From positions 806,001 to 870,000 of the forward strand of contig NZ_NIDE01000005.1 of the NCBI RefSeq assembly GCF_002197845.1: DNA of 64,000 nucleotides. Direction: 5' to 3'. Positions 1 through 64,000 of the stretch are shown here, piece after piece. The position numbers were made by a program, and so were the translations under genes. The notes under the pieces are model-generated. The model was not told the origin of the DNA and ran no database searches. It was given only the letters and a program-made list of their open reading frames with translations. The stretch's first letter is position 1; each line of letters opens with the position of its first letter. Source of the DNA: Fimbriiglobus ruber. GTDB lineage: Bacteria; Planctomycetota; Planctomycetia; Gemmatales; Gemmataceae.

Positions 1-367
1 TCGCCGCGAAATCGAGCGAAGCCTTTTGCCCGATTGTGAGGTTTCACTTCGATGTTTGATGAAATTGGGGTGTTGAAAAACAGCACGGTGGGCTCTCAGA
101 ATTACATAGTGTGGAGCAGCCCAGATTACCTAATTTGAGAAAAGAGGTTCCGAAACTGTCAAAATGGCTTGCTCGCGGCCACCAATCCCAAAATCATCTC
201 GGTGCAGCAGAACGCCGCTAAGATTCGCTAACAAAAGGGTTTAAGGTGGATATTGTGGCCTGTCGGCATTTCGAGTCCAAAACTTTAGTTTTTCTTGGCG
301 CTTTTCTTGCTCTATGATTCCGCGGGTAGGAAACCTCCCAAGTCCAAAACTCAAGGAAGAAGCGATC
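1..367. other. left-edge gap without a supported gene
   Basis: No reading frame here has a convincing start, ribosome binding site or protein-like composition. The stretch is more AT-rich than most of the window and leads into csrA, so it probably holds the csrA promoter, but I could not fix -35 and -10 boxes with confidence. Confidence 0.4.
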
Positions 368-562
368 ATGCTCGTACTCACCCGAAAAGTTGGCGAAGAA
401 ATCATCATCGGCAACGGGATTCGCGTTCAAATCACAGCCGTTAAGGGCGACCGCGTGAAAGTGGGCATTGTGGCGCCCCCGCACATCCGCGTCGACCGTG
501 CGGAAGTGGCCGAACGCATCCGCGAGTTCGCCGAGGCCGAACCCGTCGGTGCGGGCCGCTAA
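368..562 (+). CDS. csrA: carbon storage regulator CsrA
   Basis: This is a small RNA-binding post-transcriptional regulator that binds GGA motifs in mRNA leaders and changes translation or stability. The 64-residue product begins MLVLTRKVGEEIIIG, the CsrA signature, followed by the I-x-V-x-V-x(n)-V-x-V-G-I strand pattern and the V-D-R-x-E-V helix typical of the family. The frame is open upstream to 314, but the start at 368 matches the family N-terminus and follows an AAGGAAG-type ribosome binding site at about 353-362. No flagellar neighbours such as fliW are visible, so its targets cannot be inferred from context. Family identity is secure; its role in this organism is inference. Confidence 0.95.
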   Translation: MLVLTRKVGEEIIIGNGIRVQITAVKGDRVKVGIVAPPHIRVDRAEVAERIREFAEAEPVGAGR

Positions 563-1005
563 GCGATTTCGTAAAAGTGTTGACAGCATTCACTTTTGGA
601 TGATGCGTGCGGTATTCCATCGCGCGGGATAGCGTCGTTCGCGAGTTACCATGAAAGATGATGACGGGCGTGACTAACGTCGCCCACACGCTCCTTTACG
701 TCATCACCCGACCTGGATCGTCGCTCAGTGTTCCTCGACAGTGCTGACGCCAACTTGACGCAAGGGTGCGCGACCGCAGCCCATGTGCAGCTTATTTGAC
801 GCAACTCGAAAGATCATTTCTTGCCCCCTACTGGTTACGGATTAGCCAGAATCCGATCTGTTTCCGCCGAACGAGACCACTCTCGTCACTGCCACAACTG
901 CGTAACCACCGTACAATTCGTAGGTTTTGTGGCGTCACCCGCGCCGGCGCGGCGGTTGCTGCGGACCCGGCAGTCCGATTCCCACTCCCGTTCAAGGTGT
1001 CATTC
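563..1005. other. gap between csrA and the cyclase-like gene
   Basis: A weak AT-rich hairpin (arms 573-579 and 591-597) lies just after csrA and could help end its transcript. The downstream frame is open from 766, but the stretch 766-1005 translates into Arg/Pro/Cys-rich sequence with no family character, so I treat it as untranslated leader of the next gene. Confidence 0.4.
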
Positions 1006-2151
1006 ATGGCCGCCGTTCCGCGTACCGCGCGCACCTTTGCCGCGCTCACACTCGCCTTCGGGTTGATTGCCCTGGCGGTCCCCCGCACCGCGCCCGCCGC
1101 GCCTGTCGCCGACTCGCCCGCCGCGCCGCCCGCGGCCGACGTGAAGGGCGTACTCGACAAGGCTTACGCCGCGCTCAAGGCCAAGCAAAATGACGACGGC
1201 AGCTTCGCCCCGAAGCTCGGCGGCCCCGGGATCACCGCGCTGACGGCCGCCGCCCTCATCCGGGCGGGCCACGGGGCGGACGACCCGGTCGTCGCGAAGG
1301 CGCTGAAGTACCTGGAGACGCGGGTCAAACCGGACGGTGGCGTGTACGACAAGGGGTTGGCCAACTACACGACCTGCCTGGCGATCATGACCTTCAAGGA
1401 AGCCAACAAGGACGGCAAGTACGACAAGGTGATTGAAAGCGCGACCAAGTTCGTGAAAGGCTTGCAATACGGCGAGGGGACCGACCCGAAGGACGTGAAG
1501 TTTGGCGGGACCGGGTACGACGGCAAGAGCCGGCCCGACCTGTCGAACACGCAGTTCTTCGTCGAGGCGCTGGTTGCGGCCGGGACGCCTAAGGACGACC
1601 CAGCGATCAAGAAGGCGGTCGCGTTCATCAGCCGCAGCCAGAACCTGCCCGGTGAATTTAACGACCAGCCGTATGCCGCGAAGGCGTCGGACGACGACAA
1701 GGGCGGCTTCGTCTACAACCCGCTCGACCAGAGCAACGACAAGAGCGACAAGCGGACGGCCGACGGCGGCCTGCGGAGCGAGGGCGGCATGACCTACGCC
1801 GGCCTGAAGAGCTTCCTGTACGCTGGGGTCGGCAAGGACGACCCGCGCGTGAAGGCGGCCGTCGGCTGGATCAAACGGCACTACACGGTGGACGAGAACC
1901 CAGGCATGGGTAAGGCCGGCCTCTTCTACTACTACCAGACCTTCGCCAAGGCGATGACCGCCCTGGGGGAAGACGAGTTCGAGGACGCGAAGGGCGTCAA
2001 GCACCCGTGGCGCAAGGAGTTGTTCGAGAAGCTCAAGGCCGGCCAAAAGCCGGACGGCAGCTGGGCAAACGACAACAAGGCGTTCCTGGAAAACCAGCCC
2101 GAGTTGGCCACGGCGTTCGCCGTGCTGGCGCTGACCTATTGCGAGAAGTAA
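1006..2151 (+). CDS. secreted prenyltransferase/squalene-cyclase-like repeat protein
   Basis: The product is 381 residues long. An N-terminal signal peptide (hydrophobic stretch at about residues 12-27, then an Ala/Pro-rich region) is followed by an alpha/alpha-toroid repeat domain. Repeats with the D-G-S/G-x-F/W pattern are visible, for example QNDDGSFAPKLGG near residue 62, KPDGGVYDKG near residue 108 and QKPDGSWAND near the C-terminus; these resemble the QW-type motifs of terpene cyclases and prenyltransferase beta subunits. The catalytic DxDD motif of squalene-hopene cyclases is not apparent, so a non-enzymatic or unknown exported role is likely. The start at 1006 was chosen over 766 because it opens directly on the signal peptide. 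The gene stands alone and ends at a strong hairpin. Confidence 0.75.
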   Translation: MAAVPRTARTFAALTLAFGLIALAVPRTAPAAPVADSPAAPPAADVKGVLDKAYAALKAKQNDDGSFAPKLGGPGITALTAAALIRAGHGADDPVVAKALKYLETRVKPDGGVYDKGLANYTTCLAIMTFKEANKDGKYDKVIESATKFVKGLQYGEGTDPKDVKFGGTGYDGKSRPDLSNTQFFVEALVAAGTPKDDPAIKKAVAFISRSQNLPGEFNDQPYAAKASDDDKGGFVYNPLDQSNDKSDKRTADGGLRSEGGMTYAGLKSFLYAGVGKDDPRVKAAVGWIKRHYTVDENPGMGKAGLFYYYQTFAKAMTALGEDEFEDAKGVKHPWRKELFEKLKAGQKPDGSWANDNKAFLENQPELATAFAVLALTYCEK

Positions 2152-2153
2152 AG

Positions 2154-2198
2154 CGACCGCGGGTCCGGGGCGTCGTTGACACCCCGGGCCCGCGGTCG
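2154..2198. terminator. GC-rich hairpin between convergent genes
   Basis: The 17-base arms 2154-2170 and 2182-2198 pair throughout with one G-T wobble, around an 11-base loop. The hairpin sits between the stops of two convergent genes (2151 and 2221). There is no long T tract, so it is intrinsic-terminator-like rather than canonical. Confidence 0.65.
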
Positions 2199-2220
2199 AT
2201 CGATTAATCCTATATGCTGA

Positions 2221-2706
2221 TTAATTATCGCCAGATGCCTTGGAGCGGGGAGGCGCGGATCCGATCGGTCTCGTGTCGATGGCGCCACCGGACTTCAACT
2301 CGAAATTGTTCGTGTTCACCCCCGATTTGAGTTCGGCGGTCAGTTTAGACTGGGTGTTGTACTCCATTGGAATGGCCTGCTTCACTTCATCCACCTGCGT
2401 TCCGGGGTCGTTCTTGTTCGGAATCATATTCCCGGTTTTCTTGGGCCAGTTAATCTCGACTTTGTACGTGCCCGGTGCCAGTGTTCCCGCGTTTTCGATG
2501 ACGTATTTGCCGTTGGCGATCCGCCCGGCCAGGTTCGACTTCTGGCCGCCGGCGGGAGTGAAGGCAATTGTCCCCCCGTCTACAGGTTGACCGTCGAGGG
2601 TAACCGTCCCTTCGAGCCGGGCACTCCCACCGCAACCGGCCAGGAGGGCAACAGAGGCGACCAACGCGGCGGCAAAGCCGTACCGCTTCGTGCGGATAAG
2701 AAGCAT
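2221..2706 (-). CDS. small planctomycete lipoprotein with carboxypeptidase-regulatory-like fold
   Basis: This 161-residue protein begins with a lipoprotein signal peptide whose lipobox is LLAGC, putting the lipidated Cys at residue 25. The mature part opens G-T-V-T-L-D-G-Q-P-V-D-G-G-T-I-x-F, the beta-sandwich pattern of transthyretin-like or carboxypeptidase-regulatory-like domains, and continues with GKYVIENAGTLAPGTYKVEI. Small lipoproteins of this kind are common in planctomycetes and usually lie beside DUF1559 genes, as here: the DUF1559 gene ends 94 bases upstream on the same strand. A structural or surface role is likely; no enzymatic residues are evident. The start at 2706 is used because the longer frame adds non-signal sequence. 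Confidence 0.8.
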   Translation of the reverse strand: MLLIRTKRYGFAAALVASVALLAGCGGSARLEGTVTLDGQPVDGGTIAFTPAGGQKSNLAGRIANGKYVIENAGTLAPGTYKVEINWPKKTGNMIPNKNDPGTQVDEVKQAIPMEYNTQSKLTAELKSGVNTNNFELKSGGAIDTRPIGSAPPRSKASGDN

Positions 2707-2800
2707 GATCGTGTCGTCTTTCGTGAACTGAAAGGGGAGGGGTTGCAACATCAGGTGAGGTGGGCGGCGCGGTCCGCCCACCTGCGATTGGGCGATGGAA

Positions 2801-3745
2801 TCAGGGCAACGTAAGAGTCAGACCATCTGACGTATGCTGGAGTTTTTGTAGGGTGTAATTCGATGTCAACCCTGCACCATTGCATTCCACCGTGGGGTAC
2901 ACCATGCAAGCCGGGAAGTTACTGTGGAGGTCGCTCGGGTCGGCGTCGATCGAACTGGAGATGAAGATGACCCGTCCGTCGCCCATCCCGAACTGGGCCC
3001 CGCCCGTGTGGTTGCTGCTGTAAGCGAGACGCTCGTTATTCCCGGTGGTCCATTGGACGTTGTTGGCTTGCCGCGGGTTAATCCCGTACCCGGGTCGCCC
3101 CTCGTAAGAGCAGGAAGAAGAACTCGACCGGACCCACACGGCTGCCACGTTCTTCACCCAGTCTCGCTCCCCAAAGAGGATGGTATTGCTCGACCCGTCC
3201 GTAATCGTCTGAACAGACAACGCGTTCGGGGTGTTGCTCGCGTCGACGCGGCCCGGCCCTAAAACCTCCCGATTACAGACATAATTGTTTGAAGCGAACG
3301 ATTGGAACTGGGTATTCAGGTCGGGAACCGTGTCGGACGGGCAGCGGTACGTCGCGATCTTGGTCTGCGTGAGGGCCGTGACAGACGCCCCAGACACCAA
3401 GCCGGTCGTATCGGGGGCGATCTGAGTATAGAGTGGCCCCTGTTCGATGTACGGGAGAATGAGTGTCGCCCAGCTCCACCCCGGACTCGGGGCACTCGCA
3501 CCCGCGGGGGAAGATGTGACCCAACCCGCCGGGAGTTTCTGGTAAGTGTCCTGGTACATGTGGGAGGCCAGGACGATCTGCTTGATGTTGTTTGAACACT
3601 TGCTACGGGACGCGGCTTCGCGGACCTTTTGGACGGCGGGGAGCAGCAAGCCGATGAGAATCGCGATAATCGCGATGACGACCAGCAGTTCAATCAATGT
3701 AAAACCGGGCCGGGCTTTCGCCTGGTGTGTTGCGGGAGAGATCAT
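2801..3745 (-). CDS. DUF1559 protein with prepilin-type N-terminus
   Basis: The product is 314 residues. Near residue 14 it carries the type IV pilin/pseudopilin cleavage and helix motif [17 protein letters not shown], followed by [14 protein letters not shown] and the conserved N-N-I-K-Q-I region, then a C-terminal half with D-G-S-S-N-T-I-L-F-G-E and a final G-M-G-D-G-R-V. This architecture is DUF1559 (SBP_bac_10 type), a family greatly expanded in planctomycetes and predicted to be processed by a prepilin peptidase and displayed on the cell envelope. Its precise function is unknown. An AGGAG-like site lies just upstream of the start. It probably shares a transcript with the lipoprotein gene that follows. 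Confidence 0.9.
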   Translation of the reverse strand: MISPATHQAKARPGFTLIELLVVIAIIAILIGLLLPAVQKVREAASRSKCSNNIKQIVLASHMYQDTYQKLPAGWVTSSPAGASAPSPGWSWATLILPYIEQGPLYTQIAPDTTGLVSGASVTALTQTKIATYRCPSDTVPDLNTQFQSFASNNYVCNREVLGPGRVDASNTPNALSVQTITDGSSNTILFGERDWVKNVAAVWVRSSSSSCSYEGRPGYGINPRQANNVQWTTGNNERLAYSSNHTGGAQFGMGDGRVIFISSSIDADPSDLHSNFPACMVYPTVECNGAGLTSNYTLQKLQHTSDGLTLTLP

Positions 3746-4160
3746 CCTTCAAACTCCTGAGAAGTGTCAGGGTGGCGATGGAATTGAATCAGACAATATG
3801 CCGAAGTTTCCTGCTTGCGGCATTCACCTGTTTTTAACAACGCCCAAAACAAATTGAAAGCAGCTTTCCCACGGGATCATTTTTTTAATTTGCTTTCAGC
3901 GGAACTTTTCGGCTTTCTCGCACGTCACGGGTTTGAATGATCAAAAAAATCGAATCCGTTAGTTCTTGTAAATGCTCGACTTGAGTTCGGCTTGATGGCA
4001 AGTTCGTTAGACGTGACTTCTGCAAAGGCCACTGTCGGAAGAACAGACAGTGGCGAAATACTCATAATTTGGCGAGCGCGAATTCGGCGTGAGCATTACT
4101 TAACCGTAACCTCTCGCGGGAACATAGCTCGCGGACGCCGGCTGTGCCCCCGCAGGCGTC
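3746..4160. other. AT-richer intergenic region between recA and the DUF1559 gene
   Basis: This gap is clearly lower in GC than its surroundings, with A/T runs at about 3835-3975. It lies upstream of the DUF1559 gene and downstream of recA (both minus strand). A perfect 9-bp inverted repeat (4028-4036 with 4046-4054) lies about 110 bases past the recA stop and could be a weak terminator, although no T tract follows on the minus strand. No gene is supported. Confidence 0.5.
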
Positions 4161-5279
4161 TTACTCTGCCTGAGCCTGGGCCGCCGCTGCCTTGCCGCGT
4201 TTTTTCGGGGTGGGGGCCGGTTCGGTTTCGGGCAGGGCGTCCGGTTCCTCGCCGTCCTGGTCGTCCGGGATGGCCAGGTCGGCCGTGGTTGCCACGTGCT
4301 TCGCCAGCACCTCGGCGATGATCGCGTCGCGGACCTCGGGGTGCTCGCGGAGGAACACCTTTGAATTGTCCTTGCCCTGGCCGAGTCGCTGGTCCTTGTA
4401 ACTGAAGAACGCGCCGCTCTTCGTCACGATGTCGTCCTCCACGCCGACCTTCAGCACGTCTTCTTCCAGGTCGATCCCGCGGTCGTGCATGAGCGAGAAC
4501 TCGGCCGTCCGGAACGGCGGGGCGATCTTGTTCTTGACCACCTTCACCTTGATCTCGGACCCGACCGGGTCGTCCCCGTCCTTGATCATCGTCGACTTGC
4601 GGACCTCGAGCCGGACGGACGCGTAGAACTTGAGCGCCAGGCCCCCGGTCGTGGTCTCCGGGTTGCCGTACATGACGCCGATCTTCTGGCGGATCTGGTT
4701 GATGAACACCATGCAGGTCCGCGTCTTGCAGATCGCCGGGTTGAGCACCCGCAAAGCCTGGCTCATGAGCCGGGCCTGCATCCCGACGGACGGGTCGCCG
4801 ATGTCGTTGTTCAACTCGTTCTTCGGCACCAGGGCGGCCACGGAGTCGATCACGATGATGTCCACCGCGTTCGACTTGACCAGCATTTCCGCGATCCGCA
4901 GGGCTTCCTCGCCGTAGGACGGCTGGCTGACGAGCAGGGACTCCAGGTCGACGCCGATCTTCTTGGCCCAGCTCGGGTCGAGGGCGTGTTCGGCGTCGAT
5001 GAACGCGGCCACCCCGCCCTGCCGCTGGACGTTGGCGATCGCGTGCAGGGCGATCGTCGTCTTCCCGCTCGACTCGTTCCCGTAGATCTCGATCACCCGC
5101 GCCCGCGGGATGCCCTTCCCACCGAGCGCCAGGTCGAGGCTCAGCGACCCGGTCGAAATGCCCTCGACGTTTTGGGCCGCGAACTCGCCCAGGGACATGA
5201 TCGCGCCTTCCCCGAACTCCTTCTGGATCGCGGCCAGCGCGCTCTTCAGCTCCCGACTCTCCCGTCCCCCTTCGGACAT
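4161..5279 (-). CDS. recA: recombinase RecA
   Basis: RecA forms ATP-dependent filaments on single-stranded DNA for homologous recombination and triggers LexA self-cleavage in the SOS response. The 372-residue product has the Walker A motif GNESSGKTT, the D-A-E-H-A-L-D-P loop, a Walker B segment [12 protein letters not shown], the L1/L2 region ending in [20 protein letters not shown], and a Lys/Ala/Gln-rich C-terminal tail. Length and order match bacterial RecA. An AGGAAGAG-type ribosome binding site lies about six bases before the ATG at 5279. No recX follows. I could not identify a LexA operator by eye. Confidence 0.98.
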
Positions 5280-5529
5280 GACTCTTCCTCGTGCGGTGTA
5301 CTCGTTCGTAACTCTCCCACCCGCCGAACCGGCCGCCTACCCGCATTTCAGGGGCAGTTTTCCCCAAGTCGGTGGTGATGGGTGAAGTGTACCGATGTGG
5401 ACGCGGGGGAAGAAGGTCAGCAGGTCGGCGGTCGCGACGGAAAAGCCCCCGCTCGCGCGGCCCGCAAACGCCCCCTTGATGAACGGAAGATCAGGTGTCA
5501 TACTAAACATCAAGGAAGGAGGTGGCACT

Positions 5530-6246
5530 GTGCCGATTCACGACTGGACGCGGGTGAAAGCCGGGACGTTTCACAATTTCCATTACCGGTGGATCGCGGC
5601 GATTATGGATCGCCTAAACGCCGGACTTCTCCCGGCTGGTTTTTTCGCGATGGCGGAACAGCGGCTCGGCGGCCCCGAGCCCGATGTCATCTCACTTCAA
5701 ACGCCCCTGCGAGAGGGTGACTCTTCGTTCGCGCCAGGTGGCCCCGTGGTAGCCCCGCGAACGAGGTTCGTCGAGCGGGCGGAAAGTGTTCGCTACGCAC
5801 AAAAGACGAACCGTGTTGCCATCCACCACGACCTTGGCACCGTGGTCGCCGTGATCGAGATCGTTTCGCCCGGGAACAAGGACAGCCGCCGGGCGATACG
5901 GTCTTTCGCGCGAAAGTCGGCCGATTTGATCCGGAAGGGCGTTCACGTACTCGTGGTCGACTTGTTCCCGCCGTCCGCCCGCGATCCGCAGGGTATTCAT
6001 AAGGCTTTGTGGTCCGAAATCACCACCACGGCGTTCACCTTACCCGCGGACAAGCCCCTGACGCTCGCGGCCTACGAGGCCGGCGAACTCCCGACGGCTT
6101 ACGTCGAACCGGTGGCCGTCGGCGACCGACTCCCAGACATGCCGTTGTTTCTTTACGAAGAGTATTTCATCAACGTGCCGCTGGAAGAGACGTATCAGAC
6201 GACCTGGAACCTGCTCCCCGGCGAACTCCGACAACTCCTCGAATAA
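5530..6246 (+). CDS. DUF4058 family protein
   Basis: The 238-residue product opens M-P-I-H-D-W-T-R-V-x-A-G-T-F-H, the hallmark start of DUF4058, a family of unknown function frequent in planctomycetes and cyanobacteria. A central segment (V-V-A-V-I-E-I-V-S-P-G-N-K) resembles the core strands of restriction-endonuclease-like folds, and the E-x(n)-K spacing is suggestive, but nuclease activity is not shown. I chose the GTG start at 5530 because it gives the exact family N-terminus and follows a strong AGGAGG at 5517-5522; the frame is open further upstream to 5395. Its neighbours give no functional hint. Confidence 0.85.
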   Translation: MPIHDWTRVKAGTFHNFHYRWIAAIMDRLNAGLLPAGFFAMAEQRLGGPEPDVISLQTPLREGDSSFAPGGPVVAPRTRFVERAESVRYAQKTNRVAIHHDLGTVVAVIEIVSPGNKDSRRAIRSFARKSADLIRKGVHVLVVDLFPPSARDPQGIHKALWSEITTTAFTLPADKPLTLAAYEAGELPTAYVEPVAVGDRLPDMPLFLYEEYFINVPLEETYQTTWNLLPGELRQLLE

Positions 6247-6332
6247 GTCGTCAACTCCTCCATCGCTGGGATGAATAACTTGCCAATACTGGGAAGCTCG
6301 ACGACTTGACGACTCCAAACCGAGACAGCTCC

Positions 6333-6974
6333 GTGAACCGACCGCTCCCCGCACTCCCCGAGTTGCTGCGTGCTGCCGAGACCCACCTGTCGGGCGTCGC
6401 GCCCGAGTTCGCCCGCGTCATCACCGGCGTCAGCCCGTGTACGCTCGCGCCCGAGCCGGACGTGTTCCGGATGCTGGTCCGGGCGGTCATCTCGCAGCTG
6501 ATTTCGACGGCCGCCGCGAAGTCCATTCGCGAAAGGTTGGAAGCGAAACTCGCGGGCCGCGTCACGCCCCGGGCGATGTTGAAGCTGTCGGACGAAGACT
6601 ACCGGGCGTGCGGGATCTCGCGCGGCAAGTTGCGCACCCTCCGCGGGCTGGCGGAACACTTCGCTAAAACGCGCGGGTTGGCCCGCAAACTGGCGGAGGC
6701 GGACGAGGACGGCGTCCGCGAACTCTTGCTACCACTCCACGGCGTCGGCCCGTGGACGGTCGACATGCTCCTGATCTTCTCAATCTTCCGGCCGGACGTG
6801 TTGCCGGTGGGCGACCTCGGTATCCGGGCGGGCGTCCGCGACCTGTTCGGGCTGGCCGAACTCCCGGACGCCAAGACGCTCACCGCCCTCGCCGAGCCGT
6901 GGCGGCCATACCGGACTGTAGCAACCTGGTACATCTGGCGCAGCCGCAGTCTCGTGCCCAAACCCAAGGAGTGA
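6333..6974 (+). CDS. DNA-3-methyladenine glycosylase II-like (AlkA/HhH-GPD family)
   Basis: The 213-residue product is a predicted base-excision-repair glycosylase that removes alkylated purines. It shows the HhH-GPD core: L-V-R-A-V-I-S-Q-L-I-S-T-A-A, then the helix-hairpin-helix L-L-P-L-H-G-V-G-P-W-T-V-D-M, and the catalytic Asp in V-L-P-V-G-D-L-G-I. The C-terminal W-R-P-Y-R-T-V-A-T-W-Y-I-W-R is typical of AlkA-type enzymes. The N-terminal AlkA domain seen in E. coli is absent. A TTG start at 6306 is possible, but it lies within a dispersed GACGACTTGACGAC repeat, so I favour the GTG at 6333; neither has a clear ribosome binding site. Confidence 0.85.
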   Translation: MNRPLPALPELLRAAETHLSGVAPEFARVITGVSPCTLAPEPDVFRMLVRAVISQLISTAAAKSIRERLEAKLAGRVTPRAMLKLSDEDYRACGISRGKLRTLRGLAEHFAKTRGLARKLAEADEDGVRELLLPLHGVGPWTVDMLLIFSIFRPDVLPVGDLGIRAGVRDLFGLAELPDAKTLTALAEPWRPYRTVATWYIWRSRSLVPKPKE

Positions 6975-7008
6975 GGCGGGAATATCCAGCGCTGTGTCCT
7001 TACTTGCC

Positions 7009-7050
7009 AACGCGAGCGGCCGTCGGAAAATTCCGGCGGCCGCTCGCGTT
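7009..7050. terminator. bidirectional hairpin terminator
   Basis: The perfect 14-bp arms 7009-7022 and 7037-7050, rich in GCGAGCGGCCG, enclose a short AT loop and lie between convergent genes ending at 6974 and 7072. A T-rich stretch follows on the plus strand. The same stem core recurs at 46262-46308. Confidence 0.75.
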
Positions 7051-7071
7051 TCGTTGATTGATCGGGGGAGG

Positions 7072-7416
7072 TTAGCGGCGCCCGCGCCCGCCGTAATAGC
7101 CACCCCGGCCGTAGTAGCCGCCCCGGCCGTAGCCGCCGTAATAGGAGCGATATCCGCCATACCCGCCGTAATAGGGGCGGTATCCGCCGTAGTACCCACC
7201 ACCGGTGTAGTACGGGTATCCGCCGAAGGACAGACCGATCCCGCCCGTGCCCAGGTACAATCCGTTCCCGTAGGCCGGATAGGCTCCGCCGTAATACGAC
7301 GGGTTGGAATAGGTGAAGCCACTGTTGATGAAGCCTTGCGCTTTTGCTTCAGTAGGGTAAGCGGCGACGGCGGCCAGAGCGACCGCGGCCGCGGTGGCTA
7401 ATATCCATTTTCGCAT
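7072..7416 (-). CDS. secreted Gly/Tyr-rich protein, copy 1
   Basis: This 114-residue protein has a signal peptide (MRKWILATAAAVALAAVAAY, cleavage probably after A-K-A near residue 28) and a mature part dominated by Gly and Tyr, with GGY/YGGY repeats and a G-R-G-G-Y-Y-G-R tail ending in Arg. It shares the N-terminus, the Y-L-G-x-G-G-I-G-L-S-F-G-G-Y-P-Y-Y block and the repeat style with its neighbour at 7658-8089. Such low-complexity exported proteins may be structural or surface-coating; no enzyme motif is visible. The start at 7416 follows GGAGACAAC and matches the paralogue. Confidence 0.75.
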   Translation of the reverse strand: MRKWILATAAAVALAAVAAYPTEAKAQGFINSGFTYSNPSYYGGAYPAYGNGLYLGTGGIGLSFGGYPYYTGGGYYGGYRPYYGGYGGYRSYYGGYGRGGYYGRGGYYGGRGRR

Positions 7417-7596
7417 GGTTGTCTCCTCTTTACGGATGCCTGCGCTAAAAAGCTGTTCGACTACACTAGAACTGAAGTTGCAGGTTCCGTGCCAATGCCT
7501 CTGTGTGGTTATGAAAACGCCGAGCCGATTCAGCGGTTCGAGGAACGAGCGAATGTCACCAAGCACGAAGAAAGCAAATCGATGTGCGTCGCACAT

Positions 7597-7640
7597 AAAA
7601 AGCGAGCGACCGCGGAGTGATTCCCCGCGGTCGCTCGCTC
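7597..7640 (-). terminator. rho-independent terminator, minus strand
   Basis: The perfect 15-bp arms 7601-7615 and 7625-7639 are followed, in the minus-strand direction, by a run of five T. It lies 19 bases past the stop of the copy 2 Gly/Tyr-rich gene and separates the two paralogues into independent transcripts. Confidence 0.85.
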
Positions 7641-7657
7641 ATTACCACGATTGATTA

Positions 7658-8089
7658 CTAACGGTGGCCTCGCCCGCCGTGATGTCCGCCTCCCCCGTGG
7701 TGCCCGCTAACGTGGTGGTACCCACCTCGGCCGTGATAGGCACCGTGGCCATAGTACCCCCCTCGGCCGTAATACCCGCGGTGGCCATATCCGCCGTAAT
7801 AGGAGCGGTAGCCACCGGAATACCCGCCGTAATAGGAACGGTAGCCGCCGGAATACCCGCCGGAGTAATACGGGTATCCGCCGAAGGACAGACCGATCCC
7901 GCCCACGCCGAGGTACAACCCCGGGTAGCCGTACCCGTAGGGGTACGGGTAGTACCCAGAATACGGCGGATAGCCGTAGGCGACGTTGAGCGCGCTGCCG
8001 ATGAATCCCTGGGCTTTTGCTTCAGTCGGGCTCGCGGTGACGACAGCCAGGGCGATCGCGGCTGCCGTCGGAAGTATCCATTTTCGCAT
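7658..8089 (-). CDS. secreted Gly/Tyr-rich protein, copy 2
   Basis: This is a paralogue of the gene at 7072-7416, 143 residues long, with signal peptide MRKWILPTAAAIALAVVTAS and the shared P-T-E-A-K-A-Q-G-F-I junction. The mature part has G-G-Y-R-S-Y-Y-G-G-Y repeats and a His-rich end (H-H-G-G-G-G-H-H-G-G-R), which copy 1 lacks and which could bind metal. I chose the second in-frame ATG (8089) because it matches the paralogue and puts GGAGGAG at a proper distance. Tandem duplication followed by divergence of the C-terminal repeats is the likely history. Confidence 0.75.
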   Translation of the reverse strand: MRKWILPTAAAIALAVVTASPTEAKAQGFIGSALNVAYGYPPYSGYYPYPYGYGYPGLYLGVGGIGLSFGGYPYYSGGYSGGYRSYYGGYSGGYRSYYGGYGHRGYYGRGGYYGHGAYHGRGGYHHVSGHHGGGGHHGGRGHR

Positions 8090-8290
8090 GACCATTTCTC
8101 CTCCGAGAAGGACTGCTCGGAAAGCGGTCCCGCTATGGAAATGAAGCCGCAGGTCATGTGCCGTTGCTTCGGCACGGTTCTCGGAAAACCGTTCTTTGTC
8201 CGGAGCCCGATCTGGTCCGAACTCGGTTCAGTGACCGGGCCATAAAATGACGGCGTATCGCCCCCACGGTGACTCACTCGGAGGAACATC

Positions 8291-9277
8291 ATGACGGTCC
8301 ACGCGCGAAAACTCGGGACGACCGGGCTCACGGTCGGTCCGGTCGCGTTCGGCGGCAACGTGTTCGGGTGGACGGCCGACGAGGCGACGTCGTTCAAGCT
8401 CCTCGACGCCTGTGTCGCGGCCGGCTTCAACCTGATCGACACGGCCGACGTTTACTCACGGTGGGCGCCCGGGAACCAGGGGGGTGAGTCCGAAACGGTC
8501 ATCGGCAACTGGCTGAAGAAGACCGGGAACCGGGACAAGGTCGTGATCGCCACCAAGGTCGGCCTGGACATGGGCGGCAGTGACAAGGGGCTGTCACGCG
8601 CGTACGTTCTCCGGGCCGTCGAGCGGTCGCTGAACCGCCTCCAGATCGACACCATCGACCTCTACCAGTCGCACCGGGACGACGGCACACCCCAGGAAGA
8701 AACGCTGGGCGCGTACGCGGAACTGATCAAGCAGGGGAAGGTGCGGGCGATCGGTGCGTCCAATTATACGGCCGACCGGCTCGCGGAATCTCTGCGGATC
8801 AGCAAGCAACATAGCCTGCCCGCGTACCAGTGTCTCCAGCCCGAGTACAACTTGTACGACCGGACCGGGTTTGAAGCCGGCCTCGAACCGCTCTGCCGGG
8901 CGGAGAACATCGGGGTCATCACGTACTTCTCCCTGGCGGCCGGGTTCCTGACCGGCAAGTACCGGTCGGAGGCCGATCTCGGCAAGAGCCCGCGCGGGGC
9001 GAAGGTCAAGAACTACCTCAACGACCGCGGCTTCCGCATCCTCGCCGCCCTCGATGAGGTGGCCGGGCGCTACCAGTCGACGCCGGGCCGGGTGGCCCTG
9101 GCCTGGCTCTTCGCGAAGCCGGCCGTGACCGCTCCCATCGCCAGCGCGACCAGCCTGGAGCAGTTCGCCGACCTGGTCGAAGCGACGAAACTGGAACTCG
9201 ACGCCCAGGCGGTCGCGGCGCTGGACCTCGCGAGCGATCATCCCACGGTTACTTCGCCTCGGAATCTCCCGACGTGA
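8291..9277 (+). CDS. aldo/keto reductase
   Basis: The 328-residue NAD(P)H-dependent oxidoreductase has a predicted (beta/alpha)8 barrel. The N-terminus L-G-T-T-G-L-T-V-G-P-V-A-F-G-G-N-V-F-G is typical of the YajO/Tas-like branch. The catalytic tetrad is visible as Asp and Tyr in DTADVYSRW, Lys in V-V-I-A-T-K-V and His in YQSHRDDGT. The C-terminal P-I-A-S-A-T-S-L-E-Q-F region binds the cofactor phosphate in relatives. Physiological substrates of this branch are usually unknown. A GAGG site precedes the ATG. The cytochrome gene starts 44 bases downstream on the same strand, so co-transcription is possible. Confidence 0.92.
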   Translation: MTVHARKLGTTGLTVGPVAFGGNVFGWTADEATSFKLLDACVAAGFNLIDTADVYSRWAPGNQGGESETVIGNWLKKTGNRDKVVIATKVGLDMGGSDKGLSRAYVLRAVERSLNRLQIDTIDLYQSHRDDGTPQEETLGAYAELIKQGKVRAIGASNYTADRLAESLRISKQHSLPAYQCLQPEYNLYDRTGFEAGLEPLCRAENIGVITYFSLAAGFLTGKYRSEADLGKSPRGAKVKNYLNDRGFRILAALDEVAGRYQSTPGRVALAWLFAKPAVTAPIASATSLEQFADLVEATKLELDAQAVAALDLASDHPTVTSPRNLPT

Positions 9278-9321
9278 CCGGCTATACTGGGTAATCGGAT
9301 GGGCCGACGAGGGAGTGCTGC

Positions 9322-10668
9322 ATGCCACGAGTTGTCGCTTGGAGTTGCGTCGTTCTGTTCTTCTGCGCGGGCGGGGTGGCCGCCGCCGACCCCGTGGCTG
9401 CCACCCGCGGGAAGGCGGCGCTGGAAGGCACCGCGTTCATCCGCGCGTTCTGGCCGTCGTTCGGATACGCCGAGGCGTGGCGCGCGTGGGGTGTATCCGA
9501 GAAGCCGGCCGGGTACGACGCCGCGTTCCGCGAGCGCTACGGCCTGCACCCCGCGCCGTACCCGAACGACGGGCTGCCGATGGGGCTCCGCAAAGCGGAC
9601 TACCTGTTCACGAAGGGCATCGGCATCGACTGCATGGTCTGCCACGGCGGCTCGATCCTCGGCAAGAGCATCGTCGGCCTCGGGAACACGTCGCTCGACA
9701 TCCACTCGCTCTTCGAGGAACTGTACGCGGCCTCCAGGACGCCGACGCGCGTGCCCTTCGCTTTTTGCCAGGCACGGGGGACGAGTGAAGCCGGCGCGTT
9801 TTCCGTCTACCTGCTCGGCTTCCGCGAGCCGGACCTGACGCTCACCCACAAGTTCCGCGACCTCGGGCTGAAAGACGACGCCTGCGAAGACGTGCCGGCG
9901 TGGTGGCTGCTCAAGAAGAAGAAGACCATGTATTACGTCGGGGCGACGGACGCCCGGTCGGTCCGCAGCATGATGCAATTCATGATGCACCCGCTGACCA
10001 CCCGCGGCGACTTCGAACGGGCCGAGCCCGCGTTCCGTGACGTGCTGCAATACCTCCTCAGCATGGAGCCGCCGAAGTACCCGTTCCCGGTCGACGCGAA
10101 GAAGGCCACGGCCGGAAAGGTCGTGTTCGGCGAGCACTGCGCGAAGTGTCACGGGACGTACGGCGAGCGGTGGACGTACCCGAACAAGATCGTCCCGCTG
10201 GCCGAGATCGGGACCGACCCGAAGCGGTACGAGAACATCGGCCCGGCGTTCGGGGCGGCCTACGCCGAGAGTTGGTTCGCGAAGGAGAAGGCGGGCGGGT
10301 GGTTCCTGCCCGGCCAACCGCTCAAGCTGACCGCCGGCTACCAGGCCCCGCCGCTCGACGGCGTGTGGGCGACCGCGCCCTACTTCCACAACGGCTCGGT
10401 GCCGACGCTGGACGGCGTGTTGAACAGCCGGGCGCGGCCGAAGGTGTTCACCCGGTCGTTCGGGACGGGCGCGGACGACTACGACCGCGAGCGGGTCGGC
10501 TGGAAGGTCCGCGAGGTGTCGCCGCCGCCCGCCACGATGTCGGACATCGACCGCCGCCGGGTGTACGACACCACCCGCCCCGGCCGCGGGAACGCCGGCC
10601 ACACCTACGGCGACGACCTCGCGCCGGACGAGCGGGCGGCCGTGATCGAGTATTTGAAGACGCTGTGA
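9322..10668 (+). CDS. periplasmic di-haem c-type cytochrome
   Basis: The 448-residue product has a signal peptide (residues 1 to about 21, ending G-V-A-A-A) and two c-type haem attachment sites: CMVCHGG near residue 111 and CAKCHG near residue 274. The second site begins a C-terminal cytochrome-c domain containing A-P-P-L-D-G-V-W-A-T-A-P-Y-F-H-N-G-S-V-P-T-L, a segment found in planctomycete cytochromes related to the MauG/cytochrome c peroxidase superfamily. It probably transfers electrons in the periplasm; the partner is unknown. The last line R-A-A-V-I-E-Y-L-K-T-L is the usual C-terminal helix. A GGGAG site precedes the ATG. Confidence 0.88.
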   Translation: MPRVVAWSCVVLFFCAGGVAAADPVAATRGKAALEGTAFIRAFWPSFGYAEAWRAWGVSEKPAGYDAAFRERYGLHPAPYPNDGLPMGLRKADYLFTKGIGIDCMVCHGGSILGKSIVGLGNTSLDIHSLFEELYAASRTPTRVPFAFCQARGTSEAGAFSVYLLGFREPDLTLTHKFRDLGLKDDACEDVPAWWLLKKKKTMYYVGATDARSVRSMMQFMMHPLTTRGDFERAEPAFRDVLQYLLSMEPPKYPFPVDAKKATAGKVVFGEHCAKCHGTYGERWTYPNKIVPLAEIGTDPKRYENIGPAFGAAYAESWFAKEKAGGWFLPGQPLKLTAGYQAPPLDGVWATAPYFHNGSVPTLDGVLNSRARPKVFTRSFGTGADDYDRERVGWKVREVSPPPATMSDIDRRRVYDTTRPGRGNAGHTYGDDLAPDERAAVIEYLKTL

Positions 10669-10717
10669 CGGGCGGGACGGTTAGCGGAGCCTTACATCGT
10701 CAGTGCAGGAGGCCAGC

Positions 10718-10939
10718 ATGTTCTTCGCCGCCGGGCTCGTGGGGATTACGCTCTCGTTCGGGTCGGTGACTGCTCGTGAACAGGGTCTCAGCCTCGCGGG
10801 CGAAAATGTCCGGGCCAGGCTGACCCAGCGGGTCCAGCTCGCGTTACCTAATGGATGGGTTGTCACGAGTGTTGATCCGGAGACTACCCCACCCGACTGG
10901 CACACTCTCGTTCGTCAACGGTGGGTTTCACCGCACTGA
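10718..10939 (+). CDS. possible small secreted protein
   Basis: This 73-residue frame begins MFFAAGLVGITLSFG, a short signal-peptide-like segment, and has a perfect AGGAGG five bases before the ATG. The remainder (R-E-Q-G-L-S-L-A-G-E-N-V-R-A-R-L) has no recognised domain. Good initiation signals and position 49 bases after the cytochrome gene argue for it; shortness and a Trp/Arg-rich end of unclear composition argue against. It could also be a remnant of a longer gene. Confidence 0.4.
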   Translation: MFFAAGLVGITLSFGSVTAREQGLSLAGENVRARLTQRVQLALPNGWVVTSVDPETTPPDWHTLVRQRWVSPH

Positions 10940-11145
10940 ACGGGTCTTTTCCGGTCGTAAAGAAGCGGCAGACGCGGCAGCCAGATCTGCCGTGCGGACG
11001 ATCGACGTGGCGGCTCCAAAAGAATGACCGACTGTCGCCGAAGTGCCTCAGCGCTCGGCGCGCGGAGGCAGGAAATCGATGAAAGGAGACGCCCCGGAAT
11101 GGGGTACCGTCAAGCGAAGGAAGACGACGACCAGCTGCCCGTGTT

Positions 11146-11454
11146 TTAGTGCCAGAGCTGCGGCACCAACTGGGCCAGGCCGAGCGGAACCGTCCACCCG
11201 TGGAACCAGTCGCGAACGCGCTCGTTCCAGTCGGATGTGATCGCGTTGAGCGGTGCGCGGTCAGACACCGGCAGGGCCGCGGGAAGTTCGGAGGTGAGCG
11301 GCGGGGTCGGGTCCGGGGATTGGAAAAACTCCTGGGCGACCGGCCCACGTTCCTTCCCGGTGTCGTTCGGGCTCGCCGGCGATTCGGGCGGTTTGGCAAA
11401 AACTCCGGACGCCAGGCCGAGTGCGACGACGGACGCGAACAGACGAACGAGCAT
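11146..11454 (-). CDS. small secreted protein of unknown function
   Basis: The 102-residue product has a signal peptide (MLVRLFASVVALGLASGVFA, cleavage after residue 20), a Pro/Ser-rich spacer and a C-terminal part with W-N-E-R-V-R-D-W-F-H-G-W-T-V-P-L. AGAGGTGG lies about six bases upstream of the ATG. I do not recognise the family. The 3' end faces a gap (10940-11145) with no supported gene. Confidence 0.6.
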   Translation of the reverse strand: MLVRLFASVVALGLASGVFAKPPESPASPNDTGKERGPVAQEFFQSPDPTPPLTSELPAALPVSDRAPLNAITSDWNERVRDWFHGWTVPLGLAQLVPQLWH

Positions 11455-11670
11455 CGCCCCACCTCTTCATAATCTGCCGGACCGAGAGGGCGAGACGATA
11501 CCGTCGGGTCCGAAAATCGCAAGGGGAAAAGCGGGCGAAAATCGGGGGCTTCACGCGGAGCACACCTGTCGAACCAAACGGACGCTGTGTCTATACGCCG
11601 GATGCGTTGTACAACAGAGTTCAGGATCGCGCCCGCCGGATGACTCTTCCCCCTCGCAAAAAGGTCCGCC

Positions 11671-11904
11671 ATGCTCTCACTCACCGACCGCGTGTCCGCC
11701 GCGCTGAAAGAACACGTCGCGCCGGCCCTGGAGCTGGACGGGGCCGGGATCGAGGTCATAGACGTGACCGACGGGATCGCCCGGGTCCGGCTGACCGGAA
11801 CCTGTTCCGGGTGCCCGGCCACGATTGTGACGATCATCACCGGCCTGGAGAGCGAATTGCGGAAGTACGTGCCGGAGATCGAATTTCTCGAAGCGGTCGC
11901 GTGA
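11671..11904 (+). CDS. NifU C-terminal-like Fe-S scaffold protein
   Basis: The 77-residue product is a stand-alone NifU C-terminal (Nfu) domain. The Fe-S ligating motif C-S-G-C-P is present near residue 48, preceded by D-G-A-G-I-E-V-I-D-V-T-D-G-I-A-R-V-R-L-T-G and followed by the helix T-I-V-T-I-I-T-G-L-E. Such proteins carry or deliver [4Fe-4S] clusters. No other suf or isc gene is near. The sugar isomerase gene starts 66 bases downstream on the same strand. Confidence 0.92.
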   Translation: MLSLTDRVSAALKEHVAPALELDGAGIEVIDVTDGIARVRLTGTCSGCPATIVTIITGLESELRKYVPEIEFLEAVA

Positions 11905-11970
11905 TTTTTGGGCCGCGGGACGCGATAATCGCCGCTGCCCCTCCAAACTCGCTCCGCGAAAGGTGTTCCG

Positions 11971-12879
11971 ATGCAACTCGGGTTCGTGTCGGCGATCCTC
12001 GGTGACCTGACGCTGGAAGAAGTCTTCGCGTTCGCCGCCGACGAAGGGTTCCCGTGTGTCGAGGTCATGTGCTGGCCGCCCGGGAAGGCCGACCGCCGGT
12101 ACGCCGGGGTGACGCACCTGGACGTGTCCGAGTTCACGCACGACGCCGCCGCCCACGTCCACGACCTGATGCGGATTCACCGGGTGCAGATTTCCGGCCT
12201 CGGATATTACCCGAACCCGCTCGACCCCGACCCGGCCCACCGCCGGGTCGTCGGCGAACACCTCAAGAAGGTCATCCGGGCCGCGCCCGCGGTCGGGGTC
12301 GGGGTGGTCAACACGTTCATCGGGCGGGACTGGCGGCAGTCGGTCGCGGCCAACATGAGCCTGGTTCGCGAGGTCTGGACGCCGATCCTGGCCGAAGCAG
12401 CCACGGCTGGCGTGAAGATCGGGATCGAACACTGCCCGATGCTGTTTTCGGACGACGAGTGGCCGGGCGGGAAGAACGTGGCGGTCAGCCCAGCCGTCTG
12501 GCGGCAGCTGTTCGATCTCTTCCCCGACGGCCGGCTCGGGCTGAATTTCGACCCGTCGCACCTGATCTGGCAGTTCATCGACGCCGCCCGGGCGGTCCGC
12601 GAGTTCGGTCCACACATCGTCCACGTCCACGCGAAAGACGAGCGGATCGACCACGAGCGTCTATATGAGGTTGGGGCGATGGGCCTCGGCTGGCACCGCC
12701 CGAAGCTGCCCGGCCTCGGCGACGTGGCCTGGGGGCCGTTCTTCGCGGCCCTCACCGACAGCGGGTACAACGGCCCGGTCTGCATCGAGGTCGAGGACCG
12801 GGCCTACGAGGGGTCGCTGGCCGACCGTCGGCGGGCCCTGCGGCAGAGTAAGAAGTTCCTGGAACAGTTCTGCGGTTAG
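11971..12879 (+). CDS. sugar phosphate isomerase/epimerase (xylose isomerase-like TIM barrel)
   Basis: The 302-residue product has the AP-endonuclease-2/xylose-isomerase-like TIM-barrel pattern. The opening is [20 protein letters not shown]. Probable metal ligands are Glu in KIGIEHCPM, Asp and His in NFDPSHLIW, His in HIVHVHAKD and Glu in VCIEVEDRA. Members isomerise or epimerise sugars or sugar acids; the substrate is not predictable here. The next gene begins 24 bases downstream, so the two form a probable operon. Confidence 0.9.
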
Positions 12880-12903
12880 CGCCCCGGTCCGGAGGATGGG
12901 ATC

Positions 12904-14739
12904 GTGAACCACTCGCACGACAAGTACTACACGCCCGACGAGGAATACCAGATCGCCCGGGCGGTCTGGGCGAACGACGGGGACGCGAAGCATGCCGCCC
13001 ACCATCTGGCCGCCGCGCTGGTGAGCGACCCGCACCACCCGGACCGGCTCCGCCTACTCGACGACATCATCGCCGGCACCCGCGACCCGCTCGCGATGGC
13101 TCCCCTGAGCGAAGAAGGCAACTACCTGGGTACTGTCGCTGTCCGGGCTTACGTACTGGCGAAGACCGGGCGGGTGCCCGAGGCGGTCGCGCTGATCGGG
13201 CAGGTCCACCACGCCCGGCCGGACGTGCCCTTCCTCGACTGGGCGGTCGACTGGCTGACGCGGGAGCCCGCGGCGGCCGCTTTGATTCAGCCGTCGGCCC
13301 TGTTCGGCTTCTTCGGCCCGCTCATTTCGAAGTACCCGGGAAACGTGATCGAGGTGCCGGCCGCCCGGGCCGAGTTGGAAGCCGCCCTGCGCTTCCACGA
13401 GGCGGCGGTCCGCGACCCGCACCCCGATCCGATGCTGAGCTACCTCAAGATCGCGCTGCTCCGCAAACTCGGCCGGTTGGACGACGCCGAGCGGCTGGCG
13501 CGGGCCTGTTACGACCGGGAGCCGAATTACTTCTTCTCGACGGCGCTGGCCATGATCTGCCAGTCACGGGAGAACTACGCCGAGTGGTTGCACTGGCAAA
13601 ACAAGGCCCTCGAACACGACCCCGCGGACACGGCCGTCCGCCGCGACCTGGGCGATTGGCACCTCGAACGCGGCCAGGTCACCGAAGCCGCCCGGTACTA
13701 CCAGGACGCCTTCAACCTGGAGTCGACCGATGAGTGGTCGGAAGCGTCCCTGCTCTTCGCGAAACACCGGCTCGAGCCGGACGGGCCGTGGCTGGCCCGC
13801 CTCCAGGCGTTCGCCGTCGCTCACCCGGAAAGTGATCGGGCGCGGTCGCTACTCGGGGTCAACCAACCCTATGTGACCAGCCTCCCGACGCCGGTCGAGG
13901 CGATGGTGAACGTCTTGCCGAAATTGCTGGCCGATATCCGCAAGGACCCCAGCAAGTTGCCGGACGGCGAACTCCGGTTTACCGTTTCCTCGATGGAAGC
14001 CCCGTCGGCCCGGATGTCGGTCCAATTGCAACTCCAGGCCCTCGGCAGCGACGCCACGATTTCCGTGGAGTACGAGACGGTCCAGAAGCCGGACCCGCGT
14101 GTTCCCCGGGTGGAGGTGACGCACCAGGTCTGGCGCTATTTGGAGAAAGCGCCAGACAACACCAAGCGGTCCGCCAAGCGGCTGACGACCGACCCGCTGC
14201 CGGCCGTCCCGGAGCCGCCGCCCGGGATCGCGGCGGCGGTCGCCCGGCTCGCCGGGTTGGTCTACGAGCGGCCGAGTTGGTACACGTCGACCGGGACGGC
14301 AGTTGCGAAGTTTCACGCCCCGACCCCGGAACAGTTCCTCGGGGTCATGGCCCATCCGCCGGAGATGCCGACCGACTGGTACGCGCCGGACTGGGTGCTG
14401 CGGTGCCAGGTCGCGGCAGCCATGATGATCGCCCACCTGCCGGACGGCCGGGCCGTGTTGCTCGACCTGCTTCAGGGCCCCTACGACTGGACGATCACCG
14501 CCGCGGCCATCGCGCTCACGGCCGCCGCCGAGCGCGACCCGACTGTTACCGACGACGCGCTGCCGCTGTTCCTCGAACTCCTGCAAAATCAGCCGCAGCC
14601 CGGGTTCGTCTGTTACCAACACCCGCTGGCCTGCCTGATCCAACAGCTGCCCGGGGTGTCGGAAGACGTTCGGAAATACTTCGCCGAATTTCAGGCGAAG
14701 CTGGAGCGCGACGATCGAGAAGAGGAACAAAGCGAATAA
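12904..14739 (+). CDS. TPR-like protein of unknown function
   Basis: The 611-residue soluble protein has no signal peptide. The first 300 residues are helical with tetratricopeptide-like spacing (for example L-G-R-L-D-D-A-E-R-L-A-R-A-C-Y and E-A-A-R-Y-Y-Q-D-A-F-N-L-E), so it is probably a protein-protein interaction scaffold. The second half contains a beta-rich segment (F-T-V-S-S-M-E-A-P) and an Ala-rich helical end. The GTG start at 12904 follows GGAGG with good spacing. It is the second gene of a probable operon with the TIM-barrel isomerase; a functional link is not evident. Confidence 0.7.
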   Translation: MNHSHDKYYTPDEEYQIARAVWANDGDAKHAAHHLAAALVSDPHHPDRLRLLDDIIAGTRDPLAMAPLSEEGNYLGTVAVRAYVLAKTGRVPEAVALIGQVHHARPDVPFLDWAVDWLTREPAAAALIQPSALFGFFGPLISKYPGNVIEVPAARAELEAALRFHEAAVRDPHPDPMLSYLKIALLRKLGRLDDAERLARACYDREPNYFFSTALAMICQSRENYAEWLHWQNKALEHDPADTAVRRDLGDWHLERGQVTEAARYYQDAFNLESTDEWSEASLLFAKHRLEPDGPWLARLQAFAVAHPESDRARSLLGVNQPYVTSLPTPVEAMVNVLPKLLADIRKDPSKLPDGELRFTVSSMEAPSARMSVQLQLQALGSDATISVEYETVQKPDPRVPRVEVTHQVWRYLEKAPDNTKRSAKRLTTDPLPAVPEPPPGIAAAVARLAGLVYERPSWYTSTGTAVAKFHAPTPEQFLGVMAHPPEMPTDWYAPDWVLRCQVAAAMMIAHLPDGRAVLLDLLQGPYDWTITAAAIALTAAAERDPTVTDDALPLFLELLQNQPQPGFVCYQHPLACLIQQLPGVSEDVRKYFAEFQAKLERDDREEEQSE

Positions 14740-14886
14740 CAGTGAGCCGGCCCGGACGTATGGAGAAAAGCGGCGGTATCGCCGCTCTCAACCGATTCGC
14801 CCGAATAATCTACCTCTTTTAACTTTCGCACGGTTTGCCCGACCCGTACCGTAGTGATGCCCACTTTCACTCGCCCCGAGGTCGGC

Positions 14887-15876
14887 ATGCGTGGTCGGTC
14901 CCGCCCCGGGTTTACGCTGATCGAACTGTTGGTCGTGATCGCGATCATCGCGATCCTGATCGGGCTGTTGCTGCCCGCCGTCCAGAAGGTCCGGGCGGCC
15001 GCGGCACGGACGCAGTGCATCAACAAGCTCAAGCAGCTCGCGATCGCGTCCCATTCCTACCACGACATTATCGGGTATCTGCCGCCCGGGGTGGCCTTGC
15101 CGGGGCCGGACGGCAAGTACACGTGCCTGTTCGTCGAACTTCTCCCGCAGATCGAGCAGTCGGCGGTGTACGCGCAGTGGGACGCGGTCAACCCCGCGAA
15201 CAACTTCGGCGGGGCCGGCACGACCGCCGCCGCGGCGATCTCGACGTTCCTCTGCCCGACGGCCGACGTGCCCTCGAACCCCGTGACGTTCGGTTCTCAG
15301 CTGTTCGGTGCGTGCAGTTACGGGGGCAACGCCGGCACCATTTCGTTCCCACCCGCGCGGGCCACAAACGACGGCGTGTTCACGTACGCCACCACGACCA
15401 GCCGGAACCAGACGCGGCTCCTCGACATCACCGACGGCACCTCGAACACCCTCCTCCTGGGCGAGCGGGTGATCGGGGACGGAAATTTGGACAGCTACCT
15501 GATCGCCCCGATCCAACCCGCCCCATCGCCACCGCTCCAACCGTCGAGTCTATTCGTGATGTGGGCCCAGGTCCCGGGCGTGAACGCCGGCGGCGGCTAC
15601 CTCCTCGCCGGCAGCGTCTCGATCAACACCGGCTTCCCGACCGCGTACATACCGCCGCCGCCGAAGACCCCGCCCGTCCCCCCGCCGCCCGTCCCCTGGA
15701 GTTCCATCAACATCAACGTCTGGAACCGACTCAGCACGTACGGCAGCCGCCACACCGGCGGCGCGAATTTCGCGCTGGCCGACGGGTCGGTCCGCTTCCT
15801 GCCGGACTCGACTCCGATACCGACACTGGCCGCCCTCAGCACCCGGGCGGGGGGCGAGGTCGTTTCCGTTGAGTAG
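14887..15876 (+). CDS. DUF1559 protein with prepilin-type N-terminus
   Basis: This is the second DUF1559 member of the window, 329 residues from the start at 14887 (GTG/ATG codons at 14854/14857 would lengthen it by about ten residues). It opens [19 protein letters not shown], followed by [17 protein letters not shown]-x-N-K-L-K-Q-L, and ends with the family's [18 protein letters not shown] Pro-rich insertion ([13 protein letters not shown]) lies before the C-terminal motif. It is predicted to be processed like a pseudopilin and displayed on the envelope. No lipoprotein partner follows it, unlike the copy at 2801. Confidence 0.9.
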
Positions 15877-15918
15877 GCGATCAAACTGGGGTCCGCCAGC
15901 AGAAGACCCGAGATCCCG

Positions 15919-17523
15919 TCACTTCGTGGCAATTTTTTCCTTCAGGCGAAGGATGTAGCGGTCCAGGCTGGTGCGGTGCGGCTCTGCGGGGAACTGCCCA
16001 CGCTCGCCGGGCACCAGCCCCGCCAGCACTTCCGCAACCGCGTCGCACACACGAACCGGGATTTTGGGAGTCTTGTCTTCGCCTCTGACAAAGCCGGCCA
16101 GCTGCGGAGGGAGCGGAGGGGGTACTCCGGGAGGTGGAAGTGGTATCGGCCCGAACCGCCCGTCGTCGGGCACATAGTAGACCCGGTCGGTCGGCTCCTT
16201 ATCGTCGAGCAGCGGTTTCAGTAACGCAATCGACCAGGAGCCCTTCGCGTCGCGGAGCGTACTCGCCAATAAACGCCGCTCCACCGGGTTAGCCTTCTCG
16301 AACGCCCGCCGAAACGTGGGAGCGGCTGACTCCCCGGCCCGGGCGGCCATCACCTCGAAAACGTGGTACTGCGCCCCATCCTTTCGCTCCCCGGCGGTCA
16401 ACCCGTCGAGCAATTGATTCCCCTTTTCGACGATCAATTTGGCCTCGTCGGTGCCGATCGCTTCCGCGGCCTCCACGAAGACGTACACGTTCGTGGTCCG
16501 GCGGAAGATGCCGCGCACCGCCGCCCGGACGGCCGGTTCCTTGCACCAGGCAGCCGCGTGAACGAATTCGTCCACCACTACCCCGCCGTTGGCGATACCT
16601 TGCCGGGTAGACTCTTTGTCTTCCTCGACTTTTCCGACGTCAAAACTGTTTAGCCGCGCGGCGATAATCGGGGCGAACTCTTCGGGGAAGTAGTAAAGCA
16701 GCCGCAGCGCGGCCCCGGTTTGGTAATTGCTTCCGTAATTCCAGCCAGCCTCGGGCATCCCGGTCGTCCGGTAGTCGACCAAAAGCGACTCGAACAGTGT
16801 TCGGGTCGGGTCGTCAGAGGCCCAGATCTTTTGAATTCGTTCGCGGAACGCGCGGTCTTCCACCGGGCTGTTGATGACCGTGCAAGCGGTCATCTGATAC
16901 CGCGCCGCCATGTACGGCCGGCCGACGATCTGTCCAATCGCGACGAAGCACAAATCCCCGATTTTGACCGGGTACTTATCGACGTGATCGCCGTCTTTTA
17001 GTTCCCTGCTGGGCGAGTCGATCAACTTGGCGTCCCGGGGATTGATCGGATTCCCGGGCAACTCATCGGAAAACCACGTCGTCCCATCGCGGGAAATGGC
17101 GTTCGGGTCGCCGTGCTGGAAAGTCAATTTGGTGGGCGTTTTGTCGCCCAGTGCTTCGAGTAGCAACGGGAGCGCGTCTGGCCCGAGGGCGACGAGGTCG
17201 TGCAGCGGTTGGGAAAACTTCAACCCGTGGTTCGTCACCGTCATCGAACCCATCTGAACGTGGCCAGGAACGGGAAGGAAAGCGTACCCGCCGAAGGTCT
17301 GAGAGTACCCGACATCCGGCCGGTCGACCTCGGCGAGCCGGGCGATGAGTGCCTGGATGCGATCGCTTTTTTCCTTGGTGGCCGGCGCCCGCGGACGGAG
17401 GCGGACGTTCGGCGGGTCGACCAACTTCAATTGCGGGCGGTCGTCCCGGACCGGCGGGTCGGCGGCCGGCGCGGGCATGGATAAGACAGAAACAAGTATC
17501 AACACGGCCATCCGGGCTAACAT
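15919..17523 (-). CDS. secreted protein of unknown function
   Basis: The 534-residue product has a signal peptide (MLARMAVLILVSVLSMPAPA, followed by A-D-P-P). Segments such as L-G-P-D-A-L-P-L-L-L-E-A-L-G-D-K-T-P and A-P-T-F-R-R-A-F-E-K-A-N have HEAT-repeat-like helical spacing, and C-F-V-A-I-G-Q-I-V-G-R-P-Y is a motif seen in planctomycete exported proteins. I do not recognise a named family. The frame is open upstream to 17670, but that stretch lacks signal character. The DUF932-like gene lies 156 bases upstream on the same strand. Confidence 0.7.
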   Translation of the reverse strand: MLARMAVLILVSVLSMPAPAADPPVRDDRPQLKLVDPPNVRLRPRAPATKEKSDRIQALIARLAEVDRPDVGYSQTFGGYAFLPVPGHVQMGSMTVTNHGLKFSQPLHDLVALGPDALPLLLEALGDKTPTKLTFQHGDPNAISRDGTTWFSDELPGNPINPRDAKLIDSPSRELKDGDHVDKYPVKIGDLCFVAIGQIVGRPYMAARYQMTACTVINSPVEDRAFRERIQKIWASDDPTRTLFESLLVDYRTTGMPEAGWNYGSNYQTGAALRLLYYFPEEFAPIIAARLNSFDVGKVEEDKESTRQGIANGGVVVDEFVHAAAWCKEPAVRAAVRGIFRRTTNVYVFVEAAEAIGTDEAKLIVEKGNQLLDGLTAGERKDGAQYHVFEVMAARAGESAAPTFRRAFEKANPVERRLLASTLRDAKGSWSIALLKPLLDDKEPTDRVYYVPDDGRFGPIPLPPPGVPPPLPPQLAGFVRGEDKTPKIPVRVCDAVAEVLAGLVPGERGQFPAEPHRTSLDRYILRLKEKIATK

Positions 17524-17679
17524 GGCGCTGTCTCCGGGCCAAAGGCAGCCGCCACGGGTGGAGCCCGAGGCTCGCAACCACACTGCCATAGCGAGGTAAC
17601 TCGGCATTTCGCGGTATTGGGGCGACAAAAGTTGGTGCAAGTCGGCCGAATCGAAGTGGTGCGACGACATCCCACCCGA

Positions 17680-18372
17680 TTACGACGCCGCACCCGCCAA
17701 CACCTCGCGCCGCGCCGCACTCCGAGTCGGCCCGGGTGTCGGCGGCATGCCCCCCACGGCGATCCCGCCGCCGAATTCTTCCAAGTTCCACCGTAGGTCC
17801 GGGTCGCGGGTCTCGCGGGCCGTCGCGGTGACCGCGTTGGCCAGGCCGAACTGGGACAGGTCGCCGTCGCGGAAGAACTGGTCCGTGATCCGTTCCATGA
17901 GGTGGCTGGCCCCCAAGGCGGCCAATCGGGACAGCATGGGCATCATGGTCAGCGCGAAGTCGGCGGCCGTCTCGCTGGCCGTTCGCACCCGGTCGAAGGT
18001 GTCGGCGAACACGTCCGGATCGCAGCACGCCGCCACGGCTTCCCGGACGGCTTGCAGGGACTCACGCGGGTCGCTCGCTTCCAACCCGACGAGGTGCCGC
18101 GTCCCGACGGTGCGGGCCACGATCGCCCCGTTCTGGCAGACCAACCGGAACAGGTACGGGTGGACCCACACCTCCCCGCCGACGGCCCGGAGAGCTACCC
18201 CGCCCTGCAACCGGTCGCCCAGCCGCACGTCTTTGAGGCCCGGGAGGACGGACCTGGCGAGCAACCGTCGGCCGTCGTCGGCGGTATCGGTCACCCGCCC
18301 CTGGTGGGCCTTGACTTCGTCGGTGAACGTCGCGAGCAGTTGGGCCGTCGTCGGCCCGGCATGGGAACGCAT
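17680..18372 (-). CDS. DUF932-like protein
   Basis: The 230-residue product resembles DUF932/phage-plasmid-like proteins: a central Y-L-F-R-L-V-C-Q-N-G-A-I-V matches the family's V-C-x-N-G box, followed by T-R-H-L, and the C-terminus has the L-A-N-A-V-T-A-T-A-R segment. DUF932 genes are often carried on phages, plasmids and integrated elements and their function is unknown. The match was made by eye and is moderate. About 360 bases without a supported gene lie upstream (18373-18735). Confidence 0.55.
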   Translation of the reverse strand: MRSHAGPTTAQLLATFTDEVKAHQGRVTDTADDGRRLLARSVLPGLKDVRLGDRLQGGVALRAVGGEVWVHPYLFRLVCQNGAIVARTVGTRHLVGLEASDPRESLQAVREAVAACCDPDVFADTFDRVRTASETAADFALTMMPMLSRLAALGASHLMERITDQFFRDGDLSQFGLANAVTATARETRDPDLRWNLEEFGGGIAVGGMPPTPGPTRSAARREVLAGAAS

Positions 18373-18735
18373 GACCAGCCTCCTGGTGGAATGACAGAAC
18401 CTTTTCTCAGGACAGCGATCGACGGCCGATGCTCAGCACGATCGGGAATGGAACATCCCGCGGATAGTCGATCAAAATGGACGTCTGGGCGAGCGGGGGA
18501 CGACAGTCCCTCCGAGATTCCGCCAGCGGCAATGACCTGCTCCCACGCGGGGAACCCTTGCTCGCCGGTTTCGATGAAATGATGATAACGGTACTGAGTG
18601 ACTGGATGCAAAGGTTCCTTGCGTTATTATGGGACCCGCATCTGTCATCAAGTTTACTGGCATAAGTCGTTCGCGCCTGGTTGCCGCGTCCGTCCGCCTT
18701 CCGTGAGAGTGCGAACGTTCCGAAAGGTGCCCATC

Positions 18736-20382
18736 ATGCCCTCGCCCGCCGTCCGTTCCTTGCTGGCCTTCCTCGGGTGTTTGTCACTAACCGCACGCGG
18801 CCCGGGAGCCGATGAGCCCTACAAGGAAAATGAGGCGGCCGTTGCCGCGGTCGGGCAACTCGGCGTGAACGTCGTTCGGGGGTATCCGACACGGGCGGCC
18901 GAAGGCGGAGCCACGATCCGGGTCGGCAATCGCAAGGAGGTCGTCCGGAATCTGGCCGGCAACGTCCTGCCCGTCGTGGCCCTGGAATTCACCGGCCCGG
19001 CCGTCACAGACGCGACCGTCGCCGCCGCGGCCACCCACATCCCGTCGTTCAAATATTTCGATCGCGTCGTTTTCCAGAACTCGGCCGTCACCGACGCCGG
19101 GCTCAAATCCCTCGCCAAGTGTAACGTCGCCGAGATCGTTATCGGTCCCGGGCACCTGTCCGGGGTCGGGCTCCGGGCTCTGGCCGACAACACCCGACTC
19201 ACCGCTCTGCGGGTCCACGGAACCTCGCTTTCTGCGGACGGATTCAAAGCGGTCGCGGGCCTCAAGAGTCTTACCGACCTGAGTCTCAAGCGGAGTACCG
19301 TCGCCGACCGCGACCTGAAGCCGGTCGGCGAGTTGGGCGGTCTGACTGACCTCGACCTGTCCGAAACGGCGGTCTCCGACGCCGGCCTCGCGCACCTGGC
19401 CGGCCTGAAGAAATTGACCCGGCTCGACCTGTCGCGCACCCGAGTCACCGGCACGACCCTGGCAACCCTCGAAGGATTCGCGGCCCTCACCGACCTCCAA
19501 TTGGACGGTACGCCCCTCACCGACACCGGGCTCGCCTTGCTTCCGGCCCTGCCCGCACTGACCACACTCGACCTGAGCCGGACGCCGGTGCGCGGCCCGG
19601 GTCTCCGGTCAGTCGGTCGATCGCCCGGTCTCCGGGAGCTGACACTCGCGAACAGCCAGGTAGCCGACCCCGGTTTGCCGTTCGTCGCCGCTTGCAAAAA
19701 GTTGACGATACTCGACATGGAGCACACCCGGATCACGGACGCCGGCCTCAAGAGTTTGCGCGGCTCGACCGACCTGGAAGTTCTGAACCTCGGTGCGAAT
19801 GCGATCGGTGACGAAGGTCTCAAGGAACTGGCGGACCTCACCCATGTCGTGCGCCTGGATCTGTCCGGCACGCGCGTGACGGACGGTGGCTTGAAAAGTC
19901 TCGCGAAGATGGAAGGACTCCAGTCGTTGCTCCTCGCGGGGACGAAGATCACCTCGACCGCCGCCCAACACCTCAAATCTCACACCGCCCTGACCGAACT
20001 GAACGTGGCCAAGACCAAGTTCGGCGACCCGGGTCTGGTCGAACTGACCCGCAACCATGAGCAACTGGCCGACCTGAACCTGGGCGGCACACCGGTCGGG
20101 GCCGGGGTCGAGAAGGTCGTCGCCTTCAAGAACCTCTCGCGCCTGATCCTCGACGACACCAAGGTGGGCGACGGCGTCGTGACGAAGTTGGCCGGCATGC
20201 CGTCGCTGTCGACGCTCCACCTGGCCCGGACCGCGATCAGCAACGCGTCCTTCAAAACCTTCACCGAAATGCGCGACACCTTGATCGCCCTCGACGTCAC
20301 CAGCACCCGGTTAACGCCCCTCAAGGTGCGCGAGTTGAGAATCGCACTGCCGTACACGCACGTCGTCCCCTACGTGCCGTGA
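18736..20382 (+). CDS. secreted leucine-rich-repeat protein
   Basis: The 548-residue product has a signal peptide (residues 1 to about 22) and then about 18 leucine-rich repeats of roughly 24 residues with the consensus L-x-x-L-x-x-L-D-L-S-x-T-x-V-T-D-A-G-L, for example LTRLDLSRTRVTGTTL. This D-A-G-L type of repeat is common in planctomycete extracellular proteins and forms a solenoid used for protein binding. No catalytic domain is attached. The ATG at 18736 follows GAAAGGTG. It stands alone, facing the DsbD cluster in convergent orientation. Confidence 0.88.
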   Translation: MPSPAVRSLLAFLGCLSLTARGPGADEPYKENEAAVAAVGQLGVNVVRGYPTRAAEGGATIRVGNRKEVVRNLAGNVLPVVALEFTGPAVTDATVAAAATHIPSFKYFDRVVFQNSAVTDAGLKSLAKCNVAEIVIGPGHLSGVGLRALADNTRLTALRVHGTSLSADGFKAVAGLKSLTDLSLKRSTVADRDLKPVGELGGLTDLDLSETAVSDAGLAHLAGLKKLTRLDLSRTRVTGTTLATLEGFAALTDLQLDGTPLTDTGLALLPALPALTTLDLSRTPVRGPGLRSVGRSPGLRELTLANSQVADPGLPFVAACKKLTILDMEHTRITDAGLKSLRGSTDLEVLNLGANAIGDEGLKELADLTHVVRLDLSGTRVTDGGLKSLAKMEGLQSLLLAGTKITSTAAQHLKSHTALTELNVAKTKFGDPGLVELTRNHEQLADLNLGGTPVGAGVEKVVAFKNLSRLILDDTKVGDGVVTKLAGMPSLSTLHLARTAISNASFKTFTEMRDTLIALDVTSTRLTPLKVRELRIALPYTHVVPYVP

Positions 20383-20870
20383 GGCTCATTCCCACCCTGA
20401 CTGATCTGCCGTGGAGGTCACCGTGCATCCGGAGGAAGCGGCGTTCCTGACGGCAAGAGGGACGGCGATCCGGACGAGCCCGTTCGCGCGGCGGCCAGCG
20501 ACGCGATCAAGCGAATCGCGTCGCCGTCGTGAGAATTGCCGCCTTCTTCGTCTGGGGCGAAATGAGGAACATTCCCCGCATGGATCGGACTTCCCCTTCG
20601 ACCTCAGACTAATCCAATCCCGCACGCGGGTTGGAAGGTAATACGACATCCCGCCCGCGCCGCGAAACCGGCGTTCGGGGAATTTCTGCGCTTTTTGCGC
20701 CGTGTATTGTGTTTTCTGACGGTGGACAGACCACGACACCACTACACGGCAAAGTGGTCGGTTCAATGGGCCGCGTTGCGTCGTCGGGCATCGACTTACA
20801 CACGCGGGCCAAGGGCAGTTTCTGCGCGGTTGCGCCTGAGTTAACGACACCGCAGACGCCTGTTCGCCGT
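20383..20870. other. convergent intergenic region
   Basis: This is 488 bases between the stops of the leucine-rich-repeat gene and the dsbD-like gene. Reading frames exist on both strands but none has protein-like composition, a good start or a recognisable domain. I see no long inverted repeat. Confidence 0.4.
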
Positions 20871-23162
20871 TTACTTCCCTTCCAGCGGCTTCTTCAGGAA
20901 CTCGACGAACGCCGGCACGTTGTTGATCTTCCCCTCGTCGTACACGCCCACCACCTTCACCCGGCCGTCGGCCTGCGGGGCCAGGATCGCGTATAGGGGC
21001 AGTTGCTGGGTGCCGAACACTTTGCCCTGGAACTGGAGGTTGTTCGCCCCCTCGATGCGGCGTTCAAACAGTTCGCGGTCGTCGGTGAAAAACGTGGCGG
21101 GCACGTCGTCCGTGTACATCTGGACCAGCGTGTATTTCTTCACCAGTTCGCGGACCATCGATTGGGTAAAGACGTTCTGCTCGTTCAGCTTACAGTTCGA
21201 GCAGGTGACGCCGGTGAAGTCGATGAAGATCAACGGTTTTGTCACCGGGCCGCCGGCTTGTTTCTCCTTCACGATCCGTTCGACAGCTCCCTTCAAGTCC
21301 GAACTCCATGGCAACTCTTCGCCGCCGGCCTCGCCCGGTTCGGGGAGCAGGAACGCGTTCACCCAGGCGTACATCGCCCCGCCCGGCCGCTGCGTCTGCC
21401 CGGCCGCCCCCGTCTTGAACAGCGCGGGCGTCAGGTAGACCGCGATCCCCAGGAACGTCACCCCGAGCAACATCCGGAAGACGCCGACGTTCGGCTTCTC
21501 CTCGTCGTGCGGGAGCCGGTAGAGATTGAGCAAATAGAGTCCCGCGGCGGCCGCGATCGCGACCCACGCGCCGAGGACGAGGTCGTACGTGAAGTATTCC
21601 GGCCGGGACAGGATGCGGAGTTCCGCGGTGCGGAAGAACTTGAACGCGGCGGCCAGTTCCAGGAACCCCATGACCACCTTCACGCTGTCCAGCCACCCGC
21701 CGGACTTCGGCAACTTCTTGATCAGGCTCGGGAACATGGCGAGGACGAAGAACGGCGAGGCGAACGCGGTCGCGAACGCGATCCCCGCGAGGATCAGTTC
21801 GAACGTCCCGTAATTCCCGCTCGCGGCCATGCCGGCGAACCCGCCGAGGAACGGGGCCACGCACGTGAAGCTCACGATGCTGAACGCCAGGGCGCCGAAC
21901 ACGGTCCCGATCAACCCGCCCGCCCCGCGGCGCTTCTCGGTGTACCGCAGGAGGAAGCCGGGCAGCTGGATGTCGTACATGCCGAACAGGCTCAGCGCGA
22001 ACACGATGAACAGCCCGCCCATGAAAATGTTCATGATCGGGTTCACACTGAGCCCGCGGAAAATGGACAGGAGGAACACGGCCGACGAGCCGAGGACCGC
22101 GATGATCGTCAGGCAGTACACGAGCGCGCGGCGGACCGCGCCGCCCGTCGACTGGTGGCTCTGCTTGAGGAATAGACTCACCGTGATCGGGATCATCGGG
22201 AAGACGCACGGCGTGACGAGCGAGACGTACCCCCAAAAGACGGCCGCCAGGATCAACCCAAGGAACCCGCCTTGTAAGGGCAGCGGCGGCGGGCGGTCGA
22301 TCTTCGCGGCCAACTCATCGAGATCTTTTTCGTAGTCGGCCGGCGGGACGGATGGCTTTTGAATCAGCCCGCCTTTCTTGTCCTCGGCCGCCGGGGCGAC
22401 CTGGACGGCAGACGCGCCCGGCGGGGCTACCGCCGGCGGGGCACCGCGGGCCGGATCGGGACCGCCGGGCGGGGCGACCGGAGGCACAGGTGCCGCAGCG
22501 GGCGGAGCGGTGCCGATCGCCTTCTGAACGGCGGCGTCGAATTCCGCCGGCACCTTCTCGGCCGCGCCGTCGAGGATTTCGAGTTCGGCTGCGGGCGGAC
22601 GGCGAATGTCGGAGACGAAGCAATTGCCGTCGATGCACGCCTGAAACCGCGTACCAGTCAACGCAACCGATTTCTTCCCGGGGGCCGCGGTCGGCGACAC
22701 GACGGCCTTGATTTCCCATGTCACGGGCTTGGGGTAGTACCGCTCGATCCCGCCCAGGTCCGACGGTTTTTCCTTCCACCCGGCCGGGTCGACGACGGCG
22801 CCGACGAAGATCACGTCGCCCTTGCGGGGAACGTTAATGGTATTCTTCGAAGCCTGGTCGGGGGGCGGGTCGGCCGGGTAGGTCCAGCTGCGTTTTTCGG
22901 GTTTAGGCGACACGGTCAGTTTGAGCGTGACGACCTGCCCCCGCTTCGCCTGCGCCGGCTCGAACGTGGCCGTATAACTGGCAATGTCCGCGAACGATTT
23001 GGCCCCCGAACCGGCCCCCGGCAACTTGATGAACGACGAGGGCTCCTCGCGGGCGGGAGCCGGGCGATCAGGTCGTTTAACACGGACATGGTCAGCCGCG
23101 GTCAACACAACGACGGCCAGGGCGGACGACACGGCCACGGAAAGCAAGCGGCGCGGCGACAT
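20871..23162 (-). CDS. thiol:disulfide interchange protein DsbD-like
   Basis: The 763-residue product moves electrons from cytoplasmic thioredoxin across the inner membrane to periplasmic thiols. Three DsbD modules are visible. The N-terminal periplasmic alpha domain has the active pair C-I-D-G-N-C (residues 176/181). The membrane domain has eight or so helices and the redox Cys motifs LVTPCVFPMIP (Cys 319) and FTCVAPFLGG (Cys 434). The C-terminal thioredoxin-like gamma domain has G-V-T-C-S-N-C-K (Cys 654/657). A Pro/Ala-rich linker at about 218-262 is longer than in E. coli. The start at 23162 opens on a signal peptide. It is the last gene of a minus-strand redox cluster. Confidence 0.92.
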   Translation of the reverse strand: MSPRRLLSVAVSSALAVVVLTAADHVRVKRPDRPAPAREEPSSFIKLPGAGSGAKSFADIASYTATFEPAQAKRGQVVTLKLTVSPKPEKRSWTYPADPPPDQASKNTINVPRKGDVIFVGAVVDPAGWKEKPSDLGGIERYYPKPVTWEIKAVVSPTAAPGKKSVALTGTRFQACIDGNCFVSDIRRPPAAELEILDGAAEKVPAEFDAAVQKAIGTAPPAAAPVPPVAPPGGPDPARGAPPAVAPPGASAVQVAPAAEDKKGGLIQKPSVPPADYEKDLDELAAKIDRPPPLPLQGGFLGLILAAVFWGYVSLVTPCVFPMIPITVSLFLKQSHQSTGGAVRRALVYCLTIIAVLGSSAVFLLSIFRGLSVNPIMNIFMGGLFIVFALSLFGMYDIQLPGFLLRYTEKRRGAGGLIGTVFGALAFSIVSFTCVAPFLGGFAGMAASGNYGTFELILAGIAFATAFASPFFVLAMFPSLIKKLPKSGGWLDSVKVVMGFLELAAAFKFFRTAELRILSRPEYFTYDLVLGAWVAIAAAAGLYLLNLYRLPHDEEKPNVGVFRMLLGVTFLGIAVYLTPALFKTGAAGQTQRPGGAMYAWVNAFLLPEPGEAGGEELPWSSDLKGAVERIVKEKQAGGPVTKPLIFIDFTGVTCSNCKLNEQNVFTQSMVRELVKKYTLVQMYTDDVPATFFTDDRELFERRIEGANNLQFQGKVFGTQQLPLYAILAPQADGRVKVVGVYDEGKINNVPAFVEFLKKPLEGK

Positions 23163-23248
23163 GGTTCGGGTCCGGTGGGGATGTGAAACGAAGCGCCCAC
23201 GGCGAACCGTCGGACGTGTAAACAAATACCGATCAGCCGCGGGGGGCG

Positions 23249-23833
23249 TTACAGGCCGCCGGCCTTTTTGACTTCTTCTTCGTAAGCCTTGTCGACGGCG
23301 ACGGCCGGGCCGGCGAGGACTTTCAGCGTCGCTTCCGGGGCGAGCGCCTTGGGCGGGTAGCAGTTGATCGCGTCGCAGACGGTCAGCTTGAACGACGGGA
23401 GCTTGACCGTAACCGTTCCCGGCTTCGCGGTCGGCGCGACCACGGCCTTGTGTTCGTACACGACCTTGCCGACGTAGTAGTGCATTTCCTTGATGCCGAT
23501 CTCCGGCTCGGCCTTCGTCTTCGGGTCGGCCGGGTCGATCACGCCGCCAACGAAGACGACCGAGCCGGCGGCCGGGAACTTGATCGTGTTGACCATCCCG
23601 GCGGCCTGCTTGTCGGGCTGCTTCGTCGGGTACGTCTGGCAGCCGGGGTTGAGGTGAACGGTGAGCCGGAACGTGACCGTCTGGCCCGGCTTCGCCTCGG
23701 CCGGTTCGAACGTCGCCTCAATGCTCTTCACCGACCGGGTGAACCAGTCAGGCTTCTTATCGTCCGCGACGGCGCGGGGGGCGGCGAGAAAGCCTGCGGC
23801 GACGACCACGGCGACGGACAAAAGAGTTCGCAT
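23249..23833 (-). CDS. secreted DsbD-alpha-like domain protein
   Basis: The 194-residue product has a signal peptide (MRTLLSVAVVVAAGFLAAPR) and a single immunoglobulin-like domain homologous to the N-terminal domain of DsbD, with the active pair C-D-A-I-N-C-Y-P-P (Cys 153/158) and a shared E-P-A-E-A-K-P-G-Q-T-V-T-F-R-L-T-V framework. An extra Cys lies at residue 65. It could be an accessory acceptor that takes electrons from the full-length DsbD encoded 86 bases downstream. AGGAG lies upstream of the ATG at 23833, and the start region is partly duplicated about 80 bases further upstream. Confidence 0.85.
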   Translation of the reverse strand: MRTLLSVAVVVAAGFLAAPRAVADDKKPDWFTRSVKSIEATFEPAEAKPGQTVTFRLTVHLNPGCQTYPTKQPDKQAAGMVNTIKFPAAGSVVFVGGVIDPADPKTKAEPEIGIKEMHYYVGKVVYEHKAVVAPTAKPGTVTVKLPSFKLTVCDAINCYPPKALAPEATLKVLAGPAVAVDKAYEEEVKKAGGL

Positions 23834-24008
23834 CGTGCGGGCTCCTGGTGGGAGGAAAGTCGAGTCTTCAAGTCGTCAGGTCTTCAAGTCGTCAAGTCAG
23901 AAGCACGACGCATCGTGCGGGCTCTTGGGGAGAAATCAAGTCATCAAGTCGGATCAGGACGGGCTTCCTGCTCCAAGACTTGATGACTTGATGACCTGAC
24001 GACTTGAT
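23828..24008. repeat. partial 80-bp duplication and GTCATCAAGTC inverted repeat
   Basis: A 16-base segment containing the start codon and leader of the DsbD-alpha-like gene (23829-23844) recurs at 23909-23924, and the similarity continues imperfectly into GTCxTCAAGTC tracts. The second copy ends in a perfect 16-bp inverted repeat (23935-23950 with 23977-23992). The same GACGACTTGACGAC-type words occur near 6247-6314 and 40174-40195, so they are a dispersed repeat family. Confidence 0.8.
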
Positions 24009-24010
24009 GA

Positions 24011-25705
24011 CTACTTACTTGCCATCGGGGCCACCCACTCCTTCTGCGGCGGGGGCGGGTCGACGCCCTGGAGGGCGAGCGTCGTCACCTTCTTGGTGGC
24101 GAGGTCGACCACCCGGATGCGGTTCGCGTTCGTGTCGGCCACGAACAGCTTGTTGCCCGCGAGGCTCAGCCCGGCGGGTGCGTCGAAGAGCGGGCCTTTC
24201 CCGTCCGGGTCCGGGCCGCCCAGGAACGTCTTGCATTCCCGGCTCTTGGGGTCGAGGAACTTGAGCTTGCTGTTGTACGTGTCGGCGACGATCAGCTTGC
24301 CGTCGTAGTAAGCGACCCCGAGGGCGTGCTGGAGGCGGACGGCCGAGCCGACGCCGTCCTGGTCGCCGAACTCGAACAGCCCCTCGCCGACGAGCGTCTC
24401 GACGCGGCCCGTGCCGTCGACCGGCAGCTTGCGGATCGCGCTGACTTCGCTGTCCGCCACGTACAGGAATTTGCCGTCGCTCGCAAGCCCGGACGGCTGC
24501 GCGAACCGGGCCGCGAACAGGGGGCCGTCCTTGATGTTTTCCCGGCCGTCGCCGGCGAACGGCCCGATTTCCTTCTTGTCCAGGTTCATGGCCCAGATCT
24601 GGTGGTGGCCGGCCATCGCCACGAACATCGTGCGGCCGACGATGAGCAAGTCCCACGGGCTGTTCAGCCCGGTCGTCTTGGCCGGGCCGGGGTGGTCGAG
24701 CATCCGCGTGTCTTGCGTCTGCTCACCCGTCCCGGCCGCCATCGACACGGTCCCGGCCTTGAGGTCGAGCGCCCGGATCGAGTGGTTCTTCCGGTCGGCG
24801 ACGTACAGCGTGTCGCCGTCGAGCGCGAGCCCCTGGGGGTCGTCGAACTGGGCGGTGGCGAACGGGCCGTCTACGCGGCCCGGCGAGCCGGTCCCGGCGA
24901 TCGCCAGCTTCTTGCCCGACAGGTCGGTGACGACGACGCGGTGGTGCGTGCTGTCGGCGATGAAGAGGCGGTTGCTCTTCTCGTCCGCCAGGACTTTGCC
25001 CGGGAAGAAGAGCGGCGTGTCGGCCGTCTCGCGGTAGCGGAGCAGGTCGAACCGGAGCGGCTTCTCGTTCAGCGTCTTCTTTTCCTTCCCCTCGGCGACC
25101 AGCTTGGCGATCATCCGGTCGAGGATGTCGTAATTCCCCTCGCCGGACACGCCGCCGACCATTTTGCCCTCGGTGTCAACCAGCGCGACGGTCGGCCACG
25201 ACTGGACGCCGAACCGCTCCCAGATTTTCCGGTCCGCGTCGTTCACGACCGGGTGGGCGAGTTCGTACCGGAGGACCGCCTTGCGGATGCTGTTCGTTTC
25301 CTTCTCGTTGTCGAACTTGGGCGAGTGGACCCCGATCACGACGAGGTTGTTCGGGTACTTCTTTTCCAGCTTCGCCAGGTCCGGCATGATGTGAATGCAG
25401 TTGATGCAGCAGAGCGTCCAGAAGTCGAGCAGGACGACTTTCCCCTTCAAATCAGCCATTTTAATCGGCCCGGCGGTATTGAGCCAGGCGACCCCGCCGT
25501 CCAGTTCCGGCGCGGCTTCGCGCTTCTCCCCGGTCGGCTTCTCGTCGGACCCCGCCGCGGCTGCCCCGGCGGTCTTCGGGCCGGGCGCCGCCTCGCAGCC
25601 GGTCGCGAACAGGCCCGTCACCGCGAGCACCACCGGCGCCCACCATAGAAACCGCGAGCGCACAGCGGTGCGCAGGAACGTCTCGTCGGTACCCGCCGGG
25701 GTCAT
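24011..25705 (-). CDS. NHL-repeat thioredoxin-like protein (NHLRC2-type)
   Basis: The 564-residue product is exported or membrane-anchored (hydrophobic residues 20-36 ending A-T-G-C, a weak lipobox). Residues about 80-210 form a TlpA/thioredoxin-like domain with active-site motif W-T-L-C-C-I-N-C, the C-C-I-N-C variant typical of NHLRC2-type proteins. The rest is an NHL beta-propeller, with repeats such as F-D-D-P-Q-G-L-A-L-D-G-D-T-L-Y-V-A-D. It heads a minus-strand cluster with the DsbD-alpha-like and DsbD genes, suggesting that it is a thiol client or reductase fed by DsbD. GGAGGAG lies upstream of the ATG. Confidence 0.9.
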   Translation of the reverse strand: MTPAGTDETFLRTAVRSRFLWWAPVVLAVTGLFATGCEAAPGPKTAGAAAAGSDEKPTGEKREAAPELDGGVAWLNTAGPIKMADLKGKVVLLDFWTLCCINCIHIMPDLAKLEKKYPNNLVVIGVHSPKFDNEKETNSIRKAVLRYELAHPVVNDADRKIWERFGVQSWPTVALVDTEGKMVGGVSGEGNYDILDRMIAKLVAEGKEKKTLNEKPLRFDLLRYRETADTPLFFPGKVLADEKSNRLFIADSTHHRVVVTDLSGKKLAIAGTGSPGRVDGPFATAQFDDPQGLALDGDTLYVADRKNHSIRALDLKAGTVSMAAGTGEQTQDTRMLDHPGPAKTTGLNSPWDLLIVGRTMFVAMAGHHQIWAMNLDKKEIGPFAGDGRENIKDGPLFAARFAQPSGLASDGKFLYVADSEVSAIRKLPVDGTGRVETLVGEGLFEFGDQDGVGSAVRLQHALGVAYYDGKLIVADTYNSKLKFLDPKSRECKTFLGGPDPDGKGPLFDAPAGLSLAGNKLFVADTNANRIRVVDLATKKVTTLALQGVDPPPPQKEWVAPMASK

Positions 25706-25936
25706 CACGACTCCTCCGCGTGTCAGGAATACGGTCGATGGCCACATCGTACACAAATTAGTGCTGCGCGTGAATCGAATCCTTACATCCGTTACAGGGG
25801 AACGGCATCGGATTTAGGGAAGGCATCCTCTCAAATTGTTGTTGCACGAGTTTTGTAGTCAGACCAGAATCCTCTCATCTTCGACTTCGGTCACGTGGCG
25901 ATTCGTTTTTATTTTTCCTTTCGTCGGGGTCGTCCG

Positions 25937-26256
25937 ATGATGCTCTCCTGTCCCGGTTGCCGCGCGCAGATCGGCGCCAAAGCGCTGAAGCCCGGCAAAT
26001 ACGCCCCCAAATGTCCCAAGTGTGCGGCCGCGCTGGTCATCGTCGTCCCGGCCGACCCGGTCGCGACTGTTCAGGTGAGTCTGGCCGTTCACCCCGCCAC
26101 GTCGTCGCCGACCATGGCCCAGGTACAGCCGCTGTCATGGGGCACAAGCTCGGGCTGCCGATCTCGGACATCGGGCCCCTGCGGTCCGGCTACGTGACGC
26201 TGACGGCCGGGAGTGTGGCCGGGCTCGCGGCGCTCGTCCTCGGGCGGCCACGGTAG
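25937..26256 (+). pseudogene. zinc-ribbon protein remnant
   Basis: The frame from 25937 encodes M-L-S-C-P-G-C-R-A-Q-I-G then K-C-P-K-C-A-A-A-L, a double CxxC zinc ribbon like those at the N-termini of planctomycete regulatory proteins, and ends at 26197 in low-complexity sequence. A second frame (to 26256) ends S-D-I-G-P-L-R-S-G-Y-V-T-L-T-A-G-S-V-A-G-L, a plausible membrane-type tail. The two look like pieces of one longer gene joined by a frameshift and deletion. A genuine short zinc-ribbon protein is the alternative. Confidence 0.4.
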
Positions 26257-26325
26257 GGGGATCGATCCGTCTTCAGATGAGGAAGTGCCCTCACCCGGTC
26301 CGCCCGGGAGTCATAAAACCACCGG

Positions 26326-26778
26326 ATGAACTGGCTCACCGCTGTTTACGCCCTCTTCGCCGCCGGCGCCGGCGCCTGCATCGCCCTCCAGGCGTCCGCC
26401 AACGGGAAGTTTCGCCACAATCTGGACAGCCCGCTGTTCGCCGCGTTCTTCTCGATCTGCGGGACGTTCGTCTCTGCGTGCGCGGTCATGCTCATCGTCC
26501 GCCCGCCGGCGCCCGAAACCGCCGCAATCCGCGAGACGCAGTGGTGGAACTGGATCGGCGGCCCGCTCGGGATGCTCATCGTCCTCGCCGGCGCCACCCT
26601 CATCCGCGAACTCGGGGCCGCGGCGTTCATCGCCCTGGTGGTCGGCGGCCAACTTGTTTGCTCGACCCTCCTCGACCACTTCGCCCTACTTGGCCTCAAA
26701 GAGCAGCCGATCACGCCCGGGCGGGTGTTCGGCGCGGTCCTCGTGGTGGCCGGCGTGGTGTGTATCAAGTATCTGTGA
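26326..26778 (+). CDS. DMT-family transporter, DUF606/YdcZ-like
   Basis: The 150-residue membrane protein has five predicted helices. The N-terminus A-A-G-A-G-A-C-I-A-L-Q-A-S-A-N-G-K-F-R matches DUF606/YdcZ, half-size members of the drug/metabolite transporter superfamily that often act as pairs; here only one copy is seen. The final G-R-V-F-G-A-V-L-V-V-A-G-V-V is the last helix. The substrate is unknown. trpA begins four bases downstream, so the two are co-transcribed and probably translationally coupled. Confidence 0.85.
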   Translation: MNWLTAVYALFAAGAGACIALQASANGKFRHNLDSPLFAAFFSICGTFVSACAVMLIVRPPAPETAAIRETQWWNWIGGPLGMLIVLAGATLIRELGAAAFIALVVGGQLVCSTLLDHFALLGLKEQPITPGRVFGAVLVVAGVVCIKYL

Positions 26779-26782
26779 TGGC

Positions 26783-27592
26783 ATGAATCCCATCGACGCG
26801 CTCTTCCACCGCCTGCGAGCCGAGAACCGCAAGGCGTTTATGCCGTTCCTCACCGCCGGCGACCCGGACCTCGCGTTCACCCGCGAAGTCTTGCCCGCCG
26901 CCGCCCAGAGCGGCGCCTCGCTGATCGAGGTCGGCTTCCCCTTCTCGGACCCCATCGCCGACGGGCCCGTGATCCAGGCTTCGTACACCCGCGCCCTGGA
27001 CAACGGCCTCAAACTGCCGGCCGTGTTCGCGGCTTTGAAAGACGTCACCTCTTCGCCGGGGTGGGCGACGCCGGTGGTGGCGATGACCTCGTACTCGATC
27101 GTCTGGAAGAAGGGGCCGGACGCGTTCATCGCGGCCGCTCAGGCCGCCGGGTTGAGCGGCGCGGTCGTCCCGGACTTGCCGGTCGAAGAGGCCGACGACC
27201 TGTCCCGGCGGTGCCGCGACAAGAACTTCAACCTGATCCTGCTCGTCACCCCGACCACGTCGCCGGCCCGCGCCGAGAAGATCGTAAAAGCTTGCGGCGG
27301 CTTCGTGTACGTCGTCAGCGTGGTCGGGATCACCGGCGAACGCGCACGGCTGCCGGTCCAGCTCCACGAAATGATTGCTCGCCTCCGCGGGATGACCGAC
27401 CTTCCGTTATGCGTCGGCTTCGGCGTGAGCAAGCCCGAACACGTTCGCGATCTCAAGGCGATCGCGGACGGGGTCATTGTCGGGACCGCACTGGTGCGAA
27501 AGCTCGAAGCCGCCACGAGCCCCGAAGGGCGAGTCAAAACGCTGACCGAGGTCCGCGCAACTGTGGCCGCCCTCAGTGCCGCCTTGAATTAA
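26783..27592 (+). CDS. trpA: tryptophan synthase alpha chain
   Basis: TrpA cleaves indole-3-glycerol phosphate to indole and glyceraldehyde-3-phosphate and passes indole to TrpB. The 269-residue product has the catalytic Glu and Asp in LIEVGFPFSDPIADGPVIQ, the Y-S-I-V-W-K-K-G-P-D-A-F segment, V-V-P-D-L-P-V-E-E-A-D-D-L, and the phosphate-binding end C-V-G-F-G-V-S-K-P-E-H-V. Length is normal. The start at 26783 matches the family (N-P-I-D-A-L-F). trpB is not adjacent; trp genes are often scattered in planctomycetes. It follows the small transporter gene by four bases. Confidence 0.97.
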   Translation: MNPIDALFHRLRAENRKAFMPFLTAGDPDLAFTREVLPAAAQSGASLIEVGFPFSDPIADGPVIQASYTRALDNGLKLPAVFAALKDVTSSPGWATPVVAMTSYSIVWKKGPDAFIAAAQAAGLSGAVVPDLPVEEADDLSRRCRDKNFNLILLVTPTTSPARAEKIVKACGGFVYVVSVVGITGERARLPVQLHEMIARLRGMTDLPLCVGFGVSKPEHVRDLKAIADGVIVGTALVRKLEAATSPEGRVKTLTEVRATVAALSAALN

Positions 27593-27631
27593 GACGTGTG
27601 GAGAAGTCAGAAGTCAGAACCTAGGGAACGC

Positions 27632-27650
27632 GGCGCGACGTTGTCGCGCC
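27632..27650. terminator. small hairpin after trpA
   Basis: The 8-bp arms GGCGCGAC (27632-27639) and GTCGCGCC (27643-27650) are perfect, with a 3-base loop, 40 bases after the trpA stop. No T tract follows, so termination is only suggested. Confidence 0.4.
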
Positions 27651-27827
27651 CGTTCAGCACGACCACGTTCAACTCATTGCTTTCGCGAGATGATGACTGG
27701 CACCGCGGCCGCAACTGCTCCGGGTCGTCCACTGCAGTCGCGGTTAGCCGATGGTGAAGATAGCTTGAAGATAGCTCCAACTTACCGCGAACGTCTCCGG
27801 CGGCGATAGACAGGCTATCGCCAACCC

Positions 27828-29284
27828 TCAGACCGCCATCAAGTACCGGCGCAGGATCGTGTACACCGCGTCGCACCGGCTGTTCCAGACGGCGAGATCG
27901 TCCGGGATGTACCACTTGAGGGGGCGGAATGTGATGTGAACCTGAACCTTGTTCGGGTCACTCTTTTGCATTTCGAGGTCGACTTCGATCGGCTCCTTGC
28001 CCTTGGCAACCCCCGCCCGCGGGCGGCGGACAGCCAGTTGAAGAGTCCGCTCCCCTTGCTCTGGTTCGGGGTCGGATCTTTCCAGCCGGGCGGCAACTCC
28101 AGGCGGACGCGGATGAGCCCGGGCTCGGACGCGACCGCGACCCCGCCGACTTCTTCGATGAACGCCCGCAACTTGAGGGCCGCCAGCCGCTCGGGCAGCA
28201 ACGCCTCGAACTGGTCGAACAGAACGAACTTGTCCTCCGGCGTCCCGGGCTTGGCCGGTTGGTCGGCGAGCGTACACTCGACGATCTCTTCTTCCCGCGG
28301 CGTAGGCGGGACGTACCCGACCGGCGCCGTGGCGGCCCACACGTCGACGCTGAACGCCCGACTGAACTGGTCGGCCATTTCGTGGGCCGTTTGCGGCCGC
28401 TCGTTCGGGAACTTGGCGAGCGCGTGGTGGACGATCGCCTCGATCGCCGCAGGAACGTCCCCGACGCCGATCCGGCCGAACCGCGGCGGGGAAATGCGGA
28501 CGTGGGCGGCCAGCATCTCCTCGGTGGACTGGACGTCGAACGGGAGCCGGCCGGTCAGCAGTTCGTAGAGCATGACGCCGACCGCGTACAGGTCGGCTCG
28601 GCCGTCGACGGCGTCGCCGCGGATCATCTCCGGGCTGACGTAAGCCGGCGTCCCGCACGCGAAGATCGGCCCGTGCCCGGTAAGTTCGGCAAGTTGAATG
28701 TGCGGTTTCGCACTGAATCCCGCGAACCCGAAGTCGAGGACGCGGACGGATTCGTGGGCGGTGCCCGCGTTGACCACCATCAGGTTCGCCGGCTTCAAGT
28801 CCCGGTGGACGATGCCGGCGGCGTGGGCGGCCTGGAGTGCGTGGAGCAGGGGGAGGATCAACCGGGCGGTCCGCTCGACCGGGAACCGGCGGTGCTTCGC
28901 CAGGAGTTGGTCCAGGGTGATGCCGGGGATGTAGTCGAGGACCAGGCAGGGGCCGAGCGGGTCGTCGAGCGAGGCGTCGTGCATCCGCAGGGCGTACGGG
29001 TGCGAGAACCGCGCCATCGACTTGACTTCGTTGTCGAAGAACTGCCGGAAGCGGGGCGTGTTGACGATGTGGTCTTTGATCCGCTTGACCACGACGAACT
29101 GGTCGGGCCGGGCCAGCGGGCGGGCGAGGAGAACGTGCGCGTTGCTCCCTTCGCCCAGGAACGAAACGACTTCGTACCGTCCGAGGAACGTTTTCCCAAG
29201 GAACTCGCGGCCGGGGAGTTCCCGGCGACCCGATTTCCGCAGGTCGATCGCAGCAGAGCGGCTTGACACGCCGGACGTCCCCAT
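27828..29284 (-). CDS. serine/threonine protein kinase with an apparent C-terminal frameshift
   Basis: This is a Hanks-type kinase. The kinase domain covers residues about 37-320: Gly-rich loop L-G-E-G-S-N-A-H-V, catalytic Lys 67 (VVVKR), H-R-D-L-K-P-A-N (160-167), D-F-G (184-186) and T-P-A-Y-V-S-P-E. No transmembrane segment is seen, so it is probably cytoplasmic. The kinase frame alone would stop at 27839 after an Arg/Ser-rich, non-protein-like tail. The neighbouring frame supplies a natural continuation (A-K-G-K-E-P-I-E-V-D-L-E-M to 27828). The switch is -1 and lies at a run of five C on the plus strand (28010-28014). A sequencing indel, a true mutation or recoding are all possible. The start at 29284 follows GGAAGG. 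Confidence 0.85.
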
Positions 29285-29864
29285 CGTTTCCTTCCTCGGC
29301 CCCGACGATCGCATTCCCGTTGCACGAAGGTACGCAACCGTAGTTCGCGTTCAGGAGCTTGGCAAACCTCGACACCAGCGTCGATTCCTGTCCGGGCACG
29401 AGATCCCCGAGCGCCCGCCGACAGACTTCTTGCACCGGGCGCAAGCGCGAGGTGCGGCGATACCCGTTCGCCGAAATGCGAACACCTGTCCTGGTGTCGA
29501 TGTCGACGGAGAGACGGAATTGGAATTGGTTGAAACCGTCTGTGATCCGCTACTTGCGCGCCGCTGAAGGTGCCTCTTCGCGTTTCGGATAGACACCGAG
29601 TCGGGCGTTTCCATCTAAAGTGAGGCGGCACGCAAAGCGATCACCGAGTCGCCGGACTTCAGCTCACATTTCGAGGATGACGTTCAGGATTCGCGATGCG
29701 TCGGGGCGAACAGTGGGGGCCATCGACTCGGGTCATTTGCAAAGCGACCTGTCCCTTATTCAGGGCCACTCTGATTAATGTGGTCCCACGCGACACGGCT
29801 TCCGAACCTCTCGTGAACGGCTCGTGTCCCACTCTCGCGAAATGCACTTATCAGGTAGCGAGTC
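29285..29864. other. divergent intergenic region
   Basis: This is 580 bases between the divergent kinase and rtcA genes. Several open frames run through it (for example minus-strand frames to 29444 and 29614), but their composition is Arg/Ser/Pro-rich and unlike a protein. It should hold promoters for both genes; I could not place them with confidence. Confidence 0.4.
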
Positions 29865-30890
29865 ATGATCGAGTTAGACGGATCGCAGGGAGAGGGCGGC
29901 GGGCAGATTCTGCGCAGCAGCCTCGCGCTGTCGATTCTGACCCGGCGGTCGTTCCGGCTGGTGAACATCCGCGCGAACCGCAAGAAGCCCGGACTCGCTC
30001 CGCAGCACCTGGCGTCCGTTCGCGCGGCCGCGGCGATTTGCGGCGGCTTCTACAAGGGCGGCACGATCGGGTCGAGCGTTCTCTTCTTCGAGCCCGGCTC
30101 GGTCAAGGCGGGCACGTACACCTTCAGCATCGGCACGGCCGGCGCGACCTCGCTTGTGCTGCACACGGTCTGTCTCCCGCTCGCCCTCCGCGGCGGCGCG
30201 GAGTCGCACGTCACGATCACCGGCGGTACGCACGTGTCGCACAGCCCCTGCTACCACTTTCTGGAAACGACGTGGGCCGCTTACCTGCGGCAGATCGGGG
30301 TCGCGGTCGAACTGGAAATGGTCCGCCCCGGCTTTTACCCCCGCGGCGGCGGCGAGATCCGGGCGACGATCCGGACGTGCGCCGCCCCGCGCGGGCTCCG
30401 GCTGACCGAGTGCCCGGAACTGACCACGGCCGGCGGGCTGAGCGTGGCCGCGGGGTTGCCGGAATCGGTGGCGAAGCGACAGGCCCGGCGGCTGGCCGAG
30501 CGCCTCAAACGGGTCGACGTCGAGAGCCACATACCGACGGAGGAGTGGGAGGGCGGCCCGGGATCGGTGGCGGCGGTGATCTTCCGCCAGGCGCCGGTCC
30601 CGCCGCTGTTCTTCTCGCTGGGGGAAAAGGGCTTGCCCGCGGAAGCCGTAGCCGACACGGCGGCCGACGAGGCGATCGCCTACCGCGAGTCCGGCTGCCC
30701 CGTCGACCCCCACTCGGCCGACCAACTGGTCTTGCCGCTGGCGTTCGCCCCGGAGCCGTCCGAGTACCGCGTCTCGGAAGTGACGCAGCACCTGCTGACG
30801 AACATCGATGTCGTCCGCCAGTTCGTCGACCGGGAAATTACCTGTGATGGCAACGAGGGGCGGTCCGGCACTGTGCGGATTGCAAAGTAG
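29865..30890 (+). CDS. rtcA: RNA 3'-terminal phosphate cyclase
   Basis: RtcA uses ATP to convert RNA 3'-phosphate ends to 2',3'-cyclic phosphates, acting in RNA repair or processing. The 341-residue product begins M-I-E-L-D-G-S-Q-G-E-G-G-G-Q-I-L-R, the family signature, with R-x-N-R-K-K-P-G-L-x-P-Q-H-L further on and H-L-L-T-N-I-D-V-V-R-Q-F near the C-terminus carrying the nucleotidylated His. Length is normal. RtcB ligase and the RtcR regulator are not adjacent. The stop codon lies inside a dispersed inverted repeat. Confidence 0.95.
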   Translation: MIELDGSQGEGGGQILRSSLALSILTRRSFRLVNIRANRKKPGLAPQHLASVRAAAAICGGFYKGGTIGSSVLFFEPGSVKAGTYTFSIGTAGATSLVLHTVCLPLALRGGAESHVTITGGTHVSHSPCYHFLETTWAAYLRQIGVAVELEMVRPGFYPRGGGEIRATIRTCAAPRGLRLTECPELTTAGGLSVAAGLPESVAKRQARRLAERLKRVDVESHIPTEEWEGGPGSVAAVIFRQAPVPPLFFSLGEKGLPAEAVADTAADEAIAYRESGCPVDPHSADQLVLPLAFAPEPSEYRVSEVTQHLLTNIDVVRQFVDREITCDGNEGRSGTVRIAK

Positions 30891-30947
30891 TTGTCAGTTG
30901 TCGGTTGTCAGTTAGAAATCGACCAACAACTGACAACTGACAACTAC
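30887..30947. repeat. GTTGTCAGTTGTC inverted repeat
   Basis: Two arms of about 21 bases (30887-30909 and 30927-30947), built of GTTGTCAGTT units, pair with one or two mismatches around a short loop. The left arm includes the rtcA stop codon, and the right arm lies 22 bases from the stop of the convergent esterase gene. It can form a hairpin on either strand. Confidence 0.8.
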
Positions 30948-30968
30948 CCCAACGCCCCGGGCGCGGGC

Positions 30969-31982
30969 TCAGTCCTTCTTCTCTTTCTTTGGCGCCGGGT
31001 TCGGCTTAATCGTGACCGCGTCATCGGGCAGCGGTTCGATCTTCGCATCCACACCCTTCAGGTGTTTGTCGAAGAACGCGGTCCCCAGCTTCCCGACGGC
31101 TGGGAGCCCGAAGGAAGGGCCGCCGTGGCCGGCACCGGGCAACCGCTGGAGCGTAACGGGGACGCCCGCTTTGCCGAGCAGGTCCGCCAACTCGACGCTC
31201 TGGGCGTAAGGGACGAGCGTATCGTGGTCGCCGTGCAGGATCAGGAACGGCGGGCTGTCCTTGCTGACGTAGTGGACCGGGCTGACGGCCTCGCACCTTT
31301 CTTTGTCTTGTCCGAGCTTGCCGCCGATCAATGCGGAATACGGGTCGCCAGCGTTCCACTTGAAGATGTTTTTGACGTTCTTGTCCTCGTCGGCTTGCTT
31401 GATGACCGTCCAGAAGTCCGCGGGACCGAAGATGTCGCAGACGGCCTGGACGCGGTCCGACTGATCCTTGTTCTCGCCGATGGCCGGGAACGCCTTCTTG
31501 CCGCCGCTGGTCCCGACGAGCGCGGCCAGGTGCCCGCCCGCCGACGCGCCGCCCACGCCGATGTGGTCCGGGTCGATGCTGTACTTCTTGGCGTTGGCCC
31601 GTAGCCAGCGGATGGCGGCCTGACAATCCTGGATCTGCGCGGGGAAGAGCGCCTTCTGGCTGAAGCGGTACTCGATGCTGGCGAAGACGTACCCGCGGGC
31701 GAGTTGGCTCAAGTACGGTGCTTCTGCTTTGCTCCCGCCCTGCCAGCCGCCGCCGTGAATCCAGATCAGGAGCGGCCGCGGTTGATCGGATGGCTTCTCG
31801 GGAAAATAGATGTCGAGCGTCTGGGCCGGGTCGCCGTCGGGGATGTACTTGACGTCGTACTCCGCGGTGAAGTTCTTCGGCAGTGCGGGCCGCTTGGGCG
31901 CCTGCGCCGAAACGTCCGGGACGGCGACGGCCGCCCAGTAAACGAGGGCGAGGATTGCCAGCGGCATACGGGGAGGTCGCAT
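30969..31982 (-). CDS. secreted alpha/beta hydrolase, BD-FAE/esterase-lipase type
   Basis: The 337-residue product has a signal peptide (hydrophobic residues 7-22, cleavage near V-S-A-Q-A). The esterase features are the oxyanion-hole motif W-I-H-G-G-G-W and nucleophile elbow G-G-A-S-A-G-G-H-L, with the acid and base in H-G-D-H-D-T-L-V-P and P-G-A-G-H-G-G-P. The family includes carbohydrate acetyl and feruloyl esterases (BD-FAE), common in planctomycetes degrading algal or plant polysaccharides; the substrate is not predictable here. A Lys-rich tail (K-K-E-K-K-D) ends the protein. Confidence 0.9.
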   Translation of the reverse strand: MRPPRMPLAILALVYWAAVAVPDVSAQAPKRPALPKNFTAEYDVKYIPDGDPAQTLDIYFPEKPSDQPRPLLIWIHGGGWQGGSKAEAPYLSQLARGYVFASIEYRFSQKALFPAQIQDCQAAIRWLRANAKKYSIDPDHIGVGGASAGGHLAALVGTSGGKKAFPAIGENKDQSDRVQAVCDIFGPADFWTVIKQADEDKNVKNIFKWNAGDPYSALIGGKLGQDKERCEAVSPVHYVSKDSPPFLILHGDHDTLVPYAQSVELADLLGKAGVPVTLQRLPGAGHGGPSFGLPAVGKLGTAFFDKHLKGVDAKIEPLPDDAVTIKPNPAPKKEKKD

Positions 31983-32030
31983 AGCGGAGTCCGGGTAGTG
32001 GTGATCGAGACTGCGATTCCGACGGCGGGG

Positions 32031-32062
32031 CCTTGGTTACGCGGGAAGCGTTTTAACCAAGG
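32031..32062. repeat. hairpin in divergent promoter region
   Basis: The 9-bp perfect arms CCTTGGTTA (32031-32039) and TAACCAAGG (32054-32062) lie 49 bases upstream of the esterase start. They could be an operator or simply a dispersed palindrome. Confidence 0.35.
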
Positions 32063-32247
32063 CAAAAGCTGCCCAGATTCTACTCCGACTTGGCCAGACA
32101 TCCAGATTGCCGTGAACGGCCGCGTCACGAATGCGCGTCCCGCGCCGGCATGCACTTTCTCATCCACCACTCATTAAATTTTCTTGAGAAAGCCCGGGCG
32201 CGTGCCGTATCCTACGGGCACTCGCTTTCCTCGCCAGGTATTCAGAC

Positions 32248-33783
32248 ATGTCGGTCCGTGTCTCCGTCGGAACGTCGTTTGGCGACGCGGCGTTGATCGT
32301 ACTCGGCTTCGCGGCCGGGGTGTTCGCTGCGATCGCCGTGCCGGTCACCGTGTTGGTCGGACCGCTTCCCGCGGCCCTGCCGGGCGTGCCCGCTCTTCTC
32401 GCCCTCGTCGGCTTCCTTCTGCGCTACCGGTACATCGCGCGGAACCGCCGGTGGGTCACGCCGACTGACGACGGGTTCGTCCTCGAAGACCGCCGGGGCA
32501 CGTTCGAGTTCACCGACAACATGGTCTCCGACCTCGCGGCCTGGACCAAGGTGCGGTACCACAACGGCTCGCCGAAGGCGCGGGTCCGGACCGGCGCCTT
32601 CGTACTCAACGTCGGCGAACTGGCCGGCGACTTCCGCTTCCAGTACGAGTTCTCACTCAAAGCCGACGACCCGCTCGGGGAAATGATCGAGCGCGTCTTT
32701 CACAAGGTCTTCGACCGCGCGAAGGCCGAGATCGCGGCCGGCAACCCGGTGGCCGGGGAAGGCTGGGAATTCGACCGGGACGGCCTGCACGTCACGACCG
32801 TGGGGCGGGAGGAATCGTTCCCGCTCGCGGCCGTCACCGCGGTCGACGTGGTCGACAAGAAGGTGGTTGTTTGGGTTGCGCGCCGGGCGGAACCGTCGGT
32901 CCGCGTCCCGGCTGGGTCGCGCAACGCGCTCGTCCTCCACAAACTGCTCAACGACGACCTGACCGCCAACCCCCGCCCCTCGGCCGACGAGGAGTCGGCG
33001 GGCGGCCTGGGGCGGGTGATCTTCGAGCGGGACAAGTCGATCGACACCGTGACGTTGGTCGTCGGTGCCGTCCTCGCGATGGTCGTCCCCCTGATCGCCA
33101 TCGGCCTGTTGTTGCTCGGGCTCAACGACCCCCAGGGGATACCGGCCAAGCTGGTCATCATCGGCCTCGCCTTCGTGATCGCGCCGCCGATCATGTGGGT
33201 GGCCGCGTGGTTCGCCCGGGTGAACGTGTTCCGCTGCCACTCGCTCGGCGTCTTCCACCATACCCCGCGCGGCGAGAAGTGGCTCAAGTTCCAGGACATC
33301 GGCACGTTCACGTACAAGGGCACTCGCAATTACACCAACGGAGCCTACACCGGAACGACGATCAACATGACGTTCGAGCCGCACGACGACGTCGACGCCG
33401 TTCGCATTCACTACTCGACCAACTTCAAAAACGCGGACGAAGAACTGGACAACCTGCGCGATTTCATCAGTCGGGTCATCGCCGGGCACATGCTCAACCG
33501 CCTCAAAAAACGGAAATCGGTGATCTGGACTTCCAAGATGCGCTTCACCGACGAGGGCATTGAGGCGACCAAATCCGGGTGGCTCAAGTCCGGAGGGGTC
33601 CACCTGATTCCCTACGGCGAGATCGGGGACTACCGGATTGACGACGGCGTCTTTTACCTCGGCGTCCGGGGCGAGAAAAAATGGGCGGTGTCCGAGCCGG
33701 TGTCGCAACCGAACTTCTTCCCCGGGTTCGTGCTCATGCTGATGATCCTGAACTCACCGAAAGGTGACGCGGCCGACGCCTGA
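32248..33783 (+). CDS. membrane protein of unknown function
   Basis: The 511-residue product has two predicted N-terminal helices (about residues 13-33 and 40-58), a soluble region of about 200 residues, two more helices (about 270-292 and 300-325) and a soluble C-terminal domain with repeated beta segments (I-N-M-T-F-E-P-H-D-D and W-L-K-S-G-G-V-H-L-I-P-Y-G-E-I-G-D-Y). The two soluble parts resemble each other loosely in a W-x(n)-G-x(n)-R-x-E-x-F style, like PH-type membrane-associated domains. I do not recognise a family. It lies divergent from the esterase gene. Confidence 0.65.
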   Translation: MSVRVSVGTSFGDAALIVLGFAAGVFAAIAVPVTVLVGPLPAALPGVPALLALVGFLLRYRYIARNRRWVTPTDDGFVLEDRRGTFEFTDNMVSDLAAWTKVRYHNGSPKARVRTGAFVLNVGELAGDFRFQYEFSLKADDPLGEMIERVFHKVFDRAKAEIAAGNPVAGEGWEFDRDGLHVTTVGREESFPLAAVTAVDVVDKKVVVWVARRAEPSVRVPAGSRNALVLHKLLNDDLTANPRPSADEESAGGLGRVIFERDKSIDTVTLVVGAVLAMVVPLIAIGLLLLGLNDPQGIPAKLVIIGLAFVIAPPIMWVAAWFARVNVFRCHSLGVFHHTPRGEKWLKFQDIGTFTYKGTRNYTNGAYTGTTINMTFEPHDDVDAVRIHYSTNFKNADEELDNLRDFISRVIAGHMLNRLKKRKSVIWTSKMRFTDEGIEATKSGWLKSGGVHLIPYGEIGDYRIDDGVFYLGVRGEKKWAVSEPVSQPNFFPGFVLMLMILNSPKGDAADA

Positions 33784-33934
33784 AAACTAAGCGTGACCGC
33801 AAAAGCGTAAAAAGTGATTGAGGAGAGGCGGTAATTCGTCTCGACTCCGATTTAACAAGTGGGGTCAAGGAACGACCGCCTTGGGCCGCCCGACTGCCGA
33901 GGCGTCCAGTCAAATTGGTAGTCCCGTGGTGATA

Positions 33935-35206
33935 ATGACCAATATGAATCAGCCCGACGTTCTTATCAGCGGAGCCGGCCTGGCCGGTTTGTGCTGCGGC
34001 CGCCGGCTCGCCCAGTGTGGCGTCTCGTTCCAGATCCTCGAAGCGTCCGACGCGGTTGGCGGGCGGGTGCGGACGGACGTGGTCGACGGATTCCGGCTCG
34101 ACCGCGGGTTTCAGATTTACTTGCCCGAATACCCCGAGGGCCGCCGGGTTCTCGATTACGGGCCGCTCGACCTGCGGCCGTTCACACGGGGCGCGCTCGT
34201 CCGGATCGGCGGGCGCTTTCACCGCGTCGCCGACCCTCGGACCGAACCGCTCACCGCCTTCCGTTCCCTCTTCAACCCGGTCGGCACGGCCGGCGACAAG
34301 CTCCACCTCGCGCCGTTCAAATGGGCACTGGACGGCGGCACGCTCGAACAGCAGACGGCCTGCCCGGACGTGAGTACGCTCGATCTGTTGCGCGGGGAGG
34401 GCTTTTCGGAATCGCTGCTGGACCACCTCTTCCGCCCGTTCCTCGGCGGCGTCTTTCTGGAGTCGGACCTGGCGACGTCGAGCCGGTTCTTCCGGTTCGT
34501 GTTCCGGACGTTCGCGGCCGGCGGCGGGGCGGTCCCCGCGGCCGGCATGCAGGTGATCCCCGACCAGATTGCGGCGGGTCTGCCGGCCAGCGCGGTTCGA
34601 TTTGGGGCACGGGTCCAGGCGGTCGGGCCGGCCGGTGTGCATCTCGCCGATAGCACAGCCCTACCCGCACGGGCGGTCGTGATCGCGACCGAGGGACCGG
34701 AGGCTGCCCGGCTCCTGAACGGCGAGGTGCCCGACCCCGGGTCGAACGGGACCGTCACCCTGTACTACGCCGCGGCACACCCGCCGGTCCGTGAACCGAT
34801 CCTGGTTCTCGATGGCGAGCGGAGTGGGCCGGTGAATAACCTGGTTGTAATGTCCGAGGTCTCGCCCGCGTACGCGCCGCCCGGGCAGGCGCTGGTAGCG
34901 GCTTCGGTGATCGGCGTCCCGCCCGATTCCGACGCCGACCTGGACCGCCGGGTGCGGGGGCAACTGACCGGGTGGTACGGGTCAGCCGTGGGAGGGTGGC
35001 GGTTGCTTCGCGTCTATCGCATCCCGCACGCGCTGCCCGACCAGTCGGCCGGCGTACTCGAACCGTGGCAGCGACCGGTCCGGTTGCGGGCCGGGCTCTA
35101 CGTCTGCGGAGACCACCGGGACAACGCGTCGATCGACGGCGCCATGACGTCCGGCTTCCGCGCGGCTCAGGCGGTGATGGAAGACTTGTCCGAGAAACGG
35201 GCGTAA
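33935..35206 (+). CDS. FAD-dependent oxidoreductase (amine oxidase/desaturase-like)
   Basis: The 423-residue product has an N-terminal Rossmann FAD-binding motif (V-L-I-S-G-A-G-L-A-G-L-C-C-G) followed by E-A-S-D-A-V-G-G-R-V-R-T-D, the G-G-R motif of the amine-oxidase/protoporphyrinogen-oxidase/phytoene-desaturase superfamily. The C-terminus has G-L-Y-V-C-G-D-H-R-D-N-A-S-I-D-G-A, the second FAD-contacting motif. The substrate is unknown; similar proteins are annotated as NAD(P)-binding FAD oxidoreductases. The start could be 33935 or 33944. The convergent kinase gene ends 9 bases away. Confidence 0.88.
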   Translation: MTNMNQPDVLISGAGLAGLCCGRRLAQCGVSFQILEASDAVGGRVRTDVVDGFRLDRGFQIYLPEYPEGRRVLDYGPLDLRPFTRGALVRIGGRFHRVADPRTEPLTAFRSLFNPVGTAGDKLHLAPFKWALDGGTLEQQTACPDVSTLDLLRGEGFSESLLDHLFRPFLGGVFLESDLATSSRFFRFVFRTFAAGGGAVPAAGMQVIPDQIAAGLPASAVRFGARVQAVGPAGVHLADSTALPARAVVIATEGPEAARLLNGEVPDPGSNGTVTLYYAAAHPPVREPILVLDGERSGPVNNLVVMSEVSPAYAPPGQALVAASVIGVPPDSDADLDRRVRGQLTGWYGSAVGGWRLLRVYRIPHALPDQSAGVLEPWQRPVRLRAGLYVCGDHRDNASIDGAMTSGFRAAQAVMEDLSEKRA

Positions 35207-35215
35207 CGCGTGGCG

Positions 35216-37162
35216 TTACTTTTTCGTGACCCGCGGCTCCACCCAGAAGCTGTCCGCCCCGTACATTTTCCAGGGCTCTCGTGGGGAACTGGTCACTCTC
35301 AATTCGAGTGTTTCCACGCCGGCGACCGAGACTTTGCAGGGCTGGATCTGGCCGGTCGCGCTCACGGGGTTCGATTCCCAGAGACGTTTCCCGTCCCCGT
35401 AAACCTCGAACGTCAGCGGGGTCTGACTGCCGGGCGATCGGTCGTCCAGCGCGACGTCCGCCATGAAAAAATCGCACTGCTTACGAAGACTATACACCAG
35501 GCCGACTTTCCCCGCCGGGCAGGCGTGCATCCAAACGGCGTGCGGCGACGGCCGGCCGTTAACACTCAGCACGGGCCTACCGTTGCCGTCGTTCCTGTCG
35601 CTCTTCTCTGGCGGCCTGGGCTGGCCGGGTGGCGGGGGAGGCATCAGTATCCGTTTGCCCAAGGGGTCGTCTGGCGGGAACCCGTAGCCTGTTACCGGCT
35701 GCCAGTCCGAAAGGAACTCCTGCGCCGGCGCGGGAGACGAGGGCGGTTCTTTGGCCGCGCTCGCGACCTGCGGCTTCGGGCGCGTGGCGAGCCAGATGGC
35801 CAGACCGCCCACAGCAACGACCCCGACCACGGCCAGCGCGACCAACAGGGTCACGCGGTCGCGCCGGAGTTTGCGCCGCCCTTTCTTCGGCCGCCCGCCA
35901 CGCAATTTGCTCAAGCGCGGCGACGGCACCTCGATCGCGAGCCGGACCACCGGCGGCGGAGGCGGGATGACTGCCGGGGGCGCGGGCGGCGAGACCACGA
36001 GCGGTTGGGGCACCGGCGGCGGCGGTTGCTCCAGGCGGCGCAGCGCCTCGATCACGTCCTCGGCTGTCGCCGGCCGGTCCGCCGGCTTCTTCGCGAGCAA
36101 ACGTCCGACGAGATCGGACAGCCCGGCGGGGATCAACGGATTGAGGATCGACACCGCCGGTGGGTGCTCGGAGGTAATCGCGATCATCCGCCCGATGGTG
36201 TCCGGGCGGTCGAACGGCTCCCGGCCGGAGCAGAGACAGAACAGAATGCAGCCGAGGCTGAAGAGGTCGCTCCGGGCGTCGAGTTCGTGGCCGCGGGTCT
36301 GCTCGGGAGACATGTAGCCCGGCGTCCCCATCACGATGCCGGCCTGGGTGAAATGGGCGTCGTCTTGAATCGGGCGGGCGAGGCCGAAATCGAGGAGTTT
36401 CACCTTCCCGTGCGGGGCTTCGAGCCAGATGTTCGCCGGCTTGATGTCGCGGTGGACGAGGCCGCGCTGGTGGATCGCCGCGAGGCCGGACGCGATTTCC
36501 CGGCTGATTCGGAGGATTTCCGGGAGCGGGAGCGGGCGGCGACCGGCGAGGTGGGCCGAAAGTGACTTCCCTTCGAGCAGCTCCATCACCAGATACGTGG
36601 TGCGGGCGTCCCGGCTCGCCTGATAGACCGTGACCACATTTTCGTGCTTGATGGCCGCCAGCGTCCGGGCTTCGCGGAGAAAACGCTCCCCGAAGTTCCC
36701 CTGGCCTTCCAGCTCCGTCCGAAGAATCTTGATGGCCACGGGCCGGCTGAGCGAAGTGTCTTCGCCGCGATACACCGCCCCCATGCCCCCGCTACCCAAG
36801 AGTTCGAGAACGCGATAATTCCCGAGCCGGCCCACTTCGTCCGACTGTTGCGGCGGGCTGAACGGCGAGAAGGGCTCCAGCGGGGGAGGCGTGGCGACTA
36901 TGGTCTCCGCCAGCCCGGCCGAGTTGCCGGGGGAGCGTTTGGATTTACGAAAAGGGCGGGTCGGCTCCGACGCGATCGCCGCACCTTGGGCGCTAACAGC
37001 CATTGTCGCGCTAACGGCCGGGGCGAATTTTTTAACGAGATCTGAACAGGCCGGGCATTGTTCGAGGTGCGCTCGCAAGACCTGGGCGTTAAAGTCCGCA
37101 TCGTTACCCAGGGCAAAGCTTTTGAGCTGCTGTGCGGGCGGACAGGGCGGCGTCTTTGCCAT
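35216..37162 (-). CDS. serine/threonine kinase with N-terminal zinc finger and C-terminal NPCBM-like domain
   Basis: The 648-residue product carries an H-x3-C-x2-C element (A-H-L-E-Q-C-P-A-C, Cys 36/39) like anti-sigma zf-HC2 domains, a Hanks kinase domain at about 115-385 (L-G-S-G-G-M-G-A-V-Y, Lys 145, H-R-D-I-K-P-A-N, D-F-G-L-A), a Pro-rich stretch, one transmembrane helix near 450, and an extracytoplasmic C-terminal domain of about 110 residues. The C-terminal domain matches the NPCBM/NEW2 carbohydrate-binding pattern (H-A-V-W-M-H-A, F-E-V-Y-G-D-G-K-R-L-W-E-S). This suggests a receptor kinase sensing an extracellular carbohydrate. The start at 37162 avoids an unlikely extension. Confidence 0.9.
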   Translation of the reverse strand: MAKTPPCPPAQQLKSFALGNDADFNAQVLRAHLEQCPACSDLVKKFAPAVSATMAVSAQGAAIASEPTRPFRKSKRSPGNSAGLAETIVATPPPLEPFSPFSPPQQSDEVGRLGNYRVLELLGSGGMGAVYRGEDTSLSRPVAIKILRTELEGQGNFGERFLREARTLAAIKHENVVTVYQASRDARTTYLVMELLEGKSLSAHLAGRRPLPLPEILRISREIASGLAAIHQRGLVHRDIKPANIWLEAPHGKVKLLDFGLARPIQDDAHFTQAGIVMGTPGYMSPEQTRGHELDARSDLFSLGCILFCLCSGREPFDRPDTIGRMIAITSEHPPAVSILNPLIPAGLSDLVGRLLAKKPADRPATAEDVIEALRRLEQPPPPVPQPLVVSPPAPPAVIPPPPPVVRLAIEVPSPRLSKLRGGRPKKGRRKLRRDRVTLLVALAVVGVVAVGGLAIWLATRPKPQVASAAKEPPSSPAPAQEFLSDWQPVTGYGFPPDDPLGKRILMPPPPPGQPRPPEKSDRNDGNGRPVLSVNGRPSPHAVWMHACPAGKVGLVYSLRKQCDFFMADVALDDRSPGSQTPLTFEVYGDGKRLWESNPVSATGQIQPCKVSVAGVETLELRVTSSPREPWKMYGADSFWVEPRVTKK

Positions 37163-37449
37163 GGCACGTCTCCGGTGGGCGGACCGATTCCCGTGCGCCA
37201 AAAATAGGTTACGCAAGGGCAACACGCAAATGGCTGCTCATTGGTCCGAGCAAAAGTCCGGTCGATAAGTGCCCGATGCCGGCCCGCGTGGAGCAGTTGA
37301 TCGAGCGTTTTTCGCCCGCCAGGGTTTGCGTCGAAATCGTTTTCCCCGGCCGTTCGCGCTTGTCCGCGAGACGCTGGCGGTGAGATAATGTGTAAAGTTA
37401 ACGGCACGCCCGGCACCGGGCGGTGGCGGCATCGACGCGGAGGTGGATG

Positions 37450-38697
37450 ATGCGCGGACGTCGGTTATGGGTCGGGTTATTCATCGGGACGGTCCTGGTC
37501 GGCGGGTTCGCCCCGCGCGGGACGGCCTGCCCGTTCTGTTCCTCACAGGGCCAGACGCTGACGGGGGAAGTCAACCAGGCCGACTTCATCGTCCTCGGGA
37601 CGCTCAAGAACCCGAAGCGCGACCCGAACGACATCCTGCAAGGGACCACGGACCTCGCGATCGAGACCGTGGTCAAGCCGAACGACTTCCTGAAAGGGAA
37701 GACGACGATCCGCATCCCGCGGTTCGTCGGCGTCGAGGCGAAGTTCCTGATCTTCTGCTCGTTCTACACCCGGCCCATCGACCACGCCGCGTCCGCCCTC
37801 ATCGGCCCGATCCCGCTCGCCAACACCGAAACGCAGATGCTCGACGCGTATCGGGCGGAGCCGATCCGCCCGGATAGCAAGATCGCCGAATACCTGCGGG
37901 ACGCGATCGAAGTTCGCAAGAAGGACTCGATCACGCAGTTAACCTTCTTCTTCAACCACCTCGACTCGCCCGATGTGACGGTTAGCAGCGACGCCCTCAA
38001 CGAGTTCGGCCGGGCGGACTACAAGGAAGTGCGGGCCGTCGCGGAGAAACTGACTCCGGAGAAATTGGTCCGCTGGCTCAACGACCCGAACACGCACGCC
38101 GGCCGGTTCGGCCTATACGGGTTGATGCTCGGCCACTGCGGGAAGAAGAGCGACGTCAAGACGATCCGCACTCTGCTCGAAGGCCCAAAGGACCGGATTT
38201 ACAGTAGCGGTCTCGAAGGGCTGATGGCCGCGTACATCCTGCTCGACAAGCAGCCCGGCTGGGACTACCTGATGGGCATCCTGAAGGACGCGAACCAGGA
38301 GTTCGCGGTCCGGTACGCCGGGCTCAAGGTGCTGCAGTTCTTCTGGCTTTACCGGTCGGACGTGGTCGCCCACGACGACGTTTTGGAAGGGATGAAGCTC
38401 CTCGTCGCCAGGCCGGACATGGCGGACCTGCCGATCGAAGACCTCCGCAAGTGGGGCGCGTGGGGCTTGACGGACTACGTGCTGAAGTTTGCCGACGTGG
38501 AATCGCACAAGAGCGTTCCGATCATCCGGCGATCGATGCTCCGCTTCGCCCTCTCGGCCCCGGCCATGTATCCCAATGCCGCCGCGTACGTCGCGAAGAT
38601 TCGCAAGGAAGACCCCGAGCGCGTGCAGTTCGTCGAGCAGACCCTGAAGGACGAGCAGCCGAAGCCGGCCGAAGGGGCGGCGGGGGCAGGGAAGTAA
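37450..38697 (+). CDS. secreted CxxC protein of unknown function, copy 1
   Basis: The 415-residue product has a signal peptide (W-V-G-L-F-I-G-T-V-L-V-G-G-F-A-P) and a mature N-terminus A-C-P-F-C-S-S-Q-G-Q-T-L-T, placing a CxxC pair right after cleavage. A shared block D-F-I-V-L-G-T-L-K-N-P-K-R-D-P-N and C-terminal D-L-R-K-W-G-A-W-G-L-T pair it with the gene at 40232. Most of the protein is helical and HEAT-like. It is not a known family to me; redox or metal binding by the CxxC is inference. The second ATG (37450) fits GGAGG better than 37447. Confidence 0.7.
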   Translation: MRGRRLWVGLFIGTVLVGGFAPRGTACPFCSSQGQTLTGEVNQADFIVLGTLKNPKRDPNDILQGTTDLAIETVVKPNDFLKGKTTIRIPRFVGVEAKFLIFCSFYTRPIDHAASALIGPIPLANTETQMLDAYRAEPIRPDSKIAEYLRDAIEVRKKDSITQLTFFFNHLDSPDVTVSSDALNEFGRADYKEVRAVAEKLTPEKLVRWLNDPNTHAGRFGLYGLMLGHCGKKSDVKTIRTLLEGPKDRIYSSGLEGLMAAYILLDKQPGWDYLMGILKDANQEFAVRYAGLKVLQFFWLYRSDVVAHDDVLEGMKLLVARPDMADLPIEDLRKWGAWGLTDYVLKFADVESHKSVPIIRRSMLRFALSAPAMYPNAAAYVAKIRKEDPERVQFVEQTLKDEQPKPAEGAAGAGK

Positions 38698-38773
38698 GGG
38701 GCCGGAGCGGAAGAGCCTCCGACCGGGCGCCCGGTCGGGGCGTGCCTTGGTGCCCTGGCGATCCGCCGGTCCC

Positions 38774-38888
38774 AAAACCGGGGTTTCAGCGCAATAAATG
38801 CAAAAAATGCCCCACGCCGGTCACGGCTCGACAGTCGCGGAAACAGGCCCGTTTTAAAACGGGGGTTTCAGCGCAATAAATGCAAAAA
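38774..38888. repeat. 33-bp direct repeats
   Basis: A 33-base segment (38774-38806) that runs through TTTCAGCGCAATAAATGC is repeated at 38856-38888 with one difference. The second copy begins inside the palindrome CCCGTTTTAAAACGGG (38848-38863). They follow the stop of the CxxC protein gene and precede the nested palindrome. Confidence 0.8.
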
Positions 38889-38949
38889 TGGCGACTGCTC
38901 GTTCGATACAACTGGAATCCTGATTGGGGTCTTCCGTGTTTGGTCGGCT

Positions 38950-39310
38950 CCCCGGGTTTCACCTGGGGCTACGTAACGGCGCCCCAAAGGGGCTTAAATC
39001 CAATACCGTTCGTCGAAGCCCCGCCCAGGACGGCCAAGGGGCATCGAATAAGGACTTACGTCACGAAAGCGACCGCCATTGCCCCTTCGACGAACGGTAT
39101 TGGGCTTAAATCCCAAACCTCACGAACCCGCCGACCTATTTCGGGGCGGTTTTAAGCCCAATACCGTTCGTCGAAGCCCCGCCCAGGACGGCCAAGGGGC
39201 ATCGAATAAGGACTTACGTCACGAAAGCGACCGCCATTGCCCCTTCGACGAACGGTATTGGTTTTAAGCCCCTTTGGGCGCCGTTACGTAGCCCCGGGTG
39301 AAACCCGGGG
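38950..39310. repeat. nested palindromic element with two identical 103-bp copies
   Basis: The outer arms 38950-38997 and 39264-39310 pair over about 47 bases with one substitution and one indel. Inside lie two identical 103-base direct repeats (39001-39103 and 39159-39261). Each copy has its own perfect 18-bp terminal inverted repeats (CAATACCGTTCGTCGAAG and its complement). The GGGCTTAAA words at the joints are also inverted relative to each other. No protein is encoded. It looks like a non-autonomous, MITE- or REP-like element, possibly one inserted in another and then duplicated. Confidence 0.85.
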
Positions 39311-39347
39311 AACCGATCGAACGCCTTATCCGCGCGGAATTTATGCG

Positions 39348-40145
39348 ATGCCCGAGTTCGCCGCCTCCAGTCTTTCGTTCCATGTTCAGGAGATGGGTAG
39401 CGGCGAGCCCCTTCTGTTTCTGAGCGGGCTCGGGGGAGACAGCCGGGCGTTCAGTCTGACGGTGCGGCACTTTAGCGCACAATACCGGGCGATGGCCTTC
39501 GACAATCGCGACGTGGGGAAAAGCAGCCGGGTTGCCGGGCCGTATTCGACGGCCGATATGGCCGCCGACGTGGCCTCGTGGTTGGGGCGTGAAGGGATCG
39601 TCGGCGTCCACGTCGTCGGCCAGTCGCTCGGCGGCCTGATCGCACAGGAACTGGCGCTGCGACATCCCGGGCTCGTGCGGTCCCTGGTTCTGGCTTCGAC
39701 CCATGCCGGGGTTGACTCGTGGCGCAAGGCCGTGCTGGAATCGTGGGTCGCGGTTCGCGCCCTCGTCGACCCGGGGGAATTCACGAGGCTGACACTCCCC
39801 TGGCTGGTGGCCCCGGCGTTCTACAAGCAAGAGGCGCAAGTTCAGGGTCTGATCCGATTCACCGAGCGGAACGACATCCCCCAGGACGCCGCCGCGTTCG
39901 CCAGACAGGCGCGTGCGGTAATCGGGCACGACACCCGCGACCGGCTCCCGACGCTCCGGGTTCCGACCCTGGTTCTGGTGGGAGAACTCGACCTCGTGAA
40001 CCCGCCGGAGGTGGCCGAGGAACTGGTCCGGCTCATCCCCGGATCGCGGATGGTCGTACTCCCCGGAGTCGGCCACCTACCACACGTCGAGGACAATCGC
40101 GGGTTCCGCGAGGCGGTGGCGGCGTTCCTGGCATCGCCTCGGTAA
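39348..40145 (+). CDS. alpha/beta fold hydrolase
   Basis: The 265-residue cytoplasmic hydrolase of the BioH/3-oxoadipate-enol-lactonase style shows V-V-G-Q-S-L-G-G-L as nucleophile elbow (Ser), Asp in [11 protein letters not shown] and His in P-G-V-G-H-L-P-H. The motif [10 protein letters not shown] follows strand 4 and is typical. The substrate is unknown. The frame is open upstream into the repeat, but the ATG at 39348 starts the recognisable domain. The nested palindrome ends only 38 bases before it, so its promoter must lie in or beyond the element. Confidence 0.88.
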
Positions 40146-40231
40146 CTGATGCCGCCACGACGGGCTACTTGCTACTGACCTGACGACCTGACGACTTTGT
40201 TTTTCCTCCCCCGAAGGATCGAGGGTTTCCC

Positions 40232-41392
40232 GTGCGACGGATTGTTTGCCTCGTTTCGCTCGTCTGCTTACTCGCCGCCGAGTACGCGCCGGCGTGTACT
40301 TTCTGCGGCGGCGGCGGCGCGCTGGGTGGCCGCCTGACCTTGAGTGAACACTACCGGCGGGCGAAATTCGTTGCCCGCGGCAAACTCAAGAACCCCCGCT
40401 TCGATCCGAACGGCGTCGGCGGGACGACGGAGTTCCACGTCGAGGCGGTCCTAAAGCCCGACGCTGCGTTCGCCAAACAACCCGTTATTTTGCTGCAACA
40501 GTATCTGCCGGTGGTCGGCGACACGCCGCCGGACTACGTCGTCTTTTGTGCGGTTGCGGACGGCAAGCCGGACCTACTCCACGGCGTCGCGGGCACGCCC
40601 GCGGTGGCCGACTACCTGCGCGGGGCGGCCGAAGTCTCGGAGAAGGACGCCGCCGCGCGGCTCGGGTATGCGTTCACAAACCTCGACTCCGCCGACCTGA
40701 CCGTCGGCGCGGACGCCTTTCTGGAATTCGCCCGGGCAACGGACGCCGACATCGTCCGCGCCAAAGCCGCGCTCGATCCCGCGAAACTCCGCAAACTTCT
40801 GACCGGAGCGGCAACTCCCACCGAGCGGACGGGCGTGTTCGCGCTCATGCTCGGGCTGTGCGGCGGCCAACAAGACGCGGCCTTATTAGCCAGCTTGCTC
40901 GCGAAAGACCCGCTGCCGGACCGCGTCCGCGAGAACCTGGGCGGCTTCCTGGCCGGCTTAACGCTGCTCGACGCGGAAGCGGGGTGGTCCCGGACGGAAG
41001 CACTGCTGACCGACGCCAAGAAGCCGTTCGACCAACGGCTCACCGCCGTCGGCACGGTCCGGTTCTTCCAGGCCACGCGGCCGGTCGAAACCCGCCCGCG
41101 GGCTCTCCGCTGTTACCGCGCACTGATCGGCCAAGGCGACCTCGCCGACGTGGCGATCGACGACCTGCGCCGCTGGGGGTGGTGGGATCTGACGGCCGAC
41201 GTGCTGCGAGTATTCGACACCCCGACGCACGCGGCCCCGATCGTCCGCCGCGGGATCGTCCGGTACGCCCTTCAATGCCCGACCGACGAGGCCAAGCAAT
41301 TCGTCGCCGCCACCCGGGCCAAGGACGCGAAACTGGTCGAGGGCGTCGAGGAAGCCCTGAAGCTTTACGAGCCGGTGAAGCAGAAGAATTAG
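40232..41392 (+). CDS. secreted CxxC protein of unknown function, copy 2
   Basis: This is a paralogue of the gene at 37450-38697, 386 residues, starting with GTG. The signal peptide is followed by A-C-T-F-C-G-G-G-G, again a CxxC right after the cleavage site. Shared blocks are G-K-L-K-N-P-R-F-D-P-N and D-D-L-R-R-W-G-W-W-D-L-T-A-D-V-L. The two copies are separated by the palindromic element and the hydrolase gene. The stop codon lies inside a dispersed ACAGAGGTCACAGAG repeat. Confidence 0.7.
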   Translation: MRRIVCLVSLVCLLAAEYAPACTFCGGGGALGGRLTLSEHYRRAKFVARGKLKNPRFDPNGVGGTTEFHVEAVLKPDAAFAKQPVILLQQYLPVVGDTPPDYVVFCAVADGKPDLLHGVAGTPAVADYLRGAAEVSEKDAAARLGYAFTNLDSADLTVGADAFLEFARATDADIVRAKAALDPAKLRKLLTGAATPTERTGVFALMLGLCGGQQDAALLASLLAKDPLPDRVRENLGGFLAGLTLLDAEAGWSRTEALLTDAKKPFDQRLTAVGTVRFFQATRPVETRPRALRCYRALIGQGDLADVAIDDLRRWGWWDLTADVLRVFDTPTHAAPIVRRGIVRYALQCPTDEAKQFVAATRAKDAKLVEGVEEALKLYEPVKQKN

Positions 41393-41548
41393 CCACAGAG
41401 GTCACAGAGAACACAGAGGAGAAACCGAGTTCGTCGAAGGAACGTCCGCTTTCAAAGTGTCCTTCACGACCTCGGCCTCGTAGTGGAACGCCATTGGTGT
41501 CTGGCGTCGTGAGAACTCTCGAATTCTCTCTCTGTGACCTCTGTGGCT
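41391..41548. repeat. 20-bp inverted repeat, ACAGAGGTCACAGAG type
   Basis: The perfect 20-bp arms 41391-41410 and 41529-41548 are separated by 118 bases. The left arm overlaps the stop of the second CxxC protein gene. This AGCCACAGAGGTCACAGAGA family is a dispersed repeat seen in many environmental bacterial genomes. Confidence 0.75.
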
Positions 41549-41551
41549 AGA

Positions 41552-41883
41552 GCATTTTCACTTCCAGTCTGGCGGCTGACCCATGATCGTTGGTTTTCAA
41601 GCGTTACGGCCGACCCCGCTTGCTATAGGTCTTTACGCCGGAGGCGTTACAGCGATTAGCCGGTGGTTGAGCGCAGCGACACCACCGGTTCACGGCGACC
41701 CCGACCGGAGTCGTGGGTTGTGGCCATCGCGAACCGGTGGTGTCGCTGCGCTCAACCACCGGCTAATCGCTGTAACGCCTCCGGCGTAAAGATTAGAACA
41801 TTTTTACCTCCAATCTGGCGGCTGACCCGTGATCGTTGGCCTTTAAGATCAAGGTTGGGCCGCCAGACTGAGAGTAAAAGTGC
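41552..41883. repeat. composite repeat with 61-bp perfect inverted repeat
   Basis: A perfect 61-bp inverted repeat (41631-41691 with 41731-41791, 39-base loop) is bracketed by imperfect 42-bp direct repeats (41552-41593 and 41798-41839). The outer right end (41860-41883) is in turn an inverted copy of the start of those direct repeats. The layout is like one palindromic element inserted within or beside another. It ends 12 bases from the stop of the cupin gene. Confidence 0.85.
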
Positions 41884-41894
41884 GCTAATCCTTC

Positions 41895-43085
41895 TTATTT
41901 CGTGTGTCCGTCCTTGTCCGCGATGAAGACGTCCTTGTGCGGGAACTTCTCGAACAAGGCGGCCGGCTTACTGAAGTTGGTCGTGAGGACGTCGAGCGGA
42001 TTCCCGGCGATCCAGGTCGACAGGTCGATGGCCTCGTAAGTTCCGCTGTTGAACCCGATCAGCACGCGACAGGGCTTCTTGCCGACGTTCTCGACCGAGT
42101 GGCCGTACCCTTGCGGAATGTACCCGACGTCGCCCTTCTCCATCGTCTCGGTGCGGTAACGGCCGTGCGAGCCGAACATGGTGACGCTGATCTCCCCCTC
42201 GATGACGTACTGCCACTCGTCGGCGTTCGGGTGCCAGTGTAGTTCCCGCAGCGCGCCCGGGTCGAGGTCGAGGATGACGCCGGTGACGGTCTTGGAGATG
42301 GGGAACTTGGTCGAGTCGACCCGCCACTCGCGGCCGCCCTTGAACACGCCGTGCGGCTCCTGGGACAACATCTGATACTTGTGCGTCAGCGGGGGCAGCT
42401 TGAACCCCTGCAGCGGGGTGCTGATCTTCTCCGGCGGGATCGGCCCGCGGGCGAAGTAGACTTCGTCTTTCGGGAAGTCGTCGAAGGCCGATTCCGGGAC
42501 GCCGAAGTTTTTCGCGAGCAGGGCTTTCGGTGTGTGCCCGATCCAGTCCGTGATGCTGAACGTGCCGAACTCCGAGAAGTAGCCGTTGTCGAAGATGAGG
42601 ATGAAGTGGGCCCTTTTGTTGCCGAGGGCTTCGAGCATGTGGCCGTGGCCGCGGGGAAAGTACCAGACGTCGCCCGGCTCGAAGTCGTTCGTCTCCGCCC
42701 GGCCCTGCCCGTCGATAACCGTCGTCCGCACGTTCCCTTCGAGGACGAACGCCCACTCGGCCGCCGTCGCGTGCCAGTGGAGTTCCCGCATGGCCCCGGG
42801 TTCTAGCGTCATGGACACGCCAGCGATGCCCTTCGAAATCGGCAGCTGCAATACAGTCGCTTCTTTCCCAGAACTCTTGCCGATGACTTTCCCTTCCGAC
42901 TGTTCGAGGGCGTACTTGAATGTCGGGAGTTCCTTGCCCGAGAGGAGCTGGTCGGGGACGTTGTTCATGAAGGTCGGGTCACCGGCACTGGCGCGACCGG
43001 CTGCGGTCAGGGTGGCGGTGGCGGTGGCGGCCGCCGCGAACGCGGCGGCCCGGGTCAGAAAATCCCGGCGCTGGAGGTCTGACAT
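41895..43085 (-). CDS. bicupin oxalate decarboxylase-like protein, Tat-exported
   Basis: The 396-residue product opens with a twin-arginine signal (R-R-D-F-L-T-R near residue 6, then an Ala-rich hydrophobic region to about residue 34). Two cupin domains follow, each with the Mn-binding motif: E-L-H-W-H-A-T-A-A-E-W (His 103, His 105, Glu 110) and E-L-H-W-H-P-N-A-D-E-W near 290. Length and layout match oxalate decarboxylase/bicupin enzymes, which split oxalate to formate and CO2. Substrate assignment is by family only. GAGGAG precedes the ATG. Confidence 0.9.
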   Translation of the reverse strand: MSDLQRRDFLTRAAAFAAAATATATLTAAGRASAGDPTFMNNVPDQLLSGKELPTFKYALEQSEGKVIGKSSGKEATVLQLPISKGIAGVSMTLEPGAMRELHWHATAAEWAFVLEGNVRTTVIDGQGRAETNDFEPGDVWYFPRGHGHMLEALGNKRAHFILIFDNGYFSEFGTFSITDWIGHTPKALLAKNFGVPESAFDDFPKDEVYFARGPIPPEKISTPLQGFKLPPLTHKYQMLSQEPHGVFKGGREWRVDSTKFPISKTVTGVILDLDPGALRELHWHPNADEWQYVIEGEISVTMFGSHGRYRTETMEKGDVGYIPQGYGHSVENVGKKPCRVLIGFNSGTYEAIDLSTWIAGNPLDVLTTNFSKPAALFEKFPHKDVFIADKDGHTK

Positions 43086-43369
43086 CGTCTCTCCTCAAAA
43101 AATGCGGGCCATCGGTAGGGGTGAGGCGGTAGGCGCACCTTCTCCCGGTACGGCACACAGCCGTGAGAAAAGGTTGGCCGGAACTCTCGGACGTGGTGCG
43201 ACAGCCCGCTGTGATGATAGCGCGGGCCGCGGATAAATTGCCCGCCGCACGCGCGGCGGACCTGTCTTTTCTGCGACGGCGTTTGAGCCGACAGCGGCGT
43301 GAAAGTTCTGAAAGGTATAACCAAATACAATCAGGGTGGCTTACAGGAATTACCGCGCATTTTGGTCGT

Positions 43370-43487
43370 CCCAGGGCGTTGCCCTGGGCTGAGAACCACC
43401 AGTCCTTCGGTCTGAAGAGCGCCGCCGACCCTTTCTGGTTTTCAGTCCGAAGGACTGGTGGTTCTCAGCCCAGGGCAACGCCCTGGG
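43370..43487. repeat. 41-bp perfect inverted repeat
   Basis: The arms 43370-43410 and 43447-43487 are perfect complements, with a 36-base loop. Each arm holds an inner palindrome (CCCAGGGCGTTGCCCTGGG). The right arm ends 2 bases before the stop codon of the convergently read hydrolase gene (43490). Confidence 0.85.
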
Positions 43488-43489
43488 TT

Positions 43490-45460
43490 TCATCTCTTCG
43501 GGAACTGCCAGAACTCATCGAACAGCCCCGCGGCCACGACTTCCGTCGCCAGTGGGTCTTTGGCCGTCGGGGCGAGTTTGAGGACGGCCCAGTCGCCGAG
43601 GCGGGGGTAGAGTTGGGCGTTCGTCCCCTTCAACTCGGCCGCGTGGAACGTGTGGCCGGAGTTGATGACGACGTAGCGAGTCGGGTTCAACGGGTTCGGG
43701 TAGATCAGGACGGGGACGTGTGTCTTCGGGTCGTACGTCACGCCGTTCACTTCGAGCGTTTCTTTCGTCCACTTGATGGGCAACTTGCCGGCGATTTCTT
43801 CGATGAGCGGGTTGCTCCCGGGGTCGCCGAAAAGGACGAGGTTGTGCGGCTTTCGTTCCCGCCCTTTCTCGACGGACACGCTCCGGAGCCGGCCGCGGAA
43901 GAACGTGTCCCATTCCTTCTCGAAGCGGGCCAAGTCCCCCGTCGCGTATTTCGTCACCGCCTCGTGCCACCCGGTCCCGGCCGGAGGCACAACCTCAAAC
44001 GGGTCCATGAACGCATCGTCAATCGGTCCCTGTAATGCTTCCCGACCGTGTTCCTTGGCTAAACGAGTGGGCCACTTACTTTCGTCCATGACCTCCCACC
44101 GGCCTGCCGTTTTGACGAGAAGAGTCGTCTCACCTTTCGCCGGGGCGACGAGTTGGCCGTCGATCGTGATCCGGGCGGGCGACTGGTGGTGATAAATTTC
44201 GATCGCCCGCACGTTCGTCGTTTTGAGTTCCTGTTTCTCGTCGGTCCGCTGACCGTCCACGGTCGCGCGCTCGTACTGCCGATCGAGCGCGCGGATGATG
44301 CCCCACCGGATGTTGTGGTACCGTGACGTGTAAGTCACGAAGTGGATGCGCTCGGGCCAGTCGCCGGCGGTCTTCAAATACTTCTGGTATTCGGCCTCGG
44401 CTTTGGCCTGCCACGCCGCCGGCATCTGGTGTTCCAGGCCCGGCGCGACGAGGTGAGTGAAGCGGAGTGGCCCCTTGAAGTTTTTGAGTGCCGCTTCAAT
44501 GTTGTCCGCGGCGGCCTTCTGCGGGTCTTTCTCGCCCGAGTACGCGACCACCGGGACGTTGAACGCGTTCTCGGCGTAGTCCACCGCGTCGTAGATGTGC
44601 AGGCATTTCTCCTGGTAGTCCGGGAGTTTGGGCGGGAGATTTTTGATGTACCCGCGGGTGGCGGTAAACCCGGCGCCCGGCCCGATGACCGCGAGAGAGA
44701 ATGGGTGGTGTAAACCGATGTGCCACGTACCGGCCCCACCCATCGAGAACCCCCGCAATACGAGTTGATTCGAGTCGATCCATTCCGGTGCCGGCCCCGA
44801 TCCTTTGCCCTGCATTTTGAGGAAATGTTTGAGCGATTCCGAAACGTCCGTTTCCCCCGCCCATCGGTAGGCGTTGTTGCCGCGGCCGTACACCTCAAGG
44901 ATCACGTGATCCAATCCCTTGGCCGCCCCTTTGGACGCCTCTTTGCCTTGGATGAACTTGACCTCGGTGAGCGTCTGGTCGCGACCATGGAGGACGATGT
45001 CGAGCCGCCATTTCTTGTCGTCCGTGCCGAAGCCCTCGGGCAAGACAATGCTGTACGGTTGAACCGACCCGTCGACTCCCGACACATACCCGCGGACGAT
45101 CGGTTTCCCGCGGACATCCCGCCACGGCGTCTTGCCCTGGGCCGCGGCGTCGGCGCGGGCCCGCCCCGCCGCGATGACGGCGAGCGTGTGCTTGCCCGAG
45201 TCCTTGTGGAACCATTCGCCGTGCCGGATCGTCCACTCGGCCGCTTTCAGGTACACCTCCACATCCGCGCGGATGTCAGCGCCCATACTTTTTGGGAAGA
45301 ACGCGATCGCCGCTTTGAGCGCCTCGGTTTTCCCGACGATCTCCTTGAGCGTTGCCTCGTCGGGCAGGAACGCCTTGGGTTGCTCGAACGTGGGCTGGGC
45401 ACTCGCTCGCCCGGCGGCGAGCACAACGACGAAAAGGAAGGCGACCGCGGACCGCGACAT
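43490..45460 (-). CDS. secreted alpha/beta hydrolase (prolyl-oligopeptidase/esterase-like)
   Basis: The 656-residue product has a signal peptide (MSRSAVAFLFVVVLAAGRAS, followed by A-Q). An N-terminal region of about 150 residues precedes a beta-sandwich and hydrolase domain with nucleophile elbow R-G-F-S-M-G-G-A-G-T-W-H; the base is probably His in V-A-P-G-L-E-H-Q-M-P. A C-terminal part of about 200 residues (D-P-K-T-H-V-P-V-L-I-Y-P-N-P-L-N-P-T-R-Y-V-V-I-N-S-G) is typical of a planctomycete family annotated as prolyl oligopeptidase-type. The substrate is unknown. The start at 45460 is where the signal peptide begins. Confidence 0.85.
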   Translation of the reverse strand: MSRSAVAFLFVVVLAAGRASAQPTFEQPKAFLPDEATLKEIVGKTEALKAAIAFFPKSMGADIRADVEVYLKAAEWTIRHGEWFHKDSGKHTLAVIAAGRARADAAAQGKTPWRDVRGKPIVRGYVSGVDGSVQPYSIVLPEGFGTDDKKWRLDIVLHGRDQTLTEVKFIQGKEASKGAAKGLDHVILEVYGRGNNAYRWAGETDVSESLKHFLKMQGKGSGPAPEWIDSNQLVLRGFSMGGAGTWHIGLHHPFSLAVIGPGAGFTATRGYIKNLPPKLPDYQEKCLHIYDAVDYAENAFNVPVVAYSGEKDPQKAAADNIEAALKNFKGPLRFTHLVAPGLEHQMPAAWQAKAEAEYQKYLKTAGDWPERIHFVTYTSRYHNIRWGIIRALDRQYERATVDGQRTDEKQELKTTNVRAIEIYHHQSPARITIDGQLVAPAKGETTLLVKTAGRWEVMDESKWPTRLAKEHGREALQGPIDDAFMDPFEVVPPAGTGWHEAVTKYATGDLARFEKEWDTFFRGRLRSVSVEKGRERKPHNLVLFGDPGSNPLIEEIAGKLPIKWTKETLEVNGVTYDPKTHVPVLIYPNPLNPTRYVVINSGHTFHAAELKGTNAQLYPRLGDWAVLKLAPTAKDPLATEVVAAGLFDEFWQFPKR

Positions 45461-45669
45461 GGGGGAACCCGAAAGGAGGAAAGGAACTCGGCGGACTGTG
45501 ACGTTACCCGGTCGGCGGGGTGCGGGCAAGCGACCGCTCGCAGACGTTGGGGTTTTTACGCCGGGCGCGGTCGCCCGCGAATCTGCGGATACAATTGGCC
45601 GGACCGGGTGCCCCGTAAATCGGGCGGTAGGAGCCGCCCCGGGCCGCACCCTCACCAGGAGGCCGCGCT

Positions 45670-46242
45670 ATGTGGCTGAAACTCGTCGCCGTCTGTTTCG
45701 TGGGTCTGGCCATCGCCGCCACCAGCGCCCGGGCCGAGAACCCGGTCGTGCAAATCGACACCTCGATGGGCACGATCAAGGCCGAGTTGTACGAAGACAA
45801 GGCCCCGATCACCGTCAAGAACTTCCTCAGCTACGTTGACGACAAGTTCTACGACGGCACCGTCTTCCACCGGGTCATCCCCACGTTCATGATCCAGGGC
45901 GGCGGGATGACCCCGTCGATGGAAGAGAAAAAGACCAAGGAAAAGATCAAAAACGAGGCCGCCAACGGCCTGTCGAATACCCGCGGCACGCTCGCGATGG
46001 CGCGAACCAATGAGGTCGACAGCGCGACCTCTCAGTTCTTCATCAACGTCAAGGACAACGATTTCTTGAACCACACGGGCACGGCCCCGCGGGCGTTCGG
46101 GTACTGCGTGTTCGGCAAGGTGATCGAGGGGATGGACGTGGTGGACAAGATCAAGGCGGTCAAGACCGGTAACAAAGGCGGTCACGAGAACGTCCCGGTC
46201 GAAGAGGTGGTCATCAAGTCCATCACCCGCGTAAAGAAGTAA
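45670..46242 (+). CDS. cyclophilin-type peptidyl-prolyl isomerase, exported
   Basis: The 190-residue product has a signal peptide ([18 protein letters not shown]), so it acts outside the cytoplasm, probably assisting folding of secreted proteins. Cyclophilin motifs present are [18 protein letters not shown][12 protein letters not shown] and [11 protein letters not shown] Lys/Glu-rich insert ([10 protein letters not shown]) lies after the G-G-G-M-T-P motif. AGGAGG precedes the ATG. Confidence 0.95.
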
Positions 46243-46261
46243 CGCGGGCGTTGTAATCGTC

Positions 46262-46308
46262 ACGAGCGCGAGCGGCCGACTACCATTTGGTCGGCCGCTC
46301 GCGCTCGT
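46262..46308. terminator. bidirectional hairpin terminator
   Basis: The perfect 18-bp arms 46262-46279 and 46291-46308, with core GCGAGCGGCCG, lie between the convergent cyclophilin and clpS genes. The stem shares its core with the hairpin at 7009-7050. Confidence 0.75.
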
Positions 46309-46343
46309 TCATTCCACACTCGACATTTCTTTCATTTCTTTCA

Positions 46344-46670
46344 CTACTCGGCCGGTTCGATCACGGCCGTCATCGCCCCCTTGCACCGGGGAATGGTCGG
46401 GTCCGGGCCGTAGGCGTGGATTTGCTCCTGCTTCAACTCGGCGTGTTCGCGGGTAGTCGTAAACACGATCGCCCGGCCCTGCTTGTCCACCGCGTCCGCG
46501 AGCTGGTAGCCCTTCTGCTCGGGGTGGCCGAACAGCTCCTTTAGCATGGTAATAACGTACACATAAGAATGATCGTCGTCGTTCAACAGAATGACGTGGT
46601 ACGGCGGTTGGTATTTTAACTTCTGCGCCGATTCGCTCTCGACCTCGGGCAGCGTAGACGTCTTACTCAT
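46344..46670 (-). CDS. clpS: ATP-dependent Clp protease adaptor ClpS
   Basis: ClpS delivers N-degron substrates to the ClpAP/ClpCP protease. The 108-residue product has the core P-P-Y-H-V-I-L-L-N-D-D-D-H-S-Y-V-Y-V-I-T-M-L and the T-T-R-E-H-A-E-L-K-Q-E-Q-I segment that binds the N-terminal residue and the ClpA N-domain. The tail is slightly longer than in E. coli. No clp ATPase gene is adjacent. It follows the PP2C phosphatase gene (48 bases) on the same strand. Confidence 0.95.
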   Translation of the reverse strand: MSKTSTLPEVESESAQKLKYQPPYHVILLNDDDHSYVYVITMLKELFGHPEQKGYQLADAVDKQGRAIVFTTTREHAELKQEQIHAYGPDPTIPRCKGAMTAVIEPAE

Positions 46671-46718
46671 AAATCTCTCCGGACGTATCGACGTGGCACT
46701 CTAAATTCCGTCGGCGGG

Positions 46719-48461
46719 CTACTCGACCAGGCGGGGGACGAGGTGGCTCCCGGTCGTGGTGATCGGCCCGCCCTCGACGCGGCCGAAACAGACGAGGGCG
46801 ATGTCGTCGAACTGCGGGTGCCCGCCCGCGTGCTTGGTGACGGCGCGGACGAGCCGGTCCCCGACCCCGTGCGGCCGGCCGTCGGCCCCGATGACCGAAT
46901 CGGTCTGCACCGCCCGGCGGACCCCGTCGGGTCGGAATGGCACGCCCTCCGCGTTCTCGGAATCGGTCACGCCGTCGGTGAAGACCAGCAGCGTGTCCCC
47001 GACTTCCAGCGGGACGATCTTCGCCACGTATTCCCACCCGGAGACGGCCCCGAGCGGGACCCCGCTCTCGGCGTTGGTCACGACCTCGGTCAGGTCGCCG
47101 GCCGCAGTCCGGTACCGCAGCGGGTTCACGTGCCCGGCGTTGACGACCGTGACCTGGTGCGAGGCCGGGTCGATGATGAACGCAGCCAGGGTGACGAAGC
47201 GGTCGCCGATCCCGCCCTGGATGAGTTGCTCGTTCAGCAGCCGAATGGCGCTCGCGGGGTCGGGCTCGGTCAGCATGCAGAAGCGGACTTCGGCGCTCAA
47301 TTTGGCCATCAAGAGGGCGGCCGCGACGCCCTTGCCGGCCACGTCCCCGAGAACGACGGCCACCCGCCCGCGGGGGAGGGCGATGAAGTCGTAGTAGTCG
47401 CCGCCGACGGACTGGGCGGGGCTGTAGTGGGCGTAAAACTCGTACCCCTGTAGGCCCGGGTACGCCTTCGGGAGGAACCCGACCTGCACCTTCCGCGCGA
47501 TCTCGATTTCCTTCCGCTCTTTCTCGCGGGAGACGAGGGCCGTCAGCGCCTGGGCCTTCTCGATCGCGACCGACGCCAGGTTGGCCACGATGGTCAGCAA
47601 CTTGAGGTCGTCCTCCCGGAACTTGGCGGCGATGCTTTGGGTGTCGAGGACCATCGCCCCGAGCCGCGTCCCGTCCGCGGCGATCAGCGGGACGCACATG
47701 ACCGACCGGATGCGGAACTCGGCGATCGACTGGGACGGCCCGATGTCCGTGTCGGCCGCGGCGTCCTCGGTCAGGTACGACTGGGAGGTGTCGAGGCACC
47801 GCTTGACGATCGTCCGGCTGAACCGGTGGTCGTCGTCGGCCCCCGGGCGGCGGGACTTGACCACCTTCGGGACCATCCGCCCGGCCGCGTCCAGCATAAT
47901 GACGAAACACCGGTCGGCCTGCCGGAAGACGTTGAACAGGGCGTCCGCGATCTGCGGGAGGAGCGGTTCGAGTTCGAGCGTCCGGGACAGGCTGGTGCTG
48001 ATGTCGAGCAGGGCCCGGAGCCGTTCGGCCGGTTGGGTGTCGATGATCTGCTGGGCGGCAGCCCGGGGGACCGAATGGCGGACGGTGGTGTTATTCCCCT
48101 CCTCGACTTCAAACACGTCGTCGGATTCAGCGGAGGCCGCCGGGCGGAGTAGGGTCGGCCGGTCGTCGTGGAAGCGGAACAGGAAGTCGCAGATCTTGAC
48201 CCGGTCGTCGTTCTTGAGGGGCGTCGGGGCGGACACCTTCTGGTTGTTCACCACCGTCCCGTTCCGGCTCTCCAGGTCCTCGATCAGGAACTGTCCCTGG
48301 GCCCGCCGGATTTGCGCGTGTTTTCGGCTCACCGATCCGTTCGGGATGACGATCTGGCAAGTATCGGCGTCCCGCCCGATTACGAACAGGTCGCCCGCCA
48401 GGGTGTACGTAACCCCGGCCGTGGCACCGCCAGGCGACTTTAACAGGATAAGAGACGGCAT
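46719..48461 (-). CDS. PP2C-type (SpoIIE) phosphatase with FHA and GAF domains
   Basis: The 580-residue product has an FHA domain at residues 22-85 (V-I-G-R-D, N-G-S-V-S-R-K-H-A and S-R-N-G-T-V), which binds phosphothreonine. A GAF domain covers about 135-310 and the SpoIIE/RsbU phosphatase about 345-570 (Q-S-V-G-G-D-Y-Y-D, L-G-D-V-A-G-K-G-V-A-A-A-L, F-T-D-G-V-T-D). Such proteins dephosphorylate regulators in Ser/Thr kinase networks or anti-sigma switches. The FHA domain suggests recruitment to a kinase, perhaps one of the two here. The start at 48461 opens on the FHA fold. Confidence 0.92.
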   Translation of the reverse strand: MPSLILLKSPGGATAGVTYTLAGDLFVIGRDADTCQIVIPNGSVSRKHAQIRRAQGQFLIEDLESRNGTVVNNQKVSAPTPLKNDDRVKICDFLFRFHDDRPTLLRPAASAESDDVFEVEEGNNTTVRHSVPRAAAQQIIDTQPAERLRALLDISTSLSRTLELEPLLPQIADALFNVFRQADRCFVIMLDAAGRMVPKVVKSRRPGADDDHRFSRTIVKRCLDTSQSYLTEDAAADTDIGPSQSIAEFRIRSVMCVPLIAADGTRLGAMVLDTQSIAAKFREDDLKLLTIVANLASVAIEKAQALTALVSREKERKEIEIARKVQVGFLPKAYPGLQGYEFYAHYSPAQSVGGDYYDFIALPRGRVAVVLGDVAGKGVAAALLMAKLSAEVRFCMLTEPDPASAIRLLNEQLIQGGIGDRFVTLAAFIIDPASHQVTVVNAGHVNPLRYRTAAGDLTEVVTNAESGVPLGAVSGWEYVAKIVPLEVGDTLLVFTDGVTDSENAEGVPFRPDGVRRAVQTDSVIGADGRPHGVGDRLVRAVTKHAGGHPQFDDIALVCFGRVEGGPITTTGSHLVPRLVE

Positions 48462-48648
48462 GCGTTCACGCGAGTTTTGGGCGACGGGCGCGGGCCTCAT
48501 AGCCACCGCCGGGTCACCACGGGCGGCTCTTCGATCTTACCGGCGCTGCCACGGGCACGCAAGCAACCGCGGGCAGCTCCCACGCGGAGACTCGGAGAAA
48601 TTAGCTGGGTGGGCGATTCGGTCGTTATAACTTAAGTCACGGGCATCG

Positions 48649-48757
48649 GGCTCGAGCCGGGATTCCGAGCCGGGGACGAGGCTTCCCGGTCGGGATCGGT
48701 GTGATTCCGGACCGGCTCAAGCCGGGACTCCAACGGGGCGGCAAAGAATTGCCCCGT
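48649..48757. repeat. direct repeats and a small hairpin upstream of the BFD-like gene
   Basis: Direct repeats of about 18 bases with the core AGCCGGGA(T/C)TCC (48649-48666 and 48714-48731) and a 7-bp hairpin ACGGGGC...GCCCCGT (48733-48739 with 48751-48757) lie 34 bases before the BFD-like gene. They could be regulatory or dispersed repeats. Confidence 0.5.
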
Positions 48758-48790
48758 CATCCGTCCGCCCTCTCAACAAGCTGACCGAAC

Positions 48791-49099
48791 ATGGATCTGG
48801 ACGACAAAGTCTGTTTGTGCTTCCACGTCACCCGCCGCAAGCTGGTGAACTTCGTTCGCATTCACCAGCCCAAGGTGCCGAGTCAATTGTCCGAGTGTGG
48901 GAGCGCGGGAACCGGGTGTGGATGGTGCGTGCCTTTCTTGAAGCAGATCCACAAACAGGGTACGGCACCGCAAGCCGGGCCGCCGGTCGATCTCGAAGTG
49001 CTGACGGCTGCCGAGTACGCGCAACAGCGGGCGGCATACGTCAAGTCCGGCAAAGGCACCCCGCCGCCCGGCGCGACGGCACTGCCGGTGGCCGAATGA
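48791..49099 (+). CDS. BFD-like [2Fe-2S]-binding protein
   Basis: The 102-residue product has Cys ligands placed as in bacterioferritin-associated ferredoxin: V-C-L-C-F-H near residue 8 and C-G-S-A-G-T-G-C-G-W-C near residue 36. BFD proteins bind [2Fe-2S] and help release iron from bacterioferritin or deliver clusters. The C-terminal 45 residues (A-E-Y-A-Q-Q-R-A-A-Y) are an extra tail. No bacterioferritin gene is near. Confidence 0.88.
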   Translation: MDLDDKVCLCFHVTRRKLVNFVRIHQPKVPSQLSECGSAGTGCGWCVPFLKQIHKQGTAPQAGPPVDLEVLTAAEYAQQRAAYVKSGKGTPPPGATALPVAE

Positions 49100-49114
49100 G
49101 GCGGGCTGCCCGGA

Positions 49115-49984
49115 CTACTCCGAAGCCTCTTTCGGAGTGAGCGTTTTCAATTTCGCTATTAGCTCGTCCAGCTCGGGTTGAAGCATTTTCGTGCCGGGAA
49201 TCCGCTGAACTTTTTCCAGTCGCCACATCAAGAATTCACGATGCTCCTTGGGAAGTCGCTTGAAATAAGTCGGCATGGTCTCGTTGAGATGCCATACGTA
49301 GCGGCGAAATTCTGTTTTGTGAAATTGTTGCGGTTCTTCTAGGAAGCTAATAAAGGTCTCGATAACTCTCTTCAGCGCATCAGCGTCATCTCCAGTCTTG
49401 TTCAGATGGAAACGTCTGGAGTCCTCCTTACTGAACGATTCACCTGCTTCATTAAGTAAATCAAGTATGACTGGGGCAAACCGCATGAGGGAACCCATGT
49501 ACTCCACGAATTCCATGACGTGGGAGTCTTTGGTCCGGTATGCCGACAGATACATCGTTAAAATTTTACAATTGGCATCGAGATAGCGATCGATATTTTT
49601 CAATCGGCTTTCGATCGGCTGATTCTTGTCGGCGAAATAGGCAAAATTTTCCGCGGACATGAGGCGATCGAATATCATTCCCGATCGCTCGCTTTTGTAC
49701 TTGGGCAGCAAATAGTAACCACGCTCTTTCGTGAGCTTCGCTAAAATATTCGCTACATTTACCTGATCATTGATAGTCCAAACCCGGTCATAGGCCGGCA
49801 TGCCGTACCGGGAAAACTGATCGGGCGTGTACGACTGATCGAACGAGTCGTCGGCTTTGCCCGGCGATTTCCCCGATCCGCTCGTCGCGACCTCGCGCGA
49901 CGGCGAAACACCGCACCCGCTCGCGAGCAGCACTAACGAAGCCGCAATTGCGCCGGTAGTGGCGCGCCTGAAGAGCCCGTGCAT
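49115..49984 (-). CDS. lipoprotein of unknown function, copy 1
   Basis: The 289-residue product has a lipoprotein signal (L-V-L-L-A-S-G-C-G near residue 24) and a helical domain. Motifs shared with copy 2 at 50053-50916 are S-G-S-G-K-S-x-G-K, D-Q-S-Y-T-P-x-Q, K-E-R-G-Y-Y-L-L-P-K-Y and Y-F-K-R-L-P-K-E-H-R-E-F-L near the C-terminus. I do not recognise the family. GGAAGG precedes the start. Copy 1 has lower-GC codon use than copy 2, perhaps reflecting a separate origin or relaxed selection. Confidence 0.75.
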   Translation of the reverse strand: MHGLFRRATTGAIAASLVLLASGCGVSPSREVATSGSGKSPGKADDSFDQSYTPDQFSRYGMPAYDRVWTINDQVNVANILAKLTKERGYYLLPKYKSERSGMIFDRLMSAENFAYFADKNQPIESRLKNIDRYLDANCKILTMYLSAYRTKDSHVMEFVEYMGSLMRFAPVILDLLNEAGESFSKEDSRRFHLNKTGDDADALKRVIETFISFLEEPQQFHKTEFRRYVWHLNETMPTYFKRLPKEHREFLMWRLEKVQRIPGTKMLQPELDELIAKLKTLTPKEASE

Positions 49985-50052
49985 ATCCTTCCTCTTAAAT
50001 TCTCGTTACTTGATTGGTGTAAACGGCGGCCGCGTGGGCCGGGTCGCCCGCC

Positions 50053-50916
50053 TTATTTGGGAGCCGGCTTCCGCACCGGCCCTTTGACCTTGGCCATCAA
50101 CTCGTCCAACCCGGGCTGAAGCATTTTCGTGTTCGGGCTCTTCTGCAACCGTTCCAGTCTCCCGATCAGGAACTCGCGGTGTTCCTTGGGGAGGCGCTTG
50201 AAGTATTTCGGCATCGTCTCGTGCATGTACCCGACCAGCCGTTGAAATTCGGCTTTGTGAAATTGCTCGGGCTCGGCCAGTTCGTCTATCAAATGCACGA
50301 CTAACTCTTTAATGGCGTAGTTCTCCATTTCCTTCTGCCGCTTACACCAGGACCGCATGGCCGGGTCGTTCTCGTTGAGCGAGTCCATGAAATCTTCGAG
50401 CAGGTCGAAGAGCTGGGGCAGGAACCGCATCTCGGAACCCATGTCTTCGACGTACTCGATTTTGTGCGTGTCTTTTGTCTTGAGGGCCGATTCGTACAGG
50501 CGGGAAATTTTCACCCGCCCGTTGAGGAACTTCCGCAGGTTTTGAAATCGCTTTTCGAACGACAAGCTGTCGTCGGTGAAGCACGCGGTGTTTTCGGGAT
50601 CGGTGATACGCTTGAATATCATCGCCGATCGTTCACTGTCGTACTTCGGCAGCAGGTAGTAACCGCGCTCTTCGCAGAGCCGCGACAAGACGTTCCCGGC
50701 CCTTTCCATGTCGTCGGCGTCCCAGACCCGGTCGTGGGCCGGCATGTCGTACCGAGCGAGCTGCTCGGGCGTGTAGGATTGGTCGAAGTCGTCGCCTTTT
50801 CCCGAAGATTTTCCCGACCCACTCGTTCCGTCTCGCGACTCTGAAACGCCGCACCCAATACCAAATAGAGCGAGTACACCTGCGCAAGCGATTACCCGGA
50901 ACGGACGACTGAACAT
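50053..50916 (-). CDS. lipoprotein of unknown function, copy 2
   Basis: The 287-residue paralogue of copy 1 lies 68 bases upstream of it, with signal G-V-L-A-L-F-G-I-G-C-G. The shared motifs are conserved (S-G-S-G-K-S-S-G-K, D-Q-S-Y-T-P-E-Q and Y-F-K-R-L-P-K-E-H-R-E-F-L). The frame is open to 51015, but the start at 50916 opens the lipoprotein signal. The pair probably arose by tandem duplication and is read as one unit. Confidence 0.75.
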   Translation of the reverse strand: MFSRPFRVIACAGVLALFGIGCGVSESRDGTSGSGKSSGKGDDFDQSYTPEQLARYDMPAHDRVWDADDMERAGNVLSRLCEERGYYLLPKYDSERSAMIFKRITDPENTACFTDDSLSFEKRFQNLRKFLNGRVKISRLYESALKTKDTHKIEYVEDMGSEMRFLPQLFDLLEDFMDSLNENDPAMRSWCKRQKEMENYAIKELVVHLIDELAEPEQFHKAEFQRLVGYMHETMPKYFKRLPKEHREFLIGRLERLQKSPNTKMLQPGLDELMAKVKGPVRKPAPK

Positions 50917-51245
50917 AACCCTTCCCCCCGTGCAAACCCGTTTCGCCAACACGCGAAACAATAGCACGGAGAATCGGCAAGATCGGCACACACCGCAACG
51001 AACCGGGTGTTCCATAATCCGTTAAACTGACTACTGGCAGGTGATGCCCGGCGTGATTCTTGCGAAACGCGAAGAGATACTCGTGAAGTTGGCAAGACAG
51101 TTGCGCACACCGATCACGGTGACGAGAACTGGTCCGCCGTTAACAAGAATTCGTTCAGTCGGGAGTTGTGGCGACGGACGATCGCGGCCGCAAGAGACCG
51201 GATCGTTACTTTTTGACAGGGAAGATGGCCACCAAACCCCGAGAC

Positions 51246-52325
51246 TCAGCTGCCGATCGACCGCACCACGAATCGATTCCGCCCCGTCGCCTTGGCCTCC
51301 GCGAGCGCGGCGGACGCGAGTTCACGGAGGTTCTCGTACCCGGTCGGCACGCCGGCCGGGGCCACCGCGAACCCGACGCTGACGGTCACCCGGATCGGTT
51401 CGTCGTGGTACCGGGTCTCGGAATCGGCCACGGTCGCGCGGAGTCTCTCGGCGAGGATCTCGGCTCCGACGAGGTCGGTGGCCGGGGCCACCACCATAAA
51501 CTCCTCGCCCCCGACCCGCCCGAGCGCGTCGGTCGCGCGGATCGCCTGCTGGAGCATTTGGCCCAGCCAGGTCAAAACGTGGTCCCCGCCGCAGAGCAGG
51601 TATTGCGAGTTGATCTGTTTAAACCGGTCGGCGTCGATCAACCCGAACGCGATGCCTGCGGGCGTTCGGGTCCGGCGGAGCAATTCCTTCCGGGCGATCA
51701 GCTCGATCGCCCGGCGGTTCGGCAGGCCGGTCAGCGCGTCAGTCAGGGCCATCTTTTCCAGAATCTGGTTCTTCATCTGGAGCTGATGCATCGCCTGTTC
51801 GAGTTCGCGCGTGCGGTCGCGGACGCGTTGTTCCAGTTCGAGGTTCAAGCGCCGGTACTCATCGAGTAGTTGCTCGTGACTGCGCTCCAGAAGCAGGCTC
51901 CGGGCGACCGATCTGAGAGTGGCCACGAGGTCTTCGGCCCGCCAGGGCTTCAGAACGAGCCGGTGAACCCGACAACAATTAATGGCGTCGGCCGTATCTT
52001 CGACACGGGCAGTTCCCGTTAGCAAAACCCGTGCCGCCCGCGGGGCATAACGGTGAACCCAGTCGAGAAATTGAATCCCGCTGATGTCGGGCAGCTGGAG
52101 ATCGGTCAAAACGATATCGGTGACCCGGTCGGCCAGCACGCGGCGGGCGTGGTCGGCCGAGCAGGCCGTGACGACCTCGAACTCCTGACTCAACTGGGTG
52201 GTCAGGAGCGCAAGAACGGACGGTTCGTCGTCAACGACCAAGACCGAGCACTTGTAGCGGGTCGTGCCCAAAAGGGGAGTCCGGTCGGTGAGGTCAGCGA
52301 GGATATCGCGAGTTCGGGGTTCCAA
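51246..52325 (-). CDS. response-regulator diguanylate cyclase
   Basis: The 359-residue product has a receiver domain (D32/D33, phospho-acceptor Asp 75 in V-L-T-D-L-Q-L-P-D, Lys 126), a coiled-coil linker at about 145-190 and a GGDEF domain with active G-G-E-E-F at 272-276. An intact allosteric I-site (R-A-T-D, 263-266) lies five residues before it, so c-di-GMP feedback inhibition is expected. It makes c-di-GMP when activated by an unknown histidine kinase. The start is a TTG preceded by GGAGGG, an unusual choice supported by the strong ribosome binding site. Confidence 0.92.
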   Translation of the reverse strand: MEPRTRDILADLTDRTPLLGTTRYKCSVLVVDDEPSVLALLTTQLSQEFEVVTACSADHARRVLADRVTDIVLTDLQLPDISGIQFLDWVHRYAPRAARVLLTGTARVEDTADAINCCRVHRLVLKPWRAEDLVATLRSVARSLLLERSHEQLLDEYRRLNLELEQRVRDRTRELEQAMHQLQMKNQILEKMALTDALTGLPNRRAIELIARKELLRRTRTPAGIAFGLIDADRFKQINSQYLLCGGDHVLTWLGQMLQQAIRATDALGRVGGEEFMVVAPATDLVGAEILAERLRATVADSETRYHDEPIRVTVSVGFAVAPAGVPTGYENLRELASAALAEAKATGRNRFVVRSIGS

Positions 52326-53001
52326 ACGGACCGTCCCTCCGTGTCATTTACGGGCGCCGGTGCCGAGCGGGTGGTGTCATGTGTCCGTGACGGGCAAAGT
52401 TTAACTTAATTTGGCGCGGCGTGCGATGAATTCCGCGCACGATGTCCGATATTTATGATGCGAAAGACTTTCCGCCCTGATTTTGGTCCACTTGAGCCGA
52501 CTGTTTGGAAGATTCTACCCCGGACGGGGCAATCTGGCGCGCGGGTCGCAGTTACAGAATGCTTAGAAAAAACGTTCGAAACGCCAAGTGGGCGCCTTGA
52601 TACGGCCGAAACAGACGCTTACAATCCAGGGGTTCAGTCGACAAGGGGAGCCAGGGCTTCTCCGCGATGATGGACGATGGTACGTTGGCTCGACCCGGAC
52701 CACTGCCCGAGACGGGGCTCCTAGCCTGTCGGGTGGCAGTGTAACAGAGGTCGGGCCTTCATTATTTGCCACGCCACCGCACACGCCGCTCGTCGGCGCA
52801 TGCCCTTACCCCCTACCTCGATGTGGAACGGGTTCCGTTCGCCCCGCGGTAATTGGAAATTCTCGGGGCAGACCGGGCCGACCCGGACCGCTTGACGAGA
52901 CGTGACGGCCCGGATCGGTCCGGGCACCCCGGTCAAGATAAGACGTAGAACCCGGGGCTTGGTTTTTACACCTATAACACTTAATTGAGGGGAAGGTTGC
53001 C
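52326..53001. other. long leader region of the sigma factor gene
   Basis: The 676-base gap between the divergent cyclase and sigma-factor genes is long for this window and suggests regulated expression. Open frames within it have no protein-like composition. I could not identify an operator or a riboswitch by eye. Confidence 0.4.
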
Positions 53002-54006
53002 ATGAAGACCGCCAGGCGGAAGCGACAGGTTCCGTCGGCCAAGGTCGCGGACACCCCGTTGACCACCTTTTCCTCGGACCTCCTCACGCCGGAAGAAGAA
53101 CGCGAACTTCTCACCAGCTTCTGGGATTGTAAGAGCGAATTGGTACGGGTTCTGGTCCGTCACTTTCCCGACCTCCGTGCGAACAAGCCGCCCCTCGAAC
53201 CGTGGCCGATGGCCCAGTTCATACGCGATAATTGTGCCGAAGAGGCCCGAGAAGTGCTGGCCGTCCGCCGGCTGCACGACCGGTACGTCCACTTCAAGCA
53301 CCGGCTCGCGTCGGCGAACATCCGGCTGGCGGCCCACGTGGCCAAGCGGTTCCGCCACCACAGTCTGAGCTACTCGGACCTGCTCCAAGAGGCGGTCTGC
53401 GGCCTGATGCAGGCGATCGACCGGTTCGACGTCAGCCACGGCACGCGGCTCGCGACCTACGCGACGTGGTGGATTCGCCAGACCCTGCAGATCGCGGTCG
53501 CCCGGCAGAGCCACCTGGTCAGCCTGAGCCCTCACCACCTGCAAGAGCTCGGCCTGCTGCAGCAAGAAAGTGAAGCCCTGGCCCACGGCGGTAAGCACCT
53601 GCCCAGCCCGCAAGAACTGGCCCACCGCACCGGCAGCAGCCTGGAACACCTGAACCACCTGCAGACGGCCACCCGCACGCCGGTCTCGCTGAACGCCGTC
53701 CTCGACGACGACAGTGATTTCAAGTTGACCGAGGCGATGCCGGACACCCAGACCCTGACCATGCAGGAGAACAACGAGCGGCAGGAAGCGCTCCGGTTCC
53801 TGATGGACAACCTGCGGCCGCGGGAGAAGAAGGTTCTCGACCTCCGCTTCGGCCTGACCGGCAGCGGCACGCACAGCCTGCGGCAGATCGGTCATCTGCT
53901 CCGGATCAGCAAGGAGCGGGTCCGCCAGATTCAGAACCGCGCCCTGGAAAAGCTCCGCGCCAACGCCGAGCGAGTTGGCTGGGAGCCGACCTTGTTACTC
54001 GAGTAA
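53002..54006 (+). CDS. sigma-70 family RNA polymerase sigma factor
   Basis: The 334-residue product has sigma regions 1.2-2.4 (V-C-G-L-M-Q-A-I-D-R-F-D-V-S-H-G-T-R-L, followed by A-T-Y-A-T-W-W-I-R-Q-T-L), a region 3 (L-A-H-R-T-G-S-S-L-E-H-L) and a region 4 with H-S-L-R-Q-I-G-H-L-L-R-I-S-K-E-R-V-R-Q-I-Q. It lacks the long region 1.1 of primary sigma factors, so it is a group 2 or 3 alternative sigma. No anti-sigma gene is adjacent. The start follows AGGGGAAGG. Confidence 0.92.
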   Translation: MKTARRKRQVPSAKVADTPLTTFSSDLLTPEEERELLTSFWDCKSELVRVLVRHFPDLRANKPPLEPWPMAQFIRDNCAEEAREVLAVRRLHDRYVHFKHRLASANIRLAAHVAKRFRHHSLSYSDLLQEAVCGLMQAIDRFDVSHGTRLATYATWWIRQTLQIAVARQSHLVSLSPHHLQELGLLQQESEALAHGGKHLPSPQELAHRTGSSLEHLNHLQTATRTPVSLNAVLDDDSDFKLTEAMPDTQTLTMQENNERQEALRFLMDNLRPREKKVLDLRFGLTGSGTHSLRQIGHLLRISKERVRQIQNRALEKLRANAERVGWEPTLLLE

Positions 54007-54031
54007 TTGACCGCCCCTCTCCACGGTCGTC

Positions 54032-54067
54032 AAAAAGCCGCGGGCCGCAAAGCCCGCGGCTTTTTTG
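54032..54067 (+). terminator. rho-independent terminator of the sigma factor gene
   Basis: The stem A-A-A-A-A-GCCGCGGGC / GCCCGCGGC-TTTTTT is perfect, with a 6-base loop and a T run, 26 bases past the stop. It is the best intrinsic terminator in the window. Confidence 0.95.
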
Positions 54068-54241
54068 CTTCCGCAGGAGAAGCTATCTGAGAAAAACTCG
54101 CGCAGCCGAGTGCCTGGGATCTGGTAGGTTGCCTGGGGAATGAGAACGTGGTTATGCCTTTGGGGTGGGTTGCAAATAAAACGGAAGTGGCTAGAATTCT
54201 GAAGAGACTGACGAGATGAAGAAGCGAATTTCGCGAGATAC

Positions 54242-54283
54242 GTGCCCGTAGCTCAACTGGATAGAGCGTCGGCCTCCGGAGCC
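54242..54283 (+). pseudogene. 5' half of tRNA-Arg(CCG), interrupted at the element boundary
   Basis: The sequence folds as a tRNA up to the anticodon: acceptor strand 54242-54248, U8 A9, D stem GCTC/GAGC (54251-54254 with 54264-54267), anticodon stem TCGGC (54269-54273) and loop CTCCGGA (54274-54280) with anticodon CCG. Its 3' anticodon strand should read GCCGA, but the sequence turns to GCCTCCC. No T arm or acceptor complement follows. The crossover must therefore lie in the anticodon loop or just after it, and the 3' half is probably at the far end of the element, outside the window. Confidence 0.85.
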
Positions 54284-54325
54284 TCCCAGCGGCTCGAACA
54301 ATTTCCTGAAAAACACAGCAAAAAA

Positions 54326-54363
54326 CGCGGACTTGATACTTTTGTCCGCGATTCTTGTCCGCG
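54326..54363. repeat. CGCGGAC/GTCCGCG sites upstream of the integrase
   Basis: One CGCGGAC (54326-54332) and two GTCCGCG copies (54344-54350 and 54357-54363) lie between the split tRNA and int. They can be read as an inverted plus a direct repeat of a 7-base word. Integrase arm-type sites or an Xis/regulator operator are plausible roles. Confidence 0.45.
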
Positions 54364-54368
54364 AAAGA

Positions 54369-54403
54369 AAAAACCCCTCCAAGTGGTAGCACACTTGGAG
54401 GGG
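54369..54403 (-). terminator. minus-strand rho-independent terminator at the element edge
   Basis: The arms CCCCTCCAAGTG (54374-54385) and its complement (54392-54403) form a 12-bp stem followed, on the minus strand, by a run of seven T. It faces the leftward operon of the element and would stop its transcripts before the split tRNA and the host sigma gene. Confidence 0.85.
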
Positions 54404-54472
54404 CGACCCACAAGCGAACCTCATCGGCCCGCGAGCGGTGGACTAACCGTGGTCCCCGTTGAGGTTCCTCTC

Positions 54473-55507
54473 ATGCGACGCCGTGAACCCTTCTTTAAGA
54501 AGTCTCACAACGCTTGGTACGTCGAACTCGACCGCAAGCAAATCCGTCTCGCCGAAACCGAGGCGGAGGCATTTGAAAAGTTCCACGAACTCATGGCCGC
54601 CCGAAAGAAGGCGGAGAAGTTTGTAACCCCGGGCGAACCCGCCCCAGTCACACTCGGCGATCTGCTCGACCAGTTCCTTGCGTCCGGCTTCAAGGGCAGG
54701 GCCGCCCAGACTAAAAGCTGGTACACCGACAAACTCACCCCGTTTGTCACCCACTACGGCCGCGAATTCTCTGTTCCCGACCTGAAGCCCTTTCACGTTG
54801 ACCAGTGGATCGCCGCTCACCCGGACTGGTCATCAGGCACCGCCCGCAACCTCTGGCGCGCCGTCCAGCGGTTGTGTCGGTGGGGCCACCGCAAAGGACT
54901 GATCCCCGAACTCGCGGTCCTGCACCAGGAGAAGCCGAAGGCCGGGCGGCGTGAAGTCGTCATCTCGCCCGAGCAGTACGCCGAGTTGTCCGGGTTCATC
55001 CGCAACGACGAGTTCCGAGCTATTGTCACGCTCTCATGGGAGACCGGTGCGCGTCCGCAGGAACTGATGGCGGCGAAGGTCCGACACCTCGACGCCGGAA
55101 ACAAGCGGCTAGTTTTCCCGCCGCAGGAGAGCAAGGACAAGGACCGCCCGCGGGTGATCTACCTAACTGATGCCGCATTCGACCTGATCCGGCCGAAGAG
55201 CGGCGCTATCTCTGAAGACTACCTGCTGAAAAATTCTGAGGGGCGCCCCTGGACGCCGGACGCCTCGCTTTGCGCGTTCGCCGCACTGCACAAGCGAATG
55301 AAGAAGGCGGGCGTCGACGCACACAAATACTGCCTGTACCACTTCCGGCATTCGTGGCTCGACCGGATGCTGAAAAAAGGCACAGACGTTTTGACCTGCG
55401 CCATCTTGATGGGCCACCGAGACCCATCAATGATCGCGCGGACTTACCAGCACCTCTCACAAAGTCCGGATTACTTACGGGCGGCGCTCAACAAGGCAGT
55501 TGGATGA
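54473..55507 (+). CDS. int: tyrosine recombinase/integrase
   Basis: The 344-residue integrase has a SAM-like core-binding domain at about 58-145 and a catalytic domain at about 165-335. The catalytic residues are R194 (T-G-A-R-P-Q-E-L), R292 and H293 (Y-H-F-R-H), H315 (M-G-H-R-D) and the nucleophile Y325 (A-R-T-Y-Q-H-L). The Y-x-F-R-H form replaces the first His of H-x-x-R-H, a common variant. It lies right beside the split tRNA-Arg, its presumed target. The frame is open to 54242 through the tRNA, but the ATG at 54473 starts the real domain. The excisionase-like gene overlaps its end by 37 bases in convergent orientation. Confidence 0.95.
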   Translation: MRRREPFFKKSHNAWYVELDRKQIRLAETEAEAFEKFHELMAARKKAEKFVTPGEPAPVTLGDLLDQFLASGFKGRAAQTKSWYTDKLTPFVTHYGREFSVPDLKPFHVDQWIAAHPDWSSGTARNLWRAVQRLCRWGHRKGLIPELAVLHQEKPKAGRREVVISPEQYAELSGFIRNDEFRAIVTLSWETGARPQELMAAKVRHLDAGNKRLVFPPQESKDKDRPRVIYLTDAAFDLIRPKSGAISEDYLLKNSEGRPWTPDASLCAFAALHKRMKKAGVDAHKYCLYHFRHSWLDRMLKKGTDVLTCAILMGHRDPSMIARTYQHLSQSPDYLRAALNKAVG

Positions 55508-55692
55508 GCCTCGGCGGACTTCACGGTTCCTTTGGAGAGATACTCGCTGATGGCATCGGGTGGGATAACGATTTTACCCCGCCCGAGCCCTACCCGCTGA
55601 TGTCGCAATTTCTTCGCCGCACAGAGAGCGTAGACGCTCGCTTCGCTCAGCCGCAACCGTGGCGCGGCTTCCTTCACGGTCAACGGTTCCAC
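55471..55692 (-). CDS. excisionase-like HTH protein
   Basis: The 73-residue product from a GTG start has a MerR-type winged-helix-like HTH: E-P-L-T-V-K-E-A-A-P-R-L-R-L-S-E-A-S-V-Y, then K-L-R-H-Q-R-V-G-L-G-R-G-K-I-V-I and I-S-E-Y-L. This is the HTH_17/excisionase pattern. The end overlaps the convergent integrase by 37 bases. AGGTAGG lies about six bases before GTG; the longer ATG frame has no signal. It is the last gene of the leftward operon. Confidence 0.85.
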   Translation of the reverse strand: MEPLTVKEAAPRLRLSEASVYALCAAKKLRHQRVGLGRGKIVIPPDAISEYLSKGTVKSAEAHPTALLSAARK

Positions 55693-55808
55693 AGCACACC
55701 TACCTTTCCGGTTCTGACCCCTTGCGGTCCATCGCGTTCGTTGGCTCCATCCACGTCTCACCAACACTCATGGACCCTGAAGGCCAAAGCCTCCCTCGGC
55801 TCCTCGAC

Positions 55809-56102
55809 CTACCTTTCCATGTCCCAGTCCCTTCCCTTGGGTCGTTCAACCAACGTGAGTTCCACCACGTTGTCTTTGGAAACGGAGCGGGCGAAGTCGA
55901 TCACGTCCCGCTCCAGATCGTGCAGCACCTCAATGACCGGCCGCACGAACTCTTTCACCACCTCGCGAAACTCCGGCGTGAGCCCGTTTACTTCGAGAAG
56001 TTTCGAGAGGCCTACGGTGAGGTGTTCTTCGATGACAACGGCGTCGGTCAGGACTCGGCCGATCAACTTCTCCCGCTTGTCGGGAGCGGGGTTGTCGTTC
56101 AC
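55809..56102 (-). CDS. small element protein of unknown function
   Basis: The 97-residue, Glu/Val-rich, helical protein (V-V-I-E-E-H-L-T-V-G-L-S-K-L-L and P-E-F-R-E-V-V-K-E-F-V-R-P-V-I-E-V-L) is translated from a GTG whose codon overlaps the stop of the preceding gene by four bases. Translational coupling is therefore expected, implying a joint function with the 70-residue protein. Family not recognised. Confidence 0.6.
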   Translation of the reverse strand: MNDNPAPDKREKLIGRVLTDAVVIEEHLTVGLSKLLEVNGLTPEFREVVKEFVRPVIEVLHDLERDVIDFARSVSKDNVVELTLVERPKGRDWDMER

Positions 56103-56311
56103 TTCTTCTCCCCGGTGAAGACGGACACCAGCCATTCAGGAGGTTTGACGATGATCGCGTTCAGGGCGGTGGAGATCACGACGCTGAGTTCGCCGTGGAG
56201 GTCCGTCCCGCAGACGTCCTTGAGTTCTTCCGGGATCGCCCGAATAAGCCGGGCGGCGATCGCATCGGCCAGGGGGCGGGTGATAATCGAGACGAGGTTT
56301 TCGGATGGCAT
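56099..56311 (-). CDS. small element protein of unknown function
   Basis: The 70-residue product has an amphipathic helix-rich composition (T-R-P-L-A-D-A-I-A-A-R-L-I-R-A-I-P-E-E-L) and a hydrophobic end (P-E-W-L-V-S-V-F). Ribosome binding site GGAG lies eight bases upstream. It is coupled to the 97-residue protein by a four-base overlap. Family not recognised. Confidence 0.6.
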   Translation of the reverse strand: MPSENLVSIITRPLADAIAARLIRAIPEELKDVCGTDLHGELSVVISTALNAIIVKPPEWLVSVFTGEKK

Positions 56312-56322
56312 GGGTTGCTCCG

Positions 56323-56523
56323 TTAGTTGACGCTCGGTGCCGGCGGAAAGGTCGGTGTCGGGGTCTGCTCGGTGTAGGCGAAGATGCAGGTCTGCAAGTG
56401 CTGCCGAATTCGGTCATAGGCCACGGGAGCGGACAGATTCATGAGGTCAGGTAGCAGGTGAAGGAGGAGGGATGCCGAGGCGGCAGCAATATTCTCGGCG
56501 CGCTTCTCGTCGAAGAAATTCAT
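56323..56523 (-). CDS. small element protein of unknown function
   Basis: The 66-residue product (N-F-F-D-E-K-R-A-E-N-I-A-A-A-S-A-S-L-L-L-H) is mostly helical with a Pro-rich tail. The start at 56523 follows GGAG, and the longer frame upstream is Cys/Pro-rich and unlikely. It precedes the 70-residue gene by 11 bases. No family recognised. Confidence 0.55.
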   Translation of the reverse strand: MNFFDEKRAENIAAASASLLLHLLPDLMNLSAPVAYDRIRQHLQTCIFAYTEQTPTPTFPPAPSVN

Positions 56524-56546
56524 CGGGAACTCCGCTGTGAGAGTGC

Positions 56547-57047
56547 CTACGCAGGGCGGCTCTCGGCAAGGGACTGGTCCCATCCGGCCATCAGCGCTGC
56601 CATCTTTTCCAGCGATTGGGTGAGGGATTGCGGCGTGATGTCGCGAGTCCGTCGAGTGCCTTCGAGGACGATTCGAGAAGCATCATCGTGATTCGCAACG
56701 TGGAATTTCAACCCGGTCCGCTTTCGGTTCGCCTTTGCCAGTGCGGCCAGTACAGGTCTGGTGACACCAAGGGGCGGGAACTCGACCTTGCCGAACAGTC
56801 CGAGCGTTGATTGATGGCCCTGGTAGGCGAAGTAGGCACCGTAGGTGACGCCACGGTGAGAGTATTGGAACGTAGCCAAGTGCGGCTTGAGTTCGAGATG
56901 GCTGATGCCGGTCTGATCTGCAAGCGAGTCGAAATCGAAAGTCGGCTCAACCCGCTGAGCCCGAGGAAGTGCCCGTTCCCGCGACTGGCGGTGAAACAGG
57001 TCCGAAAGTTTGAGCCGTAATGCGGGAAACACTCGGTGCCAAATCAT
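56547..57047 (-). CDS. element protein of unknown function (YbjN/secretion-chaperone-like size)
   Basis: The 166-residue product has an alpha/beta pattern: H-L-E-L-K-P-H-L-A-T-F-Q-Y-S-H-R-G-V-T-Y-G-A-Y, then V-L-A-A-L-A-K-A-N-R and a C-terminal helix. The size and strand order recall YbjN/type-III-chaperone-like folds, but this is only a fold-level impression. AGGAGA precedes the ATG. It is read between the 170-residue and 66-residue genes. Confidence 0.6.
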   Translation of the reverse strand: MIWHRVFPALRLKLSDLFHRQSRERALPRAQRVEPTFDFDSLADQTGISHLELKPHLATFQYSHRGVTYGAYFAYQGHQSTLGLFGKVEFPPLGVTRPVLAALAKANRKRTGLKFHVANHDDASRIVLEGTRRTRDITPQSLTQSLEKMAALMAGWDQSLAESRPA

Positions 57048-57210
57048 GGCGATCTCCTGTGAAGGGTTTTAAAGCGGCGGACGGCGGTAGGGACGGAGGA
57101 GTAGGCCCATTCGGGCCATGATCTTGTTGAGGAGTGCGTCAAAGTAGGTGAGCATGGCGAGGAGTATTGTGGAAAAGGAAGGCGGCCGGAGCCGCCCCGG
57201 GTGAGGACAC

Positions 57211-57723
57211 TTACTCACGGCGATAGCCGGCATTGACGAGCGCGGAATCGAACGAGTCAATGTACTCGATCATGTGCCGCATCCCCATGTTCAGGAGTTG
57301 AGCATCGAGCTGTCGAAGCGACACGAAACACTTGGTCTGAATCACGGCGACAGAATCGGACTGTAAGAATCCCATGATGAACCTGGAGATCACCGCTTGG
57401 GCGTGGTCTTGCAAGGCCTCCTGCACTGGATAGGGGGGTTCGCCGGGAAAAAAGACATTACTGAAGACGGTCAGTTGGACCTGAGTGCCGATGCTGCCGA
57501 CAAAGCAGGTGAATTCACGGAAGTTCGCTCGGAGCGTGAAAACAACACTGATGTCTTGGACTTTGTCGACCCGTCCACCAATCTCCTCGATCAACGGGAT
57601 GACGGTATCTTCAAACCCCATACGGCTGCATTCCTCGGAGATGTAATTCTGGAAGGCATCGGAGCCGCCGAGGGATTTCGCGGCGGCCGCCACCAGTCGC
57701 TTTACATACGCATCGATCGTCAT
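57211..57723 (-). CDS. element protein of unknown function
   Basis: The 170-residue product has a helical N-terminus (A-Y-V-K-R-L-V-A-A-A-A-K-S-L-G-G), a beta-rich middle (D-I-S-V-V-F-T-L-R-A-N-F-R-E-F-T-C-F-V-G) and a C-terminal helical segment. The size and strand order resemble the 166-residue protein downstream, so they may be distant relatives. AGGAG lies eight bases upstream of the ATG. Family not recognised. Confidence 0.6.
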   Translation of the reverse strand: MTIDAYVKRLVAAAAKSLGGSDAFQNYISEECSRMGFEDTVIPLIEEIGGRVDKVQDISVVFTLRANFREFTCFVGSIGTQVQLTVFSNVFFPGEPPYPVQEALQDHAQAVISRFIMGFLQSDSVAVIQTKCFVSLRQLDAQLLNMGMRHMIEYIDSFDSALVNAGYRRE

Positions 57724-57866
57724 GTTTAAGACTCCTTAAGAGCGTAATTGACAGTGACAAACATCAAAACATGGACATACGCTATGGTTTAATCTGTGAG
57801 ACGACCTTGATAAACCCGCAGTACGTGTCGTAGTCTGATCGTCTCATTCCTTAGCAGTGAGCCAAC

Positions 57867-58097
57867 TTACTGATCGTGGTCATATTCATGCTGTTTATCA
57901 GTCGAAACATCACTCTTCGTTTTGTGCTTCTCTTCATAAGTTTCCCGGGGCAACTTATTCATCGGCGCTCCAGGCTCGGGAGCGTGTTCAGGTGCCCCGA
58001 AATAGGCTTCGTGGACTGTCTGCCGCACGTCCTTGACGGCCTCACGTCCCATCGCCTTCATTTCGGCAAGAAACTCTTGTAGTTTTTCAGAGGCCAT
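57867..58097 (-). CDS. small charged element protein of unknown function
   Basis: The 76-residue product is highly charged, with K/E/D and a His/Tyr-rich end (D-K-Q-H-E-Y-D-H-D-Q). The first 35 residues are helical (L-Q-E-F-L-A-E-M-K-A-M-G-R-E-A-V-K-D-V-R). AAGGAG lies upstream. It is 18 bases downstream of the membrane protein gene and probably in the same transcript. Family not recognised. Confidence 0.55.
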   Translation of the reverse strand: MASEKLQEFLAEMKAMGREAVKDVRQTVHEAYFGAPEHAPEPGAPMNKLPRETYEEKHKTKSDVSTDKQHEYDHDQ

Positions 58098-58115
58098 GTG
58101 TCTCCTTGGGGTGAG

Positions 58116-58679
58116 TTACTTGGGCATGTTTTCAGCCATCCACTGCTGCTCGGCGCGTGCGTCTTCGAGCGCTTGCAGCTTTGCATTCTCTTGTCGCGCT
58201 GCATATTGTGACGAGATATACAGGCAGATTGAGGACAAGAGGAAGTATCCGCTCAGCCCGCTGCCTTCGGACAGGGCGATGTGGGCGGCGATGAAGGCTG
58301 CAATTGGCTCGCAGACGGTTTTTGCTTTCTTATCGTCAACGATCAAAGAAAAGATGCTTTTACCGGAGAAACGTGAGTGCGGACGATATCCACACACCTT
58401 TCTCTTCCAAGTGTGCTTGAGCCGGTGTCCGGCCATCATGAAACACGTCACCAGGAAGAAAGTGAACACCTCCGGTTTTTGAGGAACGAACCAAACGGCA
58501 TAAAACCACAACCCCACCATGCCGACGAATGTCTGAATACCGAAAAATCGGCAGCCCATCGTGCCCGGGTATGTTGTCCATGTCTGAAACGGTATCGCTA
58601 CAGACTGGGCCAAGAAAATAACGAGATACAGATTAAGTTTGAAATCTCCGAGAAACTGCTGCTGTTGTTGCTGTCTCAT
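58116..58679 (-). CDS. membrane protein of unknown function in the conjugation block
   Basis: The 187-residue product has a Gln-rich start (R-Q-Q-Q-Q-Q-Q) and three or four predicted helices (about 17-35, 50-65, 72-84 and 130-160), then a charged C-terminal coiled-coil-like tail (A-A-R-Q-E-N-A-K-L-Q-A-L-E-D-A-R). It lies 76 bases downstream of the VirD4-like gene and could be its membrane partner, which is inference. GAGGG precedes the ATG. Confidence 0.65.
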   Translation of the reverse strand: MRQQQQQQFLGDFKLNLYLVIFLAQSVAIPFQTWTTYPGTMGCRFFGIQTFVGMVGLWFYAVWFVPQKPEVFTFFLVTCFMMAGHRLKHTWKRKVCGYRPHSRFSGKSIFSLIVDDKKAKTVCEPIAAFIAAHIALSEGSGLSGYFLLSSICLYISSQYAARQENAKLQALEDARAEQQWMAENMPK

Positions 58680-58755
58680 ATACCCTCACTTAACGGTACG
58701 CAAGAAAAGTGTCCGAACCAAAAAGTAGTGGAGAAAGACACATTTCTCCGTGTGT

Positions 58756-60216
58756 TTAAAATCGTTGCCGAAACTGCGCCTTGATGAATGTACTTCCATT
58801 GCTGAAGTGGCGGCCGGATTGGAAGACGTACGCTTCAACCTTTCGGCTTTTCCCACCCTTACAGAGAGAAACAAACGCATCGGGAGGAAGCGCGGGGCGC
58901 CACACCTGATTCCAGCTAGCGGTGATGTTGCCCTGCGGTATTCCGAAGAAATCATCCACGATGTCGAAGGGTTGGCTCGTGCTGCTTGAGCCACCGAAGG
59001 TGGTTTGCGTGGTTTCCCCAGCGAAATTTGACAGTAGCTTATTTGTTTCATGGTCTGAGTTTGCGCATCCTATTACCGTCGCATGATTACTAGCCCATGC
59101 CTGAACTTGGTGACGGGCCGCTTCACTGCTGCCTAATGCAGTGACTGCAAGGGGGATGTTTTGGATCACGTTTACGCAGATGCACTTGAACTGCCGGGAT
59201 TGACTAAGAAACATGGCGTCGAGTTCGGGTACGCAGAAATTTGCTGCTTCATCCGTGTAAAAAATGAATGGTCGACACTCGCCCTTGAGGTTTCGCCGCA
59301 TTGCCGCGCGCTGGAACAGGAGCTTAACGGCAACGGCCGCCCATTGAGCGGGTGGTCCAAAAACAGCCCCCGGCACGTCGAAAATCACTAATTTTCCATC
59401 CCTCAAAACTTTTTCGGGGGTGAAAGTAGTGTCTCTCGTGATAAGATCCGCGAAGCGGTTGGAAAGAAGTTTATCTAAAGTATTGAGAGTCACTGATTGT
59501 ATAATGCTTCTTGTTTTGTCAGAAAGTGTTGGCCATTCGTTACTGAACCACTCCCAGGCCATCTTGAACGCGCGGGTCTCACTGTGATTCGCAGAAGCTG
59601 CAAGGACACACTTCGCCGCAAATGAAGAGGCTCGCCACTTCGGGTCTTTGAATTCCTCCGGACTACTCGGAATGGATTGGCAGAATTCGAGAACCTCCTG
59701 AAATCCGACGACCAGTCCCGCCATTCGAATTAGAGCCATCGCGTAACCCATCTGACGCTCTGACGATTCTGGCCAATAGCTATCGGAACTGGTCCGCTGC
59801 CGATTACGATTCGCGGCTTCCATAATCACGCCGAGGAGGGCCTTTGCGCTCTCCACCCCACCGCCTCTCGCACTGAGTTCAGAATCCAGCAGATTGATCC
59901 GCCAGCGACCACCGGGCTTCACGTGAATCAAGTCTGCCAAGCGCCCGGTTTGGCGTATGTAATCGATGTGCCGGGCCGCTTCATCTGGCTTCTGACAAAG
60001 GATCAGAGCCCCCGGGTGTGACGGATGCCCGTAGAGCCCAAGAGCCAGGTTCGAGCAAATCCCTGTGGTTTTCCCCGACCCGATCATCCCACTGATAAAG
60101 ACGTTTGAAAAACATTGCTGCAGCGTGAGCTGATCCTTTCGTCCCGGTCCAATCTTGAGGACGGCGTCTCGGTGAAGGAATAGGCCGAGAATTAACTGAT
60201 AGAGCAACCCGATCAT
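58756..60216 (-). CDS. VirD4/TraG-like type IV coupling ATPase
   Basis: The 486-residue product has one short N-terminal hydrophobic segment (residues 2-13), Walker A G-M-I-G-S-G-K-T-T (43-51), a Walker B F-I-F-Y-T-D-E-A (317-324) and the C-terminal ATPase region with V-I-Q-N-I-P (near 355) and N-H-A-T-V-I-G-C-A-N, as in TraG/TraD recognition domains. Coupling proteins link relaxosomes to the secretion channel. The single short membrane anchor is reduced compared with typical VirD4. ATG with GAGG upstream. Confidence 0.85.
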   Translation of the reverse strand: MIGLLYQLILGLFLHRDAVLKIGPGRKDQLTLQQCFSNVFISGMIGSGKTTGICSNLALGLYGHPSHPGALILCQKPDEAARHIDYIRQTGRLADLIHVKPGGRWRINLLDSELSARGGGVESAKALLGVIMEAANRNRQRTSSDSYWPESSERQMGYAMALIRMAGLVVGFQEVLEFCQSIPSSPEEFKDPKWRASSFAAKCVLAASANHSETRAFKMAWEWFSNEWPTLSDKTRSIIQSVTLNTLDKLLSNRFADLITRDTTFTPEKVLRDGKLVIFDVPGAVFGPPAQWAAVAVKLLFQRAAMRRNLKGECRPFIFYTDEAANFCVPELDAMFLSQSRQFKCICVNVIQNIPLAVTALGSSEAARHQVQAWASNHATVIGCANSDHETNKLLSNFAGETTQTTFGGSSSTSQPFDIVDDFFGIPQGNITASWNQVWRPALPPDAFVSLCKGGKSRKVEAYVFQSGRHFSNGSTFIKAQFRQRF

Positions 60217-60285
60217 GCTTGTCCTCGGTGCGTAGGGGAGCGGGGCCGCAGTTAAGCGGCCATCGCTCGGTGGGTTCTGGATTAA

Positions 60286-61134
60286 TCAGGCGTTCTTGAA
60301 GAGGTATGGCAGATCAGCAACGTCCTCGGCGGTCTTCATCTTCTTTACCGCCGAATTGAATTTTTCGGCGAACGCTCGGAGTGCTTCGAGCGTGGGTTTC
60401 TTTGCACTCAAGGCGATGCCCTCATGCTCAAGACCGAGGGGTTTCTCAGCTTTGGTTTTCTTGGAGCCTGCCAGGAGGCGGGTGACCTCAGCCTCTACCC
60501 CTTGGGCACACAAAACGTCCTTCTTGAACTTCTCGGCCACGCAGACTTGTGCTGCGGCGTCTGCGAGACGGCTGATCGCGTATGCCGCCCTCGGCGCGAG
60601 ATCCCCGGCCGCGACCATCGCCTTGCATTGCTCACAGAGCCTCGTAGAAATCGCAAGAATCTTGTGGACTTGGCTGGCATTTGCGTGTACGTGCCGGGCC
60701 AACGTCGAGTCGTTCCAGTTGTTGATTTTTTTGAGATCCAAATAGACCGCCGCAAGCTCCAAGACGGTCATGTCGCGGCGCATCGAATTCGCCAACAATT
60801 GACCGAGAATCAACTCGGCTTCGTTGGGTTTCTCGGCATATACGTAAACGGGGACCGTTTCCAGAAGCGCGAGCAGTGCGGCGAGGAAGCGCGTTAGGCC
60901 ATCAATAATGCGAAGCTTATCTCCCTCGCGGTAGGCGAGGATCGGCACCTGCATGCCGCGGGCCTTCAGGTCGGCCGCAAGCCGGTCCAGGAACTCGCGG
61001 TACTCGGGAGTGTCACGGTCACGAATGTCCTTAAGGGGCTGCAGGAGTTCGGATAGATGAACATGGACCAGGGTGGGCGGCCGAACCGTGTTCCCCTGCG
61101 GCCTCGGATCGGGGGTCGGTGGGTTGGTTGACAT
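60286..61134 (-). CDS. ParB/RepB-like DNA-binding protein
   Basis: The 282-residue product has the ParB N-terminal nuclease-like fold: a D-L-K-A-R-G-M-Q-V-P-I-L box near 55-66 and I-I-D-G-L-T-R-F-L-A-A near 76-86, a variant of the E-x-x-x-G-E-R-R-x-R-A motif. A helical HTH region with L-A-R-H-V-H-A-N-A-S-Q-V-H-K-I-L follows, and the end is Lys-rich. ParA is not adjacent. It probably helps maintain or regulate the element. The ATG at 61134 is preferred over a TTG at 61149. Confidence 0.85.
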   Translation of the reverse strand: MSTNPPTPDPRPQGNTVRPPTLVHVHLSELLQPLKDIRDRDTPEYREFLDRLAADLKARGMQVPILAYREGDKLRIIDGLTRFLAALLALLETVPVYVYAEKPNEAELILGQLLANSMRRDMTVLELAAVYLDLKKINNWNDSTLARHVHANASQVHKILAISTRLCEQCKAMVAAGDLAPRAAYAISRLADAAAQVCVAEKFKKDVLCAQGVEAEVTRLLAGSKKTKAEKPLGLEHEGIALSAKKPTLEALRAFAEKFNSAVKKMKTAEDVADLPYLFKNA

Positions 61135-61276
61135 CGAAGGAATCCTCAAAGTGGTTCCGATTAGTTGGGCGGTATTGTTCGTCGGTGTTTCGAGAATCGT
61201 CCGGCGGTGGGTTGGGATTCCCGTCGTCGCTAAAAGTGTCGTGTGGATTCGGTTCGAGGCGGGGATCTGCGGTCAT
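61031..61276 (-). CDS. possible small Asp/Pro/Asn-rich protein
   Basis: This 81-residue frame (D-D-G-N-P-N-P-P-P-D-D-S-R-N-T-D-E) has a good GAAAGGAAG ribosome binding site five bases upstream of its ATG but overlaps the parB start by about 100 bases in another frame. Low complexity and overlap make it doubtful; it could be a leader peptide regulating parB. Confidence 0.3.
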   Translation of the reverse strand: MTADPRLEPNPHDTFSDDGNPNPPPDDSRNTDEQYRPTNRNHFEDSFDVNQPTDPRSEAAGEHGSAAHPGPCSSIRTPAAP

Positions 61277-61460
61277 GGCTTCCTTTCAGGCAATAAGGGA
61301 CCCTAGCCGCACGAGGCGACGTAGGGCGTTTGGCCTTGAACAAGCCTTAGCTTCAGTTCAAGCTAATTCCGGGATAGAATCGAATTCTGCGTGAAGTCTA
61401 GATGATTGCTTGTCGCTGTCGATTGGAGAGCGCCCACGGTGGGCGCCTTAGCACGCGGTA

Positions 61461-61793
61461 TTAGCTTTTAGAAAATTCCGATTTGACAAGCGCAAGCACG
61501 GCCATACCCGCTTTGGTGGTTTGGCTACCTGTGCCATCGCTTATTAGAAGGATTAGACCGAGATCCTTTTCAAGAGTGCGGATGCGGTTACGGACTGTGG
61601 AAACCCCGCTGCTTAGGTAGAGTTCACGGGCCGCCTGGTACATTGACCCGCACTCATTAACCGTATAGAGGGTACGAAGCCTCATCCAACCGAGGCCCTT
61701 TTGTTTCATCATCTCAGCGATTTGGTCCCGAACCTCATTCTCCAACTGCGGGAGTTGTTCGTCCCTTGGTAGCGGTGTGAAGCTCGGTGGCAT
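61461..61793 (-). CDS. stand-alone LysR-type HTH protein
   Basis: The 110-residue product carries a LysR-like winged helix: L-R-T-L-Y-T-V-N-E-C-G-S-M-Y-Q-A-A-R-E-L, then V-S-T-V-R-N-R-I-R-T-L-E-K-D-L-G-L and a wing G-S-Q-T-T-K-A-G. There is no effector domain, so it is a small DNA-binding protein, probably the element's own regulator. A 30-residue extension precedes the HTH. No strong ribosome binding site is visible. Confidence 0.7.
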   Translation of the reverse strand: MPPSFTPLPRDEQLPQLENEVRDQIAEMMKQKGLGWMRLRTLYTVNECGSMYQAARELYLSSGVSTVRNRIRTLEKDLGLILLISDGTGSQTTKAGMAVLALVKSEFSKS

Positions 61794-62447
61794 GTTCGTC
61801 GCCTTTTATGGGGTGGACTCGACGGAACTCAGAAAAAAACTCCAGAGGCAAATGAGGCATTACCACGTACGTTTACACGTCTATGGCTAACCTTAGGGCA
61901 AACGGGAAACGAGGCATGTTCATAAAACTGAAGAAACTCTCACAACCAGTCTCATCGGCGAAGGTTTTCTGTGTGTATAGGCAAGCGACACGGCCTCTAT
62001 TATGTGAACGCGAATTGGGCTTAACCTTGCGCCACTAACACACATTTTTCTCCATTTTTTGCTTTAGTTAGCTATTTAAATTCATGTTGCGTAATGATTT
62101 GCGTTAATTACTCAGAGATTATATTTCAGTGATTGCAAGCCTTGCTAATCCGGAAAGCAGTTCTGTTATACACTCAATAAAGTGTAACAATATCATATTT
62201 ATGCAATATATAATTTGCTTGTATAAATTAAAAATTATTAAAGTATTATACTAATCCTAGAAAACTAATCGCTTCGTCCTGCCCTCCCGGCTCTGAAGCA
62301 GCCCGCAGCCTCCCGCAAGCAAAATGACGGTTTCCGCAGGCGGACCCTCCGTAATTTCTCTTGCGTGACCGCTATCGCTGGTTACGGCCCGCTTCCCTTT
62401 CGCCTCGTCAGGCCGCGTTGATGCGGTCTACAAGCGAAAGGTTCGGT
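61794..62447. other. AT-rich intergenic region of the element
   Basis: About 650 bases without a gene. The part from 62030 to 62260 is strongly AT-rich (with runs such as ATATAATTTGC), in contrast to the rest of the window. A short imperfect hairpin (GTTATACACT / AGTGTAAC) occurs near 62165-62189. It may be a replication or transfer origin, or the promoter region of the divergent genes on each side. Confidence 0.5.
62396..62441 (+). promoter_or_regulatory. leader hairpin covering the ribosome binding site
   Basis: The arms CCTTTCGC (62396-62403) and GCGAAAGG (62434-62441) are perfect complements. A second stem inside (GGCCGC 62411-62416 with GCGGTC 62423-62428) extends the structure. The 3' arm is the presumed ribosome binding site of the methylase gene, which starts seven bases later, so translation could be regulated by folding. 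Confidence 0.5.
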
Positions 62448-64000
62448 ATGCCCCAACTTCAGTATTCGTTGCACTTTCCGTCGATCCCGTCTACAAATGA
62501 GAGCGAACCAACTCATGTCCCTGTGATGGCGAAATCCAAGTCGACTCCGTCGCTTTTTGATTCCGAATTACTCCCAGAGGAACGGTCTCGCACGTTTGCG
62601 GAACGGTTTACGCCGGCACCAGCGCGTCCGTTTACCGAAAAGGTTCGGCCTTCCCGGCCAAGTCTGTTCGATGAGGTGAATGATGAGCAGCAGATCCGTG
62701 AAGAACCGCTCGCGCTGCCACCGCCGGAGGTGATTGAACCAGTAATCGCCTCGGGTGAGAAAGCGAAGGCGAAGGATATTCTGGCCGCCATTTGGGTGCT
62801 TCAAGCGATCGAGCGGGAGAGACGGCCGGCGACCTCGTCGGAGAAAGAGATCCTCGGTCGATTCCCGGGTTTCGGTGCAGTGGCATTGAGCATGTTCCCG
62901 AACCCTGTGACTGGGGAATACAAGGATTCAGGGTGGAAAACTTTCGGCGAGGAACTCCGCAGACTGCTGAACGCCGACGAATACGAGTCGGCCCGCCGAA
63001 CTGTCTTCAACGCCTTTTACACGTCGCCCACGGTCATTAAGGCGATGCACCAAGCCCTAAAACGGCTTGGCGTCCCTGAAGATGCTCTGGTTCTGGAGCC
63101 GGGGTGCGGGACGGGATCTTTCATTTCCCTCGCGCCGGATAGCATGCGGTTCATCGGCGTCGAGCAGGATTCCATTTCGGGACGTATCGCACGCGCAAGA
63201 AACCCAACCCAGGACATACGAATCCAGGATTTCCAGAAGACCCGGTTACCGGAACTTGATGCGGTGATCGGGAATGTGCCCTTCGCCGATGTTCGACTCG
63301 ATTACCACGGCCAGAAGCTTGCCCTGCACGACTTCTTCATCGCCAAGTCAGTGGACTCACTGAAACCGGGAGGTGTGCTGGCGCTCGTCACCTCGCACTA
63401 CACCCTCGATAAACTCAACGGCTCCGTCCGCGAGTACCTGGCTGATAGGGCGGATTTCCTCGGGGCGATCCGGTTGCCAAGCGATGCGTTTAAACGCGAA
63501 GGGACCAGCGTAGTCAGCGACATCGTTTTCATGCGTAAACGAAGTTTAGACGAACCCCCAAGGCACGTTGACGAGTGGCTGAAGGCCGAGCCGACTGAGA
63601 TCGAGGGTACGACGGTCCCGATCAACCGGTACTTCCTCAATCACCCTGAAAACGTCCTCGGTACTTACTCCAGCAAGGACTCGCTTTACGGCAGCGGGTA
63701 CAGCGTCATCTCAAATGGTGATATGGCGGATCAGCTTCGGGAGGCGGTTGGCAAGCTCCCCAGGTTTGAGCAGAAAGCTGAGGAGTTGCCGGCTAAACCT
63801 GTGGAGTCGGTCCCCAGGTTTGTTCCTCCGCCGGCCGAGCCTCACATCTCCGAAGGCTCATTCTTCGTCCACGACTCTCGAATCCATCAGATGGTCGACG
63901 GACAAACCGTGCCTGTCGTTTATGGGGGCTCCGAGCTTTGGGCTCACGGTGGGTTGGTCGGCCGGCGAATGGGAGCGTTGATCGGCCTGCGCGACCTCGC
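62448..64000 (+). CDS. large adenine-specific DNA methylase (N12-class/DarB-like), partial
   Basis: The frame is open from the ATG at 62448 to the window edge with no stop (at least 517 residues). S-adenosylmethionine motif I L-E-P-G-C-G-T-G-S-F lies near residue 215 and the catalytic motif I-G-N-V-P-F near residue 274, in place of the usual N-P-P-Y/F. A-L-V-T-S-H-Y-T-L-D-K and later F-L-G-A-I-R-L-P follow, as in methylases of large mobile-element proteins that continue into a helicase. It may protect the element from host restriction. The rest lies beyond the window. Confidence 0.85.
   Translation, partial: MPQLQYSLHFPSIPSTNESEPTHVPVMAKSKSTPSLFDSELLPEERSRTFAERFTPAPARPFTEKVRPSRPSLFDEVNDEQQIREEPLALPPPEVIEPVIASGEKAKAKDILAAIWVLQAIERERRPATSSEKEILGRFPGFGAVALSMFPNPVTGEYKDSGWKTFGEELRRLLNADEYESARRTVFNAFYTSPTVIKAMHQALKRLGVPEDALVLEPGCGTGSFISLAPDSMRFIGVEQDSISGRIARARNPTQDIRIQDFQKTRLPELDAVIGNVPFADVRLDYHGQKLALHDFFIAKSVDSLKPGGVLALVTSHYTLDKLNGSVREYLADRADFLGAIRLPSDAFKREGTSVVSDIVFMRKRSLDEPPRHVDEWLKAEPTEIEGTTVPINRYFLNHPENVLGTYSSKDSLYGSGYSVISNGDMADQLREAVGKLPRFEQKAEELPAKPVESVPRFVPPPAEPHISEGSFFVHDSRIHQMVDGQTVPVVYGGSELWAHGGLVGRRMGALIGLRDL

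What the first reader, a model, noticed from the sequence alone, without database searches (positions are those of the whole stretch)
54242..54283. tRNA-Arg(CCG) split in its anticodon arm by an integrated element
The tRNA reads normally through the anticodon CCG and the start of the 3' anticodon stem, then tRNA sequence stops and an integrase gene follows. Usually an element restores a full tRNA 3' end at the integrase-proximal junction; here the integrase side keeps only the 5' half. That implies either that the intact 3' half lies at the far junction or that the only copy is destroyed.
Basis: partly seen in the sequence, partly recalled or inferred. Interest (0 to 1): 0.75.

Follow-up and report, generated by a model that had tools for sequence, protein, structure and literature searches.

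The report
Prophage that restores tRNA's front half
A 100-kilobase prophage-like element in a planctomycete cut a tRNA-arginine gene at its anticodon and, instead of replacing the gene's back half as most such elements do, gave the surviving back half a new front half and a new promoter, so the tRNA remains whole 100 kilobases away; this is an uncommon but already recognised way of inserting.

Summary
Window 54242-54283 is exactly nt 1-42 of tRNA-Arg(CCG), cut three bases past the anticodon loop, beside a tyrosine integrase gene (54473-55507). The gene is not destroyed: a complete tRNA-Arg(CCG) lies 100,311 bp downstream on the same contig, with those 42 bases identical. Candidate integrase arm repeats (TTGTCCGCG) occur only at these two ends of the 103.8 kb examined. 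The element's far end carries promoter-like site + tRNA 5' half, so integration gave the chromosomal 3' half a new 5' half: the mirror image of the usual 3'-restoring design. The attP predicted by joining the two ends aligns with one uninterrupted sequence beside a 73%-identical integrase in a second planctomycete. These two integrases nest among integrases lying beside full Arg tRNAs; 2 of 46 integrase loci examined have a 5' half. A sister element in the same genome, at tRNA-Phe, with a related phage body, has the ordinary polarity. The kind is known: Islander counts 159 of 3,919 islands with 5' fragments, and archaeal pTN3 does the same. So this is a well-resolved new member of a minority class; notable are the polarity switch within one integrase clade and possible promoter scars at this tRNA in other genomes.

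The parts
54170..54197 (+). Native (chromosomal) promoter-like site TTGCAA-16-TAGAAT, left on the 5' half
   Evidence: only promoter-like site found in 54000-54480; shuffles mean 0.1
54242..54283 (+). attL: nt 1-42 of tRNA-Arg(CCG), the displaced 5' half; partner is the complete gene at G000:C5:960553 (outside the window)
   Evidence: 100% over 42 nt, next place in genome 85% over 40; exact identity 0 bases upstream and 42 downstream
54269..54283 (+). Inferred crossover core: 5' stem TCGGC, anticodon loop CTCCGGA (54274-54280), GCC of the 3' stem
   Evidence: shared by attL, attR and the G018 site; crossover position inferred
54342..54363 (+). Two candidate arm-type direct repeats TTGTCCGCG (54342, 54355); matching copies lie at the far end (C5:960412, 960423, and a variant TCTGTCCGCG just after)
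   Evidence: only places in the 103.8 kb fetched; TGTCC offsets +59,+72 here against +60,+73 in the G018 site, with motif TTGTCCCTAA; role as arm sites inferred
54373..54404 (-). Terminator-like hairpin between arm sites and integrase, facing the tRNA side
   Evidence: 13 pairs plus T tail; fold of 54362-54475 z -4.70
54473..55507 (+). Tyrosine integrase, 344 aa
   Evidence: PF00589 E 6.8e-14; phrog_1 integrase 4.4e-40
55471..55767 (-). Excisionase-like HTH protein, convergent with and overlapping the integrase 3' end
   Evidence: PF12728 HTH_17 E 1.3e-9; phrog_66 excisionase and transcriptional regulator E 0.00069
58756..60216 (-). TraG/TraD-like coupling ATPase of the element
   Evidence: PF12696 E 1.4e-6
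60286..61149 (-). ParB-like protein of the element
   Evidence: PF17762 HTH_ParB E 4e-6
62361..64000 (+). Start of a 999-aa methyltransferase/helicase-like protein of the element (runs past the window end)
   Evidence: PF04851 E 4.4e-6; mads_2 model 1.9e-14

Best explanation
Window 54242-54283 is attL of a 100.3-kb integrated element (G000:C5:860242-960553; window 54242 onward, running past the window end). Shown: both ends carry the same 42 bases of tRNA-Arg(CCG); the far end has a complete tRNA preceded by an element-borne promoter-like site; the same repeats flank both ends. Inferred: the tyrosine integrase recombined the anticodon loop of the chromosomal gene with an attP holding promoter + tRNA 5' half. 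The chromosomal 5' half and its old promoter were displaced to the integrase side, and the chromosomal 3' half was completed by the element's 5' half. The tRNA is then transcribed from the element's promoter, and excision would restore the original gene.
For: (1) Exact 42-nt direct repeat 100,311 bp apart, same strand, same contig. (2) Far copy is a complete tRNA-Arg(CCG) with the only promoter-like site of its region, TTGTAA-16-TAAAAT (shuffles mean 0.2). (3) TTGTCCGCG at 860342 and 860355 and at 960412 and 960423, nowhere else in 103,825 bp. (4) attP made by joining the two ends aligns over its about 400 bp with an uninterrupted sequence beside the 73% identical integrase in G018. (5) Joining the chromosomal flanks gives a complete tRNA-Arg(CCG). 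(6) Between the ends: TraG/D-like, TrwC relaxase and ParB-like genes, and a tailed-phage gene set: RecT, terminase, portal, head protease, baseplate, endolysin.
Against: No unoccupied relative of this locus was found: the upstream sigma-type gene has no conserved downstream neighbour in the 29 relatives' loci compared, two of which had 3 and 40 bases of flank. The right flank is 1.2 kb only, as the contig ends there. The imperfect 12-13-base similarity upstream of nt 1 blurs the edge slightly. The promoter-like sites are consensus matches and the terminator-like site after the complete gene is weak (1 found, 0.5 expected). No excision or transcription data. IMG/VR calls only the last 50,023 bp viral, so phage and relaxase-bearing halves could have been acquired separately, though the sister at C10 also has the relaxase followed by phage genes.
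Confidence: 0.93

Rival explanations
1. The only tRNA-Arg(CCG) is destroyed by the insertion and the cell depends on another isoacceptor.
For: The window itself holds only the 5' half.
Against: A complete tRNA-Arg(CCG) with a promoter-like site lies at the far end.
Confidence: 0.01
2. An ordinary 3'-restoring element whose integrase-side tRNA was later truncated, with an unrelated tRNA-Arg(CCG) downstream.
For: Of 46 related integrase loci, 26 have a full same-strand tRNA and 8 a 3' half or piece.
Against: Ordinary integration leaves a 3' fragment, not a complete gene with its own promoter-like site, at the far end. The TCCCAGC edge of the cut is identical in a second genome with a 73% identical integrase, and the repeats flank both ends. 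The 3'-half pattern finds only the complete gene in G000.
Confidence: 0.03
3. Composite: a relaxase-bearing mobilisable element and a tailed prophage integrated separately, so the 100 kb is not one mobile unit.
For: Left half has TrwC relaxase, TraG/D-like and ParB-like genes; right half is phage; IMG/VR calls only the right 50 kb.
Against: No third tRNA-Arg(CCG) half or arm repeat within the 100 kb. The sister at C10 has the same relaxase, 83-89% identical in its three pieces, followed by the same phage genes, and the sister at tRNA-Phe appears to span 110 kb between its own att sites.
Confidence: 0.25

Closest known systems
Islander tDNA islands with a 5' fragment (Hudson, Lau and Williams 2015, PMC4383910; abstract and parts 1 and 2 of 3 of the main section read)
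   Same: tRNA gene at one end, its 5' fragment upstream at the other, integrase inside; 159 of 3,919 islands
   Different: Islander tabulates these but, in the parts read, describes no promoter replacement and no planctomycete case; I could not check its entries
pTN3-type archaeal integrases (PMC8371274 passages; PMC5495485 passages)
   Same: attB is the 5' half of a tRNA gene, 41 bp shared (42 here), and the rebuilt tRNA is separated from its original promoter
   Different: integration of pTN3 disrupts its integrase gene; here attP lies 5' of an intact integrase gene and the new promoter-like site is a separate element-borne one
Ordinary anticodon-side tRNA integration, for example the sister element at tRNA-Phe in this genome (C5:475148-585611)
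   Same: related phage gene set, related integrase (35-36%), integrase just downstream of tRNA sequence
   Different: full tRNA on the integrase side and a 3' half (47-bp repeat) at the far end
SXT/prfC type integration, in which the element gives a host protein gene a new 5' end and promoter (recalled, not looked up)
   Same: host gene receives a new 5' end and promoter
   Different: protein gene target, not tRNA

Membership tests
5'-fragment tDNA island (Islander class) | Complete tDNA and its cognate fragment on the same replicon in the same orientation | tested here: met
   C5:860242-860283 and C5:960553, both +
5'-fragment tDNA island (Islander class) | 5' fragment lies upstream of the complete tDNA | tested here: met
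   100,311 bp upstream
5'-fragment tDNA island (Islander class) | Fragment includes the end of the tDNA, not an internal piece | tested here: met
   nt 1-42
5'-fragment tDNA island (Islander class) | Tyrosine integrase gene inside; 2-200 kb long | tested here: met
   PF00589; 100.3 kb
Temperate tailed phage | Terminase, portal, head protease, tail and lysis genes | tested here: met
   PHROGs hits within C5:930473-958729
Temperate tailed phage | Excises and packages the unit bounded by attL and attR | not testable with these tools
   needs induction
Integrative and conjugative element | Relaxase and coupling protein | tested here: met
   TrwC E 3.4e-72, TraG-D_C E 1.4e-6
Integrative and conjugative element | Mating-pair formation genes (VirB4 and partners) | tested here: inconclusive
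   none among the 10 proteins given to Pfam, but most of the 132 ORFs called in 858001-961825 were not scanned
pTN3-type suicidal integrase | Integration disrupts the integrase gene | tested here: not met
   integrase ORF is intact and begins about 190 bp after the 42-nt repeat

The most novel reading that the evidence does not exclude
Within one clade of planctomycete integrases the polarity of tRNA repair flipped from 3'-restoring to 5'-restoring at the same class of target (Arg tRNAs). Since each 5'-type integration replaces the tRNA promoter, past elements have repeatedly re-promotered tRNA-Arg(CCG) and left promoter scars: related promoter regions stand upstream of this tRNA in several genomes where no separate 5' half was found, and in G018 even the displaced 5' half has an element-type promoter. 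A candidate integrase arm site lies within 2 bp of the new -35 box, so integrase binding could also regulate the tRNA.
Probability: 0.3. Interest if true: 0.6.

Novelty: new member of a known kind. Interest (0 to 1): 0.36.

Why it matters
It gives a cleanly mapped bacterial case of the minority polarity of tRNA-gene integration, with both ends, an attP-like relative, and a sister element of the ordinary polarity in the same genome. That makes testable how an integrase family changes which half of a tRNA its element must carry, and whether mobile elements rewire expression of a tRNA gene. CGG, the codon this tRNA reads, is the commonest Arg codon in 24 long ORFs of the chromosomal part of the window (400 of 1,042 Arg codons).

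Tried and rejected
Destroyed-gene reading: rejected. Search for an empty site through the sigma-type gene (window 53002-54006; recognised by eye): the gene is in 90 of 95 family genomes, but downstream of it the 29 relatives' loci compared gave no match to our left flank and only a 25-bp match to our right flank in one (L130, E 1.4e-5), which I take as a dispersed repeat; no empty site found. Integrase in IMG/VR: 12 candidate stretches, 0 relatives. Integrase in genome contigs: 2 loci, one of them the G018 contig. The cut-edge pattern in a phylum sample: 1 of 392 genomes, our own (no other genome of our family was in that sample, so G018 was not tested there). G018 as one element spanning C96 and C187: consistent with contig ends, not shown; C187 shares with our element only a kinase domain, and C96 shares only the integrase-excisionase-att region and repeated gene families. 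G009 has two complete tRNA-Arg(CCG) 25.5 kb apart with phage-like genes (by eye) between: not resolved. The stranded 5' half plus its new neighbour does not fold better than shuffles as RNA (z -0.09). Tycheposons considered from memory as another odd tRNA arrangement; the one paper seen in passages (PMC10872708) does not state the polarity, so no claim is made. Williams 2002 and Mageeney 2020 are not held.

The 5'/3' counts at tRNA-Arg(CCG) rest on patterns with up to 3 mismatches. The 3' list was cut by the tool, so the 3' count is a lower bound. Three further 5' matches with 3 mismatches (G080:C289, G085:C311, G086:C21) have no 3' match at the same place and were not resolved. In the promoter-profile test four sequences trained the model and match by construction; only the other 31 are a test. 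The tRNA scan scored 150 of 299 candidates, so some tRNA genes may be missing from the count.

Full report
What is there. Window 54242-54283 holds nt 1-42 of a tRNA-Arg(CCG): acceptor strand, D arm, the 5' anticodon stem, the anticodon loop and three bases of the 3' stem, then unrelated sequence. ARAGORN sees no tRNA in the window. An integrase gene (54473-55507, PF00589) follows, reading away from the tRNA, with a convergent excisionase-like HTH gene (55471-55767). Left of the fragment is a sigma-factor-type gene (by eye) found in 90 of 95 genomes of the family, so I take the left side as chromosome.

The other end. Searching the genome with the junction gave a second exact copy of the 42 bases at C5:960553, same strand, 100,311 bp downstream; the next-best place is 85% over 40 nt. 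With up to 3 mismatches over 32 nt there are only these two places. The second copy is a complete tRNA-Arg(CCG). Exact identity stops at nt 1 on the upstream side and after nt 42 on the downstream side; BLAST adds 12-13 imperfect, gapped bases upstream. The 42 bases include the whole anticodon loop, one of the crossover positions described for tyrosine integrases in tRNA genes (PMC4383910; PMC8371274 passages).

Direction of repair. In the common design the element carries the 3' half, leaving a complete tRNA on one side and a 3' fragment on the other. Here the element carries the 5' half and what precedes it. Each end has one promoter-like site: TTGCAA-16-TAGAAT before the stranded half and TTGTAA-16-TAAAAT before the complete gene. 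These are consensus matches, not proof of transcription. A weak terminator-like site follows the complete gene (1 found, 0.5 expected).

Same element at both ends. TTGTCCGCG occurs twice on the integrase side (860342, 860355) and twice before the complete tRNA (960412, 960423; a third copy reads TCTGTCCGCG), and nowhere else in the 103,825 bp fetched. I read these as arm-type integrase sites (inference). The closest integrase relative (73%, G018:C96, record JAIOPV010000198.1, a Planctomycetota MAG) sits beside the same 5' half with the same edge TCCCAGC. The attP obtained by joining our two ends aligns with the continuous G018 sequence through left arm, promoter, 5' half, right arm, hairpin and leader; the repeats sit at matching distances, with the motif changed on both sides to TTGTCCC. 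A layout predicted from two ends 100 kb apart is thus found in one piece in another genome. Beyond this region C96 shares with our element only repeated gene families.

What G018:C96 is. It could be a free or tandem copy, or an integrated copy whose flanking promoter is a relic of an earlier element. Genes on one side look chromosomal to my eye (a MiaA-like protein and others, not searched). G018's complete tRNA-Arg(CCG), on C187, is identical to ours over nt 1-42 and also has an element-type promoter region with GTCC repeats. C96 and C187 could be the two ends of one element, but no contig joins them.

How unusual in its family. I classified the sequence within 900 bp upstream of 46 related integrase genes: all 30 loci and two more matches in this genome, and the 14 new loci. 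Matches without a locus were not classified. Result: 5' half 2; full tRNA on the same strand 26; 3' half or 3' piece 8; cut by a contig end 1; full tRNA on the opposite strand 2; none 7 (two of these have under 900 bp of flank). In a tree of 32 of them the two 5'-half integrases are sisters (100/99), inside a clade of five (99/96) whose other three members lie beside full Arg tRNAs, one of them the CCG tRNA. At tRNA-Arg(CCG) itself, 95 family genomes show 2 clear 5' halves (G000, G018) and at least 13 3' halves in 11 genomes (hand count: G010, G011, G013, G014 twice, G019, G022, G023, G026, G051 twice, G055, G087); three more weak 5' matches were not resolved.

A natural control in the same contig. 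A sister element begins at a complete tRNA-Phe (C5:475148) followed by an integrase 35-36% identical to ours; a 47-bp 3' half of that tRNA lies 110 kb on (C5:585565-585611), followed by another integrase. Between them is a phage gene set 73-95% identical to ours over most of the phage region. I did not fetch C5:476721-530000, so that this is one element is inferred. Other relatives are at C10 (relaxase followed by phage), C16, and a broken one at C5:657521.

Cargo. The left part has a TraG/D-like ATPase, a ParB-like protein, a methyltransferase/helicase-like protein and a TrwC relaxase; the right part has RecT, terminase, portal, head protease, baseplate and endolysin. Defence-type hits among 10 proteins scanned include a TIR effector model (E 8e-12), an Aga_REase model (1.9e-27) and kinase models. 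IMG/VR lists a 50,023-bp virus record whose 5,038 bp read here are the end of this contig; the att sites suggest that the unit is twice as long.

Promoter scars. Upstream of 29 relatives' tRNA-Arg(CCG), eight share a conserved upstream region (G016, G019, G021, G023, G026, G090, G091, G092; G035 weakly), which I take as native. A profile from four element-type promoter regions (G000 far end, G018 twice, G017) finds a related region in G011 (3.7e-10), G013 (5.6e-7), G012 (6.1e-7), G088 (7.5e-4) and G008 (0.0037), that is 5 of 31 non-training upstream regions at E below 0.01, and in none of 82 upstream regions of other tRNAs (best E 11). The distance to the tRNA is similar in four; in G012 it is about 50 bp shorter. 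G009 is weak (0.026), and our own chromosomal promoter does not match (0.38). No separate 5' half was found in those five genomes. Scars of past 5'-type elements would explain this; so would capture of an ancestral promoter of this tRNA by the element. G008, G011, G012 and G013 belong to the same genus group (g6) as five native-type genomes, which leans towards replacement but does not settle it.

Known or new. Islander reports 159 islands with 5' fragments and 3,760 with 3' fragments, of 3,919 (PMC4383910, Table 1). The archaeal pTN3 integrase uses the 5' half, shares 41 bp and rebuilds the tRNA away from its original promoter, and a review says a similar situation has been seldom met in bacteria (PMC5495485 and PMC8371274, passages). 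The mechanism is therefore known. For planctomycetes, one search listed 12 of 45 papers holding at least 4 of 5 terms and none of the titles concerned such elements; none was read. Searches on the general theme gave the papers cited. This is a limited search and no claim of absence from print is made.

tRNA count. ARAGORN over the places of the 83 Rfam tRNA hits (which scored 150 of 299 candidates) gives 86 predictions, with two tRNA-Arg(CCG): C5:960553 and C6:30437. The C6 copy did not match the 32-nt pattern, so it is divergent. On this count loss of the C5 gene would not leave the genome without a CCG anticodon.

Noticed in passing
window 54417-54466 (and L047): Strong leader hairpin AACCTCA...TGAGGTT directly before the integrase start, next to a second hairpin; aligned and largely kept in G018. 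The stretch 54362-54475 folds with z -4.70.
   Followed up: partly
G000:C5:475148-585611 and on: Sister element at tRNA-Phe with a 47-bp 3' half 110 kb on, followed at once by another integrase (tandem array).
   Followed up: partly
L282 12744-15564 (C5:582744-585564): Between the sister's phage end and its 3' half lie two tRNA predictions, Ser(act) and a 'Stop(tta)' suppressor-like one, and what reads like a transposase gene (by eye).
   Followed up: no
L268 (C10), L269 (C16), L270-L273 (C5): At least five related tailed prophages in one genome, ours included; one has an in-frame TAG in its terminase and one a broken terminase.
   Followed up: no
L073 and L074: Related integrases with a complete tRNA on the opposite strand, its 5' end towards the integrase: possible further 5'-side elements.
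   Followed up: no
L111 (G009:C1:5370000-5388000): Two complete tRNA-Arg(CCG) 25.5 kb apart on the same strand with phage-like genes between; the upstream copy has a different anticodon stem.
   Followed up: partly
G000:C4:281282-283409 (L285): Dense array of tRNA genes, many with low scores.
   Followed up: no
L045 2746-3003: Just downstream of the complete tRNA lies what reads like the C-terminal end of another tyrosine integrase, perhaps the relic of an ordinary element (by eye).
   Followed up: no
G018:C187 17565-32657 (L107, L283): Genes that look like metal efflux and resistance (P-type ATPase, RND pump, CDF transporter) upstream of the complete tRNA-Arg(CCG), possible island cargo (by eye).
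   Followed up: no
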